NCBI GenBank assembly: GCA_902623995.1 | Contig: CACNWE010000009.1 | Span: 1 to 64,000, forward strand | Source: an uncultured SAR116 cluster alpha proteobacterium | GTDB taxonomy: Bacteria; Pseudomonadota; Alphaproteobacteria; Puniceispirillales; Marisalimonadaceae | Direction: 5' to 3' | DNA: 64,000 nt | Part shown: piece after piece, positions 1-64,000 of the stretch | How positions within the stretch are numbered: position 1 is the stretch's first letter | How the letters are laid out: every line of letters begins with the position of its first letter | Program-made: the position numbers and the translations under genes | Notes under the pieces: generated by a model | Told to the model about the DNA's origin: nothing | The model's input: the letters and a program-made list of their open reading frames with translations, nothing else | The model's database searches: none

Positions 1-540
1 CATGATGATCATGACGATCATCAAACAAAAGACGATGTTCACATATGGTTAAGTCCTGACAATGCTATTAAAATAATTAATAAAGCAAATAAAGTGTTGA
101 GTTTATATTATCCCCAAAATGCAAAAATTTATGATGAAAACTCAAAAATTATTATCGATAAGATTAAAAAGTTAAAGACGGAACTTGATAAGGAATTAAC
201 TCCTATAAAAGATAAACCTTATGTTGTATTCCATGATGCATATCAGTATTTTGAGAAGGCATTTGGACTTAATGCAGTTGGATCTGTTGCATTAGAAGGT
301 GATATTGCTTCATCTCCAAAACAAGTTTCATACATAAAAGAAAAAATTGTAAAATTAAAAGCATCATGTGTATTTCAGGAACCTCAATTTGACAGTAAAT
401 TAGTAAAAATTGTAGTTGAAGGTACAAACGCACAAATAGGCACACTTGATCCACTTGGTGTTGGTATCAAAGATGAAAAAGATTTTTATTTACAATTATT
501 AAGAAACATGGCTAAAAGTCTTAAGGAATGCTTAGGATAA
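1..540 (+). CDS. znuA: Zinc ABC transporter substrate-binding protein, C-terminal part (5' truncated by window edge)
   Basis: The reading frame is open from base 1 and ends with TAA at 538-540, so only the last 179 residues are visible. The fragment begins in a His/Asp-rich loop (HDDHDDH, visible residues 1-7), followed by DVHIW with the predicted zinc-ligand His at visible residue 14. A second ligand motif, FHDAYQYF, has its His near visible residue 78. Both are hallmarks of ZnuA-type cluster A-I periplasmic metal-binding proteins, which hand zinc to the ZnuB/ZnuC importer. The charged His loop is typical of zinc rather than manganese members. The ABC ATPase starts 9 bases downstream, suggesting co-transcription. 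znuB and znuC are not visible. Family call is strong; zinc specificity is inferred from the loop. Confidence 0.9.
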   Translation, partial: HDDHDDHQTKDDVHIWLSPDNAIKIINKANKVLSLYYPQNAKIYDENSKIIIDKIKKLKTELDKELTPIKDKPYVVFHDAYQYFEKAFGLNAVGSVALEGDIASSPKQVSYIKEKIVKLKASCVFQEPQFDSKLVKIVVEGTNAQIGTLDPLGVGIKDEKDFYLQLLRNMAKSLKECLG

Positions 541-549
541 TAATTATTA

Positions 550-1191
550 ATGCTGAAATGTGAAAATATTGAGTTTAATGTTGACGGACAAAATTTATTT
601 TCAAACATCAATTTAAATCTTAAACCTCAGAAGGATCTTTTAATAACTGGTCCTTCTGGAGTTGGTAAAACAACCTTACTTAGCATTTTATGCGGTATCC
701 AAAAACCAACCACTGGTAAAATAACTTACAATAGTATTGACCTTTATAATTTACCTGAAAACAAAATAGATGAATTTAGAGGTAAAAATCTTGGTGTGGT
801 TTTTCAAAATTTTAACTTAATTAATGCATTTACTGTTAAACAAAACTTAGAAATTGCAGTAAGTGCTATTAATACAAAAAAATCAATTCCATTTTTTAAC
901 CTTTTGGATAGAGTTGGACTGGCTAACAAATCGCATATAAAAGTTGCAAACTTAAGCATTGGAGAAAAACAAAGACTTGCGGTGGCACGTGCATTTGTTG
1001 GGGATCCGAAATGGGTTTTTTGTGATGAACCAACTTCATCATTAGACGATAAAAATGCCAATATTATAGCGAATTTGATAAAAGAAGAAAGCTTGCGTTG
1101 TAAAGCTTCACTTGTGCTTATAACACATGATAGTCGTATACAAACTTTAATAAAATTCTCTAAAATTTTAAAATTAGGAGATGAGTTATAA
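550..1191 (+). CDS. ABC transporter ATP-binding protein (LolD/MacB-like), zinc-associated
   Basis: A 213-residue ABC ATPase. It has Walker A GPSGVGKT at 34-41, a Q-loop glutamine in VVFQNF near 85-90, a variant signature LSIGEKQR instead of LSGGQ, Walker B ending CDEPTSSLD, and a switch histidine in ITHD. Length and sequence match the LolD/MacB class that partners FtsX-type permeases, not the ZnuC class. It lies between znuA and an FtsX-like permease, and a DUF3299 protein follows. That arrangement resembles the Zur-linked Pseudomonas cluster PA4063-PA4066, as I recall it. The likely role is an energised extraction or delivery step in the envelope linked to zinc supply; the substrate is unknown. 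Confidence 0.88.
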   Translation: MLKCENIEFNVDGQNLFSNINLNLKPQKDLLITGPSGVGKTTLLSILCGIQKPTTGKITYNSIDLYNLPENKIDEFRGKNLGVVFQNFNLINAFTVKQNLEIAVSAINTKKSIPFFNLLDRVGLANKSHIKVANLSIGEKQRLAVARAFVGDPKWVFCDEPTSSLDDKNANIIANLIKEESLRCKASLVLITHDSRIQTLIKFSKILKLGDEL

Positions 1192-1211
1192 ATATTTTTT
1201 ATATATCAATT

Positions 1212-2360
1212 TTGTATCTAAAATCTAAACCTTTAAACTTTTTGCTAAGTGTGTTTCTAATGATTGTAGGGATTACAATAATAACTGTGTCCATAACGGT
1301 TAATCAAGTTACCAAAGAAACTTTCAGTAAAAATAATCCAGGTTTAGATGCTGTAGTTGGTGCAAAAGGAAGCCCCCTTCAATTGATATTATCTTCTATT
1401 CATCACATAGATATTCCTACTGGAAATATAAGCTATCAAAATGCAAGAAAAATTATTAAACATCCAGCCATTAAAAGTGCAATACCAATTTCATTGGGAG
1501 ATAATTTCCAAAATTTTAGAATAGTTGGAACCAACAAAACTTTTTTAAAATTATATAAAGCCAATCTGATTTCAGGTACTACCTGGTCACAACCAATGCA
1601 AGCTGTAATTGGTTATAATGTGTCTAAAATCACAAAACTAAAAATCAACAAGTTTTTTGTTGGCTCACACGGCTTAATTGACACCGGGGATGTTCATGCA
1701 GAACAACCTTATAAAGTTGTCGGTGTTTTAAAAAAAACTGGAACTATATTAGACAATTTAATTTTAACAAGTTTAGATAGTGTCTGGAATTTACATTCTG
1801 TTACAAATAAAGATAAATTAGAGATTACTTCATTGTTATTAAAATACAAAAATAAGACATCATCTTTCTCTTTTCCTCGTTTAATTAACAAAGGTACAAA
1901 CATGCAAGCTGCCAGTCCTAGTTTTGAAATTTCAAAACTACTTAAACTTACTGGTAATGCTCATAGAATCGTTGATTACTTGAGTATACTAATAATTATA
2001 TTATCTTTCTTGGGAATCTTGTTCACTTTGTTAAATAATATAAATGAAAGGAAATATGACTTAGCAGTTTTAAGAACACTTGGATTTTCAAGATGGAAAT
2101 TATTTTCCATTATTTTATCAGAAGGAATGATTATTTCTATTTTAGGTAGTACTATAGGTCTAATATTTGGATACATAGTATATGAAAGCATGTACTATTT
2201 TTCTATTGTAGGTAGAAGTCTAGAACTTGGGCAGTTAAATTTTTTAAATGACTTATTTTTAATTTGGATAATTGTAAACATAATTGCCTTTATAACATGC
2301 CTTATTCCATGTATAAAAGTTTACAAGCAAAATATAAGATCTACTTTATTAAATAGTTAA
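1212..2360 (+). CDS. FtsX-like ABC transporter permease
   Basis: A 382-residue permease with one N-terminal membrane helix (about 8-30), a large periplasmic domain and three C-terminal helices (about 255-275, 300-325, 345-370). The segment NINERKYDLAVLRTLG before the last helices is typical of FtsX/MacB permeases. The periplasmic stretch GAKGSPLQLIL near residue 50 is characteristic of the subfamily found next to DUF3299 proteins. The annotated TTG at 1212 has no SD and appears late, because family members usually have about eight more residues. The frame is open upstream to 1185, and an AGGAG at 1176-1180 sits 7 bases before an in-frame ATA at 1188. The true start is probably 1188 or thereabouts. 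It likely acts with the preceding ATPase in the inner membrane. Confidence 0.85.
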   Translation: MYLKSKPLNFLLSVFLMIVGITIITVSITVNQVTKETFSKNNPGLDAVVGAKGSPLQLILSSIHHIDIPTGNISYQNARKIIKHPAIKSAIPISLGDNFQNFRIVGTNKTFLKLYKANLISGTTWSQPMQAVIGYNVSKITKLKINKFFVGSHGLIDTGDVHAEQPYKVVGVLKKTGTILDNLILTSLDSVWNLHSVTNKDKLEITSLLLKYKNKTSSFSFPRLINKGTNMQAASPSFEISKLLKLTGNAHRIVDYLSILIIILSFLGILFTLLNNINERKYDLAVLRTLGFSRWKLFSIILSEGMIISILGSTIGLIFGYIVYESMYYFSIVGRSLELGQLNFLNDLFLIWIIVNIIAFITCLIPCIKVYKQNIRSTLLNS

Positions 2361-2403
2361 AATTTATATATTTATGACGTAGATTTTATTGAAGGAGAAA
2401 TTT

Positions 2404-2922
2404 TTGAATTTGAGATTTCTATTTATAATTGTTTTAACCTTTTTTTGTAATAAAGCATTTGGGTTTGAAAAATTTAACCTTAATGATATTGACCCTTATG
2501 AAAATATTATTGTAGAGGATATGTTTGAACCATTAAAGGTCACGGGAGACGCTTTGCCATGGCAATTATTTGGTAAGACTAAAGAAGTAGAAGATTGTAC
2601 CATTGATAAAGACGGTTTTGATTACTGTCTTATCAAACCAATTTATGACGATAAAATTAAAAAGTATAATGGGGAAACTGTAACTATAATGGGTTATATG
2701 TTTCCATTAGAAGAATCTGAAAAACAAAGAAAATTTTTAATAGGACCGTACCCTTTAAGTTGTCCTTTTCACTACCACGTTGGGCCTTCTCAGGTGATTG
2801 AGATTAAATCAGATAATCCAGTTGATTTTTCATTTGATCCAATAACTATCAAGGGCAAACTCAAGATAAAATTCAACGAGGAGACTGGTTCATTCTTTTA
2901 CCTAGAAACTATGAAGTCTTAA
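2404..2922 (+). CDS. DUF3299 family exported protein
   Basis: 172 residues from a TTG start at 2404, chosen because GAAGGAG at 2391-2397 lies 6 bases upstream; an earlier in-frame TTG at 2389 would place that SD inside the gene. Residues 1-20 form a signal peptide with a hydrophobic core and a likely cleavage after NKAFG. The mature part has the DUF3299 pattern: an acidic first half, a GYMFPLE strand and a CPFHYHVGPSQ motif near 125-135. DUF3299 proteins are periplasmic or lipoprotein-like and often accompany LolD/FtsX-like ABC genes in Zur-controlled operons. The biochemical role is unknown; metal handling is an inference from the neighbours. It ends one base before the convergent thiolase-like gene. 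Confidence 0.75.
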   Translation: MNLRFLFIIVLTFFCNKAFGFEKFNLNDIDPYENIIVEDMFEPLKVTGDALPWQLFGKTKEVEDCTIDKDGFDYCLIKPIYDDKIKKYNGETVTIMGYMFPLEESEKQRKFLIGPYPLSCPFHYHVGPSQVIEIKSDNPVDFSFDPITIKGKLKIKFNEETGSFFYLETMKS

Positions 2923-2923
2923 C

Positions 2924-4114
2924 TCATAAAGTATCAGAAACGCCCCATATATTCGTTACCTGACTTGATAAAACTCCACCATTTCCATGAGCAACAGATA
3001 ATCTAGCATTATCAATCCATCCACCATCTAGTCGTTGACCAACATCATCTCCTGAGGCATTTCTTAACTGCCTTAAAGCTTCTAAAGTTACAAAAAGACC
3101 ATACATTCCAGGATGAACACAGGATAACCCACCACCATTAGTGTTTACTTTTAAGTTTCCAGCAGGTCCTGTATTATTATTTTTTACAAGTTCTTTAGCT
3201 TCTCCTTTTTTACAAAAGCCTAAATCCTCTAGGAACAAAAGAGTATTAATTGTAAATGCGTCATACAATTGAATAGTACTCATATCATTCGGTTTATAAC
3301 CAGACATACTAAATGCTCTTTTTCCACTTTCAATCGCTGATGTTTGTACCAAATCAGGCATTTCAGAAATCATACGATGGTGATGTTCCATTGCTGCACC
3401 AAGAAGATAAATAGGAGTATTTTTGGTATCTTTTGCCCTATCTGATCTAGTCATCACAACAGCTGCACCTCCATCTGTTACAAGACAACAATCTAATTTT
3501 CCAAGAGGATCAACAATAGGCCTTGCAGACAAAACATCATTAACCGTTAATGGACCATCTTGATGAGTATAAGCCCTAGGATTTAATAAAGCCCAATCTC
3601 TTGCTGAAACTGCCACATTAGCAAGATCTTCTCGAGTTGCACCAAACTCATTCATGTAACGTTTAGCTGATAAGGCATACGCAGTTACAGGCATTCTTGG
3701 CTGATATTGAGCCTCATAGGGCATAGCTTCGGAGATTGTTTTAAACCCACCTGCACTTTTTTGATTAGATCCATATGCAACAACAGCTACATTGATCAAA
3801 CCTGCATCAAGAGCCATTGCAGCGGTTAGAATGTGAGACAAAAAACTTGACCCACCTATTTGCGACCCATCTGCAAATTTTGGTTTTACTCCCAAATACT
3901 CAGATAATGACATTGCAGCCATAGAATGAAAAGCAGTTGCAGCAAAAACTCCGTCTACTTCTTTTAATTTTATTCCTGCATCGTCTAAAGCATCATGAAC
4001 AGCAGTTGCCATTATTTCCATAGCACTCCAACCAGACGCTAAACCACATCCGCTCTCCGCTAGACCTACAACAGCAGTTTTACCTCTTAATCTGTTTATA
4101 TCATTTTGATCCAT
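2924..4114 (-). CDS. Thiolase-superfamily protein lacking the nucleophilic Cys (SCP-x/Ltp2 aldolase-like)
   Basis: A 396-residue thiolase-fold protein. The usual nucleophile region reads QIGGSS at 85-90, with serine where biosynthetic and degradative thiolases have cysteine. The C-terminal CVHPGMYG and AHGNGGVLSSQ segments are those of SCP-x-type thiolases and of Ltp2-like retro-aldolases that shorten acyl-CoA side chains. The start is supported by AAGGAT upstream. The DUF35 gene is 11 bases upstream in the same operon, which is the known arrangement for Ltp2-DUF35 aldolase complexes in steroid side-chain degradation. A retro-aldol step on a beta-hydroxyacyl-CoA is therefore more likely than acetyl transfer. 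The substrate is unknown, and automatic annotation would probably read acetyl-CoA acetyltransferase. Confidence 0.8.
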   Translation of the reverse strand: MDQNDINRLRGKTAVVGLAESGCGLASGWSAMEIMATAVHDALDDAGIKLKEVDGVFAATAFHSMAAMSLSEYLGVKPKFADGSQIGGSSFLSHILTAAMALDAGLINVAVVAYGSNQKSAGGFKTISEAMPYEAQYQPRMPVTAYALSAKRYMNEFGATREDLANVAVSARDWALLNPRAYTHQDGPLTVNDVLSARPIVDPLGKLDCCLVTDGGAAVVMTRSDRAKDTKNTPIYLLGAAMEHHHRMISEMPDLVQTSAIESGKRAFSMSGYKPNDMSTIQLYDAFTINTLLFLEDLGFCKKGEAKELVKNNNTGPAGNLKVNTNGGGLSCVHPGMYGLFVTLEALRQLRNASGDDVGQRLDGGWIDNARLSVAHGNGGVLSSQVTNIWGVSDTL

Positions 4115-4125
4115 TAATTTTATCC

Positions 4126-4509
4126 TTATACAATATCAAAAATTACTGCTGGTTCTCCATTTAATGAAGAAATTCTAGCTTTAACCTTTTGACCAATTTC
4201 AACTTTATCTGGATCTATACCCTCAACTCTTGCCATCATCCTTGGACCTTCTTCTAGTGTAATCAAGGATAAGTTAAAGTCTCCACCCTTTTCAGGTAAT
4301 CTTCTATTACAAGAAGAACTATACACTACTCCATTTCCAGAAGCTTCAACCCATTCAAGATCACGCTCACCACTTCCAGGAAAGGCAACACGAGGATGAA
4401 ACAAAAATTGATTGAGACTTTTACATCTTTGAATCATAAATTTACCCTCTGATAAAAAATTCTTAAATTGCTGTTCTGGCCCTACTGTACCTGTTAAGTT
4501 TTCCGGCAT
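4126..4509 (-). CDS. DUF35 OB-fold protein with degenerate zinc ribbon
   Basis: 127 residues; ATG preceded by GGGGGA. The N-terminal part aligns in pattern with the rubredoxin-like ribbon of DUF35 proteins (FHPR at 37-40 matches the usual YPR), but only Cys29 remains of the four zinc-binding cysteines. The C-terminal half is the OB-fold (VEIGQKVKARI and AVIFDIV strands). DUF35 proteins bind thiolase-like partners and help seat the acyl-CoA. Here the partner is clearly the cysteine-less thiolase immediately downstream. Loss of the ribbon suggests a structural role without zinc. Family assignment is good; function is inferred from pairing. Confidence 0.8.
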   Translation of the reverse strand: MPENLTGTVGPEQQFKNFLSEGKFMIQRCKSLNQFLFHPRVAFPGSGERDLEWVEASGNGVVYSSSCNRRLPEKGGDFNLSLITLEEGPRMMARVEGIDPDKVEIGQKVKARISSLNGEPAVIFDIV

Positions 4510-4522
4510 TTTATCCCCCGTC

Positions 4523-6607
4523 TTATTTTTTTATAATTAATGCATCAAGAGCTATTACTTCAGCTTCACTTACTAAAATTGGATTCATTTCTACCTGATC
4601 AACTTTATCTGAATTAGCGGCTATAAAGTTTGATAAATTTATAATTGCATTTAACAATGAATTAATGTCAACAGGTGGCTTTCCCCTTGCGCCATAAAAA
4701 ATATCTTTACTTTTTAATGATAAAATCATTTGCTCTGCCTTTTGTTTACTAACAGGAGCTTCTGCAAACACAATATCTTTCATTACTTCTGCATAAATTC
4801 CACCAAGTCCAAACATCACAATTGGTCCAAAAACTGGATCAATTTTAGCGCCCAAAATACATTCGACATCACCCTTTTTCATTGGTGAAATCATAATGCC
4901 ATCTATATGCGCATTAGGAGCATTATTTTTAACATTTTTAAAAATATCTTGGTAAGACCTTCTTGCTAAATCTAAGTTATCTATGTTCAAAATCACACCA
5001 CCAATATCAGTCTTATGTTGAATATCTGATGATAATATTTTCATAACATATTTATCCTTGCCTTCTTTAAAATAAGAGGACAAGTCTTCAATATCGTTTA
5101 TAATAATTGGTTTTAATACTGGCAAGCCAGCAGTTAAAAGCACTTCACTACAATCAATTTCGTTTAAATTCTTGTTAGGAATATTAACTTCATAATTTTT
5201 AGCCTCAAAATTATTCAATCTTGGATTTTCATTAAATTTCTCTCCAAAAAACATAAGCGCAGACATAGCAACCACTGCCCTAGTAGGATCTTCAATACAT
5301 AAAAATCCTTCTTTTTCATATGTTTCATATATTTCTTGTGGAGCAACCATACAATTAATAAAAATTTTATCTTTATAGCCAGTCATTGCTTGTTTCAATG
5401 AAGAAAGTAATGGTTTTGAAAGAACCGGCGATCCAGCTACTGATGTCCAAAAACCGATTAAAGCATCATAACCTCCTCTAGATAGCATTAGATCAGTGAA
5501 TTTTGGAACAATTGATAAATCGTTAAAAAATTGGGCTGTTACATCCACTGGATTCATAGGTGAGGCAAAAGGCACAAGTTCTTTTAAAATCTTTTGTGCA
5601 TCCTGAGGCATAGGACCAACAGTTAATCCTTCATCTGAAGCAGCATCAGCCATTAATACACCTCCACCACCAGAGATAGTGACTAATCCTAAATTCTTTC
5701 CTGCTGGGTATATTCTAGGTTTTGTGGCATAAGCAACATCTAACATTTCTTCTGTACTTCGTACCCTGTAAGCACCATGAGCTTTTAAAACTTCGTCATA
5801 AACTGCATCTTCTCCTGCTAATGAAGCTGTATGCGAATTAGCAGCTGCAGCACCAACTTCGGATCTTCCAACCTTCATAAAAATTACTGGTTTTTTTTCT
5901 AATCTGGCTGTATCTAAAGCTTTTGTAAATTGCTCTCCATCTTTAACACTCTCAGCATATGCCATAATTGTATGAACATCAGGATCCTCAGCCATTAATT
6001 GAATTGTTTCTCCAACCGATAAATCTACTTCATTACCTGTAGTCATCCAATATCTAATCCCAAGACCTCTTTGATGAGAAACCATGTATATATGACTGCC
6101 ATAAGCACCAGATTGACTGGCAATTGATATTCCACCTGGTTTAGGAGTGGCTCTATCTATTGTTGAGGTGAACGTTGGATAAAAATTAGTAGCAGAATTA
6201 AAGAGCCCCAAACAATTTGGACCTATCACCCTTAGACTACTTTCTTGACTGATTTTTTTTATCTGCTTCTGATAAATTTCACCTTGCCCCCCAATTTCTG
6301 AAAATCCAGAAGAAAAGATTAAAGCTGTTTTAGCATTTTTTTGTACTGCCTGCTCAATAACTGAAACTACAATATTTGATGGAACTGCTACTAAAACAAA
6401 ATCAAGATCATCTTTAACATCAAGCAAACTAGGATATGCTTTTAAGCCTTGTACTGTATCTCTATTAGGATTAATTGGGAAGATACCGCCAGAGAATTTT
6501 TGTTCGATCATGTGAGCTAAAGGACGACCTCCAATTCTAGCTTTATTATCAGAGGCTCCTACAATAGCAATAGACTTTGGAGACATTATTTCATTAAGAG
6601 TTGTCAT
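4523..6607 (-). CDS. ADP-forming acyl-CoA synthetase (acetate-CoA ligase family), fused alpha-beta
   Basis: 694 residues from ATG at 6607, chosen over an upstream TTG at 6631 because AAAGG lies 6 bases before 6607. The N-terminal CoA-binding Rossmann domain has SIAIVGASDNKARIGGRP. Middle succinyl-CoA-ligase-like domains include SQSGAYGSHI and the phospho-histidine segment NSHTASLAG. The C-terminal third is an ATP-grasp domain (YVMKILSSDIQHKTDIGG). The family makes or cleaves acyl-CoA thioesters with ADP and phosphate. It leads a three-gene operon with DUF35 and the thiolase-like protein, so it probably activates the acid that these degrade. A perfect 20-base palindrome lies 36 bases upstream of the start. 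The acid is not identifiable from sequence. Confidence 0.85.
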   Translation of the reverse strand: MTTLNEIMSPKSIAIVGASDNKARIGGRPLAHMIEQKFSGGIFPINPNRDTVQGLKAYPSLLDVKDDLDFVLVAVPSNIVVSVIEQAVQKNAKTALIFSSGFSEIGGQGEIYQKQIKKISQESSLRVIGPNCLGLFNSATNFYPTFTSTIDRATPKPGGISIASQSGAYGSHIYMVSHQRGLGIRYWMTTGNEVDLSVGETIQLMAEDPDVHTIMAYAESVKDGEQFTKALDTARLEKKPVIFMKVGRSEVGAAAANSHTASLAGEDAVYDEVLKAHGAYRVRSTEEMLDVAYATKPRIYPAGKNLGLVTISGGGGVLMADAASDEGLTVGPMPQDAQKILKELVPFASPMNPVDVTAQFFNDLSIVPKFTDLMLSRGGYDALIGFWTSVAGSPVLSKPLLSSLKQAMTGYKDKIFINCMVAPQEIYETYEKEGFLCIEDPTRAVVAMSALMFFGEKFNENPRLNNFEAKNYEVNIPNKNLNEIDCSEVLLTAGLPVLKPIIINDIEDLSSYFKEGKDKYVMKILSSDIQHKTDIGGVILNIDNLDLARRSYQDIFKNVKNNAPNAHIDGIMISPMKKGDVECILGAKIDPVFGPIVMFGLGGIYAEVMKDIVFAEAPVSKQKAEQMILSLKSKDIFYGARGKPPVDINSLLNAIINLSNFIAANSDKVDQVEMNPILVSEAEVIALDALIIKK

Positions 6608-6642
6608 TATGTGCCTTTTATATGTAGACAATTTTTTAACAG

Positions 6643-6662
6643 TATTTAATGTACATTAAATA
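6643..6662. promoter_or_regulatory. 20-base perfect palindrome, operator candidate
   Basis: Two 10-base arms, TATTTAATGT and ACATTAAATA, are exact reverse complements with no spacer. The site lies in the 103-base divergent region between the acyl-CoA synthetase (start 6607) and the MFS transporter (start 6711), where it could control both. The size and symmetry suit a dimeric repressor such as a TetR-type protein. No regulator gene is nearby. It is AT-rich, but the central ATGTACAT makes a chance origin less likely. Confidence 0.5.
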
Positions 6663-6710
6663 ATAAACTTGTTAAATGAAACTTAATATATTTTATTAAA
6701 AAGTTTAAAA

Positions 6711-7934
6711 ATGATTCCAAGAATTTTATTCCTTACCTGCTTTGTGCAAATGATCTCTATGGTTGGTTTTGCGATTTGGCCAATTTATCTTATTGATCTC
6801 CAAATTCAATGGAATTTGTCTAACAGTGAAGCTGGCTGGATAAGCGGAGCATTTTATATTGGATATGTAATTGCCACTCCTTTTTTAGTCAGTTTAACTG
6901 ACACTTATGATGCTAGAAAATTATATTCTATTTCTTGCATTATAGGATCTGCAGGCTTATTAATGTTTTCTCTTTTTGCTACAAACGCTATAAATGCATC
7001 TATTTTTTGGTCACTTGTTGGCGTTGGTCTTGCTGGCACTTATATGCCTGGTTTACAAATTCTCAACTCAAGACTAAATAAAGTTGCAAGAGAAAAATAT
7101 GTTGCTGTGTATACAGCCTTTTTTGGATTGGGTGTCGCATTTTCCTTTTCTTTGTTTGGAATTTTAAAAAATTACAATATAAACTGGGAGAATTCTTTCC
7201 TTATAGCTTCATTTATTCTTTTTATTTGTGCTTTCCCATTATTATTATTTTCAGGAAAAGAAATTGAAGAACGTCAGGTAAAACCTTACCAAGGCATAAT
7301 AATAGTACTTAAATCAGTTTTCAGAACTTTTAGAAACAAGAAAGCGTCTCCTTTTATTCTTGGATATGGTGGTCATACTTATGAATTATTTGGATTTAGG
7401 AGTTGGACTTTTCCTTGTATAATTTTTCTTTCTAATCACTTTAGTGTCTCTGTAAATGACGCCTTTATAGCGAACAGTATTGGACTAATGGGATTTATAG
7501 GAATTTTTACATCTATTTATGGAGCTAAATATTGTCTTGGCAAAGATAGAGCTCAAGTAGTCTCAAACATGGGTATGTTATGCTTCTTTGTATCAATTTT
7601 GACTGCAATTTCTTTTTGGCTCAGTTTCTGGTTAGCTCTTTTGATGCTTTTCATTTATAATGCCCTAATTACTCTAGATTCTGGTTCTTTAACAACGGGG
7701 ACAGTTATAAATGGAGAAACTCACGATAGAGGTGTTAGACTTGCACTCCACTCTATGGTTGGCTTTTTAGGTGGTGCTATAGGTGGACCAGTAGTAGGGT
7801 TTATTTTAGACAACTTCGGAGGACAGACAAGTCATTTAGCTTGGTTTTTATCATTTTTATGTTTAGGTTTAGGGTCACTTGTTTCAGCCTTGACATTTAA
7901 ATATTACTTTTTCAAATATAAACAACAAAATTAA
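6711..7934 (+). CDS. Major facilitator superfamily transporter
   Basis: 407 residues with about twelve hydrophobic helices in two six-helix halves and a central loop near 190-210 (GKEIEERQVKP). After helix 2 there is SLTDTYDARKLY, a weak version of the MFS A-motif. It is divergent from the acyl-CoA synthetase operon across a palindromic site and is followed 28 bases later by the MDR oxidoreductase. It could import the acid processed by the neighbouring acyl-CoA genes or export a product. The substrate cannot be told from sequence. No SD of note precedes the ATG. Confidence 0.85.
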   Translation: MIPRILFLTCFVQMISMVGFAIWPIYLIDLQIQWNLSNSEAGWISGAFYIGYVIATPFLVSLTDTYDARKLYSISCIIGSAGLLMFSLFATNAINASIFWSLVGVGLAGTYMPGLQILNSRLNKVAREKYVAVYTAFFGLGVAFSFSLFGILKNYNINWENSFLIASFILFICAFPLLLFSGKEIEERQVKPYQGIIIVLKSVFRTFRNKKASPFILGYGGHTYELFGFRSWTFPCIIFLSNHFSVSVNDAFIANSIGLMGFIGIFTSIYGAKYCLGKDRAQVVSNMGMLCFFVSILTAISFWLSFWLALLMLFIYNALITLDSGSLTTGTVINGETHDRGVRLALHSMVGFLGGAIGGPVVGFILDNFGGQTSHLAWFLSFLCLGLGSLVSALTFKYYFFKYKQQN

Positions 7935-7962
7935 AATTACCTTTAACAATGGAGATATTATT

Positions 7963-8988
7963 ATGAATACAAAAATTTTACTCAATGAACGCCCTCATGG
8001 CGAACCTAATCTAGGTAATTTTAAAACTGTTAAAGAAGATATTAGAACTCCCAATGATGGTGAAGTACTTTTAAAAACTATTTACATGTCATTAGATCCA
8101 TATATGCGAGGCAGAATGAATGATGCAAAAAGTTATGCAAAGCCTGTAGAAATTGGAGAAGTTATGGAAGCTGGCGCTTTAAGCCAGGTTATAGAAAGTA
8201 AATCAAAATTATTTAAACCAGGAGATTTTGTCGAGGGTCGAACTGGTTGGCAGGATAACCCAACGGTTGATGAAAAAAAACTAAGATTAATTGACCCAGA
8301 AATGGCACCACTTTCCACCTCTATAGGTGTTTTAGGTATGCCTGGAACCACAGCTTATGTTGGCATGCATAACTTTGCAAAACCGCAAAAAGGAGAAACA
8401 TTAGTTGTTTCAGCAGCTAGCGGGGCTGTAGGTTCAACTGTTGGACAAATTGGAAAAATTTATGGATGTAGGGTTGTTGGAGTAGCAGGCACAGACGACA
8501 AGTGTGAGTTTACCAAGACCGAGCTTGGCTTTGATGACTGTGTTAATTATAAAGATCCAAATTTCAAAGAAAAGCTTAAATCTGCTTGTCCTGATGGTGT
8601 TGATATTTATTGGGAGAATGTTGGTGGTATAACTTTCGATACTGTTATGTCTCTTTTAAATGATTATGCAAGGATACCAGTTTGTGGCCTTATTAGTTTG
8701 TATAATGCTACAAGTCTAAAAGGTGGAGAAAAAGACAGGTTACCCCTATTATTTAGACAAATACTTACCAAAAGAATGATGATAAAAGGTTTTATTGTTT
8801 TTAATCATTATGATCAAAGAGAAGAGTCAATCATAGCTCTTTCAAAATGGATTAATGAAGGTAAGATTAAATATAAAGAAGATTTTGTTGAGGGCTTAGA
8901 AAATGCTCCAAATGCTTTCATAGGATTATTAAATGGTAAAAACTTTGGAAAGTTAGTAGTTAAAGTTAATCCTGACCCTACTTTATAA
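7963..8988 (+). CDS. NADP-dependent MDR oxidoreductase (CurA / prostaglandin reductase family)
   Basis: 341 residues. The N-terminal GroES-like domain begins NERPHGEPN and has MSLDPYMRGRM near 45-56, diagnostic of the zinc-free leukotriene B4 dehydrogenase/CurA branch of MDR enzymes. The nucleotide-binding fold follows (SAASGAVGSTVGQIGKIYG near 148-166). Members reduce the C=C bond of alpha,beta-unsaturated carbonyls with NADPH. GGAG stands 8 bases before the ATG. It lies in tandem with the MFS gene and is convergent with fadJ. It probably reduces enones or enoyl intermediates; substrate unknown. Confidence 0.85.
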   Translation: MNTKILLNERPHGEPNLGNFKTVKEDIRTPNDGEVLLKTIYMSLDPYMRGRMNDAKSYAKPVEIGEVMEAGALSQVIESKSKLFKPGDFVEGRTGWQDNPTVDEKKLRLIDPEMAPLSTSIGVLGMPGTTAYVGMHNFAKPQKGETLVVSAASGAVGSTVGQIGKIYGCRVVGVAGTDDKCEFTKTELGFDDCVNYKDPNFKEKLKSACPDGVDIYWENVGGITFDTVMSLLNDYARIPVCGLISLYNATSLKGGEKDRLPLLFRQILTKRMMIKGFIVFNHYDQREESIIALSKWINEGKIKYKEDFVEGLENAPNAFIGLLNGKNFGKLVVKVNPDPTL

Positions 8989-9006
8989 AATATTTACAAT
9001 TAAATT

Positions 9007-11103
9007 TTAATTTAAACTATCAAAATTTTTGTTTTGTTTAACTAAATCTTCTAATAACTTCGGAGGAGCCCAAAATCTTGGATCTTCTACTGAATATTTT
9101 TTAATATTTTTCAAAATTTTATCTAATCCAATCATATCTGCATATTTCATTGGACCTCCTCGCCATTTTGGAAATCCATAACCATTAGTAAAGACAACAT
9201 CAATATCTGATGGCTTAAGTGCTATTTGTTCACTTAAAATTTTAGTTCCCTCATATACCATTGCAGCAATGTATTTATCTAATATTTCCGTATCATCAAA
9301 TTTTTTAGGAGTTATTCCAGCTCTTTTTCTTTCTTGTTCACAAATTATTTCTATTTCTGGATTAGGCGTAAGAAAATCTATATTTTTTCCATATAAATAA
9401 TATCCTTTTGAAGTTTTTTGACCAAACCAACCCCTTTCACATACTCTATCAGGTATTTGCACATATCTATCATCTTTATGTCTGAATGGTGCTTTTCTTT
9501 TTCTTGTTGCCCAACCTATGTCACCACCAGCTAAATCAATTACCTGGAAAATTCCCATTGCACAGCCAAAATCTCTTATCACTTTATCAACATGGAATGG
9601 GCTTGCTCCATCCTCAACCATATGATACGTCCCAACTAAATATTTTGAGAGTATTCTATTACCTATAAAACCATCACAAACTCCTGATCTTACTGGTACT
9701 TTTTTCATTTTTTTTGCTAAGTTGAAAGCAGTAGCGACAGTATCTTTAGATGTTTTTTCTGCTACTACAACTTCTAAAAGTTTCATAATGTTAGCTGGAG
9801 AAAAGAAATGCAAACCAATAACCCTACTTGGATTGTCTACAACTGAAGCAATTTCATTTACATTTAAATAACTAGTATTTGATGCTAAAATACAGTCTTG
9901 ACTACAAATCTGATTTAATTTCACAAATACTTCTTTTTTTACATCCATATTTTCAAATACAGCCTCTATTATCAAATCTCTATCTTTGAGATCTAAGAAA
10001 TTTGTTGTCGCAGAAAACATATCCATAGTTTTATTTTTTTGTTCAGTTGTAATTCTATTTAATTTGACGCTTCTATCATAAGTTGAATTAATTTTTGCCT
10101 TGGCTTTTTGAATCGCTTCATCATTTTGTTCAATCATAATCACATTAAATCCTGCATTCATGGCAGCCATCGAAATGCCAGTGCCCATAGTACCACCACC
10201 AATTATCCCAATTTTATTGAGTTCTATTGGTTTGCCCTCTTTTAATTCTGGTATTTTTGTATTAGCTCTTTCAGCAAAAAAAGAATGTATTAAACCTTGT
10301 CTTTGTGGACTTTCAATACATTCTTCAAATAATTTTCTTTCATTTGAAATAGCATCAGGAAAATCTAATTTAATGCCCTCTTCTACAGATCTAATAATTG
10401 CATGAGGTGAAAATAAATTATTGTATTTTTTTGAAGCAGTATCTTTAAATTTTAAAATAAGTTCACTTGTTTCTTTTGTATCACTAATTTTATTTTGTAT
10501 TTGGGAAGTTGGTCTTGGTTTAAATCCATCTTTAAGTAACTTTTTGGCATATTCGATACCATTATCTATGGTATTATTATTTTCAGCAATTTTATCAATG
10601 ATACCTGATGATAGAGCTTCTTTAGCTGGAACATGTTTCCCAGTAAGCATCATATCTAAAGCCATATTAACACCACATAATCTTGGAAGTCTCTGTGTTC
10701 CACCAGCACCAGGCAGAATTCCAAGCAATACTTCTGGCAATCCGACTTTGGTATTTGGGGCTGCAATTCTATAATGTGCTGACATTGCAACTTCTAATCC
10801 ACCACCAAGCGGAGTTCCATGTAATGATGCAACAACTATTTTGTTAAGACTTTCAATTTTATCACAAATCTTTCCTAAAATAGGAGCGTCTACTTTCTTG
10901 CCAAACTCTTTTATATCTGCGCCAGCAAGGAAAGTTCTCTCAGGAGCCGTGATAACAATTGCTTTAATTTTTTCATTTATGGATAGGTTTTCAATAGTCT
11001 CTAATAGCCCAATTCTAACTGCAGCGCTTATTGCATTAACTGGTGGATTGGAAATTTCTATAAGTGCTATTTCTTCTATAATTTTATGTTTAACTACTGA
11101 CAT
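9007..11103 (-). CDS. Multifunctional enoyl-CoA hydratase / 3-hydroxyacyl-CoA dehydrogenase (FadJ/FadB alpha-subunit type)
   Basis: 698 residues. The N-terminal crotonase domain (about 1-190) has the oxyanion/active-site segments HGTPLGGGLEVAMSAH and GLPEVLLGILPGAGG with both acidic residues. Residues about 295-480 form the NAD-binding hydroxyacyl-CoA dehydrogenase domain (KIGIIGGGTMGTGI), with FFSPANIMKLLEVV. Two C-terminal dehydrogenase domains complete the family length. It catalyses hydration and oxidation in beta-oxidation; a conventional thiolase partner is not adjacent. The start has GAGGGA upstream. It lies 8 bases after the nitronate monooxygenase-like gene in the same direction and fits the acyl-CoA theme of the region. 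Confidence 0.9.
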   Translation of the reverse strand: MSVVKHKIIEEIALIEISNPPVNAISAAVRIGLLETIENLSINEKIKAIVITAPERTFLAGADIKEFGKKVDAPILGKICDKIESLNKIVVASLHGTPLGGGLEVAMSAHYRIAAPNTKVGLPEVLLGILPGAGGTQRLPRLCGVNMALDMMLTGKHVPAKEALSSGIIDKIAENNNTIDNGIEYAKKLLKDGFKPRPTSQIQNKISDTKETSELILKFKDTASKKYNNLFSPHAIIRSVEEGIKLDFPDAISNERKLFEECIESPQRQGLIHSFFAERANTKIPELKEGKPIELNKIGIIGGGTMGTGISMAAMNAGFNVIMIEQNDEAIQKAKAKINSTYDRSVKLNRITTEQKNKTMDMFSATTNFLDLKDRDLIIEAVFENMDVKKEVFVKLNQICSQDCILASNTSYLNVNEIASVVDNPSRVIGLHFFSPANIMKLLEVVVAEKTSKDTVATAFNLAKKMKKVPVRSGVCDGFIGNRILSKYLVGTYHMVEDGASPFHVDKVIRDFGCAMGIFQVIDLAGGDIGWATRKRKAPFRHKDDRYVQIPDRVCERGWFGQKTSKGYYLYGKNIDFLTPNPEIEIICEQERKRAGITPKKFDDTEILDKYIAAMVYEGTKILSEQIALKPSDIDVVFTNGYGFPKWRGGPMKYADMIGLDKILKNIKKYSVEDPRFWAPPKLLEDLVKQNKNFDSLN

Positions 11104-11111
11104 CTTTCCCT

Positions 11112-12077
11112 CTAAATAAGTTTATTTTTAGCTTCAATATACTCGTTATTAATTCTCTTCACCAATTCTCCTGCCGGCATAATACTTTTCACAGCAGAAA
11201 TTCCTTGACCAGAACCCCAAATTTCTTTCCAGCTTTTTGGCTTTGAGGCACCAGAACTAAAATTCATTTTACTTGAATCACTTACTTCAAGATTGTCAGG
11301 ATCAAGGCCCTGAGCTACGATAGAACCTTTTAGATAATTTCCATGCACCCCAGTAAATAAGTTTGTATAAACGATATCATTTGCAGAGGACTCGGTAATC
11401 ATTTCCTTATATCTTTGATCTGCGTTAGCCTCATCAGTAGCTATAAATGCAGAGCCAATATAAGCCAAATCAGCTCCCATTGCTTGAGCAGCAAGTACTG
11501 CTCCTCCATTAGCAATAGAACCTGATAGCAAAAGAGGTCCAGAAAACCATTCACGAATTTCTTGAATTAATGCAAATGGTGATAGCGTACCAGCGTGGCC
11601 ACCTGCCCCTGCGGCCACTGCTACTAATCCATCAGCCCCTTTGTCGATTGCTTTTTTTGCAAAAAAATTATTAATAATATCATGCAAGACAATACCTTTA
11701 GCCTGGTGTGCAACTTCATTAACTTCAGGCCTTGCTCCTAAAGAAGTTATCCAAACAGGCGCACCCCATTTTGCACAAATATCAATATCCTTTTCTAACC
11801 TTACATTTGATTTATGAACTATGTGATTTACAGCATAGGGAGCAGCTGGGCTATCTGGATTTTCTTGATTATGCTTATCTAATTCTTCATTTATTCTTTT
11901 TAACCATATCTCAAGCATATTAGGCTCACCCTCACCTTCCCTGGCATTTAAGCAAGGAAAAGAACCAATTATTCCCGCTTTACATTGAGCTATAACTAAA
12001 TCTGGATTAGATATTATAAACAATGGAGATCCTATTACTGGTATTTTTAATTTATCTAAGGGTGTAATAAGTGACAA
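11112..12077 (-). CDS. Nitronate monooxygenase / 2-nitropropane dioxygenase-like flavoprotein
   Basis: 321 residues, FMN-binding TIM barrel of the nitronate monooxygenase family: IPVIGSPLFI at the N-terminus, AAGAGGHAG with the catalytic His, then SGSIANGG and GADLAYIGSAF for phosphate binding. The TTG start at 12077 is supported by AAGGAG six bases upstream. Members oxidise nitronates, but many near enoyl-CoA genes have unproven roles and similar barrels act as enoyl reductases. Co-transcription with fadJ suggests a fatty-acid or acyl-CoA link, which is inference. Confidence 0.8.
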   Translation of the reverse strand: MSLITPLDKLKIPVIGSPLFIISNPDLVIAQCKAGIIGSFPCLNAREGEGEPNMLEIWLKRINEELDKHNQENPDSPAAPYAVNHIVHKSNVRLEKDIDICAKWGAPVWITSLGARPEVNEVAHQAKGIVLHDIINNFFAKKAIDKGADGLVAVAAGAGGHAGTLSPFALIQEIREWFSGPLLLSGSIANGGAVLAAQAMGADLAYIGSAFIATDEANADQRYKEMITESSANDIVYTNLFTGVHGNYLKGSIVAQGLDPDNLEVSDSSKMNFSSGASKPKSWKEIWGSGQGISAVKSIMPAGELVKRINNEYIEAKNKLI

Positions 12078-12213
12078 ATTTGTCTCCTTTTTAGTATAAT
12101 TTATGTGAAATAATTATTTAACACGCTAATAATGATCACTTCAATTATTTTAATTACATAATTATAATTTTTATATATTATTGTTATTATTTGATCTTAT
12201 TTGGAGTAATTAA

Positions 12214-13014
12214 ATGTTTTTAAATGAAACTGATTTAGAAAAATTTGATAAAGATGGCTATTTATTCTTTCCTGAATTGTTTAATTCTGATGAAGCAACA
12301 TTATTAAAAGAAGAAGCAGATAAAGTTTATTTAGAGGATAGAAAAGAAGTTTGGAAAGAAAGTACTGGAGTAGCAAGAACTGCTTTTGCGGCACACACTT
12401 ATAACGAGGCTTTTAGAAGATTAGCATCTCACCCTAGATTAATAGATCCTGTATCTCAAATATTAGATGGTGATGTTTATATGCATCAATTTAAATTAAA
12501 TGCCAAGGCTGCGTTTGATGGAGCTGTATGGCAATGGCATCAAGATTATGGAACCTGGAAAAGGGATGACGGGATGCCAGAGCCAAGGGCGATGAACATT
12601 GCCGTATTTCTTGATGATGTAACTGCAGCGAATGGACCACTACTTTTTATACCAGGCAGTCATAAAACAGGAGTAATTGACGCAGGTCATGATTTAGAGA
12701 CAACAAGTTATCCACTTTGGACATTAGACAATGAAAAAGTTTTAGAGTTGGCTCAAAGAGGTGGATGTGTTGCTCCTACAGGACCAGCTGGAAGTATGTT
12801 AATGTTTTCATCTTTGCTGGTTCACGCAAGTCCACCAAATATTTCTCCATTTGGCCGAAGTATTGTCTACCTTTCTTTGTGTCACGTAGATAATCATATC
12901 CAAAACTTTAATCGTGAAGAATGGATTGCTCATAGAGATTTTACACCTATCACAAAACTTAAAGATAATTGCCTTAATGAACTAGTAAACATTGGTGTTA
13001 GCGCAGCTGAATAG
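12214..13014 (+). CDS. Phytanoyl-CoA dioxygenase family (PhyH) Fe(II)/2-oxoglutarate oxygenase
   Basis: 266 residues with the double-stranded beta-helix fold of PhyH proteins. The iron ligands appear as HQD in WQWHQDYGTW (near 108-117) and a distal His in LLVHASPPN; the 2-oxoglutarate-binding Arg is in PFGRSIVYLS. These enzymes hydroxylate small organic substrates; many marine paralogues have no assigned substrate. GGAG precedes the ATG by 8 bases. It is first in a tight three-gene run with a phosphatase-like and a SAF-domain oxidoreductase gene (gaps 30 and 7 bases), so its product may be handled by the latter. Confidence 0.88.
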   Translation: MFLNETDLEKFDKDGYLFFPELFNSDEATLLKEEADKVYLEDRKEVWKESTGVARTAFAAHTYNEAFRRLASHPRLIDPVSQILDGDVYMHQFKLNAKAAFDGAVWQWHQDYGTWKRDDGMPEPRAMNIAVFLDDVTAANGPLLFIPGSHKTGVIDAGHDLETTSYPLWTLDNEKVLELAQRGGCVAPTGPAGSMLMFSSLLVHASPPNISPFGRSIVYLSLCHVDNHIQNFNREEWIAHRDFTPITKLKDNCLNELVNIGVSAAE

Positions 13015-13044
13015 TTAATATTTTTTTAAATAAGGGAAACTTTT

Positions 13045-13791
13045 TTGATCTCAATTGAGTCTGTGTCAAATTTTAGAGATGTGTCTATTGGCTCTAAAAT
13101 GAAAAAGAATATATTATTTAGATGCGCTAAACTTAGTACATTAGATATAAAAGATATAAAAATATTAGAAAATTTAAATCCTCATGCGATAATTGATTTT
13201 CGTGATCCTAAAGAAGTAAAATTAGCACCAGATAATCTATCTCCTAAACTTTTAGAGAAATATGTTAACCTGCCAATATCAGCTAGCACGCTAAGTAGAA
13301 TGGTTTCTGAAAAAAAACTTAATGGAGATGATGTAAAATCTTATGAAAAAGTAATGGAAGAAAGTTATCGCATGTACATTAACAACCATAAAAAAGTTTG
13401 GATAAGATTTTTTGAAATTTTACTTCGATCAAATAAACGTCCAATTATTTTTCATTGCTCAGCTGGCAAGGATAGAACTGGCATGGCTAGTTTTATGATA
13501 CAGAGTATTTTTAACAATCATATTGATAAGATTTTTGAAAATTATCTTATTTCAAATGATTTATTGACTATTAAAGCAGCGACAGCAGAACAAAAGACTA
13601 ACTCTTCAAAACAAGACACTCTAGTTACAAAAAATATGTTAATCACTTTAGGTAAAGTAAAGAAATCTTATTTAAATGCAGCAATAGATGAAATAGAAAA
13701 AAATTACAGCTCATTAGAAAATTATTTAATTTCACAGCTAGGACTTAAACATAATGACATCCAAAAAATACAACAAATATTTGGGAATTAA
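13045..13791 (+). CDS. Tyrosine-phosphatase-like protein (PTP/DSP superfamily)
   Basis: 248 residues. The P-loop HCSAGKDRTG (near 137-146) is the CX5R catalytic signature of tyrosine and dual-specificity phosphatases. The N-terminal NFRDVSIGSKMKKNILFRCAK stretch is typical of the bacterial family once called protein tyrosine/serine phosphatase. The general-acid Asp is plausibly in the preceding IIDFRDPKE loop. The TTG start has AAGGGA seven bases upstream. It sits between PhyH and a SAF-domain oxidoreductase, so the substrate may be a phosphorylated small molecule and not a protein; that is inference. Confidence 0.82.
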   Translation: MISIESVSNFRDVSIGSKMKKNILFRCAKLSTLDIKDIKILENLNPHAIIDFRDPKEVKLAPDNLSPKLLEKYVNLPISASTLSRMVSEKKLNGDDVKSYEKVMEESYRMYINNHKKVWIRFFEILLRSNKRPIIFHCSAGKDRTGMASFMIQSIFNNHIDKIFENYLISNDLLTIKAATAEQKTNSSKQDTLVTKNMLITLGKVKKSYLNAAIDEIEKNYSSLENYLISQLGLKHNDIQKIQQIFGN

Positions 13792-13798
13792 TTAAGAT

Positions 13799-15115
13799 AT
13801 GTTTTTACAAAATTTGATTTCACACAGAATTGACAATAATACACCTGTAAAAGTTGCTTTAATTGGAGCTGGAAAATTTGGCTCTATGTTTTTAAGTCAA
13901 GTACCAACCACCCCTGGTTTAGAAGTTGTAATAATTGCAGATCTAATACCAGATAATGCTAAAAAAGCTTGTAAAAATGTTGGTTGGAATGATGATCTTA
14001 TTTCTAACACCAAATTTGTTGACTCAGGAATTAGAGCAATAACAAAATCTGAAGTTGAGGTCGTTGTTGAAGCAACCGGACATCCCTCAGCTGGAATTTT
14101 ACATGCCCGAGAAGCATTTCGTAATGGTAAACATATTGTAATGGTTAATGTTGAAGCAGATGTTTTGGCTGGTGCGTACTTATCCAAAGAAGCTAAATCA
14201 GCTGGTGTTGTTTATTCTATGGCTTATGGAGACCAGCCTGCCCTTACAGCTGAAATTGTTGACTGGGCAAGGTCTAGCGGCTTTTGTGTAACTGCTGCTG
14301 GTAAAGGTACTAAATATCTTCCTGAATATCATAAATCAACCCCAGATACAGTTTGGAATTACTATGGATTAACAGAAAAAGATGCAAATGAAGCTGGAAT
14401 GAACCCTAAAATGTTTAACTCATTTCTTGACGGAACAAAATCTAGCCTTGAAATGGCAGCTATTGCTAACGCTTGCAATCTTAAAGTGCCCTCTAATGGT
14501 TTACTTTTTCCTCCTTGTGGAATGGATGATCTAGCGGAAGTTCTAAAACCAAAAAATATTGGTGGTATTTTAGAATATGATGGACAAGTTGAAGTTGTTT
14601 CATCTCTTGATAGAGATGGTAAAGATGTATTTAAAGATTTGAGATGGGGAGTTTATGCAGTTCTTAAGGCACCAAATGATTATGCGGCTTCATGTTTTAA
14701 ACAATATGGAATGAACACTGATAGCACCGGACAATTTTCTGCCATGTACAAGCCATTTCATCTAATCGGTATGGAACTAAATATTTCAATTTTTAGTGCA
14801 GCTCTATTAAATCAATCTACCGGGCAAACACAAAATTTTTCAGGCGATGTGGTTGCCACATCAAAAAGGCCTTTAAAAAAAGGTGAAATTTTAGATGGAG
14901 AGGGGGGAGCTACTGTTTGGGGTAAATTGATACCAGCAAAAGTCTCTCTTATAAACGAGACACTACCTATAGGTCTAGCACATGGGATAATACTTAATAA
15001 AGATATAAAAGAGGATCAAATTATAACTTGGAAAGATGTGGATTATTTATCTGATGACCCAACTGTTTCATATAGAAGATCAATGGAAAAAAACTTTAGA
15101 TCTTTACTGGACTAG
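13799..15115 (+). CDS. NAD(P)-dependent oxidoreductase with C-terminal SAF domain
   Basis: 438 residues. It has an N-terminal Rossmann fold (VALIGAGKFGSMF near 19-31) of the homoserine-dehydrogenase/Gfo-like type, and a C-terminal SAF domain (about 365-425, with AKVSLINETLP and LNKDIKEDQIITWKDVDY). SAF domains also occur in altronate dehydratase and FlgA, and such proteins are often mislabelled flagellar. The middle domain (GKGTKYLPEYHKSTPDTVW) is not one I can assign. A sugar-acid or branched-polyol oxidoreductase is a reasonable guess. Its last 20 bases overlap the 3' end of the opposing lactonase gene. It is last in the PhyH operon. Confidence 0.7.
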   Translation: MFLQNLISHRIDNNTPVKVALIGAGKFGSMFLSQVPTTPGLEVVIIADLIPDNAKKACKNVGWNDDLISNTKFVDSGIRAITKSEVEVVVEATGHPSAGILHAREAFRNGKHIVMVNVEADVLAGAYLSKEAKSAGVVYSMAYGDQPALTAEIVDWARSSGFCVTAAGKGTKYLPEYHKSTPDTVWNYYGLTEKDANEAGMNPKMFNSFLDGTKSSLEMAAIANACNLKVPSNGLLFPPCGMDDLAEVLKPKNIGGILEYDGQVEVVSSLDRDGKDVFKDLRWGVYAVLKAPNDYAASCFKQYGMNTDSTGQFSAMYKPFHLIGMELNISIFSAALLNQSTGQTQNFSGDVVATSKRPLKKGEILDGEGGATVWGKLIPAKVSLINETLPIGLAHGIILNKDIKEDQIITWKDVDYLSDDPTVSYRRSMEKNFRSLLD

Positions 15116-15911
15116 TTGGTCCTTTATCTAATCTCCAAACAAAGCCTGATGTTCCCTCTTTAGGGAAAAATTTTTTTACTAGAGGATCATGTCCTGGGAT
15201 CACCATATCATTACTTGTTGCCAGACTTTTAATTAACTTAAAGCCATTAAGCATGTCTTCTAAATCAACAACAATAGGAAATGGTTTACCCATGAGAAAG
15301 TTTTCATAGAAATGTGTAGCATCTGATGCTAAACATAAATAACCATTTTCTGTTTTTACTCTAACAGACTGCAATCCTCTAGAATGACCTCCAATTAAAT
15401 GAACAGTAACTCCACCTTTGATTGATCCAATACCATTATAAAAGACAACCCTGCCAGAGTATAAATTTTTAACCATCTCACATACATGTTCGCCCGTAAA
15501 AGGCATTTTTATAGTTTCATGACACATACAGGGACCAGTCGCGTATGCCATCTCAGTTTCTTGAAGATGAAATTTTGCATTCGGAAAATCGTTTAATCCT
15601 CCTGCATGATCATAATGAAGATGAGTTATAATTACATCAGTAACATCACTAGCTTCAACGTTAATAGCTTTCAAAGCCTCAGACGGAGCTCTTTGTATAG
15701 GCCTATCTCTTCTTTTAGCTTCGTCGTAATCATATCCTGTGTCTACAACAATAATATCCTTATCTGATTTCAAAACCCAAATAAAATAATCAATGGTGTG
15801 AGCTTGATTAGAATGATCGTCAAAAATGAAGCTGTCACCACGAGTTCTATCTGCTCTTTCAGCATATTTTAAAGCATAAACTTCCCAATTTTTTTCTATT
15901 GCAGTATCCAA
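15096..15911 (-). CDS. Metallo-beta-lactamase-fold hydrolase, N-acyl homoserine lactonase-like
   Basis: 271 residues with all metal ligands of the MBL fold: THLHYDHAGG (HxHxDH) near 95-104, a His in GGHSRG, an Asp in ASDATH and a final His in PGHD. The overall layout resembles AiiA/AttM lactonases. TTG start with AAGGAA upstream. It is last in a five-gene minus operon with an aldo/keto reductase, an OtnI-like isomerase, an OtnC-like aldolase and DUF2938, so opening a sugar-acid lactone is at least as likely as quorum quenching. The gene ends inside the end of the opposite-strand SAF oxidoreductase. Confidence 0.78.
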   Translation of the reverse strand: MDTAIEKNWEVYALKYAERADRTRGDSFIFDDHSNQAHTIDYFIWVLKSDKDIIVVDTGYDYDEAKRRDRPIQRAPSEALKAINVEASDVTDVIITHLHYDHAGGLNDFPNAKFHLQETEMAYATGPCMCHETIKMPFTGEHVCEMVKNLYSGRVVFYNGIGSIKGGVTVHLIGGHSRGLQSVRVKTENGYLCLASDATHFYENFLMGKPFPIVVDLEDMLNGFKLIKSLATSNDMVIPGHDPLVKKFFPKEGTSGFVWRLDKGPTSPVKI

Positions 15912-15924
15912 GAGATTTCCTTAT

Positions 15925-16893
15925 TTAATCGTCACTGACTTCTTCTAATCTATCAGTTGCAGGAGCAGGTGTAGGACTGATATTAGATATTAATTTGTAA
16001 GTTTCATTATCTAATGAAATTTTAACTGAATCTAGGGAAGGTTTTAATTGTTTTAGATTTCTGGCACTTATTATTGGGGCAGTTACCGCATCATTCTTTA
16101 AAACCCAAGCAACTGCTAAAGAAATAGGATCATAATTTAAATCATTCGCTAAATTTTTTAAAGAATGTGCTGCTTTGTACATCCAATCTTGTCCATATCT
16201 AATTTTATATTTTTCATTTTCATGAAGTCTTCCAGATGTATTTTTACTTGATGTAATTGATGCATCATATTTGCCTGTAAGAAGTCCCCCTCCTAAAGGA
16301 CTATAACTTATTACACCAATATCTTCTGATATTGCCATAGGAAGAATTTCTACTTCGGCTTGTCTTTTAACAATATTATACATGGGTTGCAGAATATCTA
16401 CTGATGGAAAATTATATTTTTGAGCAATCAAATTTGCTTTCAAAACTTGCCAAGCAGCAAAATTAGAAACACCTAGTTGAAAAAATTTTTTTTCTTCTTT
16501 TAATTTTTTAAGTGTTTCAAATGTTTCTTCTAATGGCACATTATCATCCCAATGATGTAAGAAGAAAATATCTACGTAATCCTGATTTAGTCTTTTAAGA
16601 CTATGCTCTAGTTGTGATCTAATATTTTCTCCACTTGAACCTCCAACTGAACCTGCTTTTGTAATTAGAATAATTTTTTCACGTTCTTCTCTAATTAAAT
16701 TTCCAAGAATTTTTTCAGATTTACCTCCAGTATAAACAAATGCAGTATCAAAAAAATTAATACCATTTTCTCGACATGCCTCATACATTTCTTGGCTGTC
16801 GCGTTCATCTGCCCCGTCTCCAAACTGCATTGTTCCAAAACACAATGATGAGTTTTCTATTTCATTAGGGCCATATTGTCTGATTATTTTCAT
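15925..16893 (-). CDS. Aldo/keto reductase
   Basis: 322-residue (beta/alpha)8 reductase. The catalytic tetrad is visible: Asp and Tyr in FFDTAFVYTGG (near 48-58), Lys in LITKAG and His in FFLHHWD. The C-terminal part carries the NADPH-binding loop (ISARNLKQLKPSLDSV). It is related to the YajO/Tas-like group of broad aldehyde and ketone reductases. AAAGGAT stands seven bases before the ATG. It lies 13 bases upstream of the lactonase and 21 bases downstream of the isomerase gene, suggesting an aldose/aldonate-type oxidation or reduction in the same pathway. Substrate unknown. Confidence 0.87.
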   Translation of the reverse strand: MKIIRQYGPNEIENSSLCFGTMQFGDGADERDSQEMYEACRENGINFFDTAFVYTGGKSEKILGNLIREEREKIILITKAGSVGGSSGENIRSQLEHSLKRLNQDYVDIFFLHHWDDNVPLEETFETLKKLKEEKKFFQLGVSNFAAWQVLKANLIAQKYNFPSVDILQPMYNIVKRQAEVEILPMAISEDIGVISYSPLGGGLLTGKYDASITSSKNTSGRLHENEKYKIRYGQDWMYKAAHSLKNLANDLNYDPISLAVAWVLKNDAVTAPIISARNLKQLKPSLDSVKISLDNETYKLISNISPTPAPATDRLEEVSDD

Positions 16894-16914
16894 TTAAAAA
16901 TCCTTTAAAAATTT

Positions 16915-17682
16915 TTATTTAAAATTATCCATCCAAGCAATTCCTTCATCAGTCGTGGTTCTTGGCTTATATTCTGCTCCAATAAACCCTTTGTAACCTA
17001 TTTTATAAATTTCTGGAATAATGTAAGAAAAATCTAATTCACCTTTATCTGGTTCAGATCTACCTTTTACTGAAGCTATCTGCACATGACCAATGAAAGG
17101 TAAATTATCTGCAAATCTATTTATGACATTGCCTTGATTGATTTGAACATGATAAAAATCAAACATAATTTTTATACTATCAGAACCTACAAGCTCACAT
17201 ATCTCCTTTGCCTGCTCAACTCTTGTTAAAAAATATCCTGGATTATCATTTAAGTTTAAAGGTTCAATGACTAAACCGATATTACTTTCTTTGACCAATT
17301 CTTTTGCAAATTTTAAATTATCAATAAAAGTCACAAGAGATTTTGTTGATAAATCTGTGACGCCCGCCATTGCATGAATGTTTTTTGATTTAATTACTTT
17401 TGCATACTCAAATGCTTGTAGTAATGCGTCTCTTGCCTCAGACACCCTGGAAGGGACAGCTAATAAACCATTATCACCTTTTTCAATATTACCTTTAATT
17501 GTATTAATACCCATAACAGGTAAGTTTACATCATCCAATGCTTTTTTAATTTCTCGAGAATCATATTGATAAGGAAACTGAAACTCTACTGCATCAAACC
17601 CTTTATCTTTAGCTTTATATATAGCTTCGATTTGAGACATTTCTGTCCATAAAAGACCTAAATTAGCCGAAAATTTATACAT
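16915..17682 (-). CDS. otnI: Hydroxypyruvate isomerase family TIM-barrel protein (OtnI-like)
   Basis: 255-residue sugar-phosphate-isomerase-type barrel of the Hyi family. The N-terminus runs KFSANLGLLWTEM and GFDAVEFQFPY; a predicted general-base Glu lies in VIEPLN and a second in the C-terminal GAEYKP. Family members are hydroxypyruvate isomerases or 2-oxo-tetronate isomerases (OtnI). The OtnC-like gene ends 4 bases upstream, which favours OtnI: isomerisation of 2-oxo-tetronate to 3-oxo-tetronate in L-threonate or D-erythronate breakdown. TAGGA precedes the ATG. Confidence 0.78.
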   Translation of the reverse strand: MYKFSANLGLLWTEMSQIEAIYKAKDKGFDAVEFQFPYQYDSREIKKALDDVNLPVMGINTIKGNIEKGDNGLLAVPSRVSEARDALLQAFEYAKVIKSKNIHAMAGVTDLSTKSLVTFIDNLKFAKELVKESNIGLVIEPLNLNDNPGYFLTRVEQAKEICELVGSDSIKIMFDFYHVQINQGNVINRFADNLPFIGHVQIASVKGRSEPDKGELDFSYIIPEIYKIGYKGFIGAEYKPRTTTDEGIAWMDNFK

Positions 17683-17686
17683 TGTC

Positions 17687-18334
17687 CTAATCCCATTCTA
17701 TGTTAAATTTAGACACTATTTTATCTATTTGAGATGTTTTTAATTCTATTGCGTCTGACCCTCTTAATATAAGAGCTAGTTTAGCAGTAGCTTCTAATTC
17801 TTCAACAGCATTAACTGCTGATTCCAAATCTTTACCAGAAACAACAGGGCCATGATTAGCAAGAAGAACGGCAGATCTTTTTCCAGCAAGACCTTTAATT
17901 GCATCACCCATAGCAGGATCTCCTGGGACAAAGAACGGAAGTAACTTTACCTTACCTAATAACATAACGGAGTAAGGTGTATATGAGGGTAAAACATTAT
18001 CTTCATTAATTCCTGGCAACATTGATAAAGCGACTGAATACGAGGAATGGAGATGTACTACTGCACCAGATTTCATGCCTCTTGTTTCATAAAAAGCCTG
18101 ATGAAGTGGTAATTCTTTTGTTGGAGTAGTCGAGCCAATAATTTCACCAGATTTAGTAACCTTGACTATTTGATTTGGGTCAAGTCTACCAAAAGAAGAT
18201 CCAGAAGGAGTAACCAAAATATTATTATCATCCAAACGTACTGAAATATTTCCGGTTGAACCATGTGTTAAGCCTCTATCAAAAATAGAAGTAGCTAAAA
18301 CACATATTTGCTCTCTTAATTTATTTTCATTCAT
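17687..18334 (-). CDS. otnC: Class II aldolase/adducin-domain protein, 3-oxo-tetronate 4-phosphate decarboxylase-like (OtnC)
   Basis: 215 residues. The N-terminal GLTHGSTGNISVRL and VTPSGSSFG loops bind phosphate and substrate. Zinc ligands are visible in HLHSSYSVAL (two His) and in NHGPV; a catalytic Glu is in TKELPLHQAFY. This pattern matches OtnC better than fuculose-phosphate aldolase because of the TPTKELPLH and LPSYTPY segments. OtnC converts 3-oxo-tetronate 4-phosphate to dihydroxyacetone phosphate and CO2. It is directly upstream of the OtnI-like gene. The kinase OtnK is not in the window. Specificity is inferred from context. Confidence 0.8.
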   Translation of the reverse strand: MNENKLREQICVLATSIFDRGLTHGSTGNISVRLDDNNILVTPSGSSFGRLDPNQIVKVTKSGEIIGSTTPTKELPLHQAFYETRGMKSGAVVHLHSSYSVALSMLPGINEDNVLPSYTPYSVMLLGKVKLLPFFVPGDPAMGDAIKGLAGKRSAVLLANHGPVVSGKDLESAVNAVEELEATAKLALILRGSDAIELKTSQIDKIVSKFNIEWD

Positions 18335-18362
18335 TATTTATACTCAATACGTATATCTTAAT

Positions 18363-18839
18363 TTAGTAACCAAATATCTGATAAAACCCACCGATAGGTG
18401 CACCTATAGCAATATGACTTCCAACTGCTAGAGAACAAGTCATAAATGGTGACGGTGTCTTTGTTCCTAATAAACCTTTACCTAAAGCTGGCATAAAAAA
18501 AAACCAAGGAACAGTTACACTTATCAAACCAAAAATAATGCCATTCATAAGAGATGCACTACATATTTCATATTCTAATAAAATAAAAAAAAATACTGAA
18601 TACATAATTGCAACAGAATAATGAACCATCCAGCCAATTATTAATTCATTTTTAATTGGATCTTCTTCATCGATAGTAGGATTATAAATTTTTCCTCTGG
18701 ACATTACTAATAAAAACCATCTTCCAACCACACCCCAATCAGAAGGATTTATATCATATAATAATTTAAGTAGCCTCTGCCACATATCCATTGCAAGACA
18801 AGATACAATTCCAATAATGACTATGTGAAATATTTCCAT
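18363..18839 (-). CDS. DUF2938 family membrane protein
   Basis: 158 residues from ATG at 18839, preceded by GAGGAAG; a TTG one codon earlier is less likely. Four hydrophobic segments are visible (about 5-20, 67-88, 95-115 and 128-150). Conserved features of DUF2938 include GIVSCLAMDMWQRLL at the N-terminus, GRWFLLVMSRGKI and GWMVHYSVAIMYSV in the middle, and the C-terminal GTKTPSPF. The function of the family is unknown. It is first in the minus operon ending with the lactonase and faces an SDR gene across a divergent region containing an inverted repeat. Confidence 0.75.
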   Translation of the reverse strand: MEIFHIVIIGIVSCLAMDMWQRLLKLLYDINPSDWGVVGRWFLLVMSRGKIYNPTIDEEDPIKNELIIGWMVHYSVAIMYSVFFFILLEYEICSASLMNGIIFGLISVTVPWFFFMPALGKGLLGTKTPSPFMTCSLAVGSHIAIGAPIGGFYQIFGY

Positions 18840-18892
18840 CAAACTTCCTCTATTTTTAAAATTTTTCTAGCATTGGATAGTTGAACGATATA

Positions 18893-18909
18893 AAACACTA
18901 TAAGTGTTT
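18893..18909. promoter_or_regulatory. Inverted repeat, operator candidate in divergent region
   Basis: AAACACT and AGTGTTT are exact reverse complements separated by three bases (ATA). The site sits about 55 bases before DUF2938 on the minus strand and about 65 bases before the SDR start on the plus strand. Arm length and spacing suit a dimeric repressor. No regulator is encoded nearby, so the binder is unknown. Confidence 0.45.
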
Positions 18910-18974
18910 ATATGAAATATATCTATTGTTAATATATTCTTATAATTCAACCAAATCAAATACAGGGGGTGTTT

Positions 18975-19709
18975 ATGGCTAATTTTAATGGACAAACTGC
19001 AGTTATTACTGGTGGAGCTCAAGGGATTGGACTAGCAACTGCAAAAAGATTTATTAATGATGGCTGTGAAGTTATGATTTGGGATATTGATAAAAAGTTG
19101 GGTATGGATGCTGCAAAAGAACTTAATTGCCATTTTTTAGAAGTTGATCAAACTGATAATAAAGTTGTAGAGCAAGCTACGGCTGAAACAATTAACAAGC
19201 TAAAAAAAATTGACATATTAGTATGTAGTGCAGGTATAGCAGGTCCGACCTTTTCAACATGGGATTATCCAGTTGAAGAGTGGTCAAAAGTTTTCAACGT
19301 AAATGTTAATGGTGTGTTTTATTGCAACAAATATGTTGTTAAAACTATGCGAGAAAACGGATATGGTAGGATTATTAATATAGCATCTATTGCCGGAAAA
19401 GAAGGCAACCCTAATGCTCCTGCTTACTCAGCATCAAAGGCTGCTGTTATTGGATTAACTAAATCTCTTGGAAAAGAAACGGCTGATCAAGATATTGCAG
19501 TTAATTGTATTACTCCTGCAACGGCAAAAACAAGAATACTTGATCAAGTATCACAAGAATTTATTGATTACATGCTGTCTAAAATACCAAGAAAAAGATT
19601 TGTAACCGTTGATGAGATTGCTTCTTTAATTACTTTCTTAGGAAGTAAGGAGAATAGTTTTACTACAGCTGGAGTATTTGACATATCAGGAGGTAGAGCT
19701 ACATATTAA
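18975..19709 (+). CDS. Short-chain dehydrogenase/reductase (FabG-like)
   Basis: 244 residues from ATG at 18975, chosen over GTG at 18969 because AGGGGG (18964-18969) then sits five bases upstream. The cofactor loop is TGGAQGIG and the catalytic residues are present: Ser in NIASIAG, and YSASK. An acidic DID after the second strand (WDIDKK) predicts NAD(H) preference. The C-terminal ISGGRATY end is usual. It is a classical SDR acting on a hydroxyl/keto pair, probably of a sugar or hydroxy acid given the neighbours. The stop codon is one base before a chain of hairpins. Confidence 0.85.
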   Translation: MANFNGQTAVITGGAQGIGLATAKRFINDGCEVMIWDIDKKLGMDAAKELNCHFLEVDQTDNKVVEQATAETINKLKKIDILVCSAGIAGPTFSTWDYPVEEWSKVFNVNVNGVFYCNKYVVKTMRENGYGRIINIASIAGKEGNPNAPAYSASKAAVIGLTKSLGKETADQDIAVNCITPATAKTRILDQVSQEFIDYMLSKIPRKRFVTVDEIASLITFLGSKENSFTTAGVFDISGGRATY

Positions 19710-19710
19710 T

Positions 19711-19806
19711 GGTGAGGATTTTAAGGAGATCCTCTGCACCTAATTCAAACTAATCACTAGGGAGGGAAGTATTAGTTTTGAGCACAATTAAACGGGGGAG
19801 TTTAAT
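19711..19806. ncRNA. Candidate structured RNA: three consecutive hairpins with purine-rich loops (anti-SD-like loops if read on the minus strand)
   Basis: Three adjacent stem-loops lie between the 3' ends of an SDR gene and lysE. H1 (19711-19740): GGTG/CACC plus AGGAT/ATCCT with a CTG bulge, loop TTTAAGGAG. H2 (19747-19778): AAACTAAT/ATTAGTTT plus ACT/AGT with a single C bulge, loop AGGGAGGGA. H3 (19787-19806): ATTAAAC/GTTTAAT, loop GGGGGA. On the plus strand every loop has a GGA core, as in CsrA-sequestering RNAs. On the minus strand the loops read TCCCCC, TCCCTCCCT and CTCCTTAAA, like the anti-SD loops of alphaproteobacterial CCUCCUCCC ('cuckoo') small RNAs. A perfect minus-strand TATAAT (19819-19824) would start transcription just before H3, though without a good -35. 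Strand and function are inference. Confidence 0.5.
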
Positions 19807-19818
19807 GAACTTTGCATT

Positions 19819-19824
19819 ATTATA
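19819..19824 (-). promoter_or_regulatory. Possible -10 element for a minus-strand transcript of the three-hairpin region
   Basis: The minus strand reads TATAAT here, an exact match to the -10 consensus, with a predicted start around 19811, immediately before hairpin H3. No convincing -35 is seen 16-18 bases upstream (best match only GAC). In so AT-rich a genome such hexamers are common, so this is weak alone and rests on its position. Confidence 0.25.
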
Positions 19825-19924
19825 TGTCGATTCGTTGGGTAAGTCGTGATATGTTTTGTAAATCAAAAAACAAAGTATATATTTGCCAAAAATTTGAGCA
19901 TAAAAAATTAGCTAAATTAGTAGG

Positions 19925-19941
19925 TGATTAATATTTAATCA
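19925..19941. terminator. AT-rich hairpin at the 3' end of lysE / SDR intergenic region
   Basis: TGATTAA and TTAATCA form a perfect 7-base stem with a TAT loop. It is followed on the plus strand by a short T-rich run (TTTTAT), and on the minus strand it begins 3 bases after the lysE stop codon. It may end transcription in either direction, but the stem has only one G-C pair. The rest of 19807-19924 holds a weak stem near 19822-19852 and otherwise nothing I recognise. Confidence 0.3.
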
Positions 19942-19943
19942 TT

Positions 19944-20546
19944 TTATATCTCTGAATTTAATTCCATGAAAGCGGAAAGGACAACAACTGCAAATAAAGC
20001 CAGGCCCATTCCCCTGTTAACCCAAATTTGTTTATTAACACCTAATGACCATTTCTTTAGACTTATTCCTAACCAAAGCCATAATAAATGTATTGGTATC
20101 CAAATAGAATTAACAATAATAAATTTTACAATAATTTCAGTATTGAATGATGCCAGTCCAAGAGATAAAACTACAAACAAGTGACCTTGCACAACATAAG
20201 CTTTAGGATTAACAAATTGTAAAAAAATACCTTCATACAATCTAGGTACTTTCAAACTCTGCTTAAACCCAGTTTTGTTGTCAGACGTAGCTATTCGCCA
20301 AGATAGAAAAGATAAATAAGATAAAGAAAGAAGCAAGAAAGTAATTTCAACACCATCAATCTCAAACAAAAATTGTTTGAAGCCTAAAACTACTAATAGT
20401 GCAACTCCATTAGTTCCAAAAAATAAACCAATGAGATACATCATACCAACTTTCCAACCAAAGCCTGCACCAACACCTGCTAATGATAATACACCTGGGC
20501 CAGGAGTAACCATCATTAAAAAACTAATAATTATGTATGTAATCAT
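19944..20546 (-). CDS. LysE/RhtB family amino-acid exporter
   Basis: 200 residues with about six membrane helices. The N-terminal MMVTPGPGVLSLAGVGAGFG (residues 11-30) carries the TPGP motif typical of LysE/RhtB translocators, and the following GLFFGTNG is also family-like. Members export amino acids or derivatives. The inner-membrane helices alternate as expected, and a basic segment (SLKKWSLGVNKQIWVNRG) precedes the last helix. A small inverted repeat (TGTAGA/TCTACA, 20554-20571) lies just upstream of the start. The cargo is unknown. Confidence 0.83.
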   Translation of the reverse strand: MITYIIISFLMMVTPGPGVLSLAGVGAGFGWKVGMMYLIGLFFGTNGVALLVVLGFKQFLFEIDGVEITFLLLSLSYLSFLSWRIATSDNKTGFKQSLKVPRLYEGIFLQFVNPKAYVVQGHLFVVLSLGLASFNTEIIVKFIIVNSIWIPIHLLWLWLGISLKKWSLGVNKQIWVNRGMGLALFAVVVLSAFMELNSEI

Positions 20547-20629
20547 CTGAACTTGTAGAAGATTCTCTACACCTTGAACTTAATGAAAAATAACCTGTTA
20601 ACCATACTATGAATGATGTTAATGCAATA

Positions 20630-22042
20630 TTATAGGAAAAGTTTACCTGGATTCATTATTTTATGAGGATCAAAAGCTTCTTTTACACTTTTCATAACAT
20701 TTACTGCATTACCTAACTCTTTGAACATATATTTTCTTTTACCTTGGCCAACTCCATGTTCACCTGTGCATGTACCATCCATTCTTATAGCTCTCTCAGA
20801 TATTCTTACTAAAAATTCATCTAACTTATCTAACTCATTTTTGTTATTTTTATCAATTAAGAGTGCAACGTGAAAATTTCCATCTCCTGCGTGACTTACT
20901 ATTGGACCTATTAATTCATTTTGTTCCATATCCTCAATAGTTTCTGTGATGCAATCCGATAATTTTGAAATAGGCACGCAGACATCTGTAGAATATAGTT
21001 CTGCCTCTGGTCTTACAGCTCTACATGACCAATAAGCATCATGCCTTGCTTTCCATAATTTATTTCTGTCCTCATTGTTAGAAGTCCATTCAAAATCTTT
21101 ACCTCCAAAATCAGATGATATCTCTCCAAATAACTCCGACTGTTCATCAACAGATGACTGACTTCCATGAAATTCTACCAACAACAATGGAGCTTCAGGA
21201 AGATTTGTTTTGGAATAATTATTAACAGCCTTTACCTGTGCTGTATCCATAAATTCTATTCTAGCAACAGGGATACCAGCTTGAATAGTCATAATAACCG
21301 CATCAGTTGCATTTTTTACTGTTGGGAAACTTACTCTTCCACCAGCTATAACCTCTGGGATACCATAGAGTTTGAGAGTAATTTCTGTAGTTATACCCAA
21401 AGTCCCTTCAGAACCAACCATTAGCCTTGTTAAGTCATATCCAGCAGAACTTTTCCTTGCCTTATTTGCTGTTTTAATTATCTGACCGTCTGGAGTAACA
21501 ACCTCCAAAGCTATGACATTGTCCTTCATTGTACCATAACGAACCGCATTTGTTCCTGAGGCTCGTGTAGCAGTCATTCCACCTATTGAGGCATTTGCCC
21601 CTGGATCAATTGGAAAAAATAAACCTGTGTCTCTTAAGTATGTATTAAGCTGCTCTCTCGTTACACCTGGTTGAACAACAACTAGAAGGTCATCTTGATA
21701 TACCTTCAATATTTTGTTCATATTGTTCATATCAATAGAAATTCCTCCAAAAGGTGCATTGAGATGCCCTTCGAAGGAAGAACCAACACCAAATGGTATA
21801 ATTGGGCACTTATATTCTTTACAAATATTTACAACTTTTTGAACATCCTCTTTTGTTTCAACAAATACAACACCATTTGGTAATTCAGATTCGTGTATCG
21901 TCATTGTATGAGTGTGTTGTTCTAAAATACTCTGACTATCTGAAAATTGCTGTCCAAATTCTTCTTTTAACTTTTTTACACATAACTTGATACTTACAGG
22001 ATCATAATTATCTGAAGACCAAATTGAAGTATTACCATCCAT
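20630..22042 (-). CDS. FAD-linked oxidase of the D-lactate dehydrogenase / GlcD family, copy 2
   Basis: 470 residues. It has an FAD-binding PCMH domain (about 55-235) with CPIIPFGVGSSFEGH and GSEGTLGITTEITLKL, then the FAD-oxidase C-terminal domain with SHAGDGNFHV, the active-site-type CTGEHGVGQGKRKY and a terminal MNPGKLFL. The length fits cytochrome-linked D-lactate dehydrogenases (Dld/GlcD group). It is a close paralogue of the gene 32 bases upstream, about three-quarters identical by eye. Differences in the putative substrate region include EAELYSTDVC here against EADYIATDVC there. These enzymes oxidise 2-hydroxy acids and feed electrons to quinone or cytochrome. SD-like AGAGG precedes the ATG. 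Confidence 0.87.
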   Translation of the reverse strand: MDGNTSIWSSDNYDPVSIKLCVKKLKEEFGQQFSDSQSILEQHTHTMTIHESELPNGVVFVETKEDVQKVVNICKEYKCPIIPFGVGSSFEGHLNAPFGGISIDMNNMNKILKVYQDDLLVVVQPGVTREQLNTYLRDTGLFFPIDPGANASIGGMTATRASGTNAVRYGTMKDNVIALEVVTPDGQIIKTANKARKSSAGYDLTRLMVGSEGTLGITTEITLKLYGIPEVIAGGRVSFPTVKNATDAVIMTIQAGIPVARIEFMDTAQVKAVNNYSKTNLPEAPLLLVEFHGSQSSVDEQSELFGEISSDFGGKDFEWTSNNEDRNKLWKARHDAYWSCRAVRPEAELYSTDVCVPISKLSDCITETIEDMEQNELIGPIVSHAGDGNFHVALLIDKNNKNELDKLDEFLVRISERAIRMDGTCTGEHGVGQGKRKYMFKELGNAVNVMKSVKEAFDPHKIMNPGKLFL

Positions 22043-22074
22043 ATTTAATGCCTCTAAAATATTCGATTTTATTT

Positions 22075-23487
22075 CTACAAAATTTTTCCAGGATTCATAA
22101 TACCTTTGGGGTCTAATTCTTCCTTAATTAATTTCATAAAATTTACCGCAGAACCTAACTCCTCAAGTAAATACTGTTTTTTACCTTGCCCTACTCCATG
22201 TTCACCTGTACATGTGCCATCCATACTAATTGCTCTATGAGCTAATCTTTCTAAGAAACCATTCGCAACATCAATTTCATTCTGGTCTTTGGGATCGATT
22301 AAAAGTTGAACATGAAAATTTCCATCTCCAACATGACCAACAATAGGACCAAATAATTTATTTTGCTCCATATCTTCAATGGTTTCTGTAATGCATTCCG
22401 AGAGTCTTGAAATAGGCACACACACGTCTGTTGCGATATAATCTGCCTCTGGTCTACATGCTTTTACAGCATAATAAACATCATGCCTAGCTTTCCATAA
22501 TTTATTTCTTTCTTCAATATTAGCGTTCCACTCAAAATTATTCCCTCCAAAATCTTTAGAAATCTCATTAAATAATTCTGACTGCTCTTTAACAGAAGAT
22601 TTGCTTCCATGAAACTCTAAGAGCAACAAGGGTGATTCTGGTAAACTCAATTTAGAATAATTATTAACTGCTTTAACTTGTGCAATGTCTAATAATTCAA
22701 TTCTAGCTACTGGTATACCAGCTTGTATCGTCATGATAACTGCATCAGTTGCATCTTTTACAGAAGGGAACGTGCACCTGCCAGCTCCAATTTCCTCAGG
22801 TATGCCATAAAGTTTAAGAGTAATTTCAGTAATTACACCCAAAGTTCCTTCAGAACCAACAATTAATCTTGTTAAATCATATCCAGCTGAACTTTTTCTT
22901 GCTCTACTGGCAGTTTTTATTATCTCACCATTTGGCATAACAACTTCAAGAGATAAAACATTGTCTTTCATTGTACCGTAACGAACTGCATTTGTTCCAG
23001 AAGCTCGTGTAGATGTCATTCCACCAATTGAGGCATTCGCGCCAGGATCAATAGGAAAAAATAAACCTGTATCTCTTAGATATGTATTAAGTTGTTCTCT
23101 TGTTACACCAGGTTGTACTACAACAGTAGAATCTTCAGGGTGAACTTCTATAATATTATTGAGATTGTTCATATCAATTGAGATTCCACCAAAATTGGCA
23201 TTTAGGTGCCCCTCCAGAGAAGAACCTGCACCAAAGGGGATAATTGGGCAACCATGTTCGTGACAAATTTTTACAGTTTTTTGAACATCTTCCTTACTAT
23301 ATGCAAAAACAACACCATCAGGTAGTTCGGGTGTATGAACTGTAGTTGTGCTAGTATGTTGTTCACGAACGGATTTAGATATTGAAAATTGTTGACCAAA
23401 TTCTTTTTTCAATGCTTCTACAGCTTTTTCAATATTATAATCAAATTTACTATAAAATGAGTTGTTGTTTATATCTAAGATTGTCAC
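22075..23487 (-). CDS. FAD-linked oxidase of the D-lactate dehydrogenase / GlcD family, copy 1
   Basis: 470 residues, the same length and architecture as its downstream paralogue: PCMH domain with CPIIPFGAGSSLEGH and GSEGTLGVITEITLKL, C-terminal domain with GHVGDGNFHVQLL, CTGEHGVGQGKKQY and a final MNPGKIL. The GTG start at 23487 has an AGG eight bases upstream. It probably oxidises D-lactate or a similar 2-hydroxy acid in the membrane-linked respiratory chain. Lactate would be a product of the L-fuconate-type route encoded at 28361-31521, although that route yields L-lactate and the enantiomer preference here is unknown. It is divergent from the KDG kinase. Confidence 0.87.
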   Translation of the reverse strand: MTILDINNNSFYSKFDYNIEKAVEALKKEFGQQFSISKSVREQHTSTTTVHTPELPDGVVFAYSKEDVQKTVKICHEHGCPIIPFGAGSSLEGHLNANFGGISIDMNNLNNIIEVHPEDSTVVVQPGVTREQLNTYLRDTGLFFPIDPGANASIGGMTSTRASGTNAVRYGTMKDNVLSLEVVMPNGEIIKTASRARKSSAGYDLTRLIVGSEGTLGVITEITLKLYGIPEEIGAGRCTFPSVKDATDAVIMTIQAGIPVARIELLDIAQVKAVNNYSKLSLPESPLLLLEFHGSKSSVKEQSELFNEISKDFGGNNFEWNANIEERNKLWKARHDVYYAVKACRPEADYIATDVCVPISRLSECITETIEDMEQNKLFGPIVGHVGDGNFHVQLLIDPKDQNEIDVANGFLERLAHRAISMDGTCTGEHGVGQGKKQYLLEELGSAVNFMKLIKEELDPKGIMNPGKIL

Positions 23488-23612
23488 CAGTAAACCTCAT
23501 ATTTTCCTAAACTACTCTACAATATATATATTTTAAAATAAAGATTGAGTAAATTATTACATTTTAATAATTATAGTAACCATAAAATTTATATCTTAAG
23601 GATACTTATGAA

Positions 23613-24548
23613 ATGCGCAAAAAAGCTATCTTTTTAGGGGAATGCATGATTGAGCTAAACGGTGATATATCTTCTTTAGGAAATTCAAATTCACTGATGG
23701 AGGTTAATTTTGGAGGTGATACTTATAATTCTGCAGTTTATTTTTCACGATTAACAAATAAGGAAACCAATACTTTTTACTGCACAGCTCTTTCAAAAGA
23801 TAGTTTTTCTAAGAAAATGATGGAGAGATTCAAAATTGAAAAACTTAATTGTGATCTTATTAGGATAGATGGAAAAAATCCGCCAGGATTATATTCTATT
23901 GAAATCAATGAAAAAGGAGAACGAAGCTTTTCCTATTGGAGAGATCAATCACCATCTAAAAATATTTTTTTAGGATTAAAAGGAAAGCATCTCTTAGATA
24001 ATATAAGCAACTCAGATATTTTTTATTACTCCGGTATTTCTGCTGGCATACTTGATGAAAATCAAAAACAACAACTAATTAAGGTTGGAGCTACAGCTGA
24101 TGTTTGTGCTTTTGATTTTAATTTTAGACATCAATTACATTATGACAAAAATAGATCGCAATCACTATTTATAGAAATTAATAATTATGTAAATATTAAT
24201 TTTGTCTCTTATGATGATGTTAAAGCTCTATTTAAGATTAAAAAACCAAATGAAATCTTTAATCTATTGAATAATGAAAAAAATCTGATTTTATTGAGAT
24301 ATAAAAATTCAATCATATTTAAAAACCTTGATCAAGAAATAAAAACCATTACTGTTCCGCATGGTGAGGTTGTAGATACAACTGCTGCAGGAGATGCTTT
24401 CAACGGCTCATTCTTGGCATTGATGAACAATGGTAAAAATACTAGTATTGAAGAAATTATATTAAAATCTCATGCTGTCACCAGAGAAGTCATCAAATAT
24501 AAAGGGGCGATTATCAAAAAAAATCAGATGCCTAAATTAAGTATATAA
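23613..24548 (+). CDS. kdgK: PfkB family sugar kinase, 2-dehydro-3-deoxygluconate kinase-like
   Basis: 311 residues of the ribokinase fold. The N-terminal IFLGECMIELNG and VNFGGDTYNSAVYFSRL (near 29-46) are typical of KDG kinases. The second PfkB signature DTTAAGDAFNGSFLAL near 253-268 contains the catalytic Asp. KdgK phosphorylates 2-keto-3-deoxygluconate to KDPG, which Eda cleaves; an Eda gene is at 32233 and an aldonate dehydratase at 26404. AAGGA precedes the start. It is followed 13 bases later by a 2-hydroxyacid dehydrogenase. Confidence 0.82.
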   Translation: MRKKAIFLGECMIELNGDISSLGNSNSLMEVNFGGDTYNSAVYFSRLTNKETNTFYCTALSKDSFSKKMMERFKIEKLNCDLIRIDGKNPPGLYSIEINEKGERSFSYWRDQSPSKNIFLGLKGKHLLDNISNSDIFYYSGISAGILDENQKQQLIKVGATADVCAFDFNFRHQLHYDKNRSQSLFIEINNYVNINFVSYDDVKALFKIKKPNEIFNLLNNEKNLILLRYKNSIIFKNLDQEIKTITVPHGEVVDTTAAGDAFNGSFLALMNNGKNTSIEEIILKSHAVTREVIKYKGAIIKKNQMPKLSI

Positions 24549-24561
24549 AGGGATATTTTGA

Positions 24562-25497
24562 ATGAAAAAAAACTTACTAATAATGACCGAAATGCCAGAA
24601 TATTTTGTTTCGCTTGCTGATCAAAACTTTAACACACATAAGTTATGGAAACAAAAAGATGAAGATAATTATTTATTTGAAGTTAGAGAAGATATTGACG
24701 CAATAGCAGTCATGGGGGGTTATAAAATTACCCCTGATTTAATGAAAAGTATGCCTAATCTAAAAATTATAGCGTGTTATGGTGTAGGGTATGATGCTAT
24801 TGATGTTAATTTTGCTAAAAGTTTAGCAATAAAAGTCACCAATACACCAGAAGTTCTTAATGATGAAGTAGCTGATACAGCTATCGCATTAATGCTATGT
24901 GTTTACAAAAAAATCGTTGAAGCTGACAGATTTGCAAGAAACAACAAATGGATTGAAGGTGATTTTCCACTAACTAAAAAGTTTACTGGAACCAAGCTAG
25001 GAATAGTTGGAATGGGAAGAATTGGTAAAGCTATAGCTGAAAGGGCAGAAGCGTTTAATTGTGAAATTTCGTATCATTCAAGAAATAAAAAAGATGTTAA
25101 GTATAGATTTTACAGCGATTTGAAAGAATTAGCAAAAGAAGTTGATACACTTTGTATAATTACACCTGGTGGAAAAGAAACAGAAAAGTTAATAAATAAA
25201 GATGTTCTAAATAATCTTGGAGAAAATGGCGTACTTATCAATGTAGCTAGGGGTTCGGTCATCGATCAAGATGAATTAATACATTGTCTAGAAAATAATT
25301 TGATATTGGCTGCCGGATTAGATGTTTATACAAATGAACCAAATATACCTAAAAAATTAATGAAGCTGCAAAATACAGTTTTGTTACCTCATATTGCGTC
25401 TGGCACAGTTGAGACAAGAAATGCAATGGGTCAGCTTGTATTTGATAACATTATAAATTACTTCGAGGGAAAATCTCTAATTTCAGAGGTAAATTAG
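24562..25497 (+). CDS. D-isomer-specific 2-hydroxyacid dehydrogenase (GhrB/hydroxypyruvate reductase-like)
   Basis: 311 residues. The NAD(P)-binding domain has GTKLGIVGMGRIGKAIAERA near 140-158. Catalytic Arg is in NVARGSVID, Glu in TNEPNIP and His in LLPHIASGT. The N-terminal GVGYDAIDVNFAKSLAI pattern is also standard. It reduces 2-keto acids such as glyoxylate, hydroxypyruvate or 2-ketogluconate. Placement after the KDG kinase suggests a sugar-acid role. It is convergent with the LtnD-like gene (8-base gap). Confidence 0.87.
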   Translation: MKKNLLIMTEMPEYFVSLADQNFNTHKLWKQKDEDNYLFEVREDIDAIAVMGGYKITPDLMKSMPNLKIIACYGVGYDAIDVNFAKSLAIKVTNTPEVLNDEVADTAIALMLCVYKKIVEADRFARNNKWIEGDFPLTKKFTGTKLGIVGMGRIGKAIAERAEAFNCEISYHSRNKKDVKYRFYSDLKELAKEVDTLCIITPGGKETEKLINKDVLNNLGENGVLINVARGSVIDQDELIHCLENNLILAAGLDVYTNEPNIPKKLMKLQNTVLLPHIASGTVETRNAMGQLVFDNIINYFEGKSLISEVN

Positions 25498-25505
25498 GGA
25501 GATAT

Positions 25506-26399
25506 TTAATACTTAGTTAATTCGATTCCTGCATTACGAGCATAAATTTTAGCTACAGCAGCATCGTCTTCGTGCCCCAAACCAATACCAGCAGCTGCAA
25601 GAAATTGTTGCATTGCTGTTGCGGTTAAAGGTGCAGAAAAATTTGATTTTTTTGCTATATCCAGAACAATCCCTAGATCTTTTGGCCATATATTTATCGA
25701 TGATTTTGGTGAATAATCATCATTTATAATATGTGGAGCTCTATTCTCAAGCATCCAGGATGTTCCAGCACATTCAGAGATAACCTCTAAAAATTTCTTA
25801 GGATCTATGCCCTGAGTTATTCCAAATGTTATTGCTTCTGCCATTGCTGAAATATGAATACCTGCGAGCATTTGATTAACTGCCTTCATTGCTGAACCAG
25901 CTCCGACAGATTGGCCAAATTTAAAAACCTTTTCAGATGTTGAATCTAAAAGTGGCTTGGCTTTTTGCAGAGCTTCTTGACTTCCAGAAATCATATAAGA
26001 CAATTTGCCTTCTAATGATTTTTTTGATCCGCCAGAGATAGGTGCATCTAGATATAAAAGTCCTTTTTTAGCACACTTGTTATCCATTTCTTTTGCAAAA
26101 TCTGGAGAAACAGTAGTGCATACCATTATCAATGTGTTATTCTTTAATTTATTGGAAATCCCCTCTTCACCAAAAATAATCTCACGAGTTTGCTTTTCAT
26201 TTAAGACAACTATTACTACTGCTTCTAATTGGTCGTATGGAACCTTACCTTCAAAACCTCCATCTTGAAAAAATTTTTTTTGTTGGTCTGGGTTTTTATC
26301 TTGACCATAAACTTTATACCCTGCGCGCATTAGCGATTTTGCTATCCCATAACCCATTGAGCCTAGACCAATTACTAGAATATTTTTATTTTCTGTCAT
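25506..26399 (-). CDS. ltnD: L-threonate dehydrogenase-like member of the 3-hydroxyisobutyrate dehydrogenase family
   Basis: 297 residues. The N-terminal VIGLGSMGYGIAKSLMRAGY binds the nucleotide; DAPISGGSKKSLEGKLSYM is the substrate loop; the catalytic Lys is in AMKAVNQMLAGIHI. The C-terminal SWMLENRAPHI and GHEDDAAVAKIY stretches match E. coli YgbJ/LtnD closely as I remember that sequence. LtnD oxidises L-threonate to 2-oxo-tetronate, the substrate of OtnI. It follows the IlvD/Edd dehydratase by 4 bases and is likely co-transcribed. Alternative: another beta-hydroxyacid dehydrogenase. Confidence 0.75.
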   Translation of the reverse strand: MTENKNILVIGLGSMGYGIAKSLMRAGYKVYGQDKNPDQQKKFFQDGGFEGKVPYDQLEAVVIVVLNEKQTREIIFGEEGISNKLKNNTLIMVCTTVSPDFAKEMDNKCAKKGLLYLDAPISGGSKKSLEGKLSYMISGSQEALQKAKPLLDSTSEKVFKFGQSVGAGSAMKAVNQMLAGIHISAMAEAITFGITQGIDPKKFLEVISECAGTSWMLENRAPHIINDDYSPKSSINIWPKDLGIVLDIAKKSNFSAPLTATAMQQFLAAAGIGLGHEDDAAVAKIYARNAGIELTKY

Positions 26400-26403
26400 T
26401 ATT

Positions 26404-28185
26404 TTAATGATTATCCCTTGGTAATTTTTTTCTTACCTTCTGAAATTTGACAGCATTCTCTAGTACAGCTCCGTCAGAAAGTTCGCCTACCAAATTTCTT
26501 TGAATTTCTTGCCAAGGAGTTTGACTTTCAGGATAAGGTGGAACACCATCTTTTTTCCTGAGCTTAATCTCTTCATCACTTACAAGCATGTTAGCTGTAT
26601 AATTATTCAAATCAATTACGACAGTGTCACCTGTCCTCAACCAAGCTAATCCACCTCCAGTCGCACTCTCAGGTGAAGCATTAAGTATTGATGGACTTCC
26701 TGAGGTTCCTGATTGTCTTCCATCACCTATGCATGGTAATTCTGTTATTCCTTGCTTAATTAATTCATCTGATGGTTGCATATTAACAACTTCAGCTGAT
26801 CCTGGCCAGCCAACAGGTCCTGCACCTCTAATAACTAATATAGAATTTTCATCCATATTTAAACTTTTGTCATTAAGCCTGTCATGATAGTCTTCAGATC
26901 CTTCAAAGACAATAACTCTACCTTCTAGAACACCTTCTTTTCCTGGACGTGATAAAAATTTGTCTTTGAATTCTTTTGAAATAACTGAGGTTTTCATTAT
27001 TGCAGAGTCAAATAGATTTCCTTTAAGTACTATAAAGCCTGCTTTTTGTTTCATAGGTTTTTTAAAAGGGGTAATGACTTTTTCGTCCTTAATCTTGATT
27101 CCTTTCAAATTTTCAGACATTTTTTTTCCTGTGACGGTCATTACATCCCCATGAAGCTTTGAATTTTCAAGGAGCTCTGACATTATAGCAGCTGTCCCAC
27201 CTGCTCTGTGATAGCTCTCACATAGGTACTCGCCTGCCGGTTGTATATTAGCCATCAAAGGAATGTCATAACCAACATTTTGCCATGCAGCAGTTTCTAA
27301 TTCTACACCAACATGCCTTGCTATTGCAGTAATATGCCATTGAGCGTTAGTTGATCCACCAATAGCAGAATTTACAATGATTGCATTCTCAAAAGACTCT
27401 CTAGTCATAATCATAGAAGGAGTTAAATCATCCTTAACCATATCTACAATTCTTAAACCTGTCTTATATGCCATTTGCCCTCTTTCTCTGTAAGGTGCTG
27501 GAATATTAGCATTTCCAGTTAAGCTCATTCCAAGAGCTTCAGCTAATGAATTCATTGTAGATGCAGTTCCCATAGTGTTACAATGACCGTCAGAAGGAGC
27601 TGAGCTAGTAACAATATCAATGAATTGTTCATAATCTATTCTACCAGCTGCTAACTCAACTCTACTATCCCAAACAGCTGTTCCCGAACCAGCAAGTTTT
27701 CCATTATGCCATCCATCCAGCATTGGACCTCCGTTTAATACAATAGCTGGCAGATCTACAGTAGCAGCTGCCATTAAACAAGCTGGAGTTGTTTTGTCAC
27801 AACCGGTCATTAGGACAACACCATCAATAGGATAACCATGAAGAATTTCAACTAATCCTAAATATGCTAAATTTCTGTCAACAGCAGCGGTAGGTCTCTT
27901 TAATGTTTCTTGAATGGGATGAACAGGAAACTCAAAAGCAATACCACCTGCTGTTCTAATTCCTTCTCTTACTCTTTCTGCCAATTTAAGATGAACCCTA
28001 TTACATGGGGATATATCCGATCCGGTTTGTGCTATTCCAATAATTGGTTTTCCAGATCTTAATTCGTCTGGTGTCAGCCCAAAATTCATTGATCTCTCTA
28101 AGTATAATGCCGTCATGCCAGGGTTAGTTGGATTATCAAACCACTGTTGACTTCTGTATTTTGGATTAAAATTTTTATCTGACAT
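26404..28185 (-). CDS. IlvD/Edd family sugar-acid dehydratase (aldonate dehydratase)
   Basis: 593 residues from ATG at 28185, chosen because GGGAG lies just upstream; the frame is open for eleven more codons without support. Iron-sulfur cluster cysteines are visible in [16 protein letters not shown] and DGHCNTMGT. The last motif is typical of pentonate/hexonate dehydratases and not of dihydroxyacid dehydratase (IlvD proper). The product would be a 2-keto-3-deoxy sugar acid, which the KdgK at 23613 could phosphorylate. It shares a divergent promoter region with a UxaA-type dehydratase, and the two leaders carry the same 12-base sequence. Substrate (for example gluconate, galactonate or arabinonate) undetermined. 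Confidence 0.85.
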
Positions 28186-28190
28186 GATTT

Positions 28191-28202
28191 TCTCCCAACT
28201 AA
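28191..28202 (-). repeat. Leader repeat TTAGTTGGGAGA (minus-strand copy)
   Basis: The minus strand reads TTAGTTGGGAGA just before the IlvD/Edd start. The identical 12 bases occur on the plus strand at 28341-28352 before the UxaA start, so the two copies face away from each other around one divergent promoter region. Each contains the SD (GGGAGA). It may mark shared translational or transcriptional control or a duplicated leader. Confidence 0.55.
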
Positions 28203-28245
28203 AATTTAAAAACAACAAATAGAGTTTATAAATTATTTTAAAAAT

Positions 28246-28294
28246 AGTATGAATAGAACTTAATATATTTTAAGATCAATTTAATAATCATACT
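28246..28294. promoter_or_regulatory. Spaced inverted repeat AGTATGA...TCATACT
   Basis: Arms at 28246-28252 and 28288-28294 are exact reverse complements, 42 bases centre to centre, about four helical turns. The similarity extends weakly outside the arms. It is a possible pair of half-sites for a looping regulator between the two dehydratase genes. The second arm abuts another inverted repeat. Moderate to weak evidence. Confidence 0.3.
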
Positions 28295-28312
28295 TGATTT
28301 AAAAAAAATCAA
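28294..28312. promoter_or_regulatory. Inverted repeat TTGATTT-N5-AAATCAA, operator candidate
   Basis: Two exact 7-base arms (28294-28300 and 28306-28312) separated by five A residues lie 49 bases before the UxaA start. Geometry fits a GntR- or LacI-type operator or a promoter-proximal site. AT content lowers its weight, but each arm has a G-C pair at a symmetric position. Confidence 0.4.
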
Positions 28313-28340
28313 AAGATAATTTCAGTTTTTTTGCTTTTTA

Positions 28341-28352
28341 TTAGTTGGGAGA
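28341..28352 (+). repeat. Leader repeat TTAGTTGGGAGA (plus-strand copy)
   Basis: Exact copy, in opposite orientation, of the leader at 28191-28202. It ends nine bases before the UxaA ATG at 28361 and supplies its SD. Confidence 0.55.
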
Positions 28353-28360
28353 TAATAAAA

Positions 28361-29884
28361 ATGAATAATGTTGAAAACTTAACAGTTAAACTTAATGAAA
28401 ATGACAATGTTGCTACAGCATTAAGAGAAATAAATGCTGGTGAAATAACTCAAGATCTTGCGAGTAAAAACATTATTCCGAAAGGTCATAAAATAGCCTT
28501 AAGAAAAATAGTAAAGGGTGAGAAAATAATTAAGTATGACCAATTGATAGGTATTGCTAGCAAAGATATTTTACCAGGTGAACATGTACATGTTGAAAAT
28601 ACAAATTTTCAATCAACAGATCATGATTATGAGTTTTCAACATCTGTTAAATTACCCAACATGATTGAACCTGAAAAAAGAGCTACTTTCAAAGGATATA
28701 AAAGACAAAACGGAAAGGTTGGGACAAGAAATTATATTGGAATACTTACTTCTGTAAATTGTTCTGCAACAGCTGCAAAAAATATTGCAGAAGCATTTAA
28801 TGAAGAAAAATTATCTAAGTTCCCAAATGTTGATGGAGTAGTTTCATTTACTCATGGCACAGGATGTGGAATGGCAGATTCAGGAGACGGTTTTGACGCT
28901 CTTCAAAGAGTCCTTTTAGGGTATATTCAACATCCAAATTTAGCTGGTATATTACTAATTGGATTAGGATGTGAGGCAAATCAAATCAAGTTTTTAATGG
29001 ATGCTTTCAACTTAAACGAAAATCCATTTTTTAAAACTATGACCTTACAAGACATGGGAGGTCTTAGAAAAACAATTAAAGCTGGAATAAAATGCATTGA
29101 TGATATGCTACCTGAAGTTAATTCCATTGAGCGATCTGATCAATCTGTAGAACATTTAAGTGTTGCTCTTCAATGTGGAGGATCCGATGCATGGTCTGGT
29201 ATAACCTCAAACCCTTCACTTGGTCATGCTGCAGATTTAATTGTAAAAAATGGTGGCACTGCAATTTTGGCAGAAACACCAGAAATTTATGGTGCAGAAC
29301 ACATGCTAACAAGAAGAGCCATTTCTCCTGAAGTAGGCAAAAAACTTGTTGATAGAATTCTATGGTGGGAAGATTATGTAACAAGAAATAAGGGAAGTTT
29401 AAATAATAACCCTTCCCCAGGTAATAAAGCAGGTGGATTAACTACAATATTAGAAAAGTCTCTAGGTGCTGCTGCTAAAGGTGGAACCACACCTTTAAAT
29501 GATGTTCTCCTATATGCACAGCAAGCAGAGAAAAAAGGTTTTTTATTTATGGATAGCCCTGGATACGATCCAGCATCAGTAACGGGTCAAATTGCTAGTG
29601 GTTGTAATGTCGTAACTTTTACTACAGGAAGAGGTTCATGTTTTGGATGTAAACCCTCACCTTCAATTAAAATAGCGACCAATACTGAAATGTATAATAA
29701 TATGGTTGAGGATATGGATGTAAATGCTGGAAAAGTGATTACAGACAATAAAAGCATTGAAGATGTTGGACAAGAAATATTTGATTTGATTGTACGTGTG
29801 GCATCTGGTGAAAAATCTAAATCTGAAATTCAAGGTCTTGGTGACTTGGAGTTTGTTCCTTGGCAAATTGGCGCAACTATGTAA
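28361..29884 (+). CDS. UxaA family dehydratase (altronate dehydratase type; candidate L-fuconate dehydratase)
   Basis: 507 residues from ATG at 28361, supported by GGGAGA upstream. An N-terminal SAF domain (about 10-85) is fused to the UxaA catalytic region: KVGTRNYIGILTSVNCS, GTGCGM, LIGLGCEANQ, QCGGSDAWSG and FTTGRGSCFGCKPSPS, whose cysteines are conserved in this Fe-dependent family. Altronate is the classical substrate. Here the next two genes are a 2-keto-3-deoxy-L-fuconate dehydrogenase-like SDR and a diketo-deoxy-fuconate hydrolase-like FAH protein, so L-fuconate or a similar 6-deoxy acid is more likely. UxaA-type fuconate dehydratases are thought to act in Campylobacter, as I recall. 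It starts a three-gene operon. Confidence 0.8.
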   Translation: MNNVENLTVKLNENDNVATALREINAGEITQDLASKNIIPKGHKIALRKIVKGEKIIKYDQLIGIASKDILPGEHVHVENTNFQSTDHDYEFSTSVKLPNMIEPEKRATFKGYKRQNGKVGTRNYIGILTSVNCSATAAKNIAEAFNEEKLSKFPNVDGVVSFTHGTGCGMADSGDGFDALQRVLLGYIQHPNLAGILLIGLGCEANQIKFLMDAFNLNENPFFKTMTLQDMGGLRKTIKAGIKCIDDMLPEVNSIERSDQSVEHLSVALQCGGSDAWSGITSNPSLGHAADLIVKNGGTAILAETPEIYGAEHMLTRRAISPEVGKKLVDRILWWEDYVTRNKGSLNNNPSPGNKAGGLTTILEKSLGAAAKGGTTPLNDVLLYAQQAEKKGFLFMDSPGYDPASVTGQIASGCNVVTFTTGRGSCFGCKPSPSIKIATNTEMYNNMVEDMDVNAGKVITDNKSIEDVGQEIFDLIVRVASGEKSKSEIQGLGDLEFVPWQIGATM

Positions 29885-29893
29885 GGAGTTATT

Positions 29894-30628
29894 ATGATTA
29901 ATCTAAAAGATAAGACCGCACTTTTAACTGCTTCTGGCCAGGGAATTGGTAAAGCAACTGCTGAAGCTTTCGCAGAATCAGGAGCATATGTAATTGCCAC
30001 AGACATTAATCACGAAAGTTTATCTTTGTTAAAGGATGTAGTTAACGAAACTTATATTCTTGATGTAACAGATTATAATGAAATAAAAAAATTAGTTAGC
30101 TCGATAAAAGCTCCAGATATTCTTTTTAACTGTGCAGGTATAGTTCATAATGGAACAATTTTAGAATCTACAGATGATGATTGGGATTTAGCGTTCAACC
30201 TAAATAGTAAATCTATGTATCATATGATAAAGGAGATTCTTCCTGTTATGATTAATAAAGGTGGTGGATCAATAATTAATATTGCATCAGTATCATCTTC
30301 AACAAAAGGAATACCAAATAGATTTATATATTCAGCGTCTAAAGCTGCAGTATTGGGAATAACTAAATCGATAGCAGCTGATTATATCAACCATGGGATT
30401 AGATGTAATGCCATTTGTCCAGGAACAATTCAAAGTCCATCATTAGAGCAAAGACTTTTAGATATGGGAGATTATGAATTAGCCAAGAAACAGTTTGTTG
30501 CAAGGCAACCAATGGGAAGATTTGGTGAGGCAGAAGAAGTCGCTAATCTTGCAGTTTATCTGGCTAGTGATGCATCAGCTTTTACTACAGGTCAATTCCA
30601 TATAATTGATGGTGGAATATGTATGTAA
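29894..30628 (+). CDS. SDR oxidoreductase, 2-keto-3-deoxy-L-fuconate dehydrogenase-like
   Basis: 244 residues. The cofactor loop reads TASGQGIGKATAEAFA, an unusual start (LLTASGQGIG) shared with KDF dehydrogenases. Catalytic Ser is in NIASVSS and YSASK is intact. IATDINH after the second strand predicts NAD. The C-terminal GQFHIIDGGICM is typical. AAGGAG precedes the ATG, nine bases after the UxaA stop. It would oxidise the C4 hydroxyl of a 2-keto-3-deoxy acid to give the 2,4-diketo acid cleaved by the next gene product. Confidence 0.8.
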   Translation: MINLKDKTALLTASGQGIGKATAEAFAESGAYVIATDINHESLSLLKDVVNETYILDVTDYNEIKKLVSSIKAPDILFNCAGIVHNGTILESTDDDWDLAFNLNSKSMYHMIKEILPVMINKGGGSIINIASVSSSTKGIPNRFIYSASKAAVLGITKSIAADYINHGIRCNAICPGTIQSPSLEQRLLDMGDYELAKKQFVARQPMGRFGEAEEVANLAVYLASDASAFTTGQFHIIDGGICM

Positions 30629-30678
30629 TAAATCAATAATAAAATTTTTAATTATTTTAATTAAAGAAAGGAAGTAAA

Positions 30679-31521
30679 ATGAAATTATTACGCTACGGAG
30701 AAATTGGAAAAGAAAAGCCTGGTATTCTTGGTCAGGATGGTAAAATAAGAGATTTATCTAATCATATTACGGATATCAATGGAGACAATATTAGTGAAGA
30801 GGGCTTGAATAAAATTTCTATGATTGATGTTTCATCTTTACCAATTATTCCTGAAAACACAAGATTGGGAGCATGTGTTGGTAATATTGGAAAATTTCTT
30901 TGTATTGGATTAAATTATTCAGATCACGCTGCAGAAACTGGAATGCCTGTACCAAGTGAACCAATATTATTTTCAAAGGCAACATCTGCTGTAGTAGGTC
31001 CAAATGATAATGTTGAAATACCAAGAAATTCTAATGAAACTGACTGGGAAGTTGAACTTGGCATCATAATTGGAAAAAAAGCTAAATATATTAATGAAGA
31101 AGATGCAGAGGAACATATCGCTGGATATTGCATAGTTAATGATGTTTCAGAAAGAGAATTTCAACTAAAAAAAGAAGGACAGTGGACTAAAGGGAAATCT
31201 TGTGACACTTTTGGACCAACTGGACCATATTTAGTTACTAAAGATGAAGTGTCTGACGTTCAGAACCTAAAAATGTATCTAGATGTTAATGGTAAAAGAA
31301 TGCAAGATGGTTCTACAAAAACCATGATATTCTCTGCAAAATACATTGTATATTATTTATCACAATTTATGAGTTTAAATCCTGGGGATATTATTGCTAC
31401 GGGTACTCCACCTGGAGTTGGTGGTGGAATGAAACCACCTGTTTTTTTAAAAGCGGGCGATAAAATGAAGTTGGTTATAGAAGGTTTGGGTGAACAAAAT
31501 CAAACATGTTTCCAAGGTTAA
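30679..31521 (+). CDS. Fumarylacetoacetate hydrolase family protein, 2,4-diketo-3-deoxy-L-fuconate hydrolase-like
   Basis: 280 residues. The catalytic FAH fold shows FLCIGLNYSDHAAETGM, metal ligands in ETDWEVELGIIIGK and VNDVSERE, and the closing GDIIATGTPPGVGGG. The N-terminal MKLLRYGEIGKEKPGILGQDG is characteristic of the ureidoglycolate-lyase-like/LKDF hydrolase branch. The enzyme would split the diketo acid to pyruvate and a C3 acid (L-lactate for fuconate). AAAGAAAGGAAG precedes the ATG. Third gene of the UxaA-SDR-FAH operon. Confidence 0.83.
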   Translation: MKLLRYGEIGKEKPGILGQDGKIRDLSNHITDINGDNISEEGLNKISMIDVSSLPIIPENTRLGACVGNIGKFLCIGLNYSDHAAETGMPVPSEPILFSKATSAVVGPNDNVEIPRNSNETDWEVELGIIIGKKAKYINEEDAEEHIAGYCIVNDVSEREFQLKKEGQWTKGKSCDTFGPTGPYLVTKDEVSDVQNLKMYLDVNGKRMQDGSTKTMIFSAKYIVYYLSQFMSLNPGDIIATGTPPGVGGGMKPPVFLKAGDKMKLVIEGLGEQNQTCFQG

Positions 31522-31528
31522 TTGGATT

Positions 31529-31558
31529 TTAAGTTAGAACTTTTCGTATAAAACTTAA
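31529..31558. terminator. Weak inverted repeat between convergent genes
   Basis: TTAAGTT (31529-31535) and AACTTAA (31552-31558) pair with a 16-base loop and fill the space between the FAH stop and the dioxygenase stop. It could serve as a bidirectional terminator, but there is no U-tract and only one G-C pair in the stem. Confidence 0.25.
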
Positions 31559-32119
31559 TTAATTTTGAACCTTAACTATGCAGGGAGTTTCAGTTTTTTG
31601 ATTAATGTCAAAAATTGACCTTCCTGTATGATTGAGGTGTTTTCCATATGTATGTATAGAAAGAGCTATCTCACGACCATTATTCCATACACTATGTATG
31701 TCTTCAGGCAAACAACAAGTAGCATCTCCTGCATATATAGTCTCTTCATTTGTTTTTACTAAATCCGCAAAACCGTCTGTAGTTCCATCATCTATTCTTT
31801 TGTAAGTAGTTTCATGTTCTTGTCCTTGAATACCAGCAACAACAGCCCATGTTTTGTGATTATGTGGCGCAAGTCCCTCTCCAGGAGCCCACGCAATTGC
31901 AAAAACAGCTAAACTATGATCTTTTTCTTCGTGCAGTAAATGCAATCCAAATCCCTGTTCTTTATCTACATTAAAATATTCTGGCTTAACCCAACTTTTG
32001 TTTGCTGCTATTTTTTTTGATAATGGTTTTATTCTATCGATTATCTTTTCCTCGTCAGTCTCTTCTTTTACAACTAAACGAATATCAGTTACATAATCCT
32101 CAATTGAATATTCAGTCAT
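31559..32119 (-). CDS. Cysteine dioxygenase-like cupin (thiol dioxygenase)
   Basis: 186 residues from ATG at 32119, with GGGGGA a few bases upstream; a TTG four codons earlier would overlap the SD. The cupin iron-binding motif is visible as APHNHKTWAVVAGIQGQE (two His, one Glu) with the third His in LPEDIHSVWNNG. The pattern ALSIHTYGKHL is common in bacterial cysteine or 3-mercaptopropionate dioxygenases. It would oxidise a thiol to a sulfinic acid in the cytoplasm. No obvious operon partner; the next minus-strand gene upstream is eda, 113 bases away. Substrate unproven. Confidence 0.75.
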   Translation of the reverse strand: MTEYSIEDYVTDIRLVVKEETDEEKIIDRIKPLSKKIAANKSWVKPEYFNVDKEQGFGLHLLHEEKDHSLAVFAIAWAPGEGLAPHNHKTWAVVAGIQGQEHETTYKRIDDGTTDGFADLVKTNEETIYAGDATCCLPEDIHSVWNNGREIALSIHTYGKHLNHTGRSIFDINQKTETPCIVKVQN

Positions 32120-32232
32120 TGCTTCCCCCAAGTTTTTAAAAACACATAAAACTAATTATTAAATATAATGATAGACAAATCGAAATATTTTACAAAAAAA
32201 TTATTTATTATTGATTTAGAACTAACAGGAAA

Positions 32233-32853
32233 TTATTTTGACAAACTACTTGCTAATAGAGCTCTTTTTGTAATTTCTTTGTAATCTCTGCTTCCAGGTG
32301 GAATTATCCAACTGCCGCCTACACATATTACATTCTTTTGACTAAGCCATTCATGAGCATTATTTTGGTTAATACCACCTGTTGGGCAAAACAAAATTTC
32401 AGGAAATGGTCCACTTAAAGATTTAAGATATTCAAGACCACCTGCGGCTTGTGCTGGAAAAAATTTGAAAAATTTATAATCTAAATTCATTAAATTCATA
32501 ATATCACTGGAGTTTGAAACTCCCGGCAGGAATGGAAATTCTTTTTCTAGTGCATGTGTTGCAAGAGAAATTGTAGAGCCAGGACTAACAGCAAATTTCG
32601 CTCCAGCATCTTTTACGGAATTTAAATCTTCATTGCTTAAAACTGTACCTGCTCCAATTTTCAAAGAAGGAAATTTTTTAGACACAATCTCTATTGCTTT
32701 TAGGGCACAATCCGTTCTTAAAGTGATTTCAACTACCTTAAGATTTCCGTTTATTAGGGCCTCAAATAAATATTCAACATTATCAATATTATTGATTGTC
32801 AATACAGGCATAACAGGAGACATTGAAAGAGTAGATTTAATATAATTATGCAT
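32233..32853 (-). CDS. eda: 2-dehydro-3-deoxyphosphogluconate (KDPG) aldolase
   Basis: 206 residues from ATG at 32853 (a TTG one codon earlier is possible). It is a class I TIM-barrel aldolase: the catalytic Glu in VVEITLRTDCA (near 43), GAGTVLS, the Schiff-base Lys in FFKFFPAQAAGG, and phosphate-binding CPTGGINQNN. Residue order matches Eda. It cleaves KDPG to pyruvate and glyceraldehyde 3-phosphate. zwf, pgl and edd lie about 20 kb away in another operon, while KdgK is about 8 kb away, so this aldolase probably serves both routes. It is divergent from the DenD-like gene. Confidence 0.88.
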   Translation of the reverse strand: MHNYIKSTLSMSPVMPVLTINNIDNVEYLFEALINGNLKVVEITLRTDCALKAIEIVSKKFPSLKIGAGTVLSNEDLNSVKDAGAKFAVSPGSTISLATHALEKEFPFLPGVSNSSDIMNLMNLDYKFFKFFPAQAAGGLEYLKSLSGPFPEILFCPTGGINQNNAHEWLSQKNVICVGGSWIIPPGSRDYKEITKRALLASSLSK

Positions 32854-32947
32854 CAATTTATCAAAAATTTATTTTTTATTTTTACTTTCTATTTTAATAT
32901 GTTGTTATTCAAAATTCTTCAATCAATAAATTAATAAAGAGGGTTTT

Positions 32948-33919
32948 ATGAAAATATTAATAATGGGTGGAGCTGGAATGATTGGGCAAAAACTGCTTAA
33001 TCTCTTATTAAAAAAAGAAAAATTAAATAATCAAAAAATCACTGAAATCACATTGTTTGATATCATAGAAGCCCCCTATCCTAATAATACTAATATTCCA
33101 ATACAATCAAAGTCAGGTGATATTTCAGATATAGTTGTCAGTAAAAATCTTATTTTATCTAAGCCAGATATAATTTTTCATTTGGCTGCTATAGTTTCAG
33201 GACAAGCTGAACAGGAATTTGATTTAGGTTGGGATATAAATGCAAAAGGAAGCTGGGGTTTATTTGAGGCAATAAGACATCAAGAAGATAATTATTGCCC
33301 AAGATTAGTTTTTACAAGCTCAATAGCAGTTTTTGGCGCCCCATTCCCAGATAAGATACCCGATGATTTTTTTACAACCCCTCTTACATCTTATGGAGCC
33401 CAAAAAGCTATATCTGAGTTATTATTAGCAGATTACTCAAGAAAGAAAATGATTGATGGTGTATCAATAAGGTTACCTACTATTTGCGTAAGACCTGGCA
33501 AACCTAATCTTGCAGCTTCAGGCTTTTTTTCTGGAATTATACGTGAGCCTTTAAATGGTCAAGAAGCAATTCTTCCCGTTAATCCTGATGTAAGACATTG
33601 GCATGCAACACCAAGAGCTGCTGCAGGTTTTTTAGTTCATGCTGCTGAGATTGATACATCAAAATTAAATGACAGAATAACATTAAACATGCCTGGTTTA
33701 TCTGTAACCGTTCAAGAACAAATAGACTCATTAGAGAGAGTTGCTGGCAGTGATGTTGTAAAACTTATCAAACATCAACCTGACCCAACAATACAAAAAA
33801 TAGTAAGTGGATGGGCAAGAAATTTTGATACAAAAAGATCCATTGAACTAGGTTTCAAGGCAGAAACAAATTTTGATGAGATAATCAAAACCTATATTGA
33901 AGACGATTTAAAAAAATAA
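32948..33919 (+). CDS. denD: D-erythronate dehydrogenase-like NAD-dependent epimerase/dehydratase family protein (DenD)
   Basis: 323-residue extended SDR. The nucleotide loop is MGGAGMIGQKLLNLLL. The catalytic Ser is in FTSSIAVFG and Tyr/Lys in SYGAQKAISELLL. The segments RLPTICVRPGKPNLAASGFF and PVNPDVRHWHATPRAAAG are those of DenD/NovC-like proteins. DenD oxidises D-erythronate to the 2-oxo acid that OtnI and OtnC handle after isomerisation and phosphorylation. GAGGG precedes the ATG. Together with the LtnD-, OtnI- and OtnC-like genes it points to tetronate catabolism. Confidence 0.8.
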   Translation: MKILIMGGAGMIGQKLLNLLLKKEKLNNQKITEITLFDIIEAPYPNNTNIPIQSKSGDISDIVVSKNLILSKPDIIFHLAAIVSGQAEQEFDLGWDINAKGSWGLFEAIRHQEDNYCPRLVFTSSIAVFGAPFPDKIPDDFFTTPLTSYGAQKAISELLLADYSRKKMIDGVSIRLPTICVRPGKPNLAASGFFSGIIREPLNGQEAILPVNPDVRHWHATPRAAAGFLVHAAEIDTSKLNDRITLNMPGLSVTVQEQIDSLERVAGSDVVKLIKHQPDPTIQKIVSGWARNFDTKRSIELGFKAETNFDEIIKTYIEDDLKK

Positions 33920-33952
33920 TCTTACTTACAAACATAACACTGGCAGAATAAT

Positions 33953-36900
33953 ATGTGGCAATTTTGGATAGATAGAGGTGGTACATTCACCGATATAGTA
34001 GCAAAAAAACCTGATGGTAAAATAATAATTGATAAGCTTTTATCTGAGAACTCTGATGCTTACAAAGATGCTGCAGTTGCAGGTATAAGAAGAATTCTTG
34101 AGCTCAAAAAAGAAGATAAAATTCCTACAGATATTATTTCTTCAGTGAAAATGGGTACAACTGTTGCAACCAATGCATTACTTGAAAGAAAAGGTGATAG
34201 AACTCTACTGCTTATTACAAAAGGCTTTGGAGACTTATTAAGAATTGGTTATCAAAATAGACCACTATTATTTGATCTAAATATCAAATTACCAGAGTTG
34301 TTATACGAAAGAGTAGTAGAAGTATCAGAAAGATTAAACGAGAAAGGCGATGTAGTTACTGAATTAAATGAGGAAGAAGTACGAAATTCACTAATCAAAG
34401 CAAAATCAGATGGTATAAATAGTGTAGCCATTGCTTTTATGCATTCATATATAAATCCTGATCATGAAAATAAAATTGAAAAAATTGCAAAAAAAGAAAG
34501 TTTTAATCAAATTTCAGTAAGTCATAAAGTATCTCCTCTAATTAAATTAGTTGGTAGAGGTGATACCACCGTAGTTGATGCTTATTTATCTCCAATTCTT
34601 AGACGGTACGTAAATCAAGTTTCAGAAGAACTTAAAGATACTAAATCTACTCAATTAATGTTTATGCAATCCAATGGAGGCCTAACAGACGCAAATCTTT
34701 TCCAAGGTAAAGATGCTTTATTATCTGGCCCAGCTGGAGGAGTTGTGAGTATGACACAAACCGGAAAGCAAGCAGGATTTAATAAATTAATTGGATTTGA
34801 TATGGGTGGAACTTCTACAGATGTATGCCATTTTGCTGGTGAGTTTGAAAGATCGTTTGAGACAGAATTAGCAGGTGTAAGAATTAGAGCTCCTATGATG
34901 CAGATTAATACTGTGGCAGCAGGTGGTGGCTCAATTCTTTCCTATAAAGATGGTAGATTTCAAGTTGGCCCGGAGAGCGCTGGAGCAATTCCTGGCCCAG
35001 CATCATATGGTAGAGGTGGACCTTTAACTGTGACTGATTGCAACGTCTTATTAGGTAAATTAAATCCAGATTTTTTCCCAAAAGTTTTTGGGAAAACTGG
35101 CGATCAACCTCTAAATTTAGAAATTGTAAAGAAAAAGTTTTTGGATTTGTCAGATATAATTTCTAAAGAAAAAAATGAGCCTATGATGGATATCTTTAAA
35201 ATGGCTGAAGGTTTTTTAAAAATAGCTGTCGAAAACATGGCTAATGCAATAAAAAAAATATCAATTCAAAAAGGTTATGATGTAACAAATTATATGTTGA
35301 ATTGTTTTGGAGGTGCAGGCGGGCAACATGCATGTAATGTTGCTGATTCTCTTGGTATTTCAAATGTTATGATACATCCATATGCTGGAGTTTTATCAGC
35401 CTACGGAATGGGCCTTGCTGAAATTAGAAGTATTAGGGAAGGTCATTTTGAAAAAAATATCACAAATATTTTAGACGCTGAAAACTTAATTGAAATCTTA
35501 TCTTCACAAGCAAAAAAAGATCTAAATAATCAAGATATTTCTGATGCTTCAATTATTCTCTTAAAAAATGCTTTTTTGCATTATAAAGGTTCGCATCAAA
35601 ATTTAGAAATCAAATTTGATACACCTGAAAATATGAGAAAATCTTTTGAACAAGAACATAAAAAACGCTTTGGTTTTTTTGTTGAAGATAGAGAAATATT
35701 TATTGAAATGCTAACTGTTGAAGCAGTAGGTAAAAAAACAGAAAACTATAATTTTTTAAATCCTAACACATCAACTACAAAGGCAAATCCTATTGCATTC
35801 AAAAAAATGTATGTAAATGGCTCAGAAATTAATACACCAGTCTATAAAAGGGATGAATTAATAATTGGACAGAATATTTCAGGTCCAGCTATCATTGTAG
35901 AAGCAACAGGTACTAACATAATTGATGCTGGTTGGTCTGGAACATTAGACAAGCATTATAATTTAATCTTATCTAGAGTAGAAGAAAAGAAACTTCAAAA
36001 AGGAATAGGAACATCTGTAGATGTTGTAATGCTTGAAGTATTTAACAATCTTTTTATGAATATTGCTGAACAAATGGGCGCAACGTTAGCAAACACTGCT
36101 TATTCAGTGAATATAAAAGAAAGATTAGATTTTTCATGTGCTCTTTTTAATCATGAAGGGTCTCTAGTTGCCAATGCCCCTCATGTTCCAGTTCATTTAG
36201 GATCTATGTCAGAGGCAATAAAAACAGTAGTTAGATTAAACAAAGATAATATTTATCCAGATGATGTTTTTGTACTCAATGCACCATTTAATGGTGGAAC
36301 ACATCTTCCAGATGTAACGGTGATAACTCCAGTTTTTGATAAAAATGGAAAAGAAATTATATTTTTTGTTGCCTCTCGTGGCCATCATGCCGACATAGGA
36401 GGTAAAACACCAGGTTCTGGTCCACCAGACTCAAAGCATATTGAAGAAGAAGGTGTCTTGATTGATAATTTTAAGTTGTTTGATAAAGGTATATTTCGTG
36501 AGCAAGAAATGAGAAAAATCCTATCATCCGGTAAGTATCCATGTCGAAATGTTGAACATAATATGGCAGATCTTGCAGCTCAAGTTGCAGCAAATAAAAC
36601 AGGCATTAATGAAATTAATTCAATGATTGACCAATTTGGTATTGAAACTGTGCATGCCTATATGAATCATGTACAAGATAATGCAGAAGAAAGTATACGT
36701 AATGCCATAGTTAATTTAAAACAAGGTGAATATGAGTATGAACTTGATAATGGTGAGTTCATAAGAGTTAATGTAAAAATTGATAAGAAAAATCGTGAGG
36801 CTATTATTGATTTTACAGGCACAGCTCCTAAGAATCCTTTCAATTATAATGCCCCAATGGCAGTATGTTATGCTGTAATATTATATGTATTTAGAACATT

Positions 36901-37546
36901 AGTTGGAAATAATATTCCACTTAATGAAGGATGTTTTAAACCAATTAAAATTATTATACCAAATAATTCAATGATAAATGCAAAGTATCCTTCTGCAGTA
37001 ATAGCCGGTAATACAGAAGTAAGTCAATTGACATGCAACGCATTATTTGGAGCACTAGGTGTGATTGCTGGTAGTCAAGCAACCATGAATAATTTTATCT
37101 GGGGAAATGACACAATACAAAATTATGAAACCATTTGTGGAGGAACTGGTGCTGGTCCTAACTTTCATGGAACGTCTGCTATTCAAACTCATATGACTAA
37201 TACTAGAAGCACTGATCCAGAGGTATTAGAAACTCGTTTTCCAGTAAGACTTGAAGAATTTTCAATAAGAAAAAACTCTGGTGGAAAAGGTAAGTTTAAT
37301 GGAGGAGATGGAGTAACCAGAAAACTTAGATTTTTAGAGCCAATGACAGTAACAACATTATGTTCACATAGGAGAGTGAAACCATTTGGTTTGAATGGAG
37401 GTAGTCCAGGAGATTGTGGTAAAGAATGGCTTGAAAGAACTGACGGTAGTATTTTAAACTTGAATGGTAACGATAGTTGTGAAGTTGAACCGAATGACTT
37501 ATTTGTAATGGAAACACCTGGCGGTGGTGGTTTTGGTAAAAATTAA
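33953..37546 (+). CDS. 5-oxoprolinase / hydantoinase A-B fusion
   Basis: 1197 residues, a fused HyuA-HyuB protein as in ATP-dependent 5-oxoprolinases. The N-terminal HyuA part (about 1-670) begins [18 protein letters not shown] and has [31 protein letters not shown] and [14 protein letters not shown] for ATP. The HyuB part (about 685-1197) has [34 protein letters not shown] and a C-terminal [10 protein letters not shown]. The reaction opens 5-oxoproline (or hydantoin-like rings) with ATP. The single-chain form is typical of the 5-oxoprolinase proper. It begins 33 bases after denD and ends six bases before the convergent cyclase gene. Confidence 0.88.
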
Positions 37547-37552
37547 AATTAA

Positions 37553-39295
37553 TTAAACACTTTCAATAAAGTCTAATAAATTTTTTTTTATATCTTCACT
37601 TTGAATATGAAATCTATCTACTGCCTGTGGCCAATCGGTATCGGCGAACTCTTTCTTTAAGATCTTATATTCATTACTTATTTGTAAGTCTTGTTTTAAT
37701 TTCGATCTTGAATACAGAATTAATGCAATTGCTCTTGGGTCCATTACCCTAACATCAAAGCTTAGTTCGACTACTTTATTGTAATCCTCAGCAAAAAAAT
37801 ATCCAAGAATTAAGTCTTTAACTCTATTATCGGATGATGACTGACCTTGAGGAATTGGATCCAGTTCATATGCCTTATTCAGTAACTCTAATCCTTCATC
37901 AACCTTACCAGTTCTAACTAGAACCTCTCCGTAACCAGAAAGTACTCTAGGGTCATTAGGAACCATGTTAAATGCCTTTCTTCCGTGATCTTCAGCCAAA
38001 ACATAATCGTGGTTGCTTAAATAAACTGCTGATAACATTCGGTGACATTCAAAATCATTTTCATTCAATTCTAAGGCTTTATCTATATTTTGTTTAGCTT
38101 CTGCAAAAATTTCTTCAGCATTTTGGTCAGAAAAACCTCTAAACATTGCTTGACCTAAAGTACAACATTTCCAAGCATATGCTTGGGCATTATTCACATC
38201 AGCTTCAATAGCTTTGTCGAAATTTTTTAAAGCTTCCTGACAAGCTTCTTTTGTAAATTTATGATGGTTTTCCTTACCCCTAAGTAAATATTCGTATGAA
38301 CTTATATTTTCAGTGGGCTTTCTTTTAGATCTTTGCAAAGAACTGATCTCAATTTCACCTAAAAGAGCAATTGAAATTTTTCTAACTATTTCGTCCTGCA
38401 AGTCAAATATATCCTCAAGTACCCTATCATACTTATTACTCCAAATAATATTATCATCTTTTGCATCGCTCAATTCGATACTTATTCTAACTCTCTTACC
38501 CGAAGCCCTTATTCCTCCTGTTACAATAAAATCTAGATCGAATTTCTTAGAAAATTCTCTAATATCTTGATTTTCGTCTTTAAAATTTACAGTTGTTTGT
38601 CTTGAGATTATCTCAAACTCACGCATCATAGAAAATTCAGTTATTAGATCTTCAACAATACCATCAACTAAAAAACCACTATCTTCATCTTTACTTGTGT
38701 TAGCAAAAGGTAAGATTGCAAATTTGGGTTTTTTATTAATATTTATTTTCGTCGTATTTTTGATTTTACTTTTGCCATCACCCAGTAAAGAAAAAACTTC
38801 AAAATCATTTGAAATATTTTTTAATTCAATTTTACCTAAAGCATGAATGGTTTCGTCAATTTTATTATGAATTTGTTGCTTAACAACTTCTGAAATTAAT
38901 ATCTCACCAACTGGTGATTGGCTTTCAAGACGAGCTGCTATGTTCACCCCATTTCCATAAATATTATCACCTTCAATTATAATATCATCTAGGTGTATCC
39001 CTACTCTCCATGATAATTTAGGATTTGTTTCTTCAACTAAATTTCTGTTTTTTATAGAATTTTGAAAATTAATAGCTGCTTTAGTGGCTCCAACTGGACT
39101 ATCAAATTCTGCTATTATTGAGTCGCCAGCTGTGTGAAATATTCTACCATCAAATTTACTTATTACAGGGTCTATAATTTCTCTACATTCTTTCAAACTA
39201 ATTAAAGTTTTTTCTTCTTGGGATTCCATATGTTTGCTGAAACCAACACAATCAGTTGCTAAAATTGTTGCTAATTTTCTTTTTACCTCAGACAT
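37553..39295 (-). CDS. Class III adenylate/guanylate cyclase with TolB-N-like and TPR regions
   Basis: 580 residues, soluble. The cyclase domain (about 5-170) has metal-binding Asp in ATDCVGFSKHM and in HTAGDSIIAEF, and the transition-state Asn/Arg in GNGVNIAARLE. The lysine that usually contacts the purine (GRxxKxxGD) is replaced (GRIFHTAGD), so ATP specificity cannot be assumed. Residues about 190-310 (FAILPFANTSKDED) resemble the TolB-N/FlgO-like domain of rhizobial cyclases. TPR-like helices (about 340-520) end the protein. It would make a cyclic nucleotide signal in the cytoplasm. TAGGA precedes the ATG. It stands alone between oxoprolinase and LrgB. Confidence 0.83.
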   Translation of the reverse strand: MSEVKRKLATILATDCVGFSKHMESQEEKTLISLKECREIIDPVISKFDGRIFHTAGDSIIAEFDSPVGATKAAINFQNSIKNRNLVEETNPKLSWRVGIHLDDIIIEGDNIYGNGVNIAARLESQSPVGEILISEVVKQQIHNKIDETIHALGKIELKNISNDFEVFSLLGDGKSKIKNTTKININKKPKFAILPFANTSKDEDSGFLVDGIVEDLITEFSMMREFEIISRQTTVNFKDENQDIREFSKKFDLDFIVTGGIRASGKRVRISIELSDAKDDNIIWSNKYDRVLEDIFDLQDEIVRKISIALLGEIEISSLQRSKRKPTENISSYEYLLRGKENHHKFTKEACQEALKNFDKAIEADVNNAQAYAWKCCTLGQAMFRGFSDQNAEEIFAEAKQNIDKALELNENDFECHRMLSAVYLSNHDYVLAEDHGRKAFNMVPNDPRVLSGYGEVLVRTGKVDEGLELLNKAYELDPIPQGQSSSDNRVKDLILGYFFAEDYNKVVELSFDVRVMDPRAIALILYSRSKLKQDLQISNEYKILKKEFADTDWPQAVDRFHIQSEDIKKNLLDFIESV

Positions 39296-39401
39296 ATGAT
39301 CCTAACTGAATTTTAAAAATATTCTCATTTGGTGAACAAAAATGTAATTAAACTACAATTTGTATGTTACGATTTTTTTAAAATAATTGAAGTAAAAGTT
39401 A

Positions 39402-39599
39402 ATGATTAATAATAATAAAATTAATAACCCATTAATTTGTTTAAAAACTAGATCAAAAGCAAAAATAATTGACTTTTTTGATAAAGATAAAGTTCGATAT
39501 GCAAAAATTAAAATTGAAGTAGAATTTGGGAATACATCAGTTCAAGTTTTAAGGTCACTTCAATTAAATGAAATTGACAACTATTTTAGTCTTTCTTAG
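39402..39599 (+). CDS. Small hypothetical protein
   Basis: A 65-residue open frame in the space between the cyclase and lrgB. It is basic at the N-terminus, has no membrane segment, and ends with a beta-strand-like VEFGNTSVQVLRSLQL. I recognise no family. Only a weak SD-like GAAGT precedes the ATG. The frame exactly fills the gap and overlaps no other likely gene, which is the main support. It could be spurious. Confidence 0.35.
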   Translation: MINNNKINNPLICLKTRSKAKIIDFFDKDKVRYAKIKIEVEFGNTSVQVLRSLQLNEIDNYFSLS

Positions 39600-39614
39600 T
39601 TATCCATGAATAAT

Positions 39615-40337
39615 TTAAATAATCTTTAAAAATAACGGGACTAAGATTGATGTTAATAATCCACTCAATCCCATACCTACTGCCGCATAGACTCCTGCAT
39701 TTTTATTTCTACTCATAGCCCTTGCTGTTCCAATACCATGACTTGTCAGTCCCAAGCTAAATCCTCTTGCGTCCATATTTTTTAATTTCATTACATCAAA
39801 TACAAAAACACCCAATGAAGCACCAACTACTCCAGTCAAAATAGTAATAATTGCGGTTAAAGATGGGATACCACCAATTATTTCAGAAATACCCATTGCT
39901 ATAGGTGCAGTTACATTCCTTGGAAGAAGGCTCATTATTAATTCTTTGGGTAATTCTAGGTATAAAGATAGAGTATATGTAATTAAAATTGCAAAAGTTG
40001 ATCCTAAGATTAATGATATTAGTATGGCTTTACTATTTGAGATGATTAAATTCCAATTTTTATAAATTGGTATTGCTAAAGCTACTGTCGCAGGGCCTAA
40101 AAGAAAGTGAATAAACTTTGCTCCATCAAAGTAACGTTCATACTTTATATTAAATAAAATTAAAATTAAACTCACTATTAGAACACTCATTGCCACAGGG
40201 TTTAAAAGAGGGAACAAGTTGGACTTTTTATATGCCATATCTGCTATTAAATATGATCCAATAGTTAGTGTTAACCAAAATAATGGCTCGGCTTGTAGAT
40301 AAACCCAAATACTGTATAGTTTGTCCTGATCAATCAA
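39615..40337 (-). CDS. lrgB: LrgB/CidB family membrane protein
   Basis: 240 residues with about seven membrane helices. The signature LPRNVTAPIAMGISEIIGG (near 140-158) and the later GLTSHGIGTARAMSRNKNAG are hallmarks of LrgB, the putative murein-hydrolase-export or metabolite (pyruvate/glycolate) transport partner of LrgA. The start codon overlaps the end of lrgA by eight bases. In plants and Bacillus the pair moves glycolate, lactate or pyruvate, which would suit the lactate/glycolate oxidases in this window. That link is inference. Confidence 0.88.
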   Translation of the reverse strand: MIDQDKLYSIWVYLQAEPLFWLTLTIGSYLIADMAYKKSNLFPLLNPVAMSVLIVSLILILFNIKYERYFDGAKFIHFLLGPATVALAIPIYKNWNLIISNSKAILISLILGSTFAILITYTLSLYLELPKELIMSLLPRNVTAPIAMGISEIIGGIPSLTAIITILTGVVGASLGVFVFDVMKLKNMDARGFSLGLTSHGIGTARAMSRNKNAGVYAAVGMGLSGLLTSILVPLFLKII

Positions 40338-40698
40338 CTAGGGTTTTCTTTCTAAGAATTTTTTCCATAATATACCCCGTTAAAGCAAGGGTTGATAAAG
40401 TCCCTAAAATAATTACGAAAACAACTGAAGCAAGATTATCTTCTAAAAGAGAAAGATGCATTACAACACCAACTCCTAAAGGAATAAATAATAACGGCAG
40501 ATAATTTAATAAAATTTCTGCTGAATTAAACAAATCTTCTTTAATGGGTACTACTTTTTGTCTTTTTTGTATTAGAAGCAGTGTAAGTAAAAGTAAAACT
40601 AGACCAATAACTGGTCCAGGAATACTCAAACCAAAAAATTTCTGAAAAAGTTCACCTATTAATTGGTATAATAAAATTATAAAAACACTCTTAAGCAT
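40330..40698 (-). CDS. lrgA: LrgA/CidA family membrane protein
   Basis: 122 residues with four hydrophobic helices. The family segment FGLSIPGPVIGLVLLLLTLL (near 23-42) and LLNYLPLLFIPLGVGVVMHL (near 67-86) are typical of CidA/LrgA holin-like proteins. It is co-translated with lrgB through an eight-base overlap. The two act together in the inner membrane; roles proposed for the family are control of murein hydrolases and pyruvate or glycolate transport. Confidence 0.87.
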   Translation of the reverse strand: MLKSVFIILLYQLIGELFQKFFGLSIPGPVIGLVLLLLTLLLIQKRQKVVPIKEDLFNSAEILLNYLPLLFIPLGVGVVMHLSLLEDNLASVVFVIILGTLSTLALTGYIMEKILRKKTLVD

Positions 40699-40729
40699 TT
40701 TTAAATACTTCTAAATTACAGAAATTAAA

Positions 40730-41971
40730 TCAAAAAAAGGCCTGAATACCCGTTTGTGCTCTACCTAATATAAGTGCATGAACGTCATGAGTGCCTTCAT
40801 ATGTATTAACAGTTTCTAAATTCATTAAATGACGCATCACTTGGTATTCAGCATGTATACCATTTCCCCCGTGCATATCCCTTGATTGTCTAGCAATTTC
40901 AAGTGCTTTACCACAATTATTTCTTTTTATGAGCGAAATTGCTTCTGGTGCTAAATTACCCTGATCAAATAACCTTCCAACTTGAAGTGCCGCACCTAAA
41001 CCTAATGCAATTTCAGTTTGCATATCTGCTAATTTTTTTTGAATTAGTTGAGTAGCTGCCAATGGTTTACCAAATTGTTTTCTATCTAATGTGTACTGGC
41101 GAGCTCTATGCCAACAGTCTTCAGCTGCTCCCATCACTCCCCAAGCTATGCCATATCTTGCTCTATTCAAACAGCCAAATGGTCCTTTTAGACCAGTTAT
41201 ATTTGGCATTAGATTTTCATCTGGAACAAAAACATTGTCCATAACAATTTCACCAGTTATAGACGCTCTAAGTGATAATTTTCCTTTTATTTTTGGTGCA
41301 CTTAAACCATTCATTCCTTTTTCAAGTATAAATCCTTTAATGGCGTCACCATGTTCTTTAGACTTAGCCCAAACAACAAAAACATCAGCTATTGGAGAAT
41401 TAGAAATCCACATTTTTGAACCAGATAAAGAATATCCACCCTTAACTTTTGTTGCTGTAGTTTTCATAGAGCTAGGATCTGATCCAGCATCTGGTTCCGT
41501 CAATCCAAAACAACCAATAAGATCACCTGAAGCCAAACCTGGTAAATACTTTTGTCTTTGTTCTTCACTTCCGTAGGTATAAATTGGATGCATTACTAAA
41601 GAGGATTGAACAGACATCATTGATCTATAACCTGAGTCAACTCTCTCTACCTCTTTGGCTACTAGTCCATAGGATACGTACGAAGCACCAGCACAACCAT
41701 ACTTTTCAGGAATAGTAATTCCCAACAAACCAAGTTCTCCCATTTCTTTAAAGATATTTTTATCTGTTTTTTCTTCTAAAAAAGCTTCCTCTACTCTTGG
41801 TAAAAGTTTAGCTTGAGCGTATTCATGAGCAGTTGATTTAATTAGAGCCTCTTCTTCAGAAATCAAAGAATCTAATAAGAGGGGATCTTCCCAGTTAAAA
41901 TTGGGTTTAACTTTTGACTTTGATTTAAGATCAACTACATTTTTTTGATCTATATCAATACTTGTATCCAT
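40730..41971 (-). CDS. gcdH: Glutaryl-CoA dehydrogenase-like acyl-CoA dehydrogenase
   Basis: 413 residues. The FAD-binding segments [18 protein letters not shown] and [17 protein letters not shown], the substrate Arg region [10 protein letters not shown] and the catalytic Glu in [17 protein letters not shown] are those of glutaryl-CoA dehydrogenase, including [10 protein letters not shown] near the N-terminus, typical of GcdH. It oxidatively decarboxylates glutaryl-CoA to crotonyl-CoA, at the end of lysine or tryptophan breakdown; FadJ at 9007 could continue. AAGGA precedes the ATG. No glutarate CoA-transferase gene is adjacent. Confidence 0.88.
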
Positions 41972-42036
41972 GACATATCCTTAATTTTTTTTTTGCATAT
42001 TACTCAAATAATTTTTTAAAAACAATACTTATTAGT

Positions 42037-42639
42037 TCAATTGAGACTTAATAAATGTCTTTCAACAAAATCTAATCTATCTTGTCCCCAATAAATTTGA
42101 TCATCTATAATATATGTTGGAGCTCCGAAAACATTTTTTTTAATCGCTAGTTGGGTATATTCTTCAAAAATTTTTTTACATTCCTCACTTTTAGCAAACG
42201 AAATAATTTTTTTTGAATTTAAGTTCATATGGTTCAATATGTTTATAAGCACATCTTCATTGTCTACATCTTGATTTCTTACCCACAAACTATTCATAAT
42301 ATTATCGGCAAGCTCAAAATAATTTGCTACTTTTTGAATTTTTGCAGCTATGATTATTAATGACGGAAGAACAGATTTTGATGGGAAAAATTTTGGTTGT
42401 GGATTTAATTTTATATTTAAAAATTTAGACCATCTATTCAATTCTTGTAATCTCAAATTTTGTCTTTGAGGTGGTCTCTTTGAAACAGAAAGACCTCCTG
42501 AAATTGGAAAAATCTCCCCATAGTTTACTGGATACATATTTAAATTAACATTGAATTTTTTTATCAATTCCCCTAAACGACCATGTCCAAGAAATGTCCA
42601 AGGACTTCCATGGCTCATAAAATAATCAATTGAAATCAT
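42037..42639 (-). CDS. 2-hydroxychromene-2-carboxylate isomerase-like DsbA-fold protein
   Basis: 200 residues of the kappa-class GST/DsbA fold. The N-terminal IDYFMSHGSPWTFLGH places Ser in the CxxC position, as in NahD/HCCA isomerases. The C-terminal VFGAPTYIIDDQIYWGQDRL is the family cis-Pro region. Members isomerise glutathione-linked aromatic intermediates, but many have unknown substrates. The start overlaps the cupin stop as TAATG. It is third in a TauD-cupin-isomerase operon. Confidence 0.8.
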   Translation of the reverse strand: MISIDYFMSHGSPWTFLGHGRLGELIKKFNVNLNMYPVNYGEIFPISGGLSVSKRPPQRQNLRLQELNRWSKFLNIKLNPQPKFFPSKSVLPSLIIIAAKIQKVANYFELADNIMNSLWVRNQDVDNEDVLINILNHMNLNSKKIISFAKSEECKKIFEEYTQLAIKKNVFGAPTYIIDDQIYWGQDRLDFVERHLLSLN

Positions 42640-43007
42640 TATGTGCCAAATCCAGAACCAGCAGATTTGTAATTTTCTCTAGGAGGGCTAAAAACATCAA
42701 GGATTTTTGCTCCTTCTGGACCAGCTATAATACCATGTTCAACCCCGCCAGGCGTTTGCCAAAAGTCACCCTTTTTAATTTCTATTTCTTCTCCACCTTG
42801 AATTCTAATTCCAGAACCTTCAATCAAAAGTCCCCATTGCTCTTCTGGATGTGAGTGAATTTTACCTTTAGCATTTGGCTCAATGTTAACCAAAGATAGC
42901 ATAGCTTGCTCTCCACAAAAAATTCTTGTAGAAACTCCTTCTGCAAGTTCTCTTTTTATTCCTGAATCTAAGTCATTTATGTTATTAAAATATTTTTTTT
43001 GCGACAT
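42639..43007 (-). CDS. Small cupin-domain protein
   Basis: 122 residues from ATG at 43007 (GGAG seven bases upstream; a GTG four codons earlier is unlikely). A single cupin barrel: metal ligands in IHSHPEEQWGLLIEG (two His, one Glu) and a distal His in TPGGVEHGIIAGPEG, followed by LDVFSPPREN. Such proteins are small dioxygenases, isomerases or sugar-binding proteins. It lies between TauD and the HCCA isomerase-like gene. Function not recognised beyond the fold. Confidence 0.78.
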   Translation of the reverse strand: MSQKKYFNNINDLDSGIKRELAEGVSTRIFCGEQAMLSLVNIEPNAKGKIHSHPEEQWGLLIEGSGIRIQGGEEIEIKKGDFWQTPGGVEHGIIAGPEGAKILDVFSPPRENYKSAGSGFGT

Positions 43008-43027
43008 CTTTTTCTCCACTTTTTTGC

Positions 43028-43891
43028 TTATGACGGTTTATCGCCAGCAAAAGTAATTCTATGCATTAATCGTCTTTGTCCATGATAATCATTTATAGGA
43101 TTATGCATTGTACATCTATTATCCCAAATTGCTACAGACCCAGGTTTCCATTGAAATCTACAAGTAAATTCTGATTTGATTTGATGCTTGTATAAGTACT
43201 CTAATATTGGTGTACTTTCTTCCTCCGTCATGCCAACAAAATTGGTCGTATGAGCTTCATTAACATATAATGATTTTCTTTTAGTTTCTGGGTGTGTTCT
43301 TACTACTGGATGAATAGCTTTTAATTCATCTCCTTTTAGACCAACTGATGCATGTTTCATAATATCCGATCTAGTTTTAGCAACACGTGATTTGCCTGAA
43401 ATATTTACTGCTTCAAGAGTATCTAAAAATTTTTTCATGCCCTCAGATAAACTTTCATAAGCCATATATTGATTGGACCACTCTGTATCTCCGCCATAGT
43501 CAGGTGTTTCAATACCATACAGCATTGTTCCCATAGGAGGTTCTTCTTGATAGGTAGTATCACTATGCCATATTCCACCAAAATTGTTTGTGTCAGTTTC
43601 CTTTTTCAAAATTGGTGTTATCTCAGGAAAATTTTCTAAACTTTTTACAAAAGGATAAACTATTGGCTTTCCAATTCTTTCTGCGAATGCTTTTTGAGTG
43701 TCTGGACTGAACTTTTGGTCTCTAAAAAATATCACTTGATAAACTAACAGTGCATCATAAATTTCAGATATAATTTCATCAGGCAGATTTTCAGATAAAT
43801 CAATATTATCTATCTGAGCTCCAAGCGCACCTGCAATAGGATTTACTTTAATTTTCTTAAAATTAATATTCTGATTATTATTAATTTTCAT
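43028..43891 (-). CDS. TauD/TfdA family Fe(II)/2-oxoglutarate dioxygenase
   Basis: 287 residues. Iron ligands are in IWHSDTTY (HxD, near 108-115) and the distal His in CTMHNPIN; 2-oxoglutarate-binding Arg in GQRRLMHRITFAG. The N-terminal IAGALGAQIDNIDLSE is the usual TauD entry. The family removes sulfonate from taurine or acts on 2,4-D, alkyl sulfates or sterically similar acids. AAGGAG precedes the ATG. It leads the minus operon with the cupin and isomerase genes and is divergent from the amidohydrolase. Taurine is only one possibility. Confidence 0.85.
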   Translation of the reverse strand: MKINNNQNINFKKIKVNPIAGALGAQIDNIDLSENLPDEIISEIYDALLVYQVIFFRDQKFSPDTQKAFAERIGKPIVYPFVKSLENFPEITPILKKETDTNNFGGIWHSDTTYQEEPPMGTMLYGIETPDYGGDTEWSNQYMAYESLSEGMKKFLDTLEAVNISGKSRVAKTRSDIMKHASVGLKGDELKAIHPVVRTHPETKRKSLYVNEAHTTNFVGMTEEESTPILEYLYKHQIKSEFTCRFQWKPGSVAIWDNRCTMHNPINDYHGQRRLMHRITFAGDKPS

Positions 43892-43944
43892 AATATATTT
43901 TGGCTCCTTAAGGTAGAACTAGGATAACATTCAAATTTTATTTG

Positions 43945-43961
43945 CACTAATTAAGTTAGTG
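43945..43961. promoter_or_regulatory. Inverted repeat CACTAA-N5-TTAGTG, operator candidate
   Basis: Exact 6-base arms (43945-43950 and 43956-43961) lie in the 131-base divergent region between TauD and the amidohydrolase, about 54 and 61 bases from their starts. G and C positions are symmetric. It could coordinate the two transcripts. No regulator gene is near. Confidence 0.4.
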
Positions 43962-44022
43962 TTAAATAATTTAAATTATAAATAAAAAATAAACTATTTT
44001 CAATTTCTACAGAGAAATTTAA

Positions 44023-45066
44023 ATGAAAAAAATCAAATCACCTCACCTAGATGTAAGACCAAGCTGGTTAGATAAATTAAAAGAACAACCTTTACTTCCT
44101 GATTTGAGCATTATTGACCCACATCATCATCTTTGGAATGTTGGATTTGGAAAATATTTTGTAGAAGAGTTATTGGAGGACATTGAGACTTCAGGTCATA
44201 ATATAAAGGCAACTGTTTATATTATGAGTTCATCTAACACAAAGATATATTTACAAGATGGACTTGAAGAATTCAGAACTCTCAGTGAAATTGAATTTGC
44301 TACAAATGAAGGGAAAAGAGCTGATCTAATACCGGATAATAAAGTTAAGGTAAATGCATCTATAGTTGGATCTCTTGATCTAACTTTTGGAAATAAATTG
44401 AAACCAGTTATACAAAAGGGTCTAGAAATTAGTGAAGGTCGACTAAAAGGCATAAGAATGCTTTTAGCAGCACATCCAGACCCTAGAATTAAATCTGGTG
44501 CTGTCAATTCTGATTTATCCCTTATGTCACATCCAAAATTTGTTGAAGGTGCAAGATGCTTGCAAGACGCAGGACTTTCACTTGATTTTTGGATATATCA
44601 CACACAACTAAGTGAAATGGAAAAAATAGCCAGGACACTACCAGAACTTAACATTATTCTTAATCATATTGGAGGACCCATTCATCTTGGTGAATATGAA
44701 GGAAAGCAAGCCTTAACTCATAGAGAGTGGCGTACGGCTATGATGAGATTATCAAGATTACCAAACATCAAAGTAAAATTAGGTGGATTAGGTATGGAAG
44801 TTAATGGTGCAAAATTTCATTTAAATCAAAATCCACCAAACTCTTCTCAATTAGCTGATATATGGAAGTCATGGATTTATGAAACAATTGATATGTTTGG
44901 CGTTGAAAGGTGTATGTTTGAAAGCAACTTTCCAGTTGATAAAGGCTCTTGCAGTTATGGTTCATTATGGAATGCGTTCAAAATAATTTCAGAAAACATG
45001 TCAGATAATGAAAAAAATAAATTGTTTTATGAAAATGCTGCAAAAACATATAAGATAAAATTATGA
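44023..45066 (+). CDS. Amidohydrolase-2 family protein (lactonase/decarboxylase type)
   Basis: 347 residues. The metal-binding IIDPHHHLWN near residues 31-40 and the C-terminal FESNFPVDK with its catalytic Asp are typical of the PF04909 family. NHIGGP gives a further His. Members include L-fuconolactone and 2-pyrone-dicarboxylate hydrolases and acid decarboxylases. Fuconolactonase would suit the L-fuconate genes 13 kb away, but here it pairs with an LLM oxidoreductase (22-base gap). GAGAAA precedes the ATG. Substrate unknown. Confidence 0.83.
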   Translation: MKKIKSPHLDVRPSWLDKLKEQPLLPDLSIIDPHHHLWNVGFGKYFVEELLEDIETSGHNIKATVYIMSSSNTKIYLQDGLEEFRTLSEIEFATNEGKRADLIPDNKVKVNASIVGSLDLTFGNKLKPVIQKGLEISEGRLKGIRMLLAAHPDPRIKSGAVNSDLSLMSHPKFVEGARCLQDAGLSLDFWIYHTQLSEMEKIARTLPELNIILNHIGGPIHLGEYEGKQALTHREWRTAMMRLSRLPNIKVKLGGLGMEVNGAKFHLNQNPPNSSQLADIWKSWIYETIDMFGVERCMFESNFPVDKGSCSYGSLWNAFKIISENMSDNEKNKLFYENAAKTYKIKL

Positions 45067-45088
45067 TAATTATCTTTAGGCAAATTCT

Positions 45089-46123
45089 ATGAAAGTTTCA
45101 ATTCTTGAACAATCAGTTTCAGTTGAAGGAAAGCCTCAGTCAGTAACAATACAAGATAGTATAAATTTAGCTAAAAAAGCCGAAAAACTTGGTTACAAAA
45201 GATTTTGGGTTTCAGAACACCATAACCATCCTACAATTATTGGGACTGCACCTGAAATATTGATGGCAGCCATAGCATGTAACACATCTTCAATAAGGAT
45301 TGGAAGCGCAGGCATAATGTTACCTCATTATTCACCACTTAAAGTTGCAGAACAATTTAGAGTTTTAGAAGCAATAGCCCCTAACAGAATTGATTTAGGT
45401 TTGGGAAGAGCACCAGGTTCTGATGGAAGAACTGCATTAGCATTAAATCCAAACAGCAGGAGTGATAGTGAACATTTTCCAAGTCATGTAAGGGATCTAA
45501 TAGCATGGGTTTCAAACGAAAAGTTAATCGAAGGTCATCCATTTAGACATTTAATCGCTCAGCCTATTTCAGATACTATTCCAGAAATTTGGATGCTTGG
45601 AACATCTAATTACGGTTCTCAGTTAGCAGCTTACTTGGGTATTCCATATTGTTTTGCACATTTCATTACAGATGGACAAGGACTGAAAGAAGCTTTAGAT
45701 ATTTATAGATCTGAATTTCGTCCGTCAAAAAAATTCCCTAAACCTTTAGTTAATGTATGTATGTGGGCCTTAACTGCAAATACAAATGAAGAAGCAAAAT
45801 ATTTATTTGCATCTAGAGCTGTGTGGAAGATTGGAAGAAATTATGGTCAACTTGGATCTATTACTGATCCTGATAATGCTTTGAGTATTATCAATGATAA
45901 TGGTTGGACTGAACAATATCAAAATATGTATCAAAAGTCATTGGTAGGAGACGCAAATATAACAAAGGATAAAATTTCTAAACTAGTAGAAGAAAATAAT
46001 ATTGATGAGATTGCTATTTTAACTTGGTGTCACAACGAAAATCATCGTATTAAATCTTACGAAATTTTTGCAAATGCTTTTGAATTGTCTCCAAAAAGAA
46101 AATCTGAAAAAACTGCCGTATAA
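45089..46123 (+). CDS. LLM class flavin-dependent oxidoreductase (MsnO8 type)
   Basis: 344 residues of the bacterial-luciferase fold. FWVSEHHNHPTIIGTAPEIL (near 38-57), RIGSAGIMLPHYSPLKVAEQFR and RIDLGLGRAPGSDGRT are diagnostic for the MsnO8 group. The enzyme uses FMNH2 and O2 for monooxygenation, for example of sulfonates, amines or aromatic side chains. It is co-oriented with the amidohydrolase and opposite the TauD oxygenase operon. No flavin reductase is adjacent. Confidence 0.85.
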   Translation: MKVSILEQSVSVEGKPQSVTIQDSINLAKKAEKLGYKRFWVSEHHNHPTIIGTAPEILMAAIACNTSSIRIGSAGIMLPHYSPLKVAEQFRVLEAIAPNRIDLGLGRAPGSDGRTALALNPNSRSDSEHFPSHVRDLIAWVSNEKLIEGHPFRHLIAQPISDTIPEIWMLGTSNYGSQLAAYLGIPYCFAHFITDGQGLKEALDIYRSEFRPSKKFPKPLVNVCMWALTANTNEEAKYLFASRAVWKIGRNYGQLGSITDPDNALSIINDNGWTEQYQNMYQKSLVGDANITKDKISKLVEENNIDEIAILTWCHNENHRIKSYEIFANAFELSPKRKSEKTAV

Positions 46124-46176
46124 ATTGAATTTAGAAAAAAAACTCTTATATCATAAAATAAAATGTGGAGTAAAAA

Positions 46177-46779
46177 TTGTTTTCTGTCAGTGACACTATA
46201 AACAAATTAAAATTTTTTTTTATATTTTTATTTATATTATTATTAAGTGCTTGTAGTAAAGTTGATATGAAACAATTTGAAAATAATACTCCTAAATTAG
46301 ATTTATTTTCTTTTTTTGAAGGTAAAACTATAGCTTATGGCATTTTTGAAGATAGATTTGGGAATTTAAAAAGACAATTTAGAGTTAACATTACTGGGAA
46401 AGTAGAGAATAATACCTTAACTCTTGACGAAGATTTTTTATATGATGATGGTGAACAAGCAAATCGTATTTGGAAAATAAAAAAAATCACTGATAAAAAT
46501 AAAGTCATATATCAAGGACAAGCTGATGATATTGAAGGTGAAGCCTCTGGATCTATTTCAGGCAATACACTTAATTGGTCTTATGATATTTATCTAAATA
46601 TCAAAGGTTCAAATATTAAAGTTCACTTTAACGATTGGATCTATAAACAAAGTGAAGATCTAGCAATTAATAGGGCTTATGTAAGTAAATTTGGTATTAA
46701 CATTGGTTCAGTAACTTTAGTATTTTTAAGAGGCAATGCTATGAAAAGTATTGGATCTTTAGATCTAAATAAATGGTAA
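46177..46779 (+). CDS. DUF3833 family lipoprotein
   Basis: 200 residues from a TTG start with GGAG seven bases before it. A signal peptide (residues 10-24) ends in the lipobox LLSAC, giving a lipidated Cys near 26. The remainder is beta-rich with FFEGKTIAYGIFEDRFGNLKRQF and a repeated strand pattern typical of DUF3833. Family members sit next to chalcone isomerase-like and cyclopropane-fatty-acid genes. It is followed by a chalcone isomerase-like gene six bases later. Role in the envelope unknown. Confidence 0.78.
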   Translation: MFSVSDTINKLKFFFIFLFILLLSACSKVDMKQFENNTPKLDLFSFFEGKTIAYGIFEDRFGNLKRQFRVNITGKVENNTLTLDEDFLYDDGEQANRIWKIKKITDKNKVIYQGQADDIEGEASGSISGNTLNWSYDIYLNIKGSNIKVHFNDWIYKQSEDLAINRAYVSKFGINIGSVTLVFLRGNAMKSIGSLDLNKW

Positions 46780-46785
46780 ATCTAA

Positions 46786-47328
46786 ATGTTTAAAAAACAT
46801 TTAGTTATAATTATTTTATTTTTTTTTAATATTAACATGTTAAATGCCGATGCACCAAAAAATCATTTTAATACCGAAACCCATAAATTAATAACAAAGT
46901 ATCTACCCGAGTATAAAATAGTAGGTAAGGCAAACTATAGTTTTCTTATTTGGAATATTTATGATGCAACTTTAGTTACTAAGTCGGGTAAATTTGAAGA
47001 TGATGAATTTGTCCTAGTTCTCAAATATAATAAAGTCATAAAAAAAGAAAGATTAGTTAATGAGACAATAAATGAGTTTAAAAAACAGGCAGAATTTAAA
47101 GAAGAATACTTAAATAGACTTAGACAAATATTTAATGAAACTTTTAAGAAAACTAAAATTAACAGTGTATTTGTAGGAATAAAAAGAAAAAAACAAGCTT
47201 ATCTTCACTTTGAAGGTGAAGAGGTGTTTAAAACTAAGGATGAAAAGTTTATTGATTATTTTTTTAATATCTGGTTGAGAGAAGATAGTCAAAATCCTAA
47301 TTTTACAAAAAAACTTTTAGGAAAATAA
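46786..47328 (+). CDS. Chalcone isomerase-like exported protein
   Basis: 180 residues. Residues 1-21 are a signal peptide (hydrophobic core, NADA cleavage region). The mature part has the bacterial chalcone isomerase-like fold: LPEYKIVGKANYSFLIWNIYDATLV and a later FVLVLKYNKVIKKERLVNETINEF. The plant catalytic residues are not recognisable. Known bacterial members are periplasmic and associate with DUF3833 and lipid-modifying genes. Lipid or fatty-acid handling is inferred. Confidence 0.75.
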   Translation: MFKKHLVIIILFFFNINMLNADAPKNHFNTETHKLITKYLPEYKIVGKANYSFLIWNIYDATLVTKSGKFEDDEFVLVLKYNKVIKKERLVNETINEFKKQAEFKEEYLNRLRQIFNETFKKTKINSVFVGIKRKKQAYLHFEGEEVFKTKDEKFIDYFFNIWLREDSQNPNFTKKLLGK

Positions 47329-47342
47329 AAGGATAAATATTT

Positions 47343-47882
47343 ATGAGACTAAGTGCTTTCTTTTTTGAATTAATTCCACTTTCCGGCTTTTTTATAAGTG
47401 CACAATATTATGATTTAATAGTAGCTGCAATAATTTCATTAATATTGAGCTTGTTTGTAATTATTACATTCTACATTATTGAAAGGCGTATTTCAAAATT
47501 TCAAATTTTTGCTATTTTTATGTCTAGTCTTATAACGATGTTTGCTTATTTATTTAATGACGAAACATTTGTTAAAATTAAACCGACTATTTTTAATGGA
47601 TTTTTAAGTGCGGTTTTATTAATTGGAATTTTAAATGGAAAAGCAATGATGAAACAATTTTTTGGTTCTCAGTTTTTTTTAAATGATGAAACCTGGTATA
47701 AACTTAGTTTGAGATGGGGTTTGTTTTTTTTATTTCTTACAATTATAAATGAAATATCTTGGAGGTTTCTTGAAACTGAGGATTGGGTTTTTATCAAAGT
47801 TTTTGTATTATCGCCTTTAGTTGGAATTTTTATGTTGTGCCAGTTGCCAATTACATTAAAAGGAAGAATTAAAACCAAATAA
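47343..47882 (+). CDS. YciB/IspZ-like inner membrane septation protein
   Basis: 179 residues with five or six membrane helices. The arrangement FELIPLSGFFISAQYYDLIVAAI at the N-terminus and NGKAMMKQFFGSQFFLNDETWYKLSLRWGLF (in parts) match YciB. The family is linked to cell-envelope synthesis and division in E. coli, where it interacts with elongation and division proteins. AAAAGGA precedes the ATG. It follows two exported envelope proteins, so the three may form an envelope operon. Confidence 0.8.
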   Translation: MRLSAFFFELIPLSGFFISAQYYDLIVAAIISLILSLFVIITFYIIERRISKFQIFAIFMSSLITMFAYLFNDETFVKIKPTIFNGFLSAVLLIGILNGKAMMKQFFGSQFFLNDETWYKLSLRWGLFFLFLTIINEISWRFLETEDWVFIKVFVLSPLVGIFMLCQLPITLKGRIKTK

Positions 47883-47916
47883 AGCAAATTAAAAAAAAGT
47901 ATCATGGAGCCATTAA

Positions 47917-49071
47917 ATGAAAATAAAGATAATTGATGTTAAAGTCCATGTTATTAAATCATCATTAGAAATACCTTTTGCATTTTCTCAAGGATGGGTA
48001 AATGTAAGGTCTGCTACACTTGTAGAAATAAAAACAAGCTCAGGTTTAGTTGGCTGGGGGGAAGCATTTTGTCAAGGATTAGAACCTCCCGAAATCTCAG
48101 CAGCTGTAATTGAAAATGCTCTAAAGCCTATTTTATTAGATCAGTCCCCATTAAATATAGAAGTCCTGTGGCACAAAATGTACAATTCTACAAGAGATTA
48201 TGGAAGAAAAGGATCTGTAGTATCTGGCATAAGTGCAGTTGATATAGCATTATGGGATATTGCAGGCAAATATTACGACCAACCTATATATCAATTATTA
48301 GGAGGTGCATTTAGAAAAAAAATTAAACCTTATGCAACGGGTTTTTACAGAATAAAAGGTAAAGGTGAAGCAAGCAGATTAGCAGAAGAAGCTATATCTC
48401 ACTTCGAAAATGGTTTTGATCATATGAAGGTTAAACTTGGTTTTGGAATAGACGACGACCTTAAGTGTATGGAAAGCATCGGTCATGCTCTGAAAAATAA
48501 AAATGTTACTCTTATGATTGATACTAATCACGCTTATGGAAGATCTGAGGCACTAACATTAGGAAAAAACTTACAGAGTTATAAATTACGCTGGTATGAA
48601 GAACCAGTTGTTCCTGAGGATATTAAAGGTTATGCAGAATTGAGATCTAAGTTAGACATTCCTATTGCTGGAGGAGAGAATGAGCATACTCTATTTGGAT
48701 TTAAAACACTTTTCGAAAATAATGCAATTGACATTGCACAACCTGATATTGGGTCATGTGGCGGTATAACAGGAGCAAAACATATTATTAATTTAGCACA
48801 TAGTTTTGGTGTAGAGGTTAATCCTCATGTATGGGGTTCAGCAATTGCTCAAGCTGCATCTATTCAAGTTATTGCCTCAATTCCAGAAACCCATTTCTCA
48901 ATTTTTGCTAGAGAGCCTATTTTAGAATATGATCAATCAAGTCATCCCTTTAGAAGAGAATTACTTTCAAAACCTTTTGAGCTTGTGAATGGCATGATAA
49001 ATATTCCAGACAATAAAGGTTTAGGAATTGAAGTAAATCTAGAAACTATTAAAAAATTCAAAACTAATTGA
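47917..49071 (+). CDS. Enolase-superfamily enzyme (mandelate racemase/muconate lactonizing; galactarolactone cycloisomerase-like)
   Basis: 384 residues. The capping domain is residues 1-125. The barrel shows the catalytic KVK in HMKVKLGFG (near 169-177), metal ligands Asp in MIDTNHAYG, Glu in WYEEPVVPED and Glu in AGGENEHTLFG, then His in NPHVWGSAI. This set fits D-galactarolactone cycloisomerase and related sugar-acid lyases more than mandelate racemase. It dehydrates or cycloisomerises a sugar acid or its lactone. GGAG precedes the ATG. The next gene overlaps its stop by four bases. Confidence 0.83.
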   Translation: MKIKIIDVKVHVIKSSLEIPFAFSQGWVNVRSATLVEIKTSSGLVGWGEAFCQGLEPPEISAAVIENALKPILLDQSPLNIEVLWHKMYNSTRDYGRKGSVVSGISAVDIALWDIAGKYYDQPIYQLLGGAFRKKIKPYATGFYRIKGKGEASRLAEEAISHFENGFDHMKVKLGFGIDDDLKCMESIGHALKNKNVTLMIDTNHAYGRSEALTLGKNLQSYKLRWYEEPVVPEDIKGYAELRSKLDIPIAGGENEHTLFGFKTLFENNAIDIAQPDIGSCGGITGAKHIINLAHSFGVEVNPHVWGSAIAQAASIQVIASIPETHFSIFAREPILEYDQSSHPFRRELLSKPFELVNGMINIPDNKGLGIEVNLETIKKFKTN

Positions 49072-50192
49072 AACAAATCATGATTGAGCTTTTAGACCCA
49101 ATAATCAAATCACATAATGTAGAAATCTCAAATGGTCTCAATATTCATTATTTAGAAGCAGATTCAAACAAATCTCAAAAACCAACGGCTCTTCTTCTGC
49201 ACGGGTTTCCCGAATTAAGTTTTAGTTGGAGAAAAATTATACCTTTTTTAGCTGCTGAAGGTTTTAGAGTTATTGCACCTGATATGAGAGGATATGGCCA
49301 AACCTTAGGTGGGGGAAAAGAATTTCATGCCGACATATCTGAATATCGATTATTAAACTTAAGCACAGATATAATAAGTCTTATGAGTTCTTTAAATCTT
49401 GATAAAATTGATTTATTGGTTGGACATGATGCAGGTTCATCAGTTGCTGCAGTGTCAGCTATAATCAGACCAGACATCTTTAAATCTTTAGTTATGATGA
49501 GTGCTCCATACGCTGGAACTCCAAATATAAAAAGTAGTTTGACATATGAAGATCCTATTCACAAAGAATTAGAAAAATTAGACCCTCCCAGAAAACACTA
49601 CCAATGGTATTATTCTACAATTGAAGCCAACAAAGATATGCACTTAGAAAAAAAAGAACTACATAAATTTTTAAGAGCTTACTATCACATGAAAAGTGCA
49701 GACTGGAAAAAGAACGTTCCTTACAAGTTGAATTCTTGGAATGCGGAAAACTTAGCTAAAATGCCAGAGTATTACATTATGCACCTTAACGAGGATATGG
49801 TCCAAAGTGTAATGCCGCACTATCCACAGTCAAATTGTTATGAAAATTGGTTAAATGATCAAGAATTAGAAGTTTACACCAACAGCTTTTTAAAAAATAG
49901 TTTTCAACCTGCATTAAACTGGTATAGGTGCATGACCTCAAATGTTCTTAATAGTGATTTAAGAATTTTTTCTGGCAAAAAGATTGAAGTTCCATCTTGT
50001 TTTATTGCAGGTGAAAAAGATTGGGGTATTTACCAAAAACCTGGAGCATTAGAAATAATGGAAAATAATTTGTGTTTGCATTATAAGGGCAGACATATTA
50101 TCCAGAATGCTGGACATTGGGTTCAACAAGAAAATCATGTCGATGTAGCAAAAACTTTAATAGATTTTTTTAAAAATAATAATTTATTTTAG
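49068..50192 (+). CDS. Alpha/beta hydrolase with Asp nucleophile (epoxide hydrolase/dehalogenase type)
   Basis: 374 residues if started at the TTG at 49068 that overlaps the preceding TGA; ATG at 49080 is an alternative. The oxyanion motif is LHGFPELSFSW, DMRGYGQT follows, and the nucleophile elbow is VGHDAGSS with Asp, as in epoxide hydrolases and haloalkane/fluoroacetate dehalogenases, in place of Ser. The acid is probably in AGEKDWG and the His in QNAGHWVQQE. Two cap-domain segments lie between. Co-translation with the enolase-superfamily enzyme suggests a shared substrate chain, but which one is unknown. Confidence 0.82.
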   Translation: MKQIMIELLDPIIKSHNVEISNGLNIHYLEADSNKSQKPTALLLHGFPELSFSWRKIIPFLAAEGFRVIAPDMRGYGQTLGGGKEFHADISEYRLLNLSTDIISLMSSLNLDKIDLLVGHDAGSSVAAVSAIIRPDIFKSLVMMSAPYAGTPNIKSSLTYEDPIHKELEKLDPPRKHYQWYYSTIEANKDMHLEKKELHKFLRAYYHMKSADWKKNVPYKLNSWNAENLAKMPEYYIMHLNEDMVQSVMPHYPQSNCYENWLNDQELEVYTNSFLKNSFQPALNWYRCMTSNVLNSDLRIFSGKKIEVPSCFIAGEKDWGIYQKPGALEIMENNLCLHYKGRHIIQNAGHWVQQENHVDVAKTLIDFFKNNNLF

Positions 50193-50200
50193 GAATTATT

Positions 50201-51094
50201 TTGAACTTCTCTTTATCTGGAAATCTTTTTAAGGGAATTGGAATAGCCACTATTGGTGCATTAGTTTTATCTCCAGACACCTTGTTTATGAGATGGTCTG
50301 AAATGGACGCATGGTCAATGCTGACGTGGCGAGGTTTTGAAATGGGATTAATGCTTATCTTATTTTCTAGCTGTTTTGGAATTTATAGAAAAAATTTTAA
50401 AAAAGTTTTTTCAAGAGTTGGTATCTGGATAATTTTATCACAGATATTAAGTTCTATATTTTTCACGTATGGTGTTGCTGAAACTTCAGTATCGTTAATT
50501 TTATTTTGTCTAGCTACCTCTCCAATATTTGCCTCTATATTTTCAATTTTTATTCTTAAAGAAAAAACAACATCTTCGACATGGATAACTGCATTTTTTG
50601 CATTGATTGGAGTTGGGATTTCTGTGGCAAATGGTGAAAATGTCTTAAATGCACCTCAGGGTAGCGTTTTCATTGGGACGGTATGCGGAATAGGAGCTGC
50701 AGCCACATTAGGCTTGAGTTTAGTATTTTTGAGAAGCAAACCTGATATACCAGCTATGACTGTTACTGGATTGAGTTCTTTTGGCTATGGTATAATTGGG
50801 TTATTTATTGTATCTCCAGATCTTCTTTTTAAAGGGGATATAATAGCAATTTCTTTATCTGGATTAATAATCCTTCCAATATCTTTTGCGTGCTTGACTT
50901 TTGCAACAAGGTACACTCAGGCTTCAAATATTGGACTTTTAATGCTTTTAGAGACTGCTCTTGGTCCATTTTGGGTATGGTTAGGGACTAATGAAACTCC
51001 GAATATCTATATGATAGTTGGTGGAGTTATAGTTATTTTTAGTCTTGCTTGGTATATTTTAGTAGATCAAATAAAAATTTCTTTTTCCAAATAA
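50201..51094 (+). CDS. EamA/DMT family transporter
   Basis: 297 residues with ten predicted helices in two EamA repeats; the second repeat begins near 148 (GTVCGIGAAATLGLSLVFLR). The TTG start at 50201 has AGGA five bases upstream. DMT exporters move amino acids, nucleosides or other metabolites. It directly follows the hydrolase gene (8-base gap) and probably shares its transcript. Substrate unknown. Confidence 0.85.
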   Translation: MNFSLSGNLFKGIGIATIGALVLSPDTLFMRWSEMDAWSMLTWRGFEMGLMLILFSSCFGIYRKNFKKVFSRVGIWIILSQILSSIFFTYGVAETSVSLILFCLATSPIFASIFSIFILKEKTTSSTWITAFFALIGVGISVANGENVLNAPQGSVFIGTVCGIGAAATLGLSLVFLRSKPDIPAMTVTGLSSFGYGIIGLFIVSPDLLFKGDIIAISLSGLIILPISFACLTFATRYTQASNIGLLMLLETALGPFWVWLGTNETPNIYMIVGGVIVIFSLAWYILVDQIKISFSK

Positions 51095-51120
51095 TTTGAT
51101 TTATATAAAATTTGGAAAAA

Positions 51121-51522
51121 TTATTTTGAAAATTGGAGTATTAACTTTGATCTATTTGATTTAGATTTTTCATCAAGTTTGTTTTTAAAGTTGTATCCCC
51201 AAACAGGACCAGGCCAAGCTGGGTCACTTTTTTTTCTTAAAACCAAATGTAAATGAAGTTGAGATACTACATTTCCTAACATACCAATATTTGTCTTATA
51301 GTATCTTCCTTTAGATTTAAGATAGTCACCTAGTTCTATTGCAAAATTTAATAAATAATTTCTATCTTTTATCTCTAATTCATATAACTCTGTTAAGTTT
51401 GATTTTTTTGGAATTAGGATCACCCAAAAAACTTCACTTATGTCCATTAATCTTATTTGAAAATCATTATTTTCCTTAACTAGAAAACTATCCTGTTCTA
51501 TTCTATTATCTAATTTAAACAT
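51121..51522 (-). CDS. HIT family protein
   Basis: 133 residues of the histidine-triad fold. The active-site strand reads VVSQLHLHLVLR with two of the three usual His; Gln replaces the first, which is normal for the proteobacterial subgroup with a downstream DPAWPGPVWGYN, also seen here. HIT proteins hydrolyse or transfer nucleotides from phosphoramidates or dinucleotides. It is a stand-alone gene, convergent with the DMT transporter and divergent from the carbamoylase. Confidence 0.83.
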   Translation of the reverse strand: MFKLDNRIEQDSFLVKENNDFQIRLMDISEVFWVILIPKKSNLTELYELEIKDRNYLLNFAIELGDYLKSKGRYYKTNIGMLGNVVSQLHLHLVLRKKSDPAWPGPVWGYNFKNKLDEKSKSNRSKLILQFSK

Positions 51523-51605
51523 TTCTATTTCCTAATAGATTGATTAATTTTTATATTATTATGATTTATTAAGTTAATAAAGATTTCAAATTAAGGGAAA
51601 ATCCA

Positions 51606-52844
51606 ATGGTTAAAGAAACAAATATTTCAATTAATGAGAATAGGTTATGGGATAGTCTGATGGAAATGGCAAAAATTGGTCCCGGAATAGCAGGAGGAAA
51701 CAATAGACAAACTGTTACTTTCGAAGATGGTGAAGCTAGAAAACTTTTACAGAAATGGGCTTCAGAATCAGGTATGTCAATGAAAGTTGATGAACTTGGT
51801 TCAATGTTTTTTAAAAGAGACGGAACAGATAAAAATGCTCTTCCTGTAGTAATAGGTAGCCACTTAGACACTCAACCAACAGGTGGAAAGTATGATGGTG
51901 TTCTTGGTGTTTTAGCTGGCCTAGAAGTTATCAGAACACTTAATGATTTAAATATACAAACAAAAAGACCTATTTTAGTCGTTAATTGGACTAATGAAGA
52001 AGGATCACGTTTTCCTCCTGCGATGATGGCTTCAGCTGGATATGCAGGTATTTATGATGTTAAGACTTTACTTGCAGCAACTGATTATGAAGGAAATATT
52101 TTTGGTGAAGAACTTAAAAAAATTGGTTGGAAAGGAATTGAACCAGTAGGTAAAGAAAAATTTCATTGTTATTATGAACTTCATATTGAACAAGGTCCAA
52201 TACTTGAAAGTGAAAATATTGATATTGGGGTAGTTACTCACGGCCAGGGATTAAAATGGTTAGAAGTAAAACTTACCGGAGTTGAACAACATACTGGCAC
52301 AACTCCAATGAACATAAGGAAAGATACGGCATTAGCATTATCAGAAATTGTTTTAAACGTTAATAAAGTAGCAAATAAAAACCAACCTAATGCACTTGGT
52401 AGTGTAGGGCACATTGAAGTCTCACCTAATTCAAGAAACGTGATTGCTGGTCAAACAACATTTACAATAGACATAAGATCTCCTGAAATAAAAAAACTTG
52501 ATAAAATGGAAAAAGAAATAAAGTTATTTGCTGAGAAAATTTGTAATAAATATGATGTTAACTTTGAAATGGAACAAATCGGTGGTTTTGACCCAGTTGC
52601 TTTTGACAAACTTTGTCTTGATAACATAAGAGATAGTTCTAAAAAATTTGGATATTCTTACAAAGATATAGTTTCGGGTGCAGGACATGATGCATGTTGG
52701 ATTAATACTGTTGTACCGTCTGCTATGATAATGTGTCCCTGCATAGATGGTTTAAGTCATAATGAAGCTGAAGAGATAAAACCTGAATGGGCATACTCAA
52801 GTACAAACGTTTTACTTCATTCTGCTATTGCATCTGCTTCGTAA
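51606..52844 (+). CDS. M20-family amidase / N-carbamoyl amino-acid hydrolase
   Basis: 412 residues. Zinc ligands are in IGSHLDTQPTGGKYDG and WTNEEGSRFPPAMM, HIEQGPILE and SGAGHDACWIN. These match the hydantoinase/carbamoylase branch (HyuC, beta-ureidopropionase, allantoate amidohydrolase). The enzyme hydrolyses an N-carbamoyl or related amide to the free amino acid. AAGGGA precedes the ATG. The 5-oxoprolinase/hydantoinase-like gene is 14 kb away, so a functional link is only possible. It is convergent with edd. Confidence 0.85.
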   Translation: MVKETNISINENRLWDSLMEMAKIGPGIAGGNNRQTVTFEDGEARKLLQKWASESGMSMKVDELGSMFFKRDGTDKNALPVVIGSHLDTQPTGGKYDGVLGVLAGLEVIRTLNDLNIQTKRPILVVNWTNEEGSRFPPAMMASAGYAGIYDVKTLLAATDYEGNIFGEELKKIGWKGIEPVGKEKFHCYYELHIEQGPILESENIDIGVVTHGQGLKWLEVKLTGVEQHTGTTPMNIRKDTALALSEIVLNVNKVANKNQPNALGSVGHIEVSPNSRNVIAGQTTFTIDIRSPEIKKLDKMEKEIKLFAEKICNKYDVNFEMEQIGGFDPVAFDKLCLDNIRDSSKKFGYSYKDIVSGAGHDACWINTVVPSAMIMCPCIDGLSHNEAEEIKPEWAYSSTNVLLHSAIASAS

Positions 52845-52853
52845 AATCCAAAA

Positions 52854-54671
52854 TTAATTATTAATTAAATTTAAGCCTGCACCATTTTCTGCGCCAGTTG
52901 CATTACTTCTTAACAAAGAAAATAAATTTCTACCAAAATTTAAGTTTGTATTCTTTTCTGACGTTGTTATTGTTCTTTTTGAAATATTCTCGTTAACGTT
53001 AATTTTTCCATTACTTGCATCAATTTCTATTTCGTCTCCATCTTGAATTTTAGCTATTATACCACCATCAATTGCTTCAGGTGTAATGTGGATTGCAGAA
53101 GGAACTTTTCCTGAGGCACCAGACATTCTGCCATCAGTAATCAAAGCTACTTTAAAACCCATATCTTGTATATTAGAAAGAATAGGTGTAAGTGCGTGTA
53201 ATTCAGGCATTCCGTTAGCTTTTGGTCCTTGAAATTTTACTACAACTATTACATCCCGGTTTAGAAAACCTTTATTATAGGCTATTTTAACGTCTTCTTG
53301 ATTATCGAATACCATAGCAGGTGCAGTAATATTATAATGCTCAGGTTTTACTGCAGATATTTTAATAACCCCTTTACCTAGATTACCTTTCAATATTTTT
53401 AATCCACCATTTTTTTGATGTGGATCTTTAACGGTTCTTAAAATATTATCATCATATGATTTTGATTTTTCTTTATTCCAAATTAATTTAGCATCTTTTA
53501 AAGTTGCCTCTGAAATATAATCAAATAAATTTTCGCCCCAAATTGTTTTAGCAGATCCATCTAATAAACCTTCATCTAATAGCTCTCCAATTATAAAACT
53601 CATACCTCCAGCTGCATGAAATTGATTTATATCTGCACTACCATTTGGATATACCTTTGCCAATAAGGGGGTAATTTCTGATAAATCCTCAAAATCTTCC
53701 CATAATAATTTTATGCCTGCCGCTGCGGCCATAGCTGGGAGATGTAATGTATGATTGGTTGATCCACCAGTTGCAAGTAAGCCAATAATAGCATTAACAA
53801 AACTTCTTTCATCTATAGTTTTTCCAATTGGCCTTACATCATTGCTCTTTCTTGAGATTAAAATTGCTTGTTGCGTTGCGGCAATATTGTATGCATGTCT
53901 TAAATCACTATGAGGATGGACAAAAGCGGCACCAGGTAAATGTAAGCCCATAATTTCCATCAGCATTTGATTAGAATTTGCAGTTCCATAAAAAGTACAA
54001 GTCCCCTCTCCATGGTATGCTGAAGTTTCTGCTTTTAGTAATTCTGCTCTAGATACCTCACCTTTAGCAAAAGCTTTTCTAACTTTAGCTTTTTCTTCAT
54101 TAGTTATTCCTGATGACATTGGTCCTGCTGGAATAAATATTACTGGCAAATATCCAAAAGATAGTGAACCAATAAAAAGTCCAGGTACAATTTTGTCACA
54201 TACACCTAAACATAAAGCGACATCGTAAACCCCATGACTTAATGAAACTGCCGTCGACATAGCAATTACATCTCTTGACATAAGAGATAGTTCCATCGCA
54301 GGTCTGCCTTGTGTAATACCGTCACACATCGCTGGCACCCCGCCAGCCATCTGGGCAGTGGCACCAAATTGATTTGCTGTAGCTTTGATTATTTTTGGAA
54401 AATTTTCTAATGGTTTATGAGCAGAAAGCATATCATTATAAGCTGATACAATGCCAATATTTGGTTTAGTATTAAGTAAAATTGAGTCTTTTTCTGTTGA
54501 AGGTGATCCAGCTACCACATGTGCCATGTTAGAACATGCTATTGAACCTCTATCGTTATCATTATCATCTTCCATAGCAACAACATTATCCAAATATTGT
54601 TTTCTATAATATTTACTTCTATCTTTTATTCTGTTGGTAACTTCAATGATTTTACTATTTAATTTAGTCAT
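52854..54671 (-). CDS. edd: Phosphogluconate dehydratase
   Basis: 605 residues, the family length. Cluster cysteines are seen in MCDGITQG, LGVCDKIVPG and EGTCTFYGTANSNQM. The C-terminal ALITDGRMSGASGKVPSAIHI is standard. It converts 6-phosphogluconate to KDPG. Its ATG overlaps the end of pgl by eight bases, and zwf overlaps pgl, so all three are co-translated. Eda, which cleaves KDPG, is about 20 kb away at 32233. Confidence 0.92.
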   Translation of the reverse strand: MTKLNSKIIEVTNRIKDRSKYYRKQYLDNVVAMEDDNDNDRGSIACSNMAHVVAGSPSTEKDSILLNTKPNIGIVSAYNDMLSAHKPLENFPKIIKATANQFGATAQMAGGVPAMCDGITQGRPAMELSLMSRDVIAMSTAVSLSHGVYDVALCLGVCDKIVPGLFIGSLSFGYLPVIFIPAGPMSSGITNEEKAKVRKAFAKGEVSRAELLKAETSAYHGEGTCTFYGTANSNQMLMEIMGLHLPGAAFVHPHSDLRHAYNIAATQQAILISRKSNDVRPIGKTIDERSFVNAIIGLLATGGSTNHTLHLPAMAAAAGIKLLWEDFEDLSEITPLLAKVYPNGSADINQFHAAGGMSFIIGELLDEGLLDGSAKTIWGENLFDYISEATLKDAKLIWNKEKSKSYDDNILRTVKDPHQKNGGLKILKGNLGKGVIKISAVKPEHYNITAPAMVFDNQEDVKIAYNKGFLNRDVIVVVKFQGPKANGMPELHALTPILSNIQDMGFKVALITDGRMSGASGKVPSAIHITPEAIDGGIIAKIQDGDEIEIDASNGKINVNENISKRTITTSEKNTNLNFGRNLFSLLRSNATGAENGAGLNLINN

Positions 54672-55284
54672 TTGCTTTCTCTATAAAAAAATTTCTATTT
54701 CTATTTTTAATTAAATGATGAATTGGTAATTTCTGTTCTTGTTTAGCTTTCTCAAAAATATTTTGCTTAGCTTTTCCTTTAACTAATAAAATTATATTTA
54801 AACTTTCCATTATCAAAGATAAATTCATAGTTATTCTTGGTATTAATGGATTACCTTTAGGTAGTGTTGTTAAAATTTTTGGAGTTGCATTTATATCAAA
54901 TGCTTCATACTGGTTTATCATATCAGGAAATAAAGAAGCAAAATGTCCATCTTCACCCATACCAATTAGAGTGACATCAAAAGGCTTTTTGAATTCTGTA
55001 TTTGATAAAAAATTTTCTGTAAGAGGGTAGAAATTAATATTTTTAGCTTTGTTCTTTATAAGATGTTTATGTAGTAATTTTTGGTTGCTGTCTTTGTGAT
55101 CAGGTTCAACTAATCTATCATCTACTAATGTTAGAAAAACTTTTGACCAGGATAGATCAATATTTGACAATTCTTCAAAAATACTAATTGGGCTAGAACC
55201 ACCAGAAACTACCAAACTGCCAGAACCTTTGTTTTCTATAGAAGAATTTAATTTATCAGAAATTAATTTAACAATACTCATCAT
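54664..55284 (-). CDS. pgl: 6-phosphogluconolactonase
   Basis: 206 residues, shorter than many DevB-type lactonases but complete in pattern: LVVSGGSSPISIFEELS, FLTLVDDRLVEPDHKDSNQ and VTLIGMGEDGHFASLFPD, whose Glu-Asp-Gly-His is diagnostic. It hydrolyses 6-phosphogluconolactone between Zwf and Edd. The start overlaps the zwf stop (TAATG). The C-terminal half ends FIEKAND within the edd start. Confidence 0.88.
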   Translation of the reverse strand: MMSIVKLISDKLNSSIENKGSGSLVVSGGSSPISIFEELSNIDLSWSKVFLTLVDDRLVEPDHKDSNQKLLHKHLIKNKAKNINFYPLTENFLSNTEFKKPFDVTLIGMGEDGHFASLFPDMINQYEAFDINATPKILTTLPKGNPLIPRITMNLSLIMESLNIILLVKGKAKQNIFEKAKQEQKLPIHHLIKNRNRNFFIEKAND

Positions 55285-56720
55285 TATTCATCTTTTGGAT
55301 CTAGCCATTGATGCCCTTCCAAAACCAAAATTTTATCTTCTGGGCCCATTGTGCCAGTTCTGTAGAGTTGAGTTTCTTGATTTTTTGCTATTTCTACAAT
55401 TGGATCAATAAAATCCCAAGCAGCAAGCACTTCATCAGATCTCATAAAAAGTGTTTGATTACCTCTTACAACATCCATTAAAAGTCTCTCGTAAGCATCA
55501 GGTAATCTGTCAGCAAAAGTATCACCAAAGGACAAATTGAGTTCTGAAGGAAAAAAGCGCATGCCACCTGGACCAGGTGCTTTTGAAGTTAATTTTAGTT
55601 TGAGGCCTTCTTCTGGCTGTACTCTTATTATAAGTCTATTAGGTTCGTCATGAGCATCTGCTGTAAATTTGGAAAAAATATCATGTGGTTTGTTTTTAAA
55701 GGTAATTATTATTTCACTTGCTCTAGTAGATAATTTTTTACCCGTTCTGATGTAAAATGGAACTCCAGCCCATCTCCAATTATTTATTACAACTTTTAGA
55801 GATACAAAAGTTTCTGTATTTGAGTTTTCTCCTAATTCATCTGAAAAACTTCTATATTGACCTGTCTGAATTTCTTCTTCAGTTATTGGTTTGAGAGCTT
55901 TCAAAACTCTTAATTTTTCGTCTCTAAGTTGATCTGCTTCATAAAATGAAGGCGGTTCCATAGCTATCAAACATACAAGTTGTAAGAGATGATTTTGTAA
56001 CATGTCCCTTATTGCACCATATTCATTATAATAAGAAATTCTATCTTCAACACCAACTGTCTCAGAAACTGTAATTTGAACATTGTCTACATTTTTATTG
56101 TTCCATTGATTTTCAAAAAATGTATTAGCAAACCTTAAAGCCATTAAATTTTGAACTGTTTCCTTACCTAAATAATGATCTATTCTATAAATTTGACTTT
56201 CTTTAAAAACGCTTGATATTTCATTGTTAATTTGTATGGCTGTTGATTTATTTTTGCCAATTGGTTTTTCAATTACAAGCCTACTTTGAGGAACATTTAA
56301 ACCAGAGTCTCTAATGAATCTACAACTATTACCAAATAAGCTGGATGCTATTGCTAAGTAAAATATTATGGGTCTATTTGGATCAAATTTTTCTTTTAAA
56401 ATTTTAACCAATTCAAGATGACCATTCCCAGAAATAACGTCTAGCTCAACAAATTTTATTATATTTAGAAAAACATCCCAGATTTTTTCATTATCAATAT
56501 TTTTTTTAATAGCTTCATCACATTTAGATTTTAATACTGAAAAAAAATCATCCTTGGATTTTATTTCTTTATCGCACAAAATTATATTTGAGTTTTCATC
56601 AATCTGCTTATCTAGAAATCTCCAAAATAAAGCTGGTAAAATTTTATTTTTAGAGAGATTACCCGTACCCCCAACGATTATGAATTCACTTGGGACGATG
56701 TTAGATTTTTCTGATATCAT
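55284..56720 (-). CDS. zwf: Glucose-6-phosphate 1-dehydrogenase
   Basis: 478 residues. The NADP loop is IIVGGTGNLSKNKILPALF, where Asn replaces Asp of the usual GATGDLA pattern. Substrate and catalytic residues are in RIDHYLGKETVQNLMALRFAN (in part), and VGVEDRISYYNEYGAIRDM is conserved. The C-terminal WDFIDPIVE is standard. First enzyme of the Entner-Doudoroff operon zwf-pgl-edd. It faces the YihU-like reductase across a 126-base AT-rich divergent region in which I see only AT-only repeats. Confidence 0.92.
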   Translation of the reverse strand: MISEKSNIVPSEFIIVGGTGNLSKNKILPALFWRFLDKQIDENSNIILCDKEIKSKDDFFSVLKSKCDEAIKKNIDNEKIWDVFLNIIKFVELDVISGNGHLELVKILKEKFDPNRPIIFYLAIASSLFGNSCRFIRDSGLNVPQSRLVIEKPIGKNKSTAIQINNEISSVFKESQIYRIDHYLGKETVQNLMALRFANTFFENQWNNKNVDNVQITVSETVGVEDRISYYNEYGAIRDMLQNHLLQLVCLIAMEPPSFYEADQLRDEKLRVLKALKPITEEEIQTGQYRSFSDELGENSNTETFVSLKVVINNWRWAGVPFYIRTGKKLSTRASEIIITFKNKPHDIFSKFTADAHDEPNRLIIRVQPEEGLKLKLTSKAPGPGGMRFFPSELNLSFGDTFADRLPDAYERLLMDVVRGNQTLFMRSDEVLAAWDFIDPIVEIAKNQETQLYRTGTMGPEDKILVLEGHQWLDPKDE

Positions 56721-56846
56721 AATGTCACTTTTGTTTAAATTAAAATAATTTATAAATACCTTAAATGTTATAAATAATTGTAAATTAATATTATTTAAGT
56801 TTAATGTTGATTAAATAATTAGCAATAAGTTAGGGAGAAGTATTTT

Positions 56847-57755
56847 ATGAGTGAACCGATAGCTTTTATTGGTCTTGGCGCAATGGGAGGACCAATGGCT
56901 CTAAATATTATAAAAAAGGGAACAAATTTATCTGTTTATGACATAGAAAAAGAAAAGATGCAGCCCCACATCAAGTCAGGAGCTGTTCCAGGAAATAATA
57001 TTAAAGATACTGTTGAGGATGCAGAAATTATTGTAACAATGTTGCCATCTACAGAAAATGTTAAATCCGTAATAATCGACCCTAATGGTGTTTTGTCATA
57101 CATAAAGCCTGGATCGATTATATTAGATATGAGTACAATTGCTCCAACAGGAACAGATGAAATATATGAGATATGTAAACAAAAAGATATTGATTTTATA
57201 GATGCTCCAGTTGGCAGGTTAGTAAGTCACGCAATCTCTGGAGATTCTCTTTTCATGGTAGGATGTGATAATGAAGAGGCTTTTAAAAAAATTGAACCAT
57301 TACTTAATGCAATGGGAACCACAATTATAAGATGTGGGAAAGTTGGGTCAGGAATAAGAGCAAAAGTTGTTAATAATTTTCAAATACTAAGTATTGCTCA
57401 AATAACTGCTGAAGCCCTTACACTTGCTCAAAAAATTGGTTTAGATTTAAATACATTTAAAGAAGTAAACGCTGGAACAACTGCTAATAATGGACAGTTC
57501 CATATTAATTTTTTATCAAAAGTACTAAAAAATGATATTGAACCAGGATTTACAATTGATCTTGCTCATAAAGACATGGGGTTAGCAATTGAGACGGCAA
57601 ATAGTTTTAGAGTTGGTTTACCAGTTGGTTCATCAGTCCAAGCAGTTTATGGTCAAGCAAGATCTGGCAAATTTGCTAAAAAAGATTTTAGCGCATTACT
57701 TGATTATGCTTGTGAGCTTGCTGAAGTTGATCCACCAAGAATTAAAAAAAGTTAA
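56847..57755 (+). CDS. YihU-like (3-sulfolactaldehyde reductase-like) hydroxyacid dehydrogenase
   Basis: 302 residues of the 3-hydroxyisobutyrate dehydrogenase family. The nucleotide motif is FIGLGAMGGPMALNI. The substrate loop reads DAPVGRLVSHAISGDSLFM, with GR in place of the common SGG. This, together with GIRAKVVNNFQ and FTIDLAHKDMGLAIETAN, resembles E. coli YihU as I recall it; the catalytic Lys is in the RAKVVNN segment. YihU reduces sulfolactaldehyde to dihydroxypropanesulfonate; the reverse is also possible. It is divergent from zwf. Tartronate-semialdehyde reductase is the main alternative. GGGAGAAG precedes the ATG. Confidence 0.72.
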   Translation: MSEPIAFIGLGAMGGPMALNIIKKGTNLSVYDIEKEKMQPHIKSGAVPGNNIKDTVEDAEIIVTMLPSTENVKSVIIDPNGVLSYIKPGSIILDMSTIAPTGTDEIYEICKQKDIDFIDAPVGRLVSHAISGDSLFMVGCDNEEAFKKIEPLLNAMGTTIIRCGKVGSGIRAKVVNNFQILSIAQITAEALTLAQKIGLDLNTFKEVNAGTTANNGQFHINFLSKVLKNDIEPGFTIDLAHKDMGLAIETANSFRVGLPVGSSVQAVYGQARSGKFAKKDFSALLDYACELAEVDPPRIKKS

Positions 57756-57772
57756 TTGTCTGTCTTTTAAAT

Positions 57773-58546
57773 CTATACTACAGGACACAAACCACCATCT
57801 AAATTTATGGCAGTTCCTGTAATATATGAACTTCTTTTAGAAGATAAAAATGCAACTAGGTTGGCGTAGTCAATTTCCTCACCGACCATACTCATAGGAA
57901 CTTTTTTTGATAGTTCATTATAAAAGTCCTCAATACTTCCTGATCCAGCTCTACGTTCCCATTGAGCACTTTTAATTAGTCCAATACATATTGTGTTAAC
58001 TCTTATTTTATCTTTTGCATATTGATTAGCAAGAGATTTTGTCAAGTTTATACCAGCAGCTCTAGTAACAGTAGTTGGTAATGATCCAGCATTAGGGGCT
58101 TTTCCGCCTCCAATTGTAGCATTTATTATAACTCCACCATTATTTGATTTCATATAAGGTATTGCTAAACGACACATTCTTATCGTAGACATTAATTTTA
58201 GATTTATATCATCTTCCCAGTTTTTATCAGTCACATCCTCAAAAAGTGCAGCAGCCGATGCTCCAGCATTGTTCACTAATACGTCAATTTTCTTGAACTT
58301 AGCGATAGTTTCCTCAACTAGTTTTTTACAATCTTCTGCAATACTTACATCTGCTTTAATCGGAATAACTTCATTACCTGTTTTTTCTGTAATTATTTTA
58401 GCTTTTTCGTTTAAATAATCCCCTCTTCTTCCACAAATTACAACATGTGCTTCTTCAGATGATAATAATTCAGCTGATGCGTAACCCAAACCATCACTTC
58501 CACCAGTGATTAATATTACTTTATCTTTTAGGCCTAAATCGTACAT
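57773..58546 (-). CDS. Divergent SDR lacking the YxxxK catalytic pair
   Basis: 257 residues with a classical SDR nucleotide loop (TGGSDGLGYASAELL) and CGRRGDYLN predicting NADP. The active-site region reads SLPTTVTRAAGINLTKS where typical SDRs have YSASKAAVIGLTKS. Aligned this way, Tyr becomes Thr and Lys becomes Arg, so the usual proton relay is missing. I believe similar PTxVxRAAG sequences occur in a conserved SDR subgroup, so it is probably not decay. Fold is certain, chemistry unknown. It is last in the minus run Thi-Thi-Gfo-SDR (22-base gap to the Gfo gene). Confidence 0.78.
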   Translation of the reverse strand: MYDLGLKDKVILITGGSDGLGYASAELLSSEEAHVVICGRRGDYLNEKAKIITEKTGNEVIPIKADVSIAEDCKKLVEETIAKFKKIDVLVNNAGASAAALFEDVTDKNWEDDINLKLMSTIRMCRLAIPYMKSNNGGVIINATIGGGKAPNAGSLPTTVTRAAGINLTKSLANQYAKDKIRVNTICIGLIKSAQWERRAGSGSIEDFYNELSKKVPMSMVGEEIDYANLVAFLSSKRSSYITGTAINLDGGLCPVV

Positions 58547-58568
58547 ATCATTTCTCCAAATTTTATGA

Positions 58569-59612
58569 TTATATCTTAACTATACTACTTAATTTAGCTG
58601 ACTCAAGAATTGAAAGTGCTACCTTAAGTGTTCTTTTCGCGTCAGAAGCATTTGTAATGGGGTTCACTTTTTTGTTAATCACGTCAATGAAATGGTTGAT
58701 TTGGGAAATGTAAGGATCCACTTCATCGAAATCATAATTAAAGCTCTCTAACTCACTTTTCCAATTGTCTCTATCATTTTTGTAACTCCAGAGCTTAAGA
58801 TTTGGAAATTCTAATGAGCCTTGTGTACCAACTATTCTAAGATTATTTTCTTTAAGATGAGGCAAATATATATTTTCGCCCGTTCCAGTCTCCCAAGACC
58901 AAGGAGAAGTACCACTATCACTAATTAAAAAATTACCTATCAGCCCTTGTTCAAACTTCAGATTTGTAGAAACAATATCTTCTTTTTCAAAATTATTTAT
59001 ATTATTTGATGAGAATGCCGAAACCTCTGTAATTTCTCCAAATATAAATCTTAGATAATCAATGTCATGAATAAGATTAGTTATTACAGGACCAGCGCTA
59101 ATTTCTTTTCTCCATTCAGGTAAAAAATATTCTTCATCTTTTCGAAGCGCCCAAATTCCAGATAGCCCAATAACTTTTCCAATTCTTTTTTCATGAATAA
59201 TTTCTTTTGTTTTTAACACTGTTGGATTAAATCTTCTTTGATGACCAACTAAAACTGAACAATTATTTATTTGTGCAATCTTTTCAATTTGCTCCGCTTC
59301 AGATGATGTGGCTGAAATAGGTTTTTCAATCAAAACGTCTAATCCTAAATTCAGCGCTGATATTGCATTTTCATGGTGCATAATAGTAGGTGTAGAAATA
59401 ATAACACCATCTACTTTAGTAGATTTTTTTAATTCATTAAGATCATCAAATATTGATATTTTATTATAATTACAAAATGATCTTGCGTCTTCAGTTAAGT
59501 CAACTATTCCACATAGCTTCACATTATCTATTGTATTTATAGCCATTAAATGGCGCTTACCAATAGTTCCTATGCCCATGATGGCAAGATTAGTCATTTG
59601 ATTATTTTGCAT
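58569..59612 (-). CDS. Gfo/Idh/MocA family oxidoreductase
   Basis: 347 residues. The Rossmann fold starts LAIMGIGTIGKRHLMAIN; the catalytic Lys is in LIEKPISATS (near 94-103) and the His/Asp in NLIHDIDYLRFIFG. The C-terminal sheet contributes to substrate binding. Members oxidise or reduce polyols, inositols and sugars with NAD(P). The start overlaps the stop of the TPP subunit gene (TAATG), so it is co-translated. A hydroxy acid or polyol upstream of the decarboxylase substrate would make sense. Confidence 0.85.
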   Translation of the reverse strand: MQNNQMTNLAIMGIGTIGKRHLMAINTIDNVKLCGIVDLTEDARSFCNYNKISIFDDLNELKKSTKVDGVIISTPTIMHHENAISALNLGLDVLIEKPISATSSEAEQIEKIAQINNCSVLVGHQRRFNPTVLKTKEIIHEKRIGKVIGLSGIWALRKDEEYFLPEWRKEISAGPVITNLIHDIDYLRFIFGEITEVSAFSSNNINNFEKEDIVSTNLKFEQGLIGNFLISDSGTSPWSWETGTGENIYLPHLKENNLRIVGTQGSLEFPNLKLWSYKNDRDNWKSELESFNYDFDEVDPYISQINHFIDVINKKVNPITNASDAKRTLKVALSILESAKLSSIVKI

Positions 59613-60181
59613 TATGATTTAAGAGTACTCATAAATCTGTTTATTGAAACCGATCCATCAAATGAATGTGGGAAAACCAAAGGTGTTGCCTTTGCTTGAC
59701 ATTTTGCAACAACAAGTGAAGGACCTTCTTCTTCATAAATAGTTTTTATTAACCTATCATAATCTTTTTCATTTTTTATTGTATAAGAGTTAGAGATCCC
59801 TGATCCTTTAGCCACGATTTCAATATCTGTCTTTCCAGCAGTTGCGGTAGGTTGACTTCCTGTTTCAACATAAGATTCATTGTCCATAACCACAATAGTA
59901 AGGTTCGTAACTGGATGATTTGCGACTGTAGCAATTGAACCAAGGCTCATTAGAGTATCTCCGTCTCCGGTAAACAAAAGAATTCTCAAATCTGGCTGTG
60001 CCATAGCTAACCCTAACGCAAAAGGTATCGCCTGCCCCATTGCTCCAATAAAACCAAAATTCGCTTTATCATCCCCGCCAGACATTAAATCCCATGTTGA
60101 AGTTCCTAGACCGCTAACAACTCTAAGGTTTGATTGTCTATTTTTTAAAATTTTTTGAACAAAAGGTCTTCTTTCAATCAT
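59612..60181 (-). CDS. TPP-dependent decarboxylase, pyrophosphate-binding subunit (ComE / phosphonopyruvate decarboxylase-like)
   Basis: 189 residues carrying the C-terminal TPP domain alone. The cofactor motif GDGDTLMSLGSIATVAN continues to VVMDNESY, the expected GDGx25-30N pattern. Before it, GAMGQAIPFALGLAMA is typical. The partner subunit is encoded 5 bases upstream. Two-subunit enzymes of this size include sulfopyruvate decarboxylase (ComDE); phosphonopyruvate decarboxylase is the single-chain relative. Both release an aldehyde and CO2 from a substituted pyruvate. Confidence 0.8.
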   Translation of the reverse strand: MIERRPFVQKILKNRQSNLRVVSGLGTSTWDLMSGGDDKANFGFIGAMGQAIPFALGLAMAQPDLRILLFTGDGDTLMSLGSIATVANHPVTNLTIVVMDNESYVETGSQPTATAGKTDIEIVAKGSGISNSYTIKNEKDYDRLIKTIYEEEGPSLVVAKCQAKATPLVFPHSFDGSVSINRFMSTLKS

Positions 60182-60186
60182 AATAT

Positions 60187-60714
60187 TTATCCATTTTTAA
60201 ATTGTTTTGCGCCAATCATTTTTTGAGATAACAAAACTGCTGCAGAACGATTGGTATTAAATGCAAATCTTGCAGCAGCATCTACAGTTGACCCGACTTC
60301 TTCTTTATAATCAGTTCTAAAAACTTTAACGTCCATTGCTTCCAAAACTTTTGGAGTTCCTAATCCCATAGGAACTTGCCATGGAACAAATTCTCCCCAT
60401 TCACCTCTCATAGAAACTAAAGTTAAGAACGGGATTCTACAAATATTTGGTAAAGCAAGTGCATTTATACAATTTCCTACACCACTTGACTGCATTAGCA
60501 GTGCGCTTTTTCTACCTCCAGCAAATGCGCCACAAGATAAACCAACTCCATCTTGTTCAGTTGTAAGTGTTACAACATCAATTTCATTATCTTTTTCACA
60601 GAGATTTATTAGTGGTGTATGTCCGGCATCAGGAACATGAGAAACCATTGTAATATCTAATTCTTTGAAAACTTTATAAATATCATTACGCCAGTCTTTA
60701 ATCGCACCCTCCAT
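60187..60714 (-). CDS. TPP-dependent decarboxylase, pyrimidine-binding subunit (ComD-like)
   Basis: 175 residues with the N-terminal TPP domain. The activating Glu is in LTTEQDGVGLSCGAFAGG (near 51-68), and SSGVGNCINAL and FLTLVSMRGEWGEF are typical of sulfopyruvate and phosphonopyruvate decarboxylases. With its partner it forms a complete active site at the subunit interface. It is first in the minus operon and divergent from another SDR. Phosphonopyruvate, sulfopyruvate or an analogue cannot be separated by sequence alone. Confidence 0.8.
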   Translation of the reverse strand: MEGAIKDWRNDIYKVFKELDITMVSHVPDAGHTPLINLCEKDNEIDVVTLTTEQDGVGLSCGAFAGGRKSALLMQSSGVGNCINALALPNICRIPFLTLVSMRGEWGEFVPWQVPMGLGTPKVLEAMDVKVFRTDYKEEVGSTVDAAARFAFNTNRSAAVLLSQKMIGAKQFKNG

Positions 60715-60869
60715 AGTTTAATCCGTTTATTTGTAATGAGAATAATGTTAAATTGTAATTAAAAAAATTCAAGTTTATACATTAGTGTAGTATGTAAAAT
60801 TATGTAACTATTTTTTCGTAGAATTTTTAGAAATCATTTTAACAATTTACTTATAGGGAATAATTTTAA

Positions 60870-61616
60870 ATGACAGAAAACAAAGGAAAAGTTGCTATAG
60901 TCACTGGTGCTGCTAAAAATATTGGCAGAGCAACTTGTGATAGTCTTTCGAAGTTAGGCTTCAATGTTTTAGTCCACGCAAACTCTGACAAAGAGGGTGC
61001 TATGGAAACACTAGAAATTGTAAAAAAAAATGGAGTTAATTCTGATATTTTCATTGGTGACTTAACGAACGAAGATACATCACGTCATCTAGTAGATGCT
61101 GGATCAAAATTAGGTAATGTTTCGATTTTAGTGAATAATGCATCACAAAGAGAGTTCAATAAATTTGATGATATGTCATTTGATCAATGGAGATTTGTAT
61201 TATCTATTAATCTAGATACATTATTTCATACTTGTAAGGCAGTAATTCCAGAAATGAAAAAAAATAATTGGGGAAGAATTATAAATCTTGGAGGATTGTC
61301 AGCACATATCAGTGCAATAGGAAGAGCCCATGTTATAACATCAAAGTCAGCAGTAGTTGGTTTTTCAAGAGCTTTAGCAATGGAATATGCTGAGGAGGGT
61401 ATTACTGTTAATACAGTTGTGCCAGGGTTGATTGATACCGTTAGAGGTGCTTCTGCAGGAAGAAGCCTTGTACATCCATCTCATTCAAATCCTCCTATTG
61501 GAAGAAAAGGTTATCCTGTTGAAGTAGCTACTATGATTTCTAATTTATGTGGTCCTAATTCTGATTTTATAACTGGACAAACAATTCATGTTAATGGTGG
61601 AAGTTATTTTCCGTAA
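60870..61616 (+). CDS. Divergent SDR lacking the catalytic Tyr
   Basis: 248 residues. The nucleotide loop is TGAAKNIGRATCDSL. At the active site the sequence runs IGRAHVITSKSAVVGFSRAL: Lys is present but the residue four before it, normally Tyr, is Val, preceded by His. I recall related HVxTxK sequences in a conserved SDR branch, so a functional variant is likely. AGGGA precedes the ATG. It is divergent from the decarboxylase operon across 155 bases and is followed by a DMT transporter 11 bases later. Confidence 0.78.
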   Translation: MTENKGKVAIVTGAAKNIGRATCDSLSKLGFNVLVHANSDKEGAMETLEIVKKNGVNSDIFIGDLTNEDTSRHLVDAGSKLGNVSILVNNASQREFNKFDDMSFDQWRFVLSINLDTLFHTCKAVIPEMKKNNWGRIINLGGLSAHISAIGRAHVITSKSAVVGFSRALAMEYAEEGITVNTVVPGLIDTVRGASAGRSLVHPSHSNPPIGRKGYPVEVATMISNLCGPNSDFITGQTIHVNGGSYFP

Positions 61617-61627
61617 AATATTAAGCA

Positions 61628-62518
61628 ATGAATAATATAAAAAATAGACCAGTTGATTTTCTAGCTGCATCTTTTTTAATAATATTTTCAATTTTATTGG
61701 GCTTAAATCAAGTTATGGTTAAGTTAGTTAACGAAGGTATGCATCCAGTTTTTCAGGTAGCCTTAAGATCCACTTTTGCAATCTTTCCAATTTTAATTTA
61801 TTGCTACATTTTAAAAAAGAAAATTATCATTAACAACGGTAGTTTAATACCTGGCATTATTGCAGGGATATTATTTGCAATAGAGTTTATTTTTTTGTTT
61901 ACAGCCTTAGACTACTCAACAGTCACACGCGTATCATTAATTTTTTATACAATGCCTGTGTGGCTTACTTTAGCTGCACATTTTTTAATAGAAAATGATA
62001 AACTCAATTTAAACAAAATATTAGGTTTAATAATTGCATTAGTAGGGTTATTTCTAGCTGTTTATGAACCAACTACTGGTTATGATACATCACAATTCTA
62101 TGGAGATGCATATTCATTATTGGCAAGTCTATGCTGGGCAACAATAGCGATAATGCTGAAAACCACGCGTCTTTCAAACGCGACACCTGAAACACAACTA
62201 TTATATCAACTAGTTGTTTCTGGAATTATTTTATTACCTTTATCAATGCAGTTGAATGATTACGTTAGAAATATCGATCTAGATTTAATATTAATTTTTT
62301 CTTTTCAAGTAATTGTAATTATGTGCATGGGGTTTATTGGATGGTTATGGATAATGTCAAGATACTCTGCAAGTAGCACTAGTTCGTTTGCATTTTTAAC
62401 ACCAATATTTGGCGTGTTATTTGGGTGGTTAATTATGGATGACCCAATAAATGAACAAATTTACTTATCTTTATTTTTTACTTGTCTTGGTATCTATCTA
62501 ATAAATAAAAGGGGGTAA
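61628..62518 (+). CDS. EamA/DMT family transporter
   Basis: 296 residues with ten helices in two EamA units. A typical MVKLVNEGMHPVFQVALRS follows the first helix, and LTPIFGVLFGWLIMDDP ends the second unit. It follows the SDR gene closely and probably shares its transcript. It may export or import the substrate of the neighbouring decarboxylase module. Substrate unknown. Convergent with the helicase, 3 bases apart. Confidence 0.85.
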   Translation: MNNIKNRPVDFLAASFLIIFSILLGLNQVMVKLVNEGMHPVFQVALRSTFAIFPILIYCYILKKKIIINNGSLIPGIIAGILFAIEFIFLFTALDYSTVTRVSLIFYTMPVWLTLAAHFLIENDKLNLNKILGLIIALVGLFLAVYEPTTGYDTSQFYGDAYSLLASLCWATIAIMLKTTRLSNATPETQLLYQLVVSGIILLPLSMQLNDYVRNIDLDLILIFSFQVIVIMCMGFIGWLWIMSRYSASSTSSFAFLTPIFGVLFGWLIMDDPINEQIYLSLFFTCLGIYLINKRG

Positions 62519-62521
62519 AAA

Positions 62522-64000
62522 TCAATCTGACATTTTTGATTTTTTGTTCTTAACTCTAATTTTTTTGGATCTTTTATTATTTTTTTTATCCTTGCTTAGT
62601 TTAGAAGTATCACTCCCAGGCTTGGATCTTTTTTCTATTTTTTTCCACCTATCAGATTTTCTTTTACCTTTGAAATCAATATTTTTAGGTTTATTCAATC
62701 CCTCTTCATCGTTATCTTTTAAAAATAATTTTGAACTTCTTCTTTTTTTATTTTGTGTTGGTTGAAATGTTGCTCTATCAAGTTTTGGCGGCTTTTTTAA
62801 TAATTTTACCATAATATGTCGTTCTATTGGCTTTTTATCATTTACAAACTTAAGCAATGAATTAGAGGTTTGTTCTGAAATTTCAACATAAGTGACTTTT
62901 GTTTGTATTTTAATAGAACCAATATCTCTTTTTGAGAGATTTCCAGCTTTACAGAGCATTGCTACTAACCATCTTGGTTCAGCTGTATCATCTCGCCCAA
63001 CCGACAACTCAAACCATACACTTTTAGTAAAAGAAGAATTTTGTAAGTTTTTATCTCTTTTATCGGAAGGATTTTTTAAATCTTCTGGAACAGATAAATC
63101 CTTGCTAACTAGTCTGTAGTAGGCAACTGCAAGCTGATTAATTGTGTTTTTTAAAATTAATTCGTCTACAAAATCTTGCTCTTCTGCTTCTATTGGATCT
63201 TCAAAAATTTTATTTTCTAGAATTCTTTTTTTATCTTCAATTAAAATTTCTTCTCTAGTAGGAGGCAAAGTCCAATGAGGCTTTATATTTGCTTGACCAA
63301 ATAAACGTTCAGCAGTTCTATTTCTGTTTTGAGGTACAAGAATTACACAAACACCTTTTCTTCCAGCTCTTCCTGTTCTTCCACTTCTATGAAGTAATGT
63401 ATCTGACGTTCTTGGTATATCCGCATGAATGACTAAATCAAGATTTGGTAAATCCAGTCCCCTAGCTGCTACATCTGTAGCAACACACACCCTTGCTTTT
63501 GAAGATCTCATTGCTTGTAAAGCCATATTTCTTTCGTTTTGGCTTAATTCACCTGAAAGAGCTACTGCAGAAATACCTCTATTTGTTAAACGACTAGTCA
63601 TATGATTTACAGCCATTCTAGTAGCACAAAAAATTATAGAATTTGTAGCTTCGTAATATCGAAGAGTATTAATAATAGCATTTTCTTGATCACTTGATAC
63701 AATTTTGAATGCTTTATATTCAATATCAACATGTTGTGCATTAGATTTACCAATAGTTATTCTAACAGCATCTTTTTGATAATCTTTTGCAAGTTTAGCA
63801 ATGGGTTTTGGAACAGTTGCTGAAAACATTAAAGTCTGTTTTTTTTCAGGTGTTGTATCCAAAATAGCTTCTAAATCTTCTTTGAAACCCATGTCTAACA
63901 TCTCATCAGCTTCGTCAAGAACAACAGTTTTAATATCCTGTAGTTTTAATTTTTGACCTTCTATATGATCTCTTAATCTTCCAGGAGTGCCTACAACAAT
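62522..64000 (-). CDS. DEAD-box RNA helicase with DbpA-like RNA-binding domain (5' truncated by window edge)
   Basis: The frame is open to base 64000, so the N-terminus (Walker A) is outside; 492 residues are visible. Motif Ib TPGR appears at visible residues 5-8, then motif II DEAD near 29-32, motif III SAT (MFSATVPKPIAKLAKDY), ATDVAARGLDLPNLD (motif V) and HRSGRTGRAGRKG (motif VI). A DbpA-type RNA-binding domain follows (GNLSKRDIGSIKIQTKVTYVEIS), then a Lys/Arg/Ser-rich tail (about the last 70 residues). The layout matches DeaD/CsdA-type helicases of alphaproteobacteria that unwind structured RNA in ribosome assembly or decay. It starts before the window's right edge. Confidence 0.9.
   Translation of the reverse strand: MVVGTPGRLRDHIEGQKLKLQDIKTVVLDEADEMLDMGFKEDLEAILDTTPEKKQTLMFSATVPKPIAKLAKDYQKDAVRITIGKSNAQHVDIEYKAFKIVSSDQENAIINTLRYYEATNSIIFCATRMAVNHMTSRLTNRGISAVALSGELSQNERNMALQAMRSSKARVCVATDVAARGLDLPNLDLVIHADIPRTSDTLLHRSGRTGRAGRKGVCVILVPQNRNRTAERLFGQANIKPHWTLPPTREEILIEDKKRILENKIFEDPIEAEEQDFVDELILKNTINQLAVAYYRLVSKDLSVPEDLKNPSDKRDKNLQNSSFTKSVWFELSVGRDDTAEPRWLVAMLCKAGNLSKRDIGSIKIQTKVTYVEISEQTSNSLLKFVNDKKPIERHIMVKLLKKPPKLDRATFQPTQNKKRRSSKLFLKDNDEEGLNKPKNIDFKGKRKSDRWKKIEKRSKPGSDTSKLSKDKKNNKRSKKIRVKNKKSKMSD

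Follow-up and report, generated by a model that had tools for sequence, protein, structure and literature searches.

A conserved array of three tandem hairpins with Shine–Dalgarno-like loops in SAR116 bacteria, a candidate regulatory RNA

Bacteria of the SAR116 cluster abound in surface seawater, and a narrow literature search, with most subscription papers outside its scope, found no paper on the small RNAs (sRNAs) of SAR116 or Puniceispirillum. In the 64,000-nt stretch of SAR116 DNA analysed here (contig CACNWE010000009.1, positions 1 to 64,000, referred to below as the window), a preliminary description had picked out three adjacent hairpins at 19711–19806 and had read them as an sRNA that either titrates a regulator (plus strand) or blocks Shine–Dalgarno (SD) sequences (minus strand). 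Which strand of this array would be read, and what would its loops bind? The three hairpins are borne out at these positions and lie between two convergent genes:

18969–19709, plus strand: short-chain dehydrogenase gene of a sugar-metabolism type, likely start ATG 18975 after ACAGGGGGTG (by eye), its stop codon preceding the array
19714–19734, no strand assigned: hairpin 1, GAGGAT (19714–19719) paired with ATCCTC (19729–19734), loop TTTAAGGAG, minus-strand loop CTCCTTAAA
19735–19741, no strand assigned: conserved linker TGCACCT between hairpins 1 and 2
19747–19778, no strand assigned: hairpin 2, AAACTAAT (19747–19754) paired with ATTAGTTT (19771–19778), plus ACT/AGT, loop AGGGAGGGA
19787–19806, no strand assigned: hairpin 3, ATTAAAC (19787–19793) paired with GTTTAAT (19800–19806), loop GGGGGA
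19944–20546, minus strand: LysE-type translocator-like gene, convergent with the dehydrogenase gene (PF01810, E 0.00032, below the curated cut-off)

Taken alone, the window's copy is unremarkable, with single-sequence folding z-scores of −0.54 (plus) and −1.44 (minus) over 166 nt, and −1.37 and −2.41, respectively, for a 117-nt core. No Rfam family reached its gathering threshold in the window, and at E values up to 10 only mir-611 (0.84) and SAM-II (4.9) were reported between 19600 and 20000. Nor does the array occupy the only large intergenic region, as had been stated: when ORFs of at least 120 aa are considered, the gap at 39296–39614 is longer (319 versus 234 nt). A small ORF 3′ of hairpin 3 (ATG 19805, by eye) was rejected, as relatives do not keep it.

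Evidence for a structured RNA element comes from related genomes. A BLAST search of 101 genomes, the window's own included, found the region and 39 loci were taken, of which 32 carry the array; the remaining seven (L042–L048, from genera g2 and g4) lack it but have a similar dehydrogenase 3′ end. The 32 array loci and the window were aligned using MAFFT (33 sequences) and a covariance model was built from the alignment. The search for three-hairpin homologues that the preliminary description had proposed was productive, with 33 loci recovered in 32 of the 58 genomes of the window's family (E ≤ 2.5e-17): 30 of 40 in the window's genus, both of those in g3, none of 13 in g2 and none of three in g4. 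Array-negative genomes include one that is 99% complete (G014). An order-wide search covered 136 genomes, of which 78 belong to other families provided that the set includes all 58 of the window's family. Run with strict filters and with 25 candidates per genome scored, it gave a single weak match outside the family (G061, E 0.03). That match was left out of the count, as were weak matches in G045, judged from sequence, and in G002 and G006, which fall within open frames. A further model match lies at L025:2417–2550 (E 0.0016). In a pattern scan of a named genome collection, 32 of 51 matches were the array, judged by neighbouring genes, and these came from 24 SAR116 cluster records and eight other alphaproteobacterial or proteobacterial records. 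The rejected matches were 18 with 44–76% GC, where the rest of the array is absent by eye, and one located between masked stretches. Because hairpin 1 was part of the pattern, the scan would overlook arrays lacking that hairpin; applied to a viral collection, the same pattern gave no matches.

These homologous intergenic regions keep both stems and loops, so that one of the two outcomes named beforehand as counting against the preliminary description did not arise. All six pairs of the hairpin 1 stem are invariant in the 33 sequences, and the GCACCT of the linker is equally constant, with its leading T altered in L017 only and the linker retained where a possible 5′ partner, GGTG, has been lost (e.g. 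L021, L023 and L025). Stems 2 and 3 drift yet mostly stay complementary, examples being GACAATAAT/ATTATTGTC in L040 and L041 and GTAG/CTAC in hairpin 3 of L036. Among 18 close relatives, array columns show 0.68–1.0 identity, compared with 0.38–0.55 in parts of the adjoining spacer. On the plain MAFFT alignment, covariation was not above shuffles (five double-change pairs against 3.5, with 84 of 500 shuffles as high), in part because the divergent stems are misaligned, and covariation support therefore rests on a test of loop flanks. That test used 14 of the 33 sequences, chosen as lineages and not all independent. Flanks of loop 2 beat shuffled flanks in 13 of the 14, where no more than 60 of 2000 shuffles did as well, and those of loop 3 in nine (no more than 82 of 2000). 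Hairpin 3 of the window itself is one of the other five (204 of 2000).

The loops themselves point to a function. Across the 33 sequences the plus-strand loop cores remain G-rich (AAGGAG, GGGAGG, GGGGGA or similar), and loop 2 is AGGGAGGAA in most close relatives where the window has AGGGAGGGA. Read from the minus strand, the loops are CUCCCCC (hairpin 3), UCCCUCCCU and CUCCUUAAA, all three different. They resemble three kinds of SD sequence on the plus strand and anti-SD sequences on the minus strand and, judged by these likenesses, the array probably tunes protein production by base-pairing at SD sequences.

How it would do so depends on the strand. We tentatively favour, narrowly ahead of a sponge read from the plus strand, a minus-strand anti-SD sRNA; this part of the preliminary description stands as the leading, if unproven, option, although the likeness to cuckoo RNAs drawn with it does not amount to membership of that family (see below). 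A putative transcript of ~110–140 nt, its strand, transcription and repressive effect all being predictions, would start from a candidate promoter near 19819–19847 and carry the hairpins in the order 3, 2, 1. With its open loops CUCCCCC, UCCCUCCCU and CUCCUUAAA, each suited to a separate class of G-rich ribosome-binding site, the RNA would mask such sites and repress a small set of mRNAs, the first candidate being the TRAP transporter gene dctP. The conserved stems, with loops G-rich on the plus strand and C-rich on the minus strand at 33 loci, count for this proposal.

The link to dctP comes from loop 2. The window's own genome contains TAGGGAGGNA three times. One copy is that of the array, a second lies at the SD that serves a DctP-family TRAP gene, and the third does not precede a start codon. 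The word is not enriched, since its reversed control occurs seven times. Thirty dctP loci (L161 and L169–L197) were examined out of 45 matching genomes and two gave no start; in all 28 readable leaders the SD region ATACTAGGGAGGAATT is identical. It stays constant while the sequence upstream varies, a constancy that seems to exceed the needs of an SD alone. The eight genomes that conserve it equally without having the array indicate that the array alone does not explain this. Loop 2 has 13 nt (ACTAGGGAGGAAT) in common with the dctP leader in most clade-1 relatives, 10 nt in the window and fewer in divergent arrays. A duplex between minus-strand loop 2 and the dctP leader is predicted at −20.3 kcal/mol, compared with −15.3 kcal/mol for the most favourable window leader, that of gene 56847–57755, in a set of 62 (of the 63 ORFs of at least 120 aa, 41091–41576 was excluded). 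For minus-strand loop 3 the best window leader is that of gene 4126–4509 (−17.5 kcal/mol), and minus-strand loop 1 reaches only −11.6 kcal/mol among leaders (dctP, −11.2). Exact 11-mer and 8-mer words of loops 1 and 3 were also compared with the window's own genome, and by eye none falls at a start codon; one 8-mer is followed by an ATG after 4 nt, but there the sequence looks like the interior of a coding frame. G-rich SDs are scarce in the 62 leaders (AGGAG 3, GGGGG 2, AGGGAG 1, GGAGG 0) and such loops could therefore be selective. Few window ORFs of at least 120 aa have any recognisable SD, their start codons being uncurated. We count the loop 2 match, its predicted duplex with the invariant dctP SD region and the scarcity of G-rich SDs in favour of a minus-strand sRNA. 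Against it we count the conservation of the dctP SD without the array, the shorter match in divergent arrays and the lack of exact start-codon matches for loops 1 and 3.

A candidate signal for transcription of the minus strand lies on the array's LysE side:

19819–19847, minus strand: promoter-like pair, ACGACT (19847–19842), 17 nt, TATAAT (19824–19819)

The perfect TATAAT to which attention had been drawn is present, but the perfect form is not common to relatives, which have TATAAG, TATAAA or others. The GAC of the −35-like hexamer is kept in all 18 clade-1 rows, with the −10 conserved only loosely, and in eight of the 18 no site scores better than the pair with 17-nt spacing. In 25 of the 33 rows another site scores best; shuffles mostly do as well as the real sequences, and 29 of 200 were as good as the window's pair. 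On the minus strand, no U-run longer than four (L023) follows hairpin 1 in the rows inspected, and the window has no strong terminator directly after the array on either strand. The conserved GAC counts for a minus-strand sRNA, whereas the shuffle-level promoter scores and the want of a U-run, in a genus whose alphaR8-like sRNAs have terminators, count against it. A plus-strand promoter candidate before hairpin 1 (TTGACA-18-CATATT) was rejected; it lies inside codons of the dehydrogenase C-terminus, and most divergent relatives have GAT in place of its GAC codon.

Further tests of strand gave little separation. Folding z-scores are more negative on the minus strand in all 33 sequences (means −3.30 versus −1.42), but simulated arrays with strand-neutral stems reproduce this asymmetry in 40 of 40 cases and we set it aside as evidence. 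Wobble counts are near equal, at 24 GU contexts versus 23 AC, and favour neither strand. In 17 of the 33 sequences, loop cores are predicted to be more open on the minus strand (means 0.95, 0.94 and 0.91) than on the plus (0.66, 0.78 and 0.74), a gap that leans towards the minus strand but is largely intrinsic, as most of it also appears in controls. For hairpin 1, accessibility exceeds that of the control in 17 of 17 on the minus strand, but with means of only 0.95 versus 0.86, and in 15 of 17 on the plus. Within the limits of the contigs, the loci compared have identical gene order, and synteny is thus uninformative on strand.

Two relatives have a second tandem hairpin pair with anti-SD-like loops, at ~1490–1560 in both L131 (reached via a weak model match in G010) and L137. 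Its C-rich strand has the loops UUCUCCCU and UUCCCCC/UCCCCCC, including the words CUCCCU and CCCCC, and ends in U8–U9 in both; in L137 this strand keeps a U–G pair where the opposite strand has a C–A mismatch. U-runs are also found on the G-rich strand, as U7 after the GGGGGG hairpin (L137) and U8 after the last hairpin (L131). The second locus is therefore ambiguous: U8–U9 and the U–G pair count for a minus-strand reading of the array and the G-rich strand's U-runs against it.

Complementarity of loop 2 to another class of RNA makes a plus-strand sponge a serious rival. AlphaR8 sRNAs (MmgR, SisA–D) are described as consisting of a weak hairpin, a single-stranded UUUCCUCCCU and then a Rho-independent terminator. 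The 10-mer UUUCCUCCCU occurs at 96 sites in 44 of the 58 family genomes, at about the frequency of its reversed control. Fifty sites were inspected: 43 lie in open frames of at least 155 codons and seven do not, and in six of these seven (L213, L219, L220, L222, L223 and L227) UUUCCUCCCUU precedes a terminator-like stem containing GC and then a U-rich tract. Searching for homologues brought in L249, L251, L252, L254–L256, L258 and relatives, with multiple copies in some genomes (G001, G006 and G039). By their sequences, these loci in SAR116-type genomes fit the described alphaR8 layout. Loop 2 is predicted to pair with same-genome alphaR8-like cores at −14.9 to −20.5 kcal/mol in all nine genomes compared, three of them with variant cores; the best of the 62 window leaders reaches −11.6 to −15.6 kcal/mol. 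There is precedent in Caulobacter crescentus, where CrfA, a starvation-induced sRNA, is described as binding UUUCCUCCCU via a G/A-rich stem loop (PMC12559287; PMC10253847 is a further source). Plus-strand loop 2 of the array is likewise G/A-rich and complementary to the alphaR8 core; the array, however, abuts a stop codon, and the comparison is with the described features of CrfA.

By analogy with CrfA and SisA–D, then, the array would form the 3′ terminus of the dehydrogenase transcript, or be cut from that mRNA, and its SD-mimic loops would titrate alphaR8-type sRNAs, so that a catabolic mRNA lifts repression of uptake genes such as dctP. In keeping with this, stem 1 begins 4–13 nt past the stop codon of the same dehydrogenase gene across loci, such an RNA would need no promoter of its own, same-genus alphaR8-like sRNAs combine UUUUCCUCCCUU with strong terminators, and L040 and L041 have U7 on the plus strand after hairpin 2, a feature that also counts against the minus strand. 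Were hairpin 2 the transcript end in these two loci, however, retention of hairpin 3 would be unexpected. A good fit to the alphaR8 core is confined to loop 2 (loop 1, −6.2 to −8.2 kcal/mol; loop 3, −7.9 to −13.5 kcal/mol), and plus-strand loop 1 is half buried by U–G/U–A pairs. Moreover, the sole alphaR8-like copy found in the window's own genome (L257, G000:C14:1427–1608, minus strand) is degenerate, with core bases lost (UUUGUCCCUU), and the exact UUUCCUCCCU of that genome falls within a long open frame. We regard the sponge as possible but doubtful. A broader version, in which a 3′UTR with three different SD mimics titrates several anti-SD sRNAs, alphaR8 via loop 2 and others via loops 1 and 3, such that substrate breakdown would lift sRNA repression of uptake, seems to us rather unlikely. 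It is improbable that the hairpins simply protect the dehydrogenase mRNA or help to terminate it, with G-rich loops that are incidental. The position directly past the stop codon, the U7 of L040 and L041 and an AT-rich inverted repeat at 19925–19941 followed by TTTT on the plus strand would suit such a 3′ end, but near-invariance of hairpin 1 and GCACCT in 33 sequences exceeds what a terminator needs, loops are kept while stems drift, no long U-run directly follows hairpin 3 (by eye), and the seven similar dehydrogenase genes of g2 and g4 do without the array.

Comparison with known RNAs bears on the remaining proposals. The cuckoo or alphar14 RNAs (NfeR1, SmelA075 and CcsR) are defined by CCUCCUCCC in every hairpin loop (PMC10746234, PMC3927594), with stem sequences free to vary (PMC4504443). 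The array is like them in its tandem hairpins and, on the minus strand, its anti-SD loops, and shares with NfeR1 the number of hairpins, three. Its loops differ from one another, however, and none is CCUCCUCCC, and no array terminator was seen; stem variation is mixed, with stems 2 and 3 varying and stem 1 invariant (33 of 33). By the family's defining features, the array is not a member. As for alphaR8, minus-strand loop 2 of most close relatives is AUUCCUCCCUA, which has UUCCUCCCU in common with the UUUCCUCCCU core. In the array this core-like word lies in a hairpin loop with no terminator, whereas the alphaR8 core is single-stranded and a terminator follows; that layout is found at separate loci such as L249 and L251.

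Titration of CsrA by the plus strand, also raised in the preliminary description, fares worst. All three window loops contain GGA and, in CsrB/RsmY-type RNAs too, GGA recurs in successive loops. However, the CsrA family (PF02599) was found in none of 61 genomes, the window's own included, many of them incomplete, in a search that detected csrA in three of 14 named controls; in L038, moreover, loop 3 is GGGTGA, which breaks the GGA. We consider a CsrB-like role highly improbable. If base-pairing is indeed its function, the conserved array, whose three SD-class loops all differ and which occurs alongside alphaR8-like sRNAs and an unvarying ribosome site for DctP, would open TRAP uptake to tests of control by sRNAs, and would do so in a group whose searched genomes yielded no csrA.

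Two further observations concern sequences outside the array. The weak order-wide match in G061, from another family of the order, corresponds to L133 (~1533–1639), where TTCCTCCGCACCTC and then a strong terminator sit in the gap after a succinyl-CoA ligase-like gene. Within the window, the spacer contains one other conserved element:

19871–19906, no strand assigned: second conserved block, CAAAGTATATATTTGCCAAAAATTTGAGCATAAAAA

This AT-rich block (TATATTTGCCAAAAATTTGAGCATAAAAA), in the spacer that separates the LysE-like gene from the array, has a column identity of 0.82–1.0 in the 18 clade-1 sequences, compared with 0.71 and 0.57 in the adjoining six-base bins.
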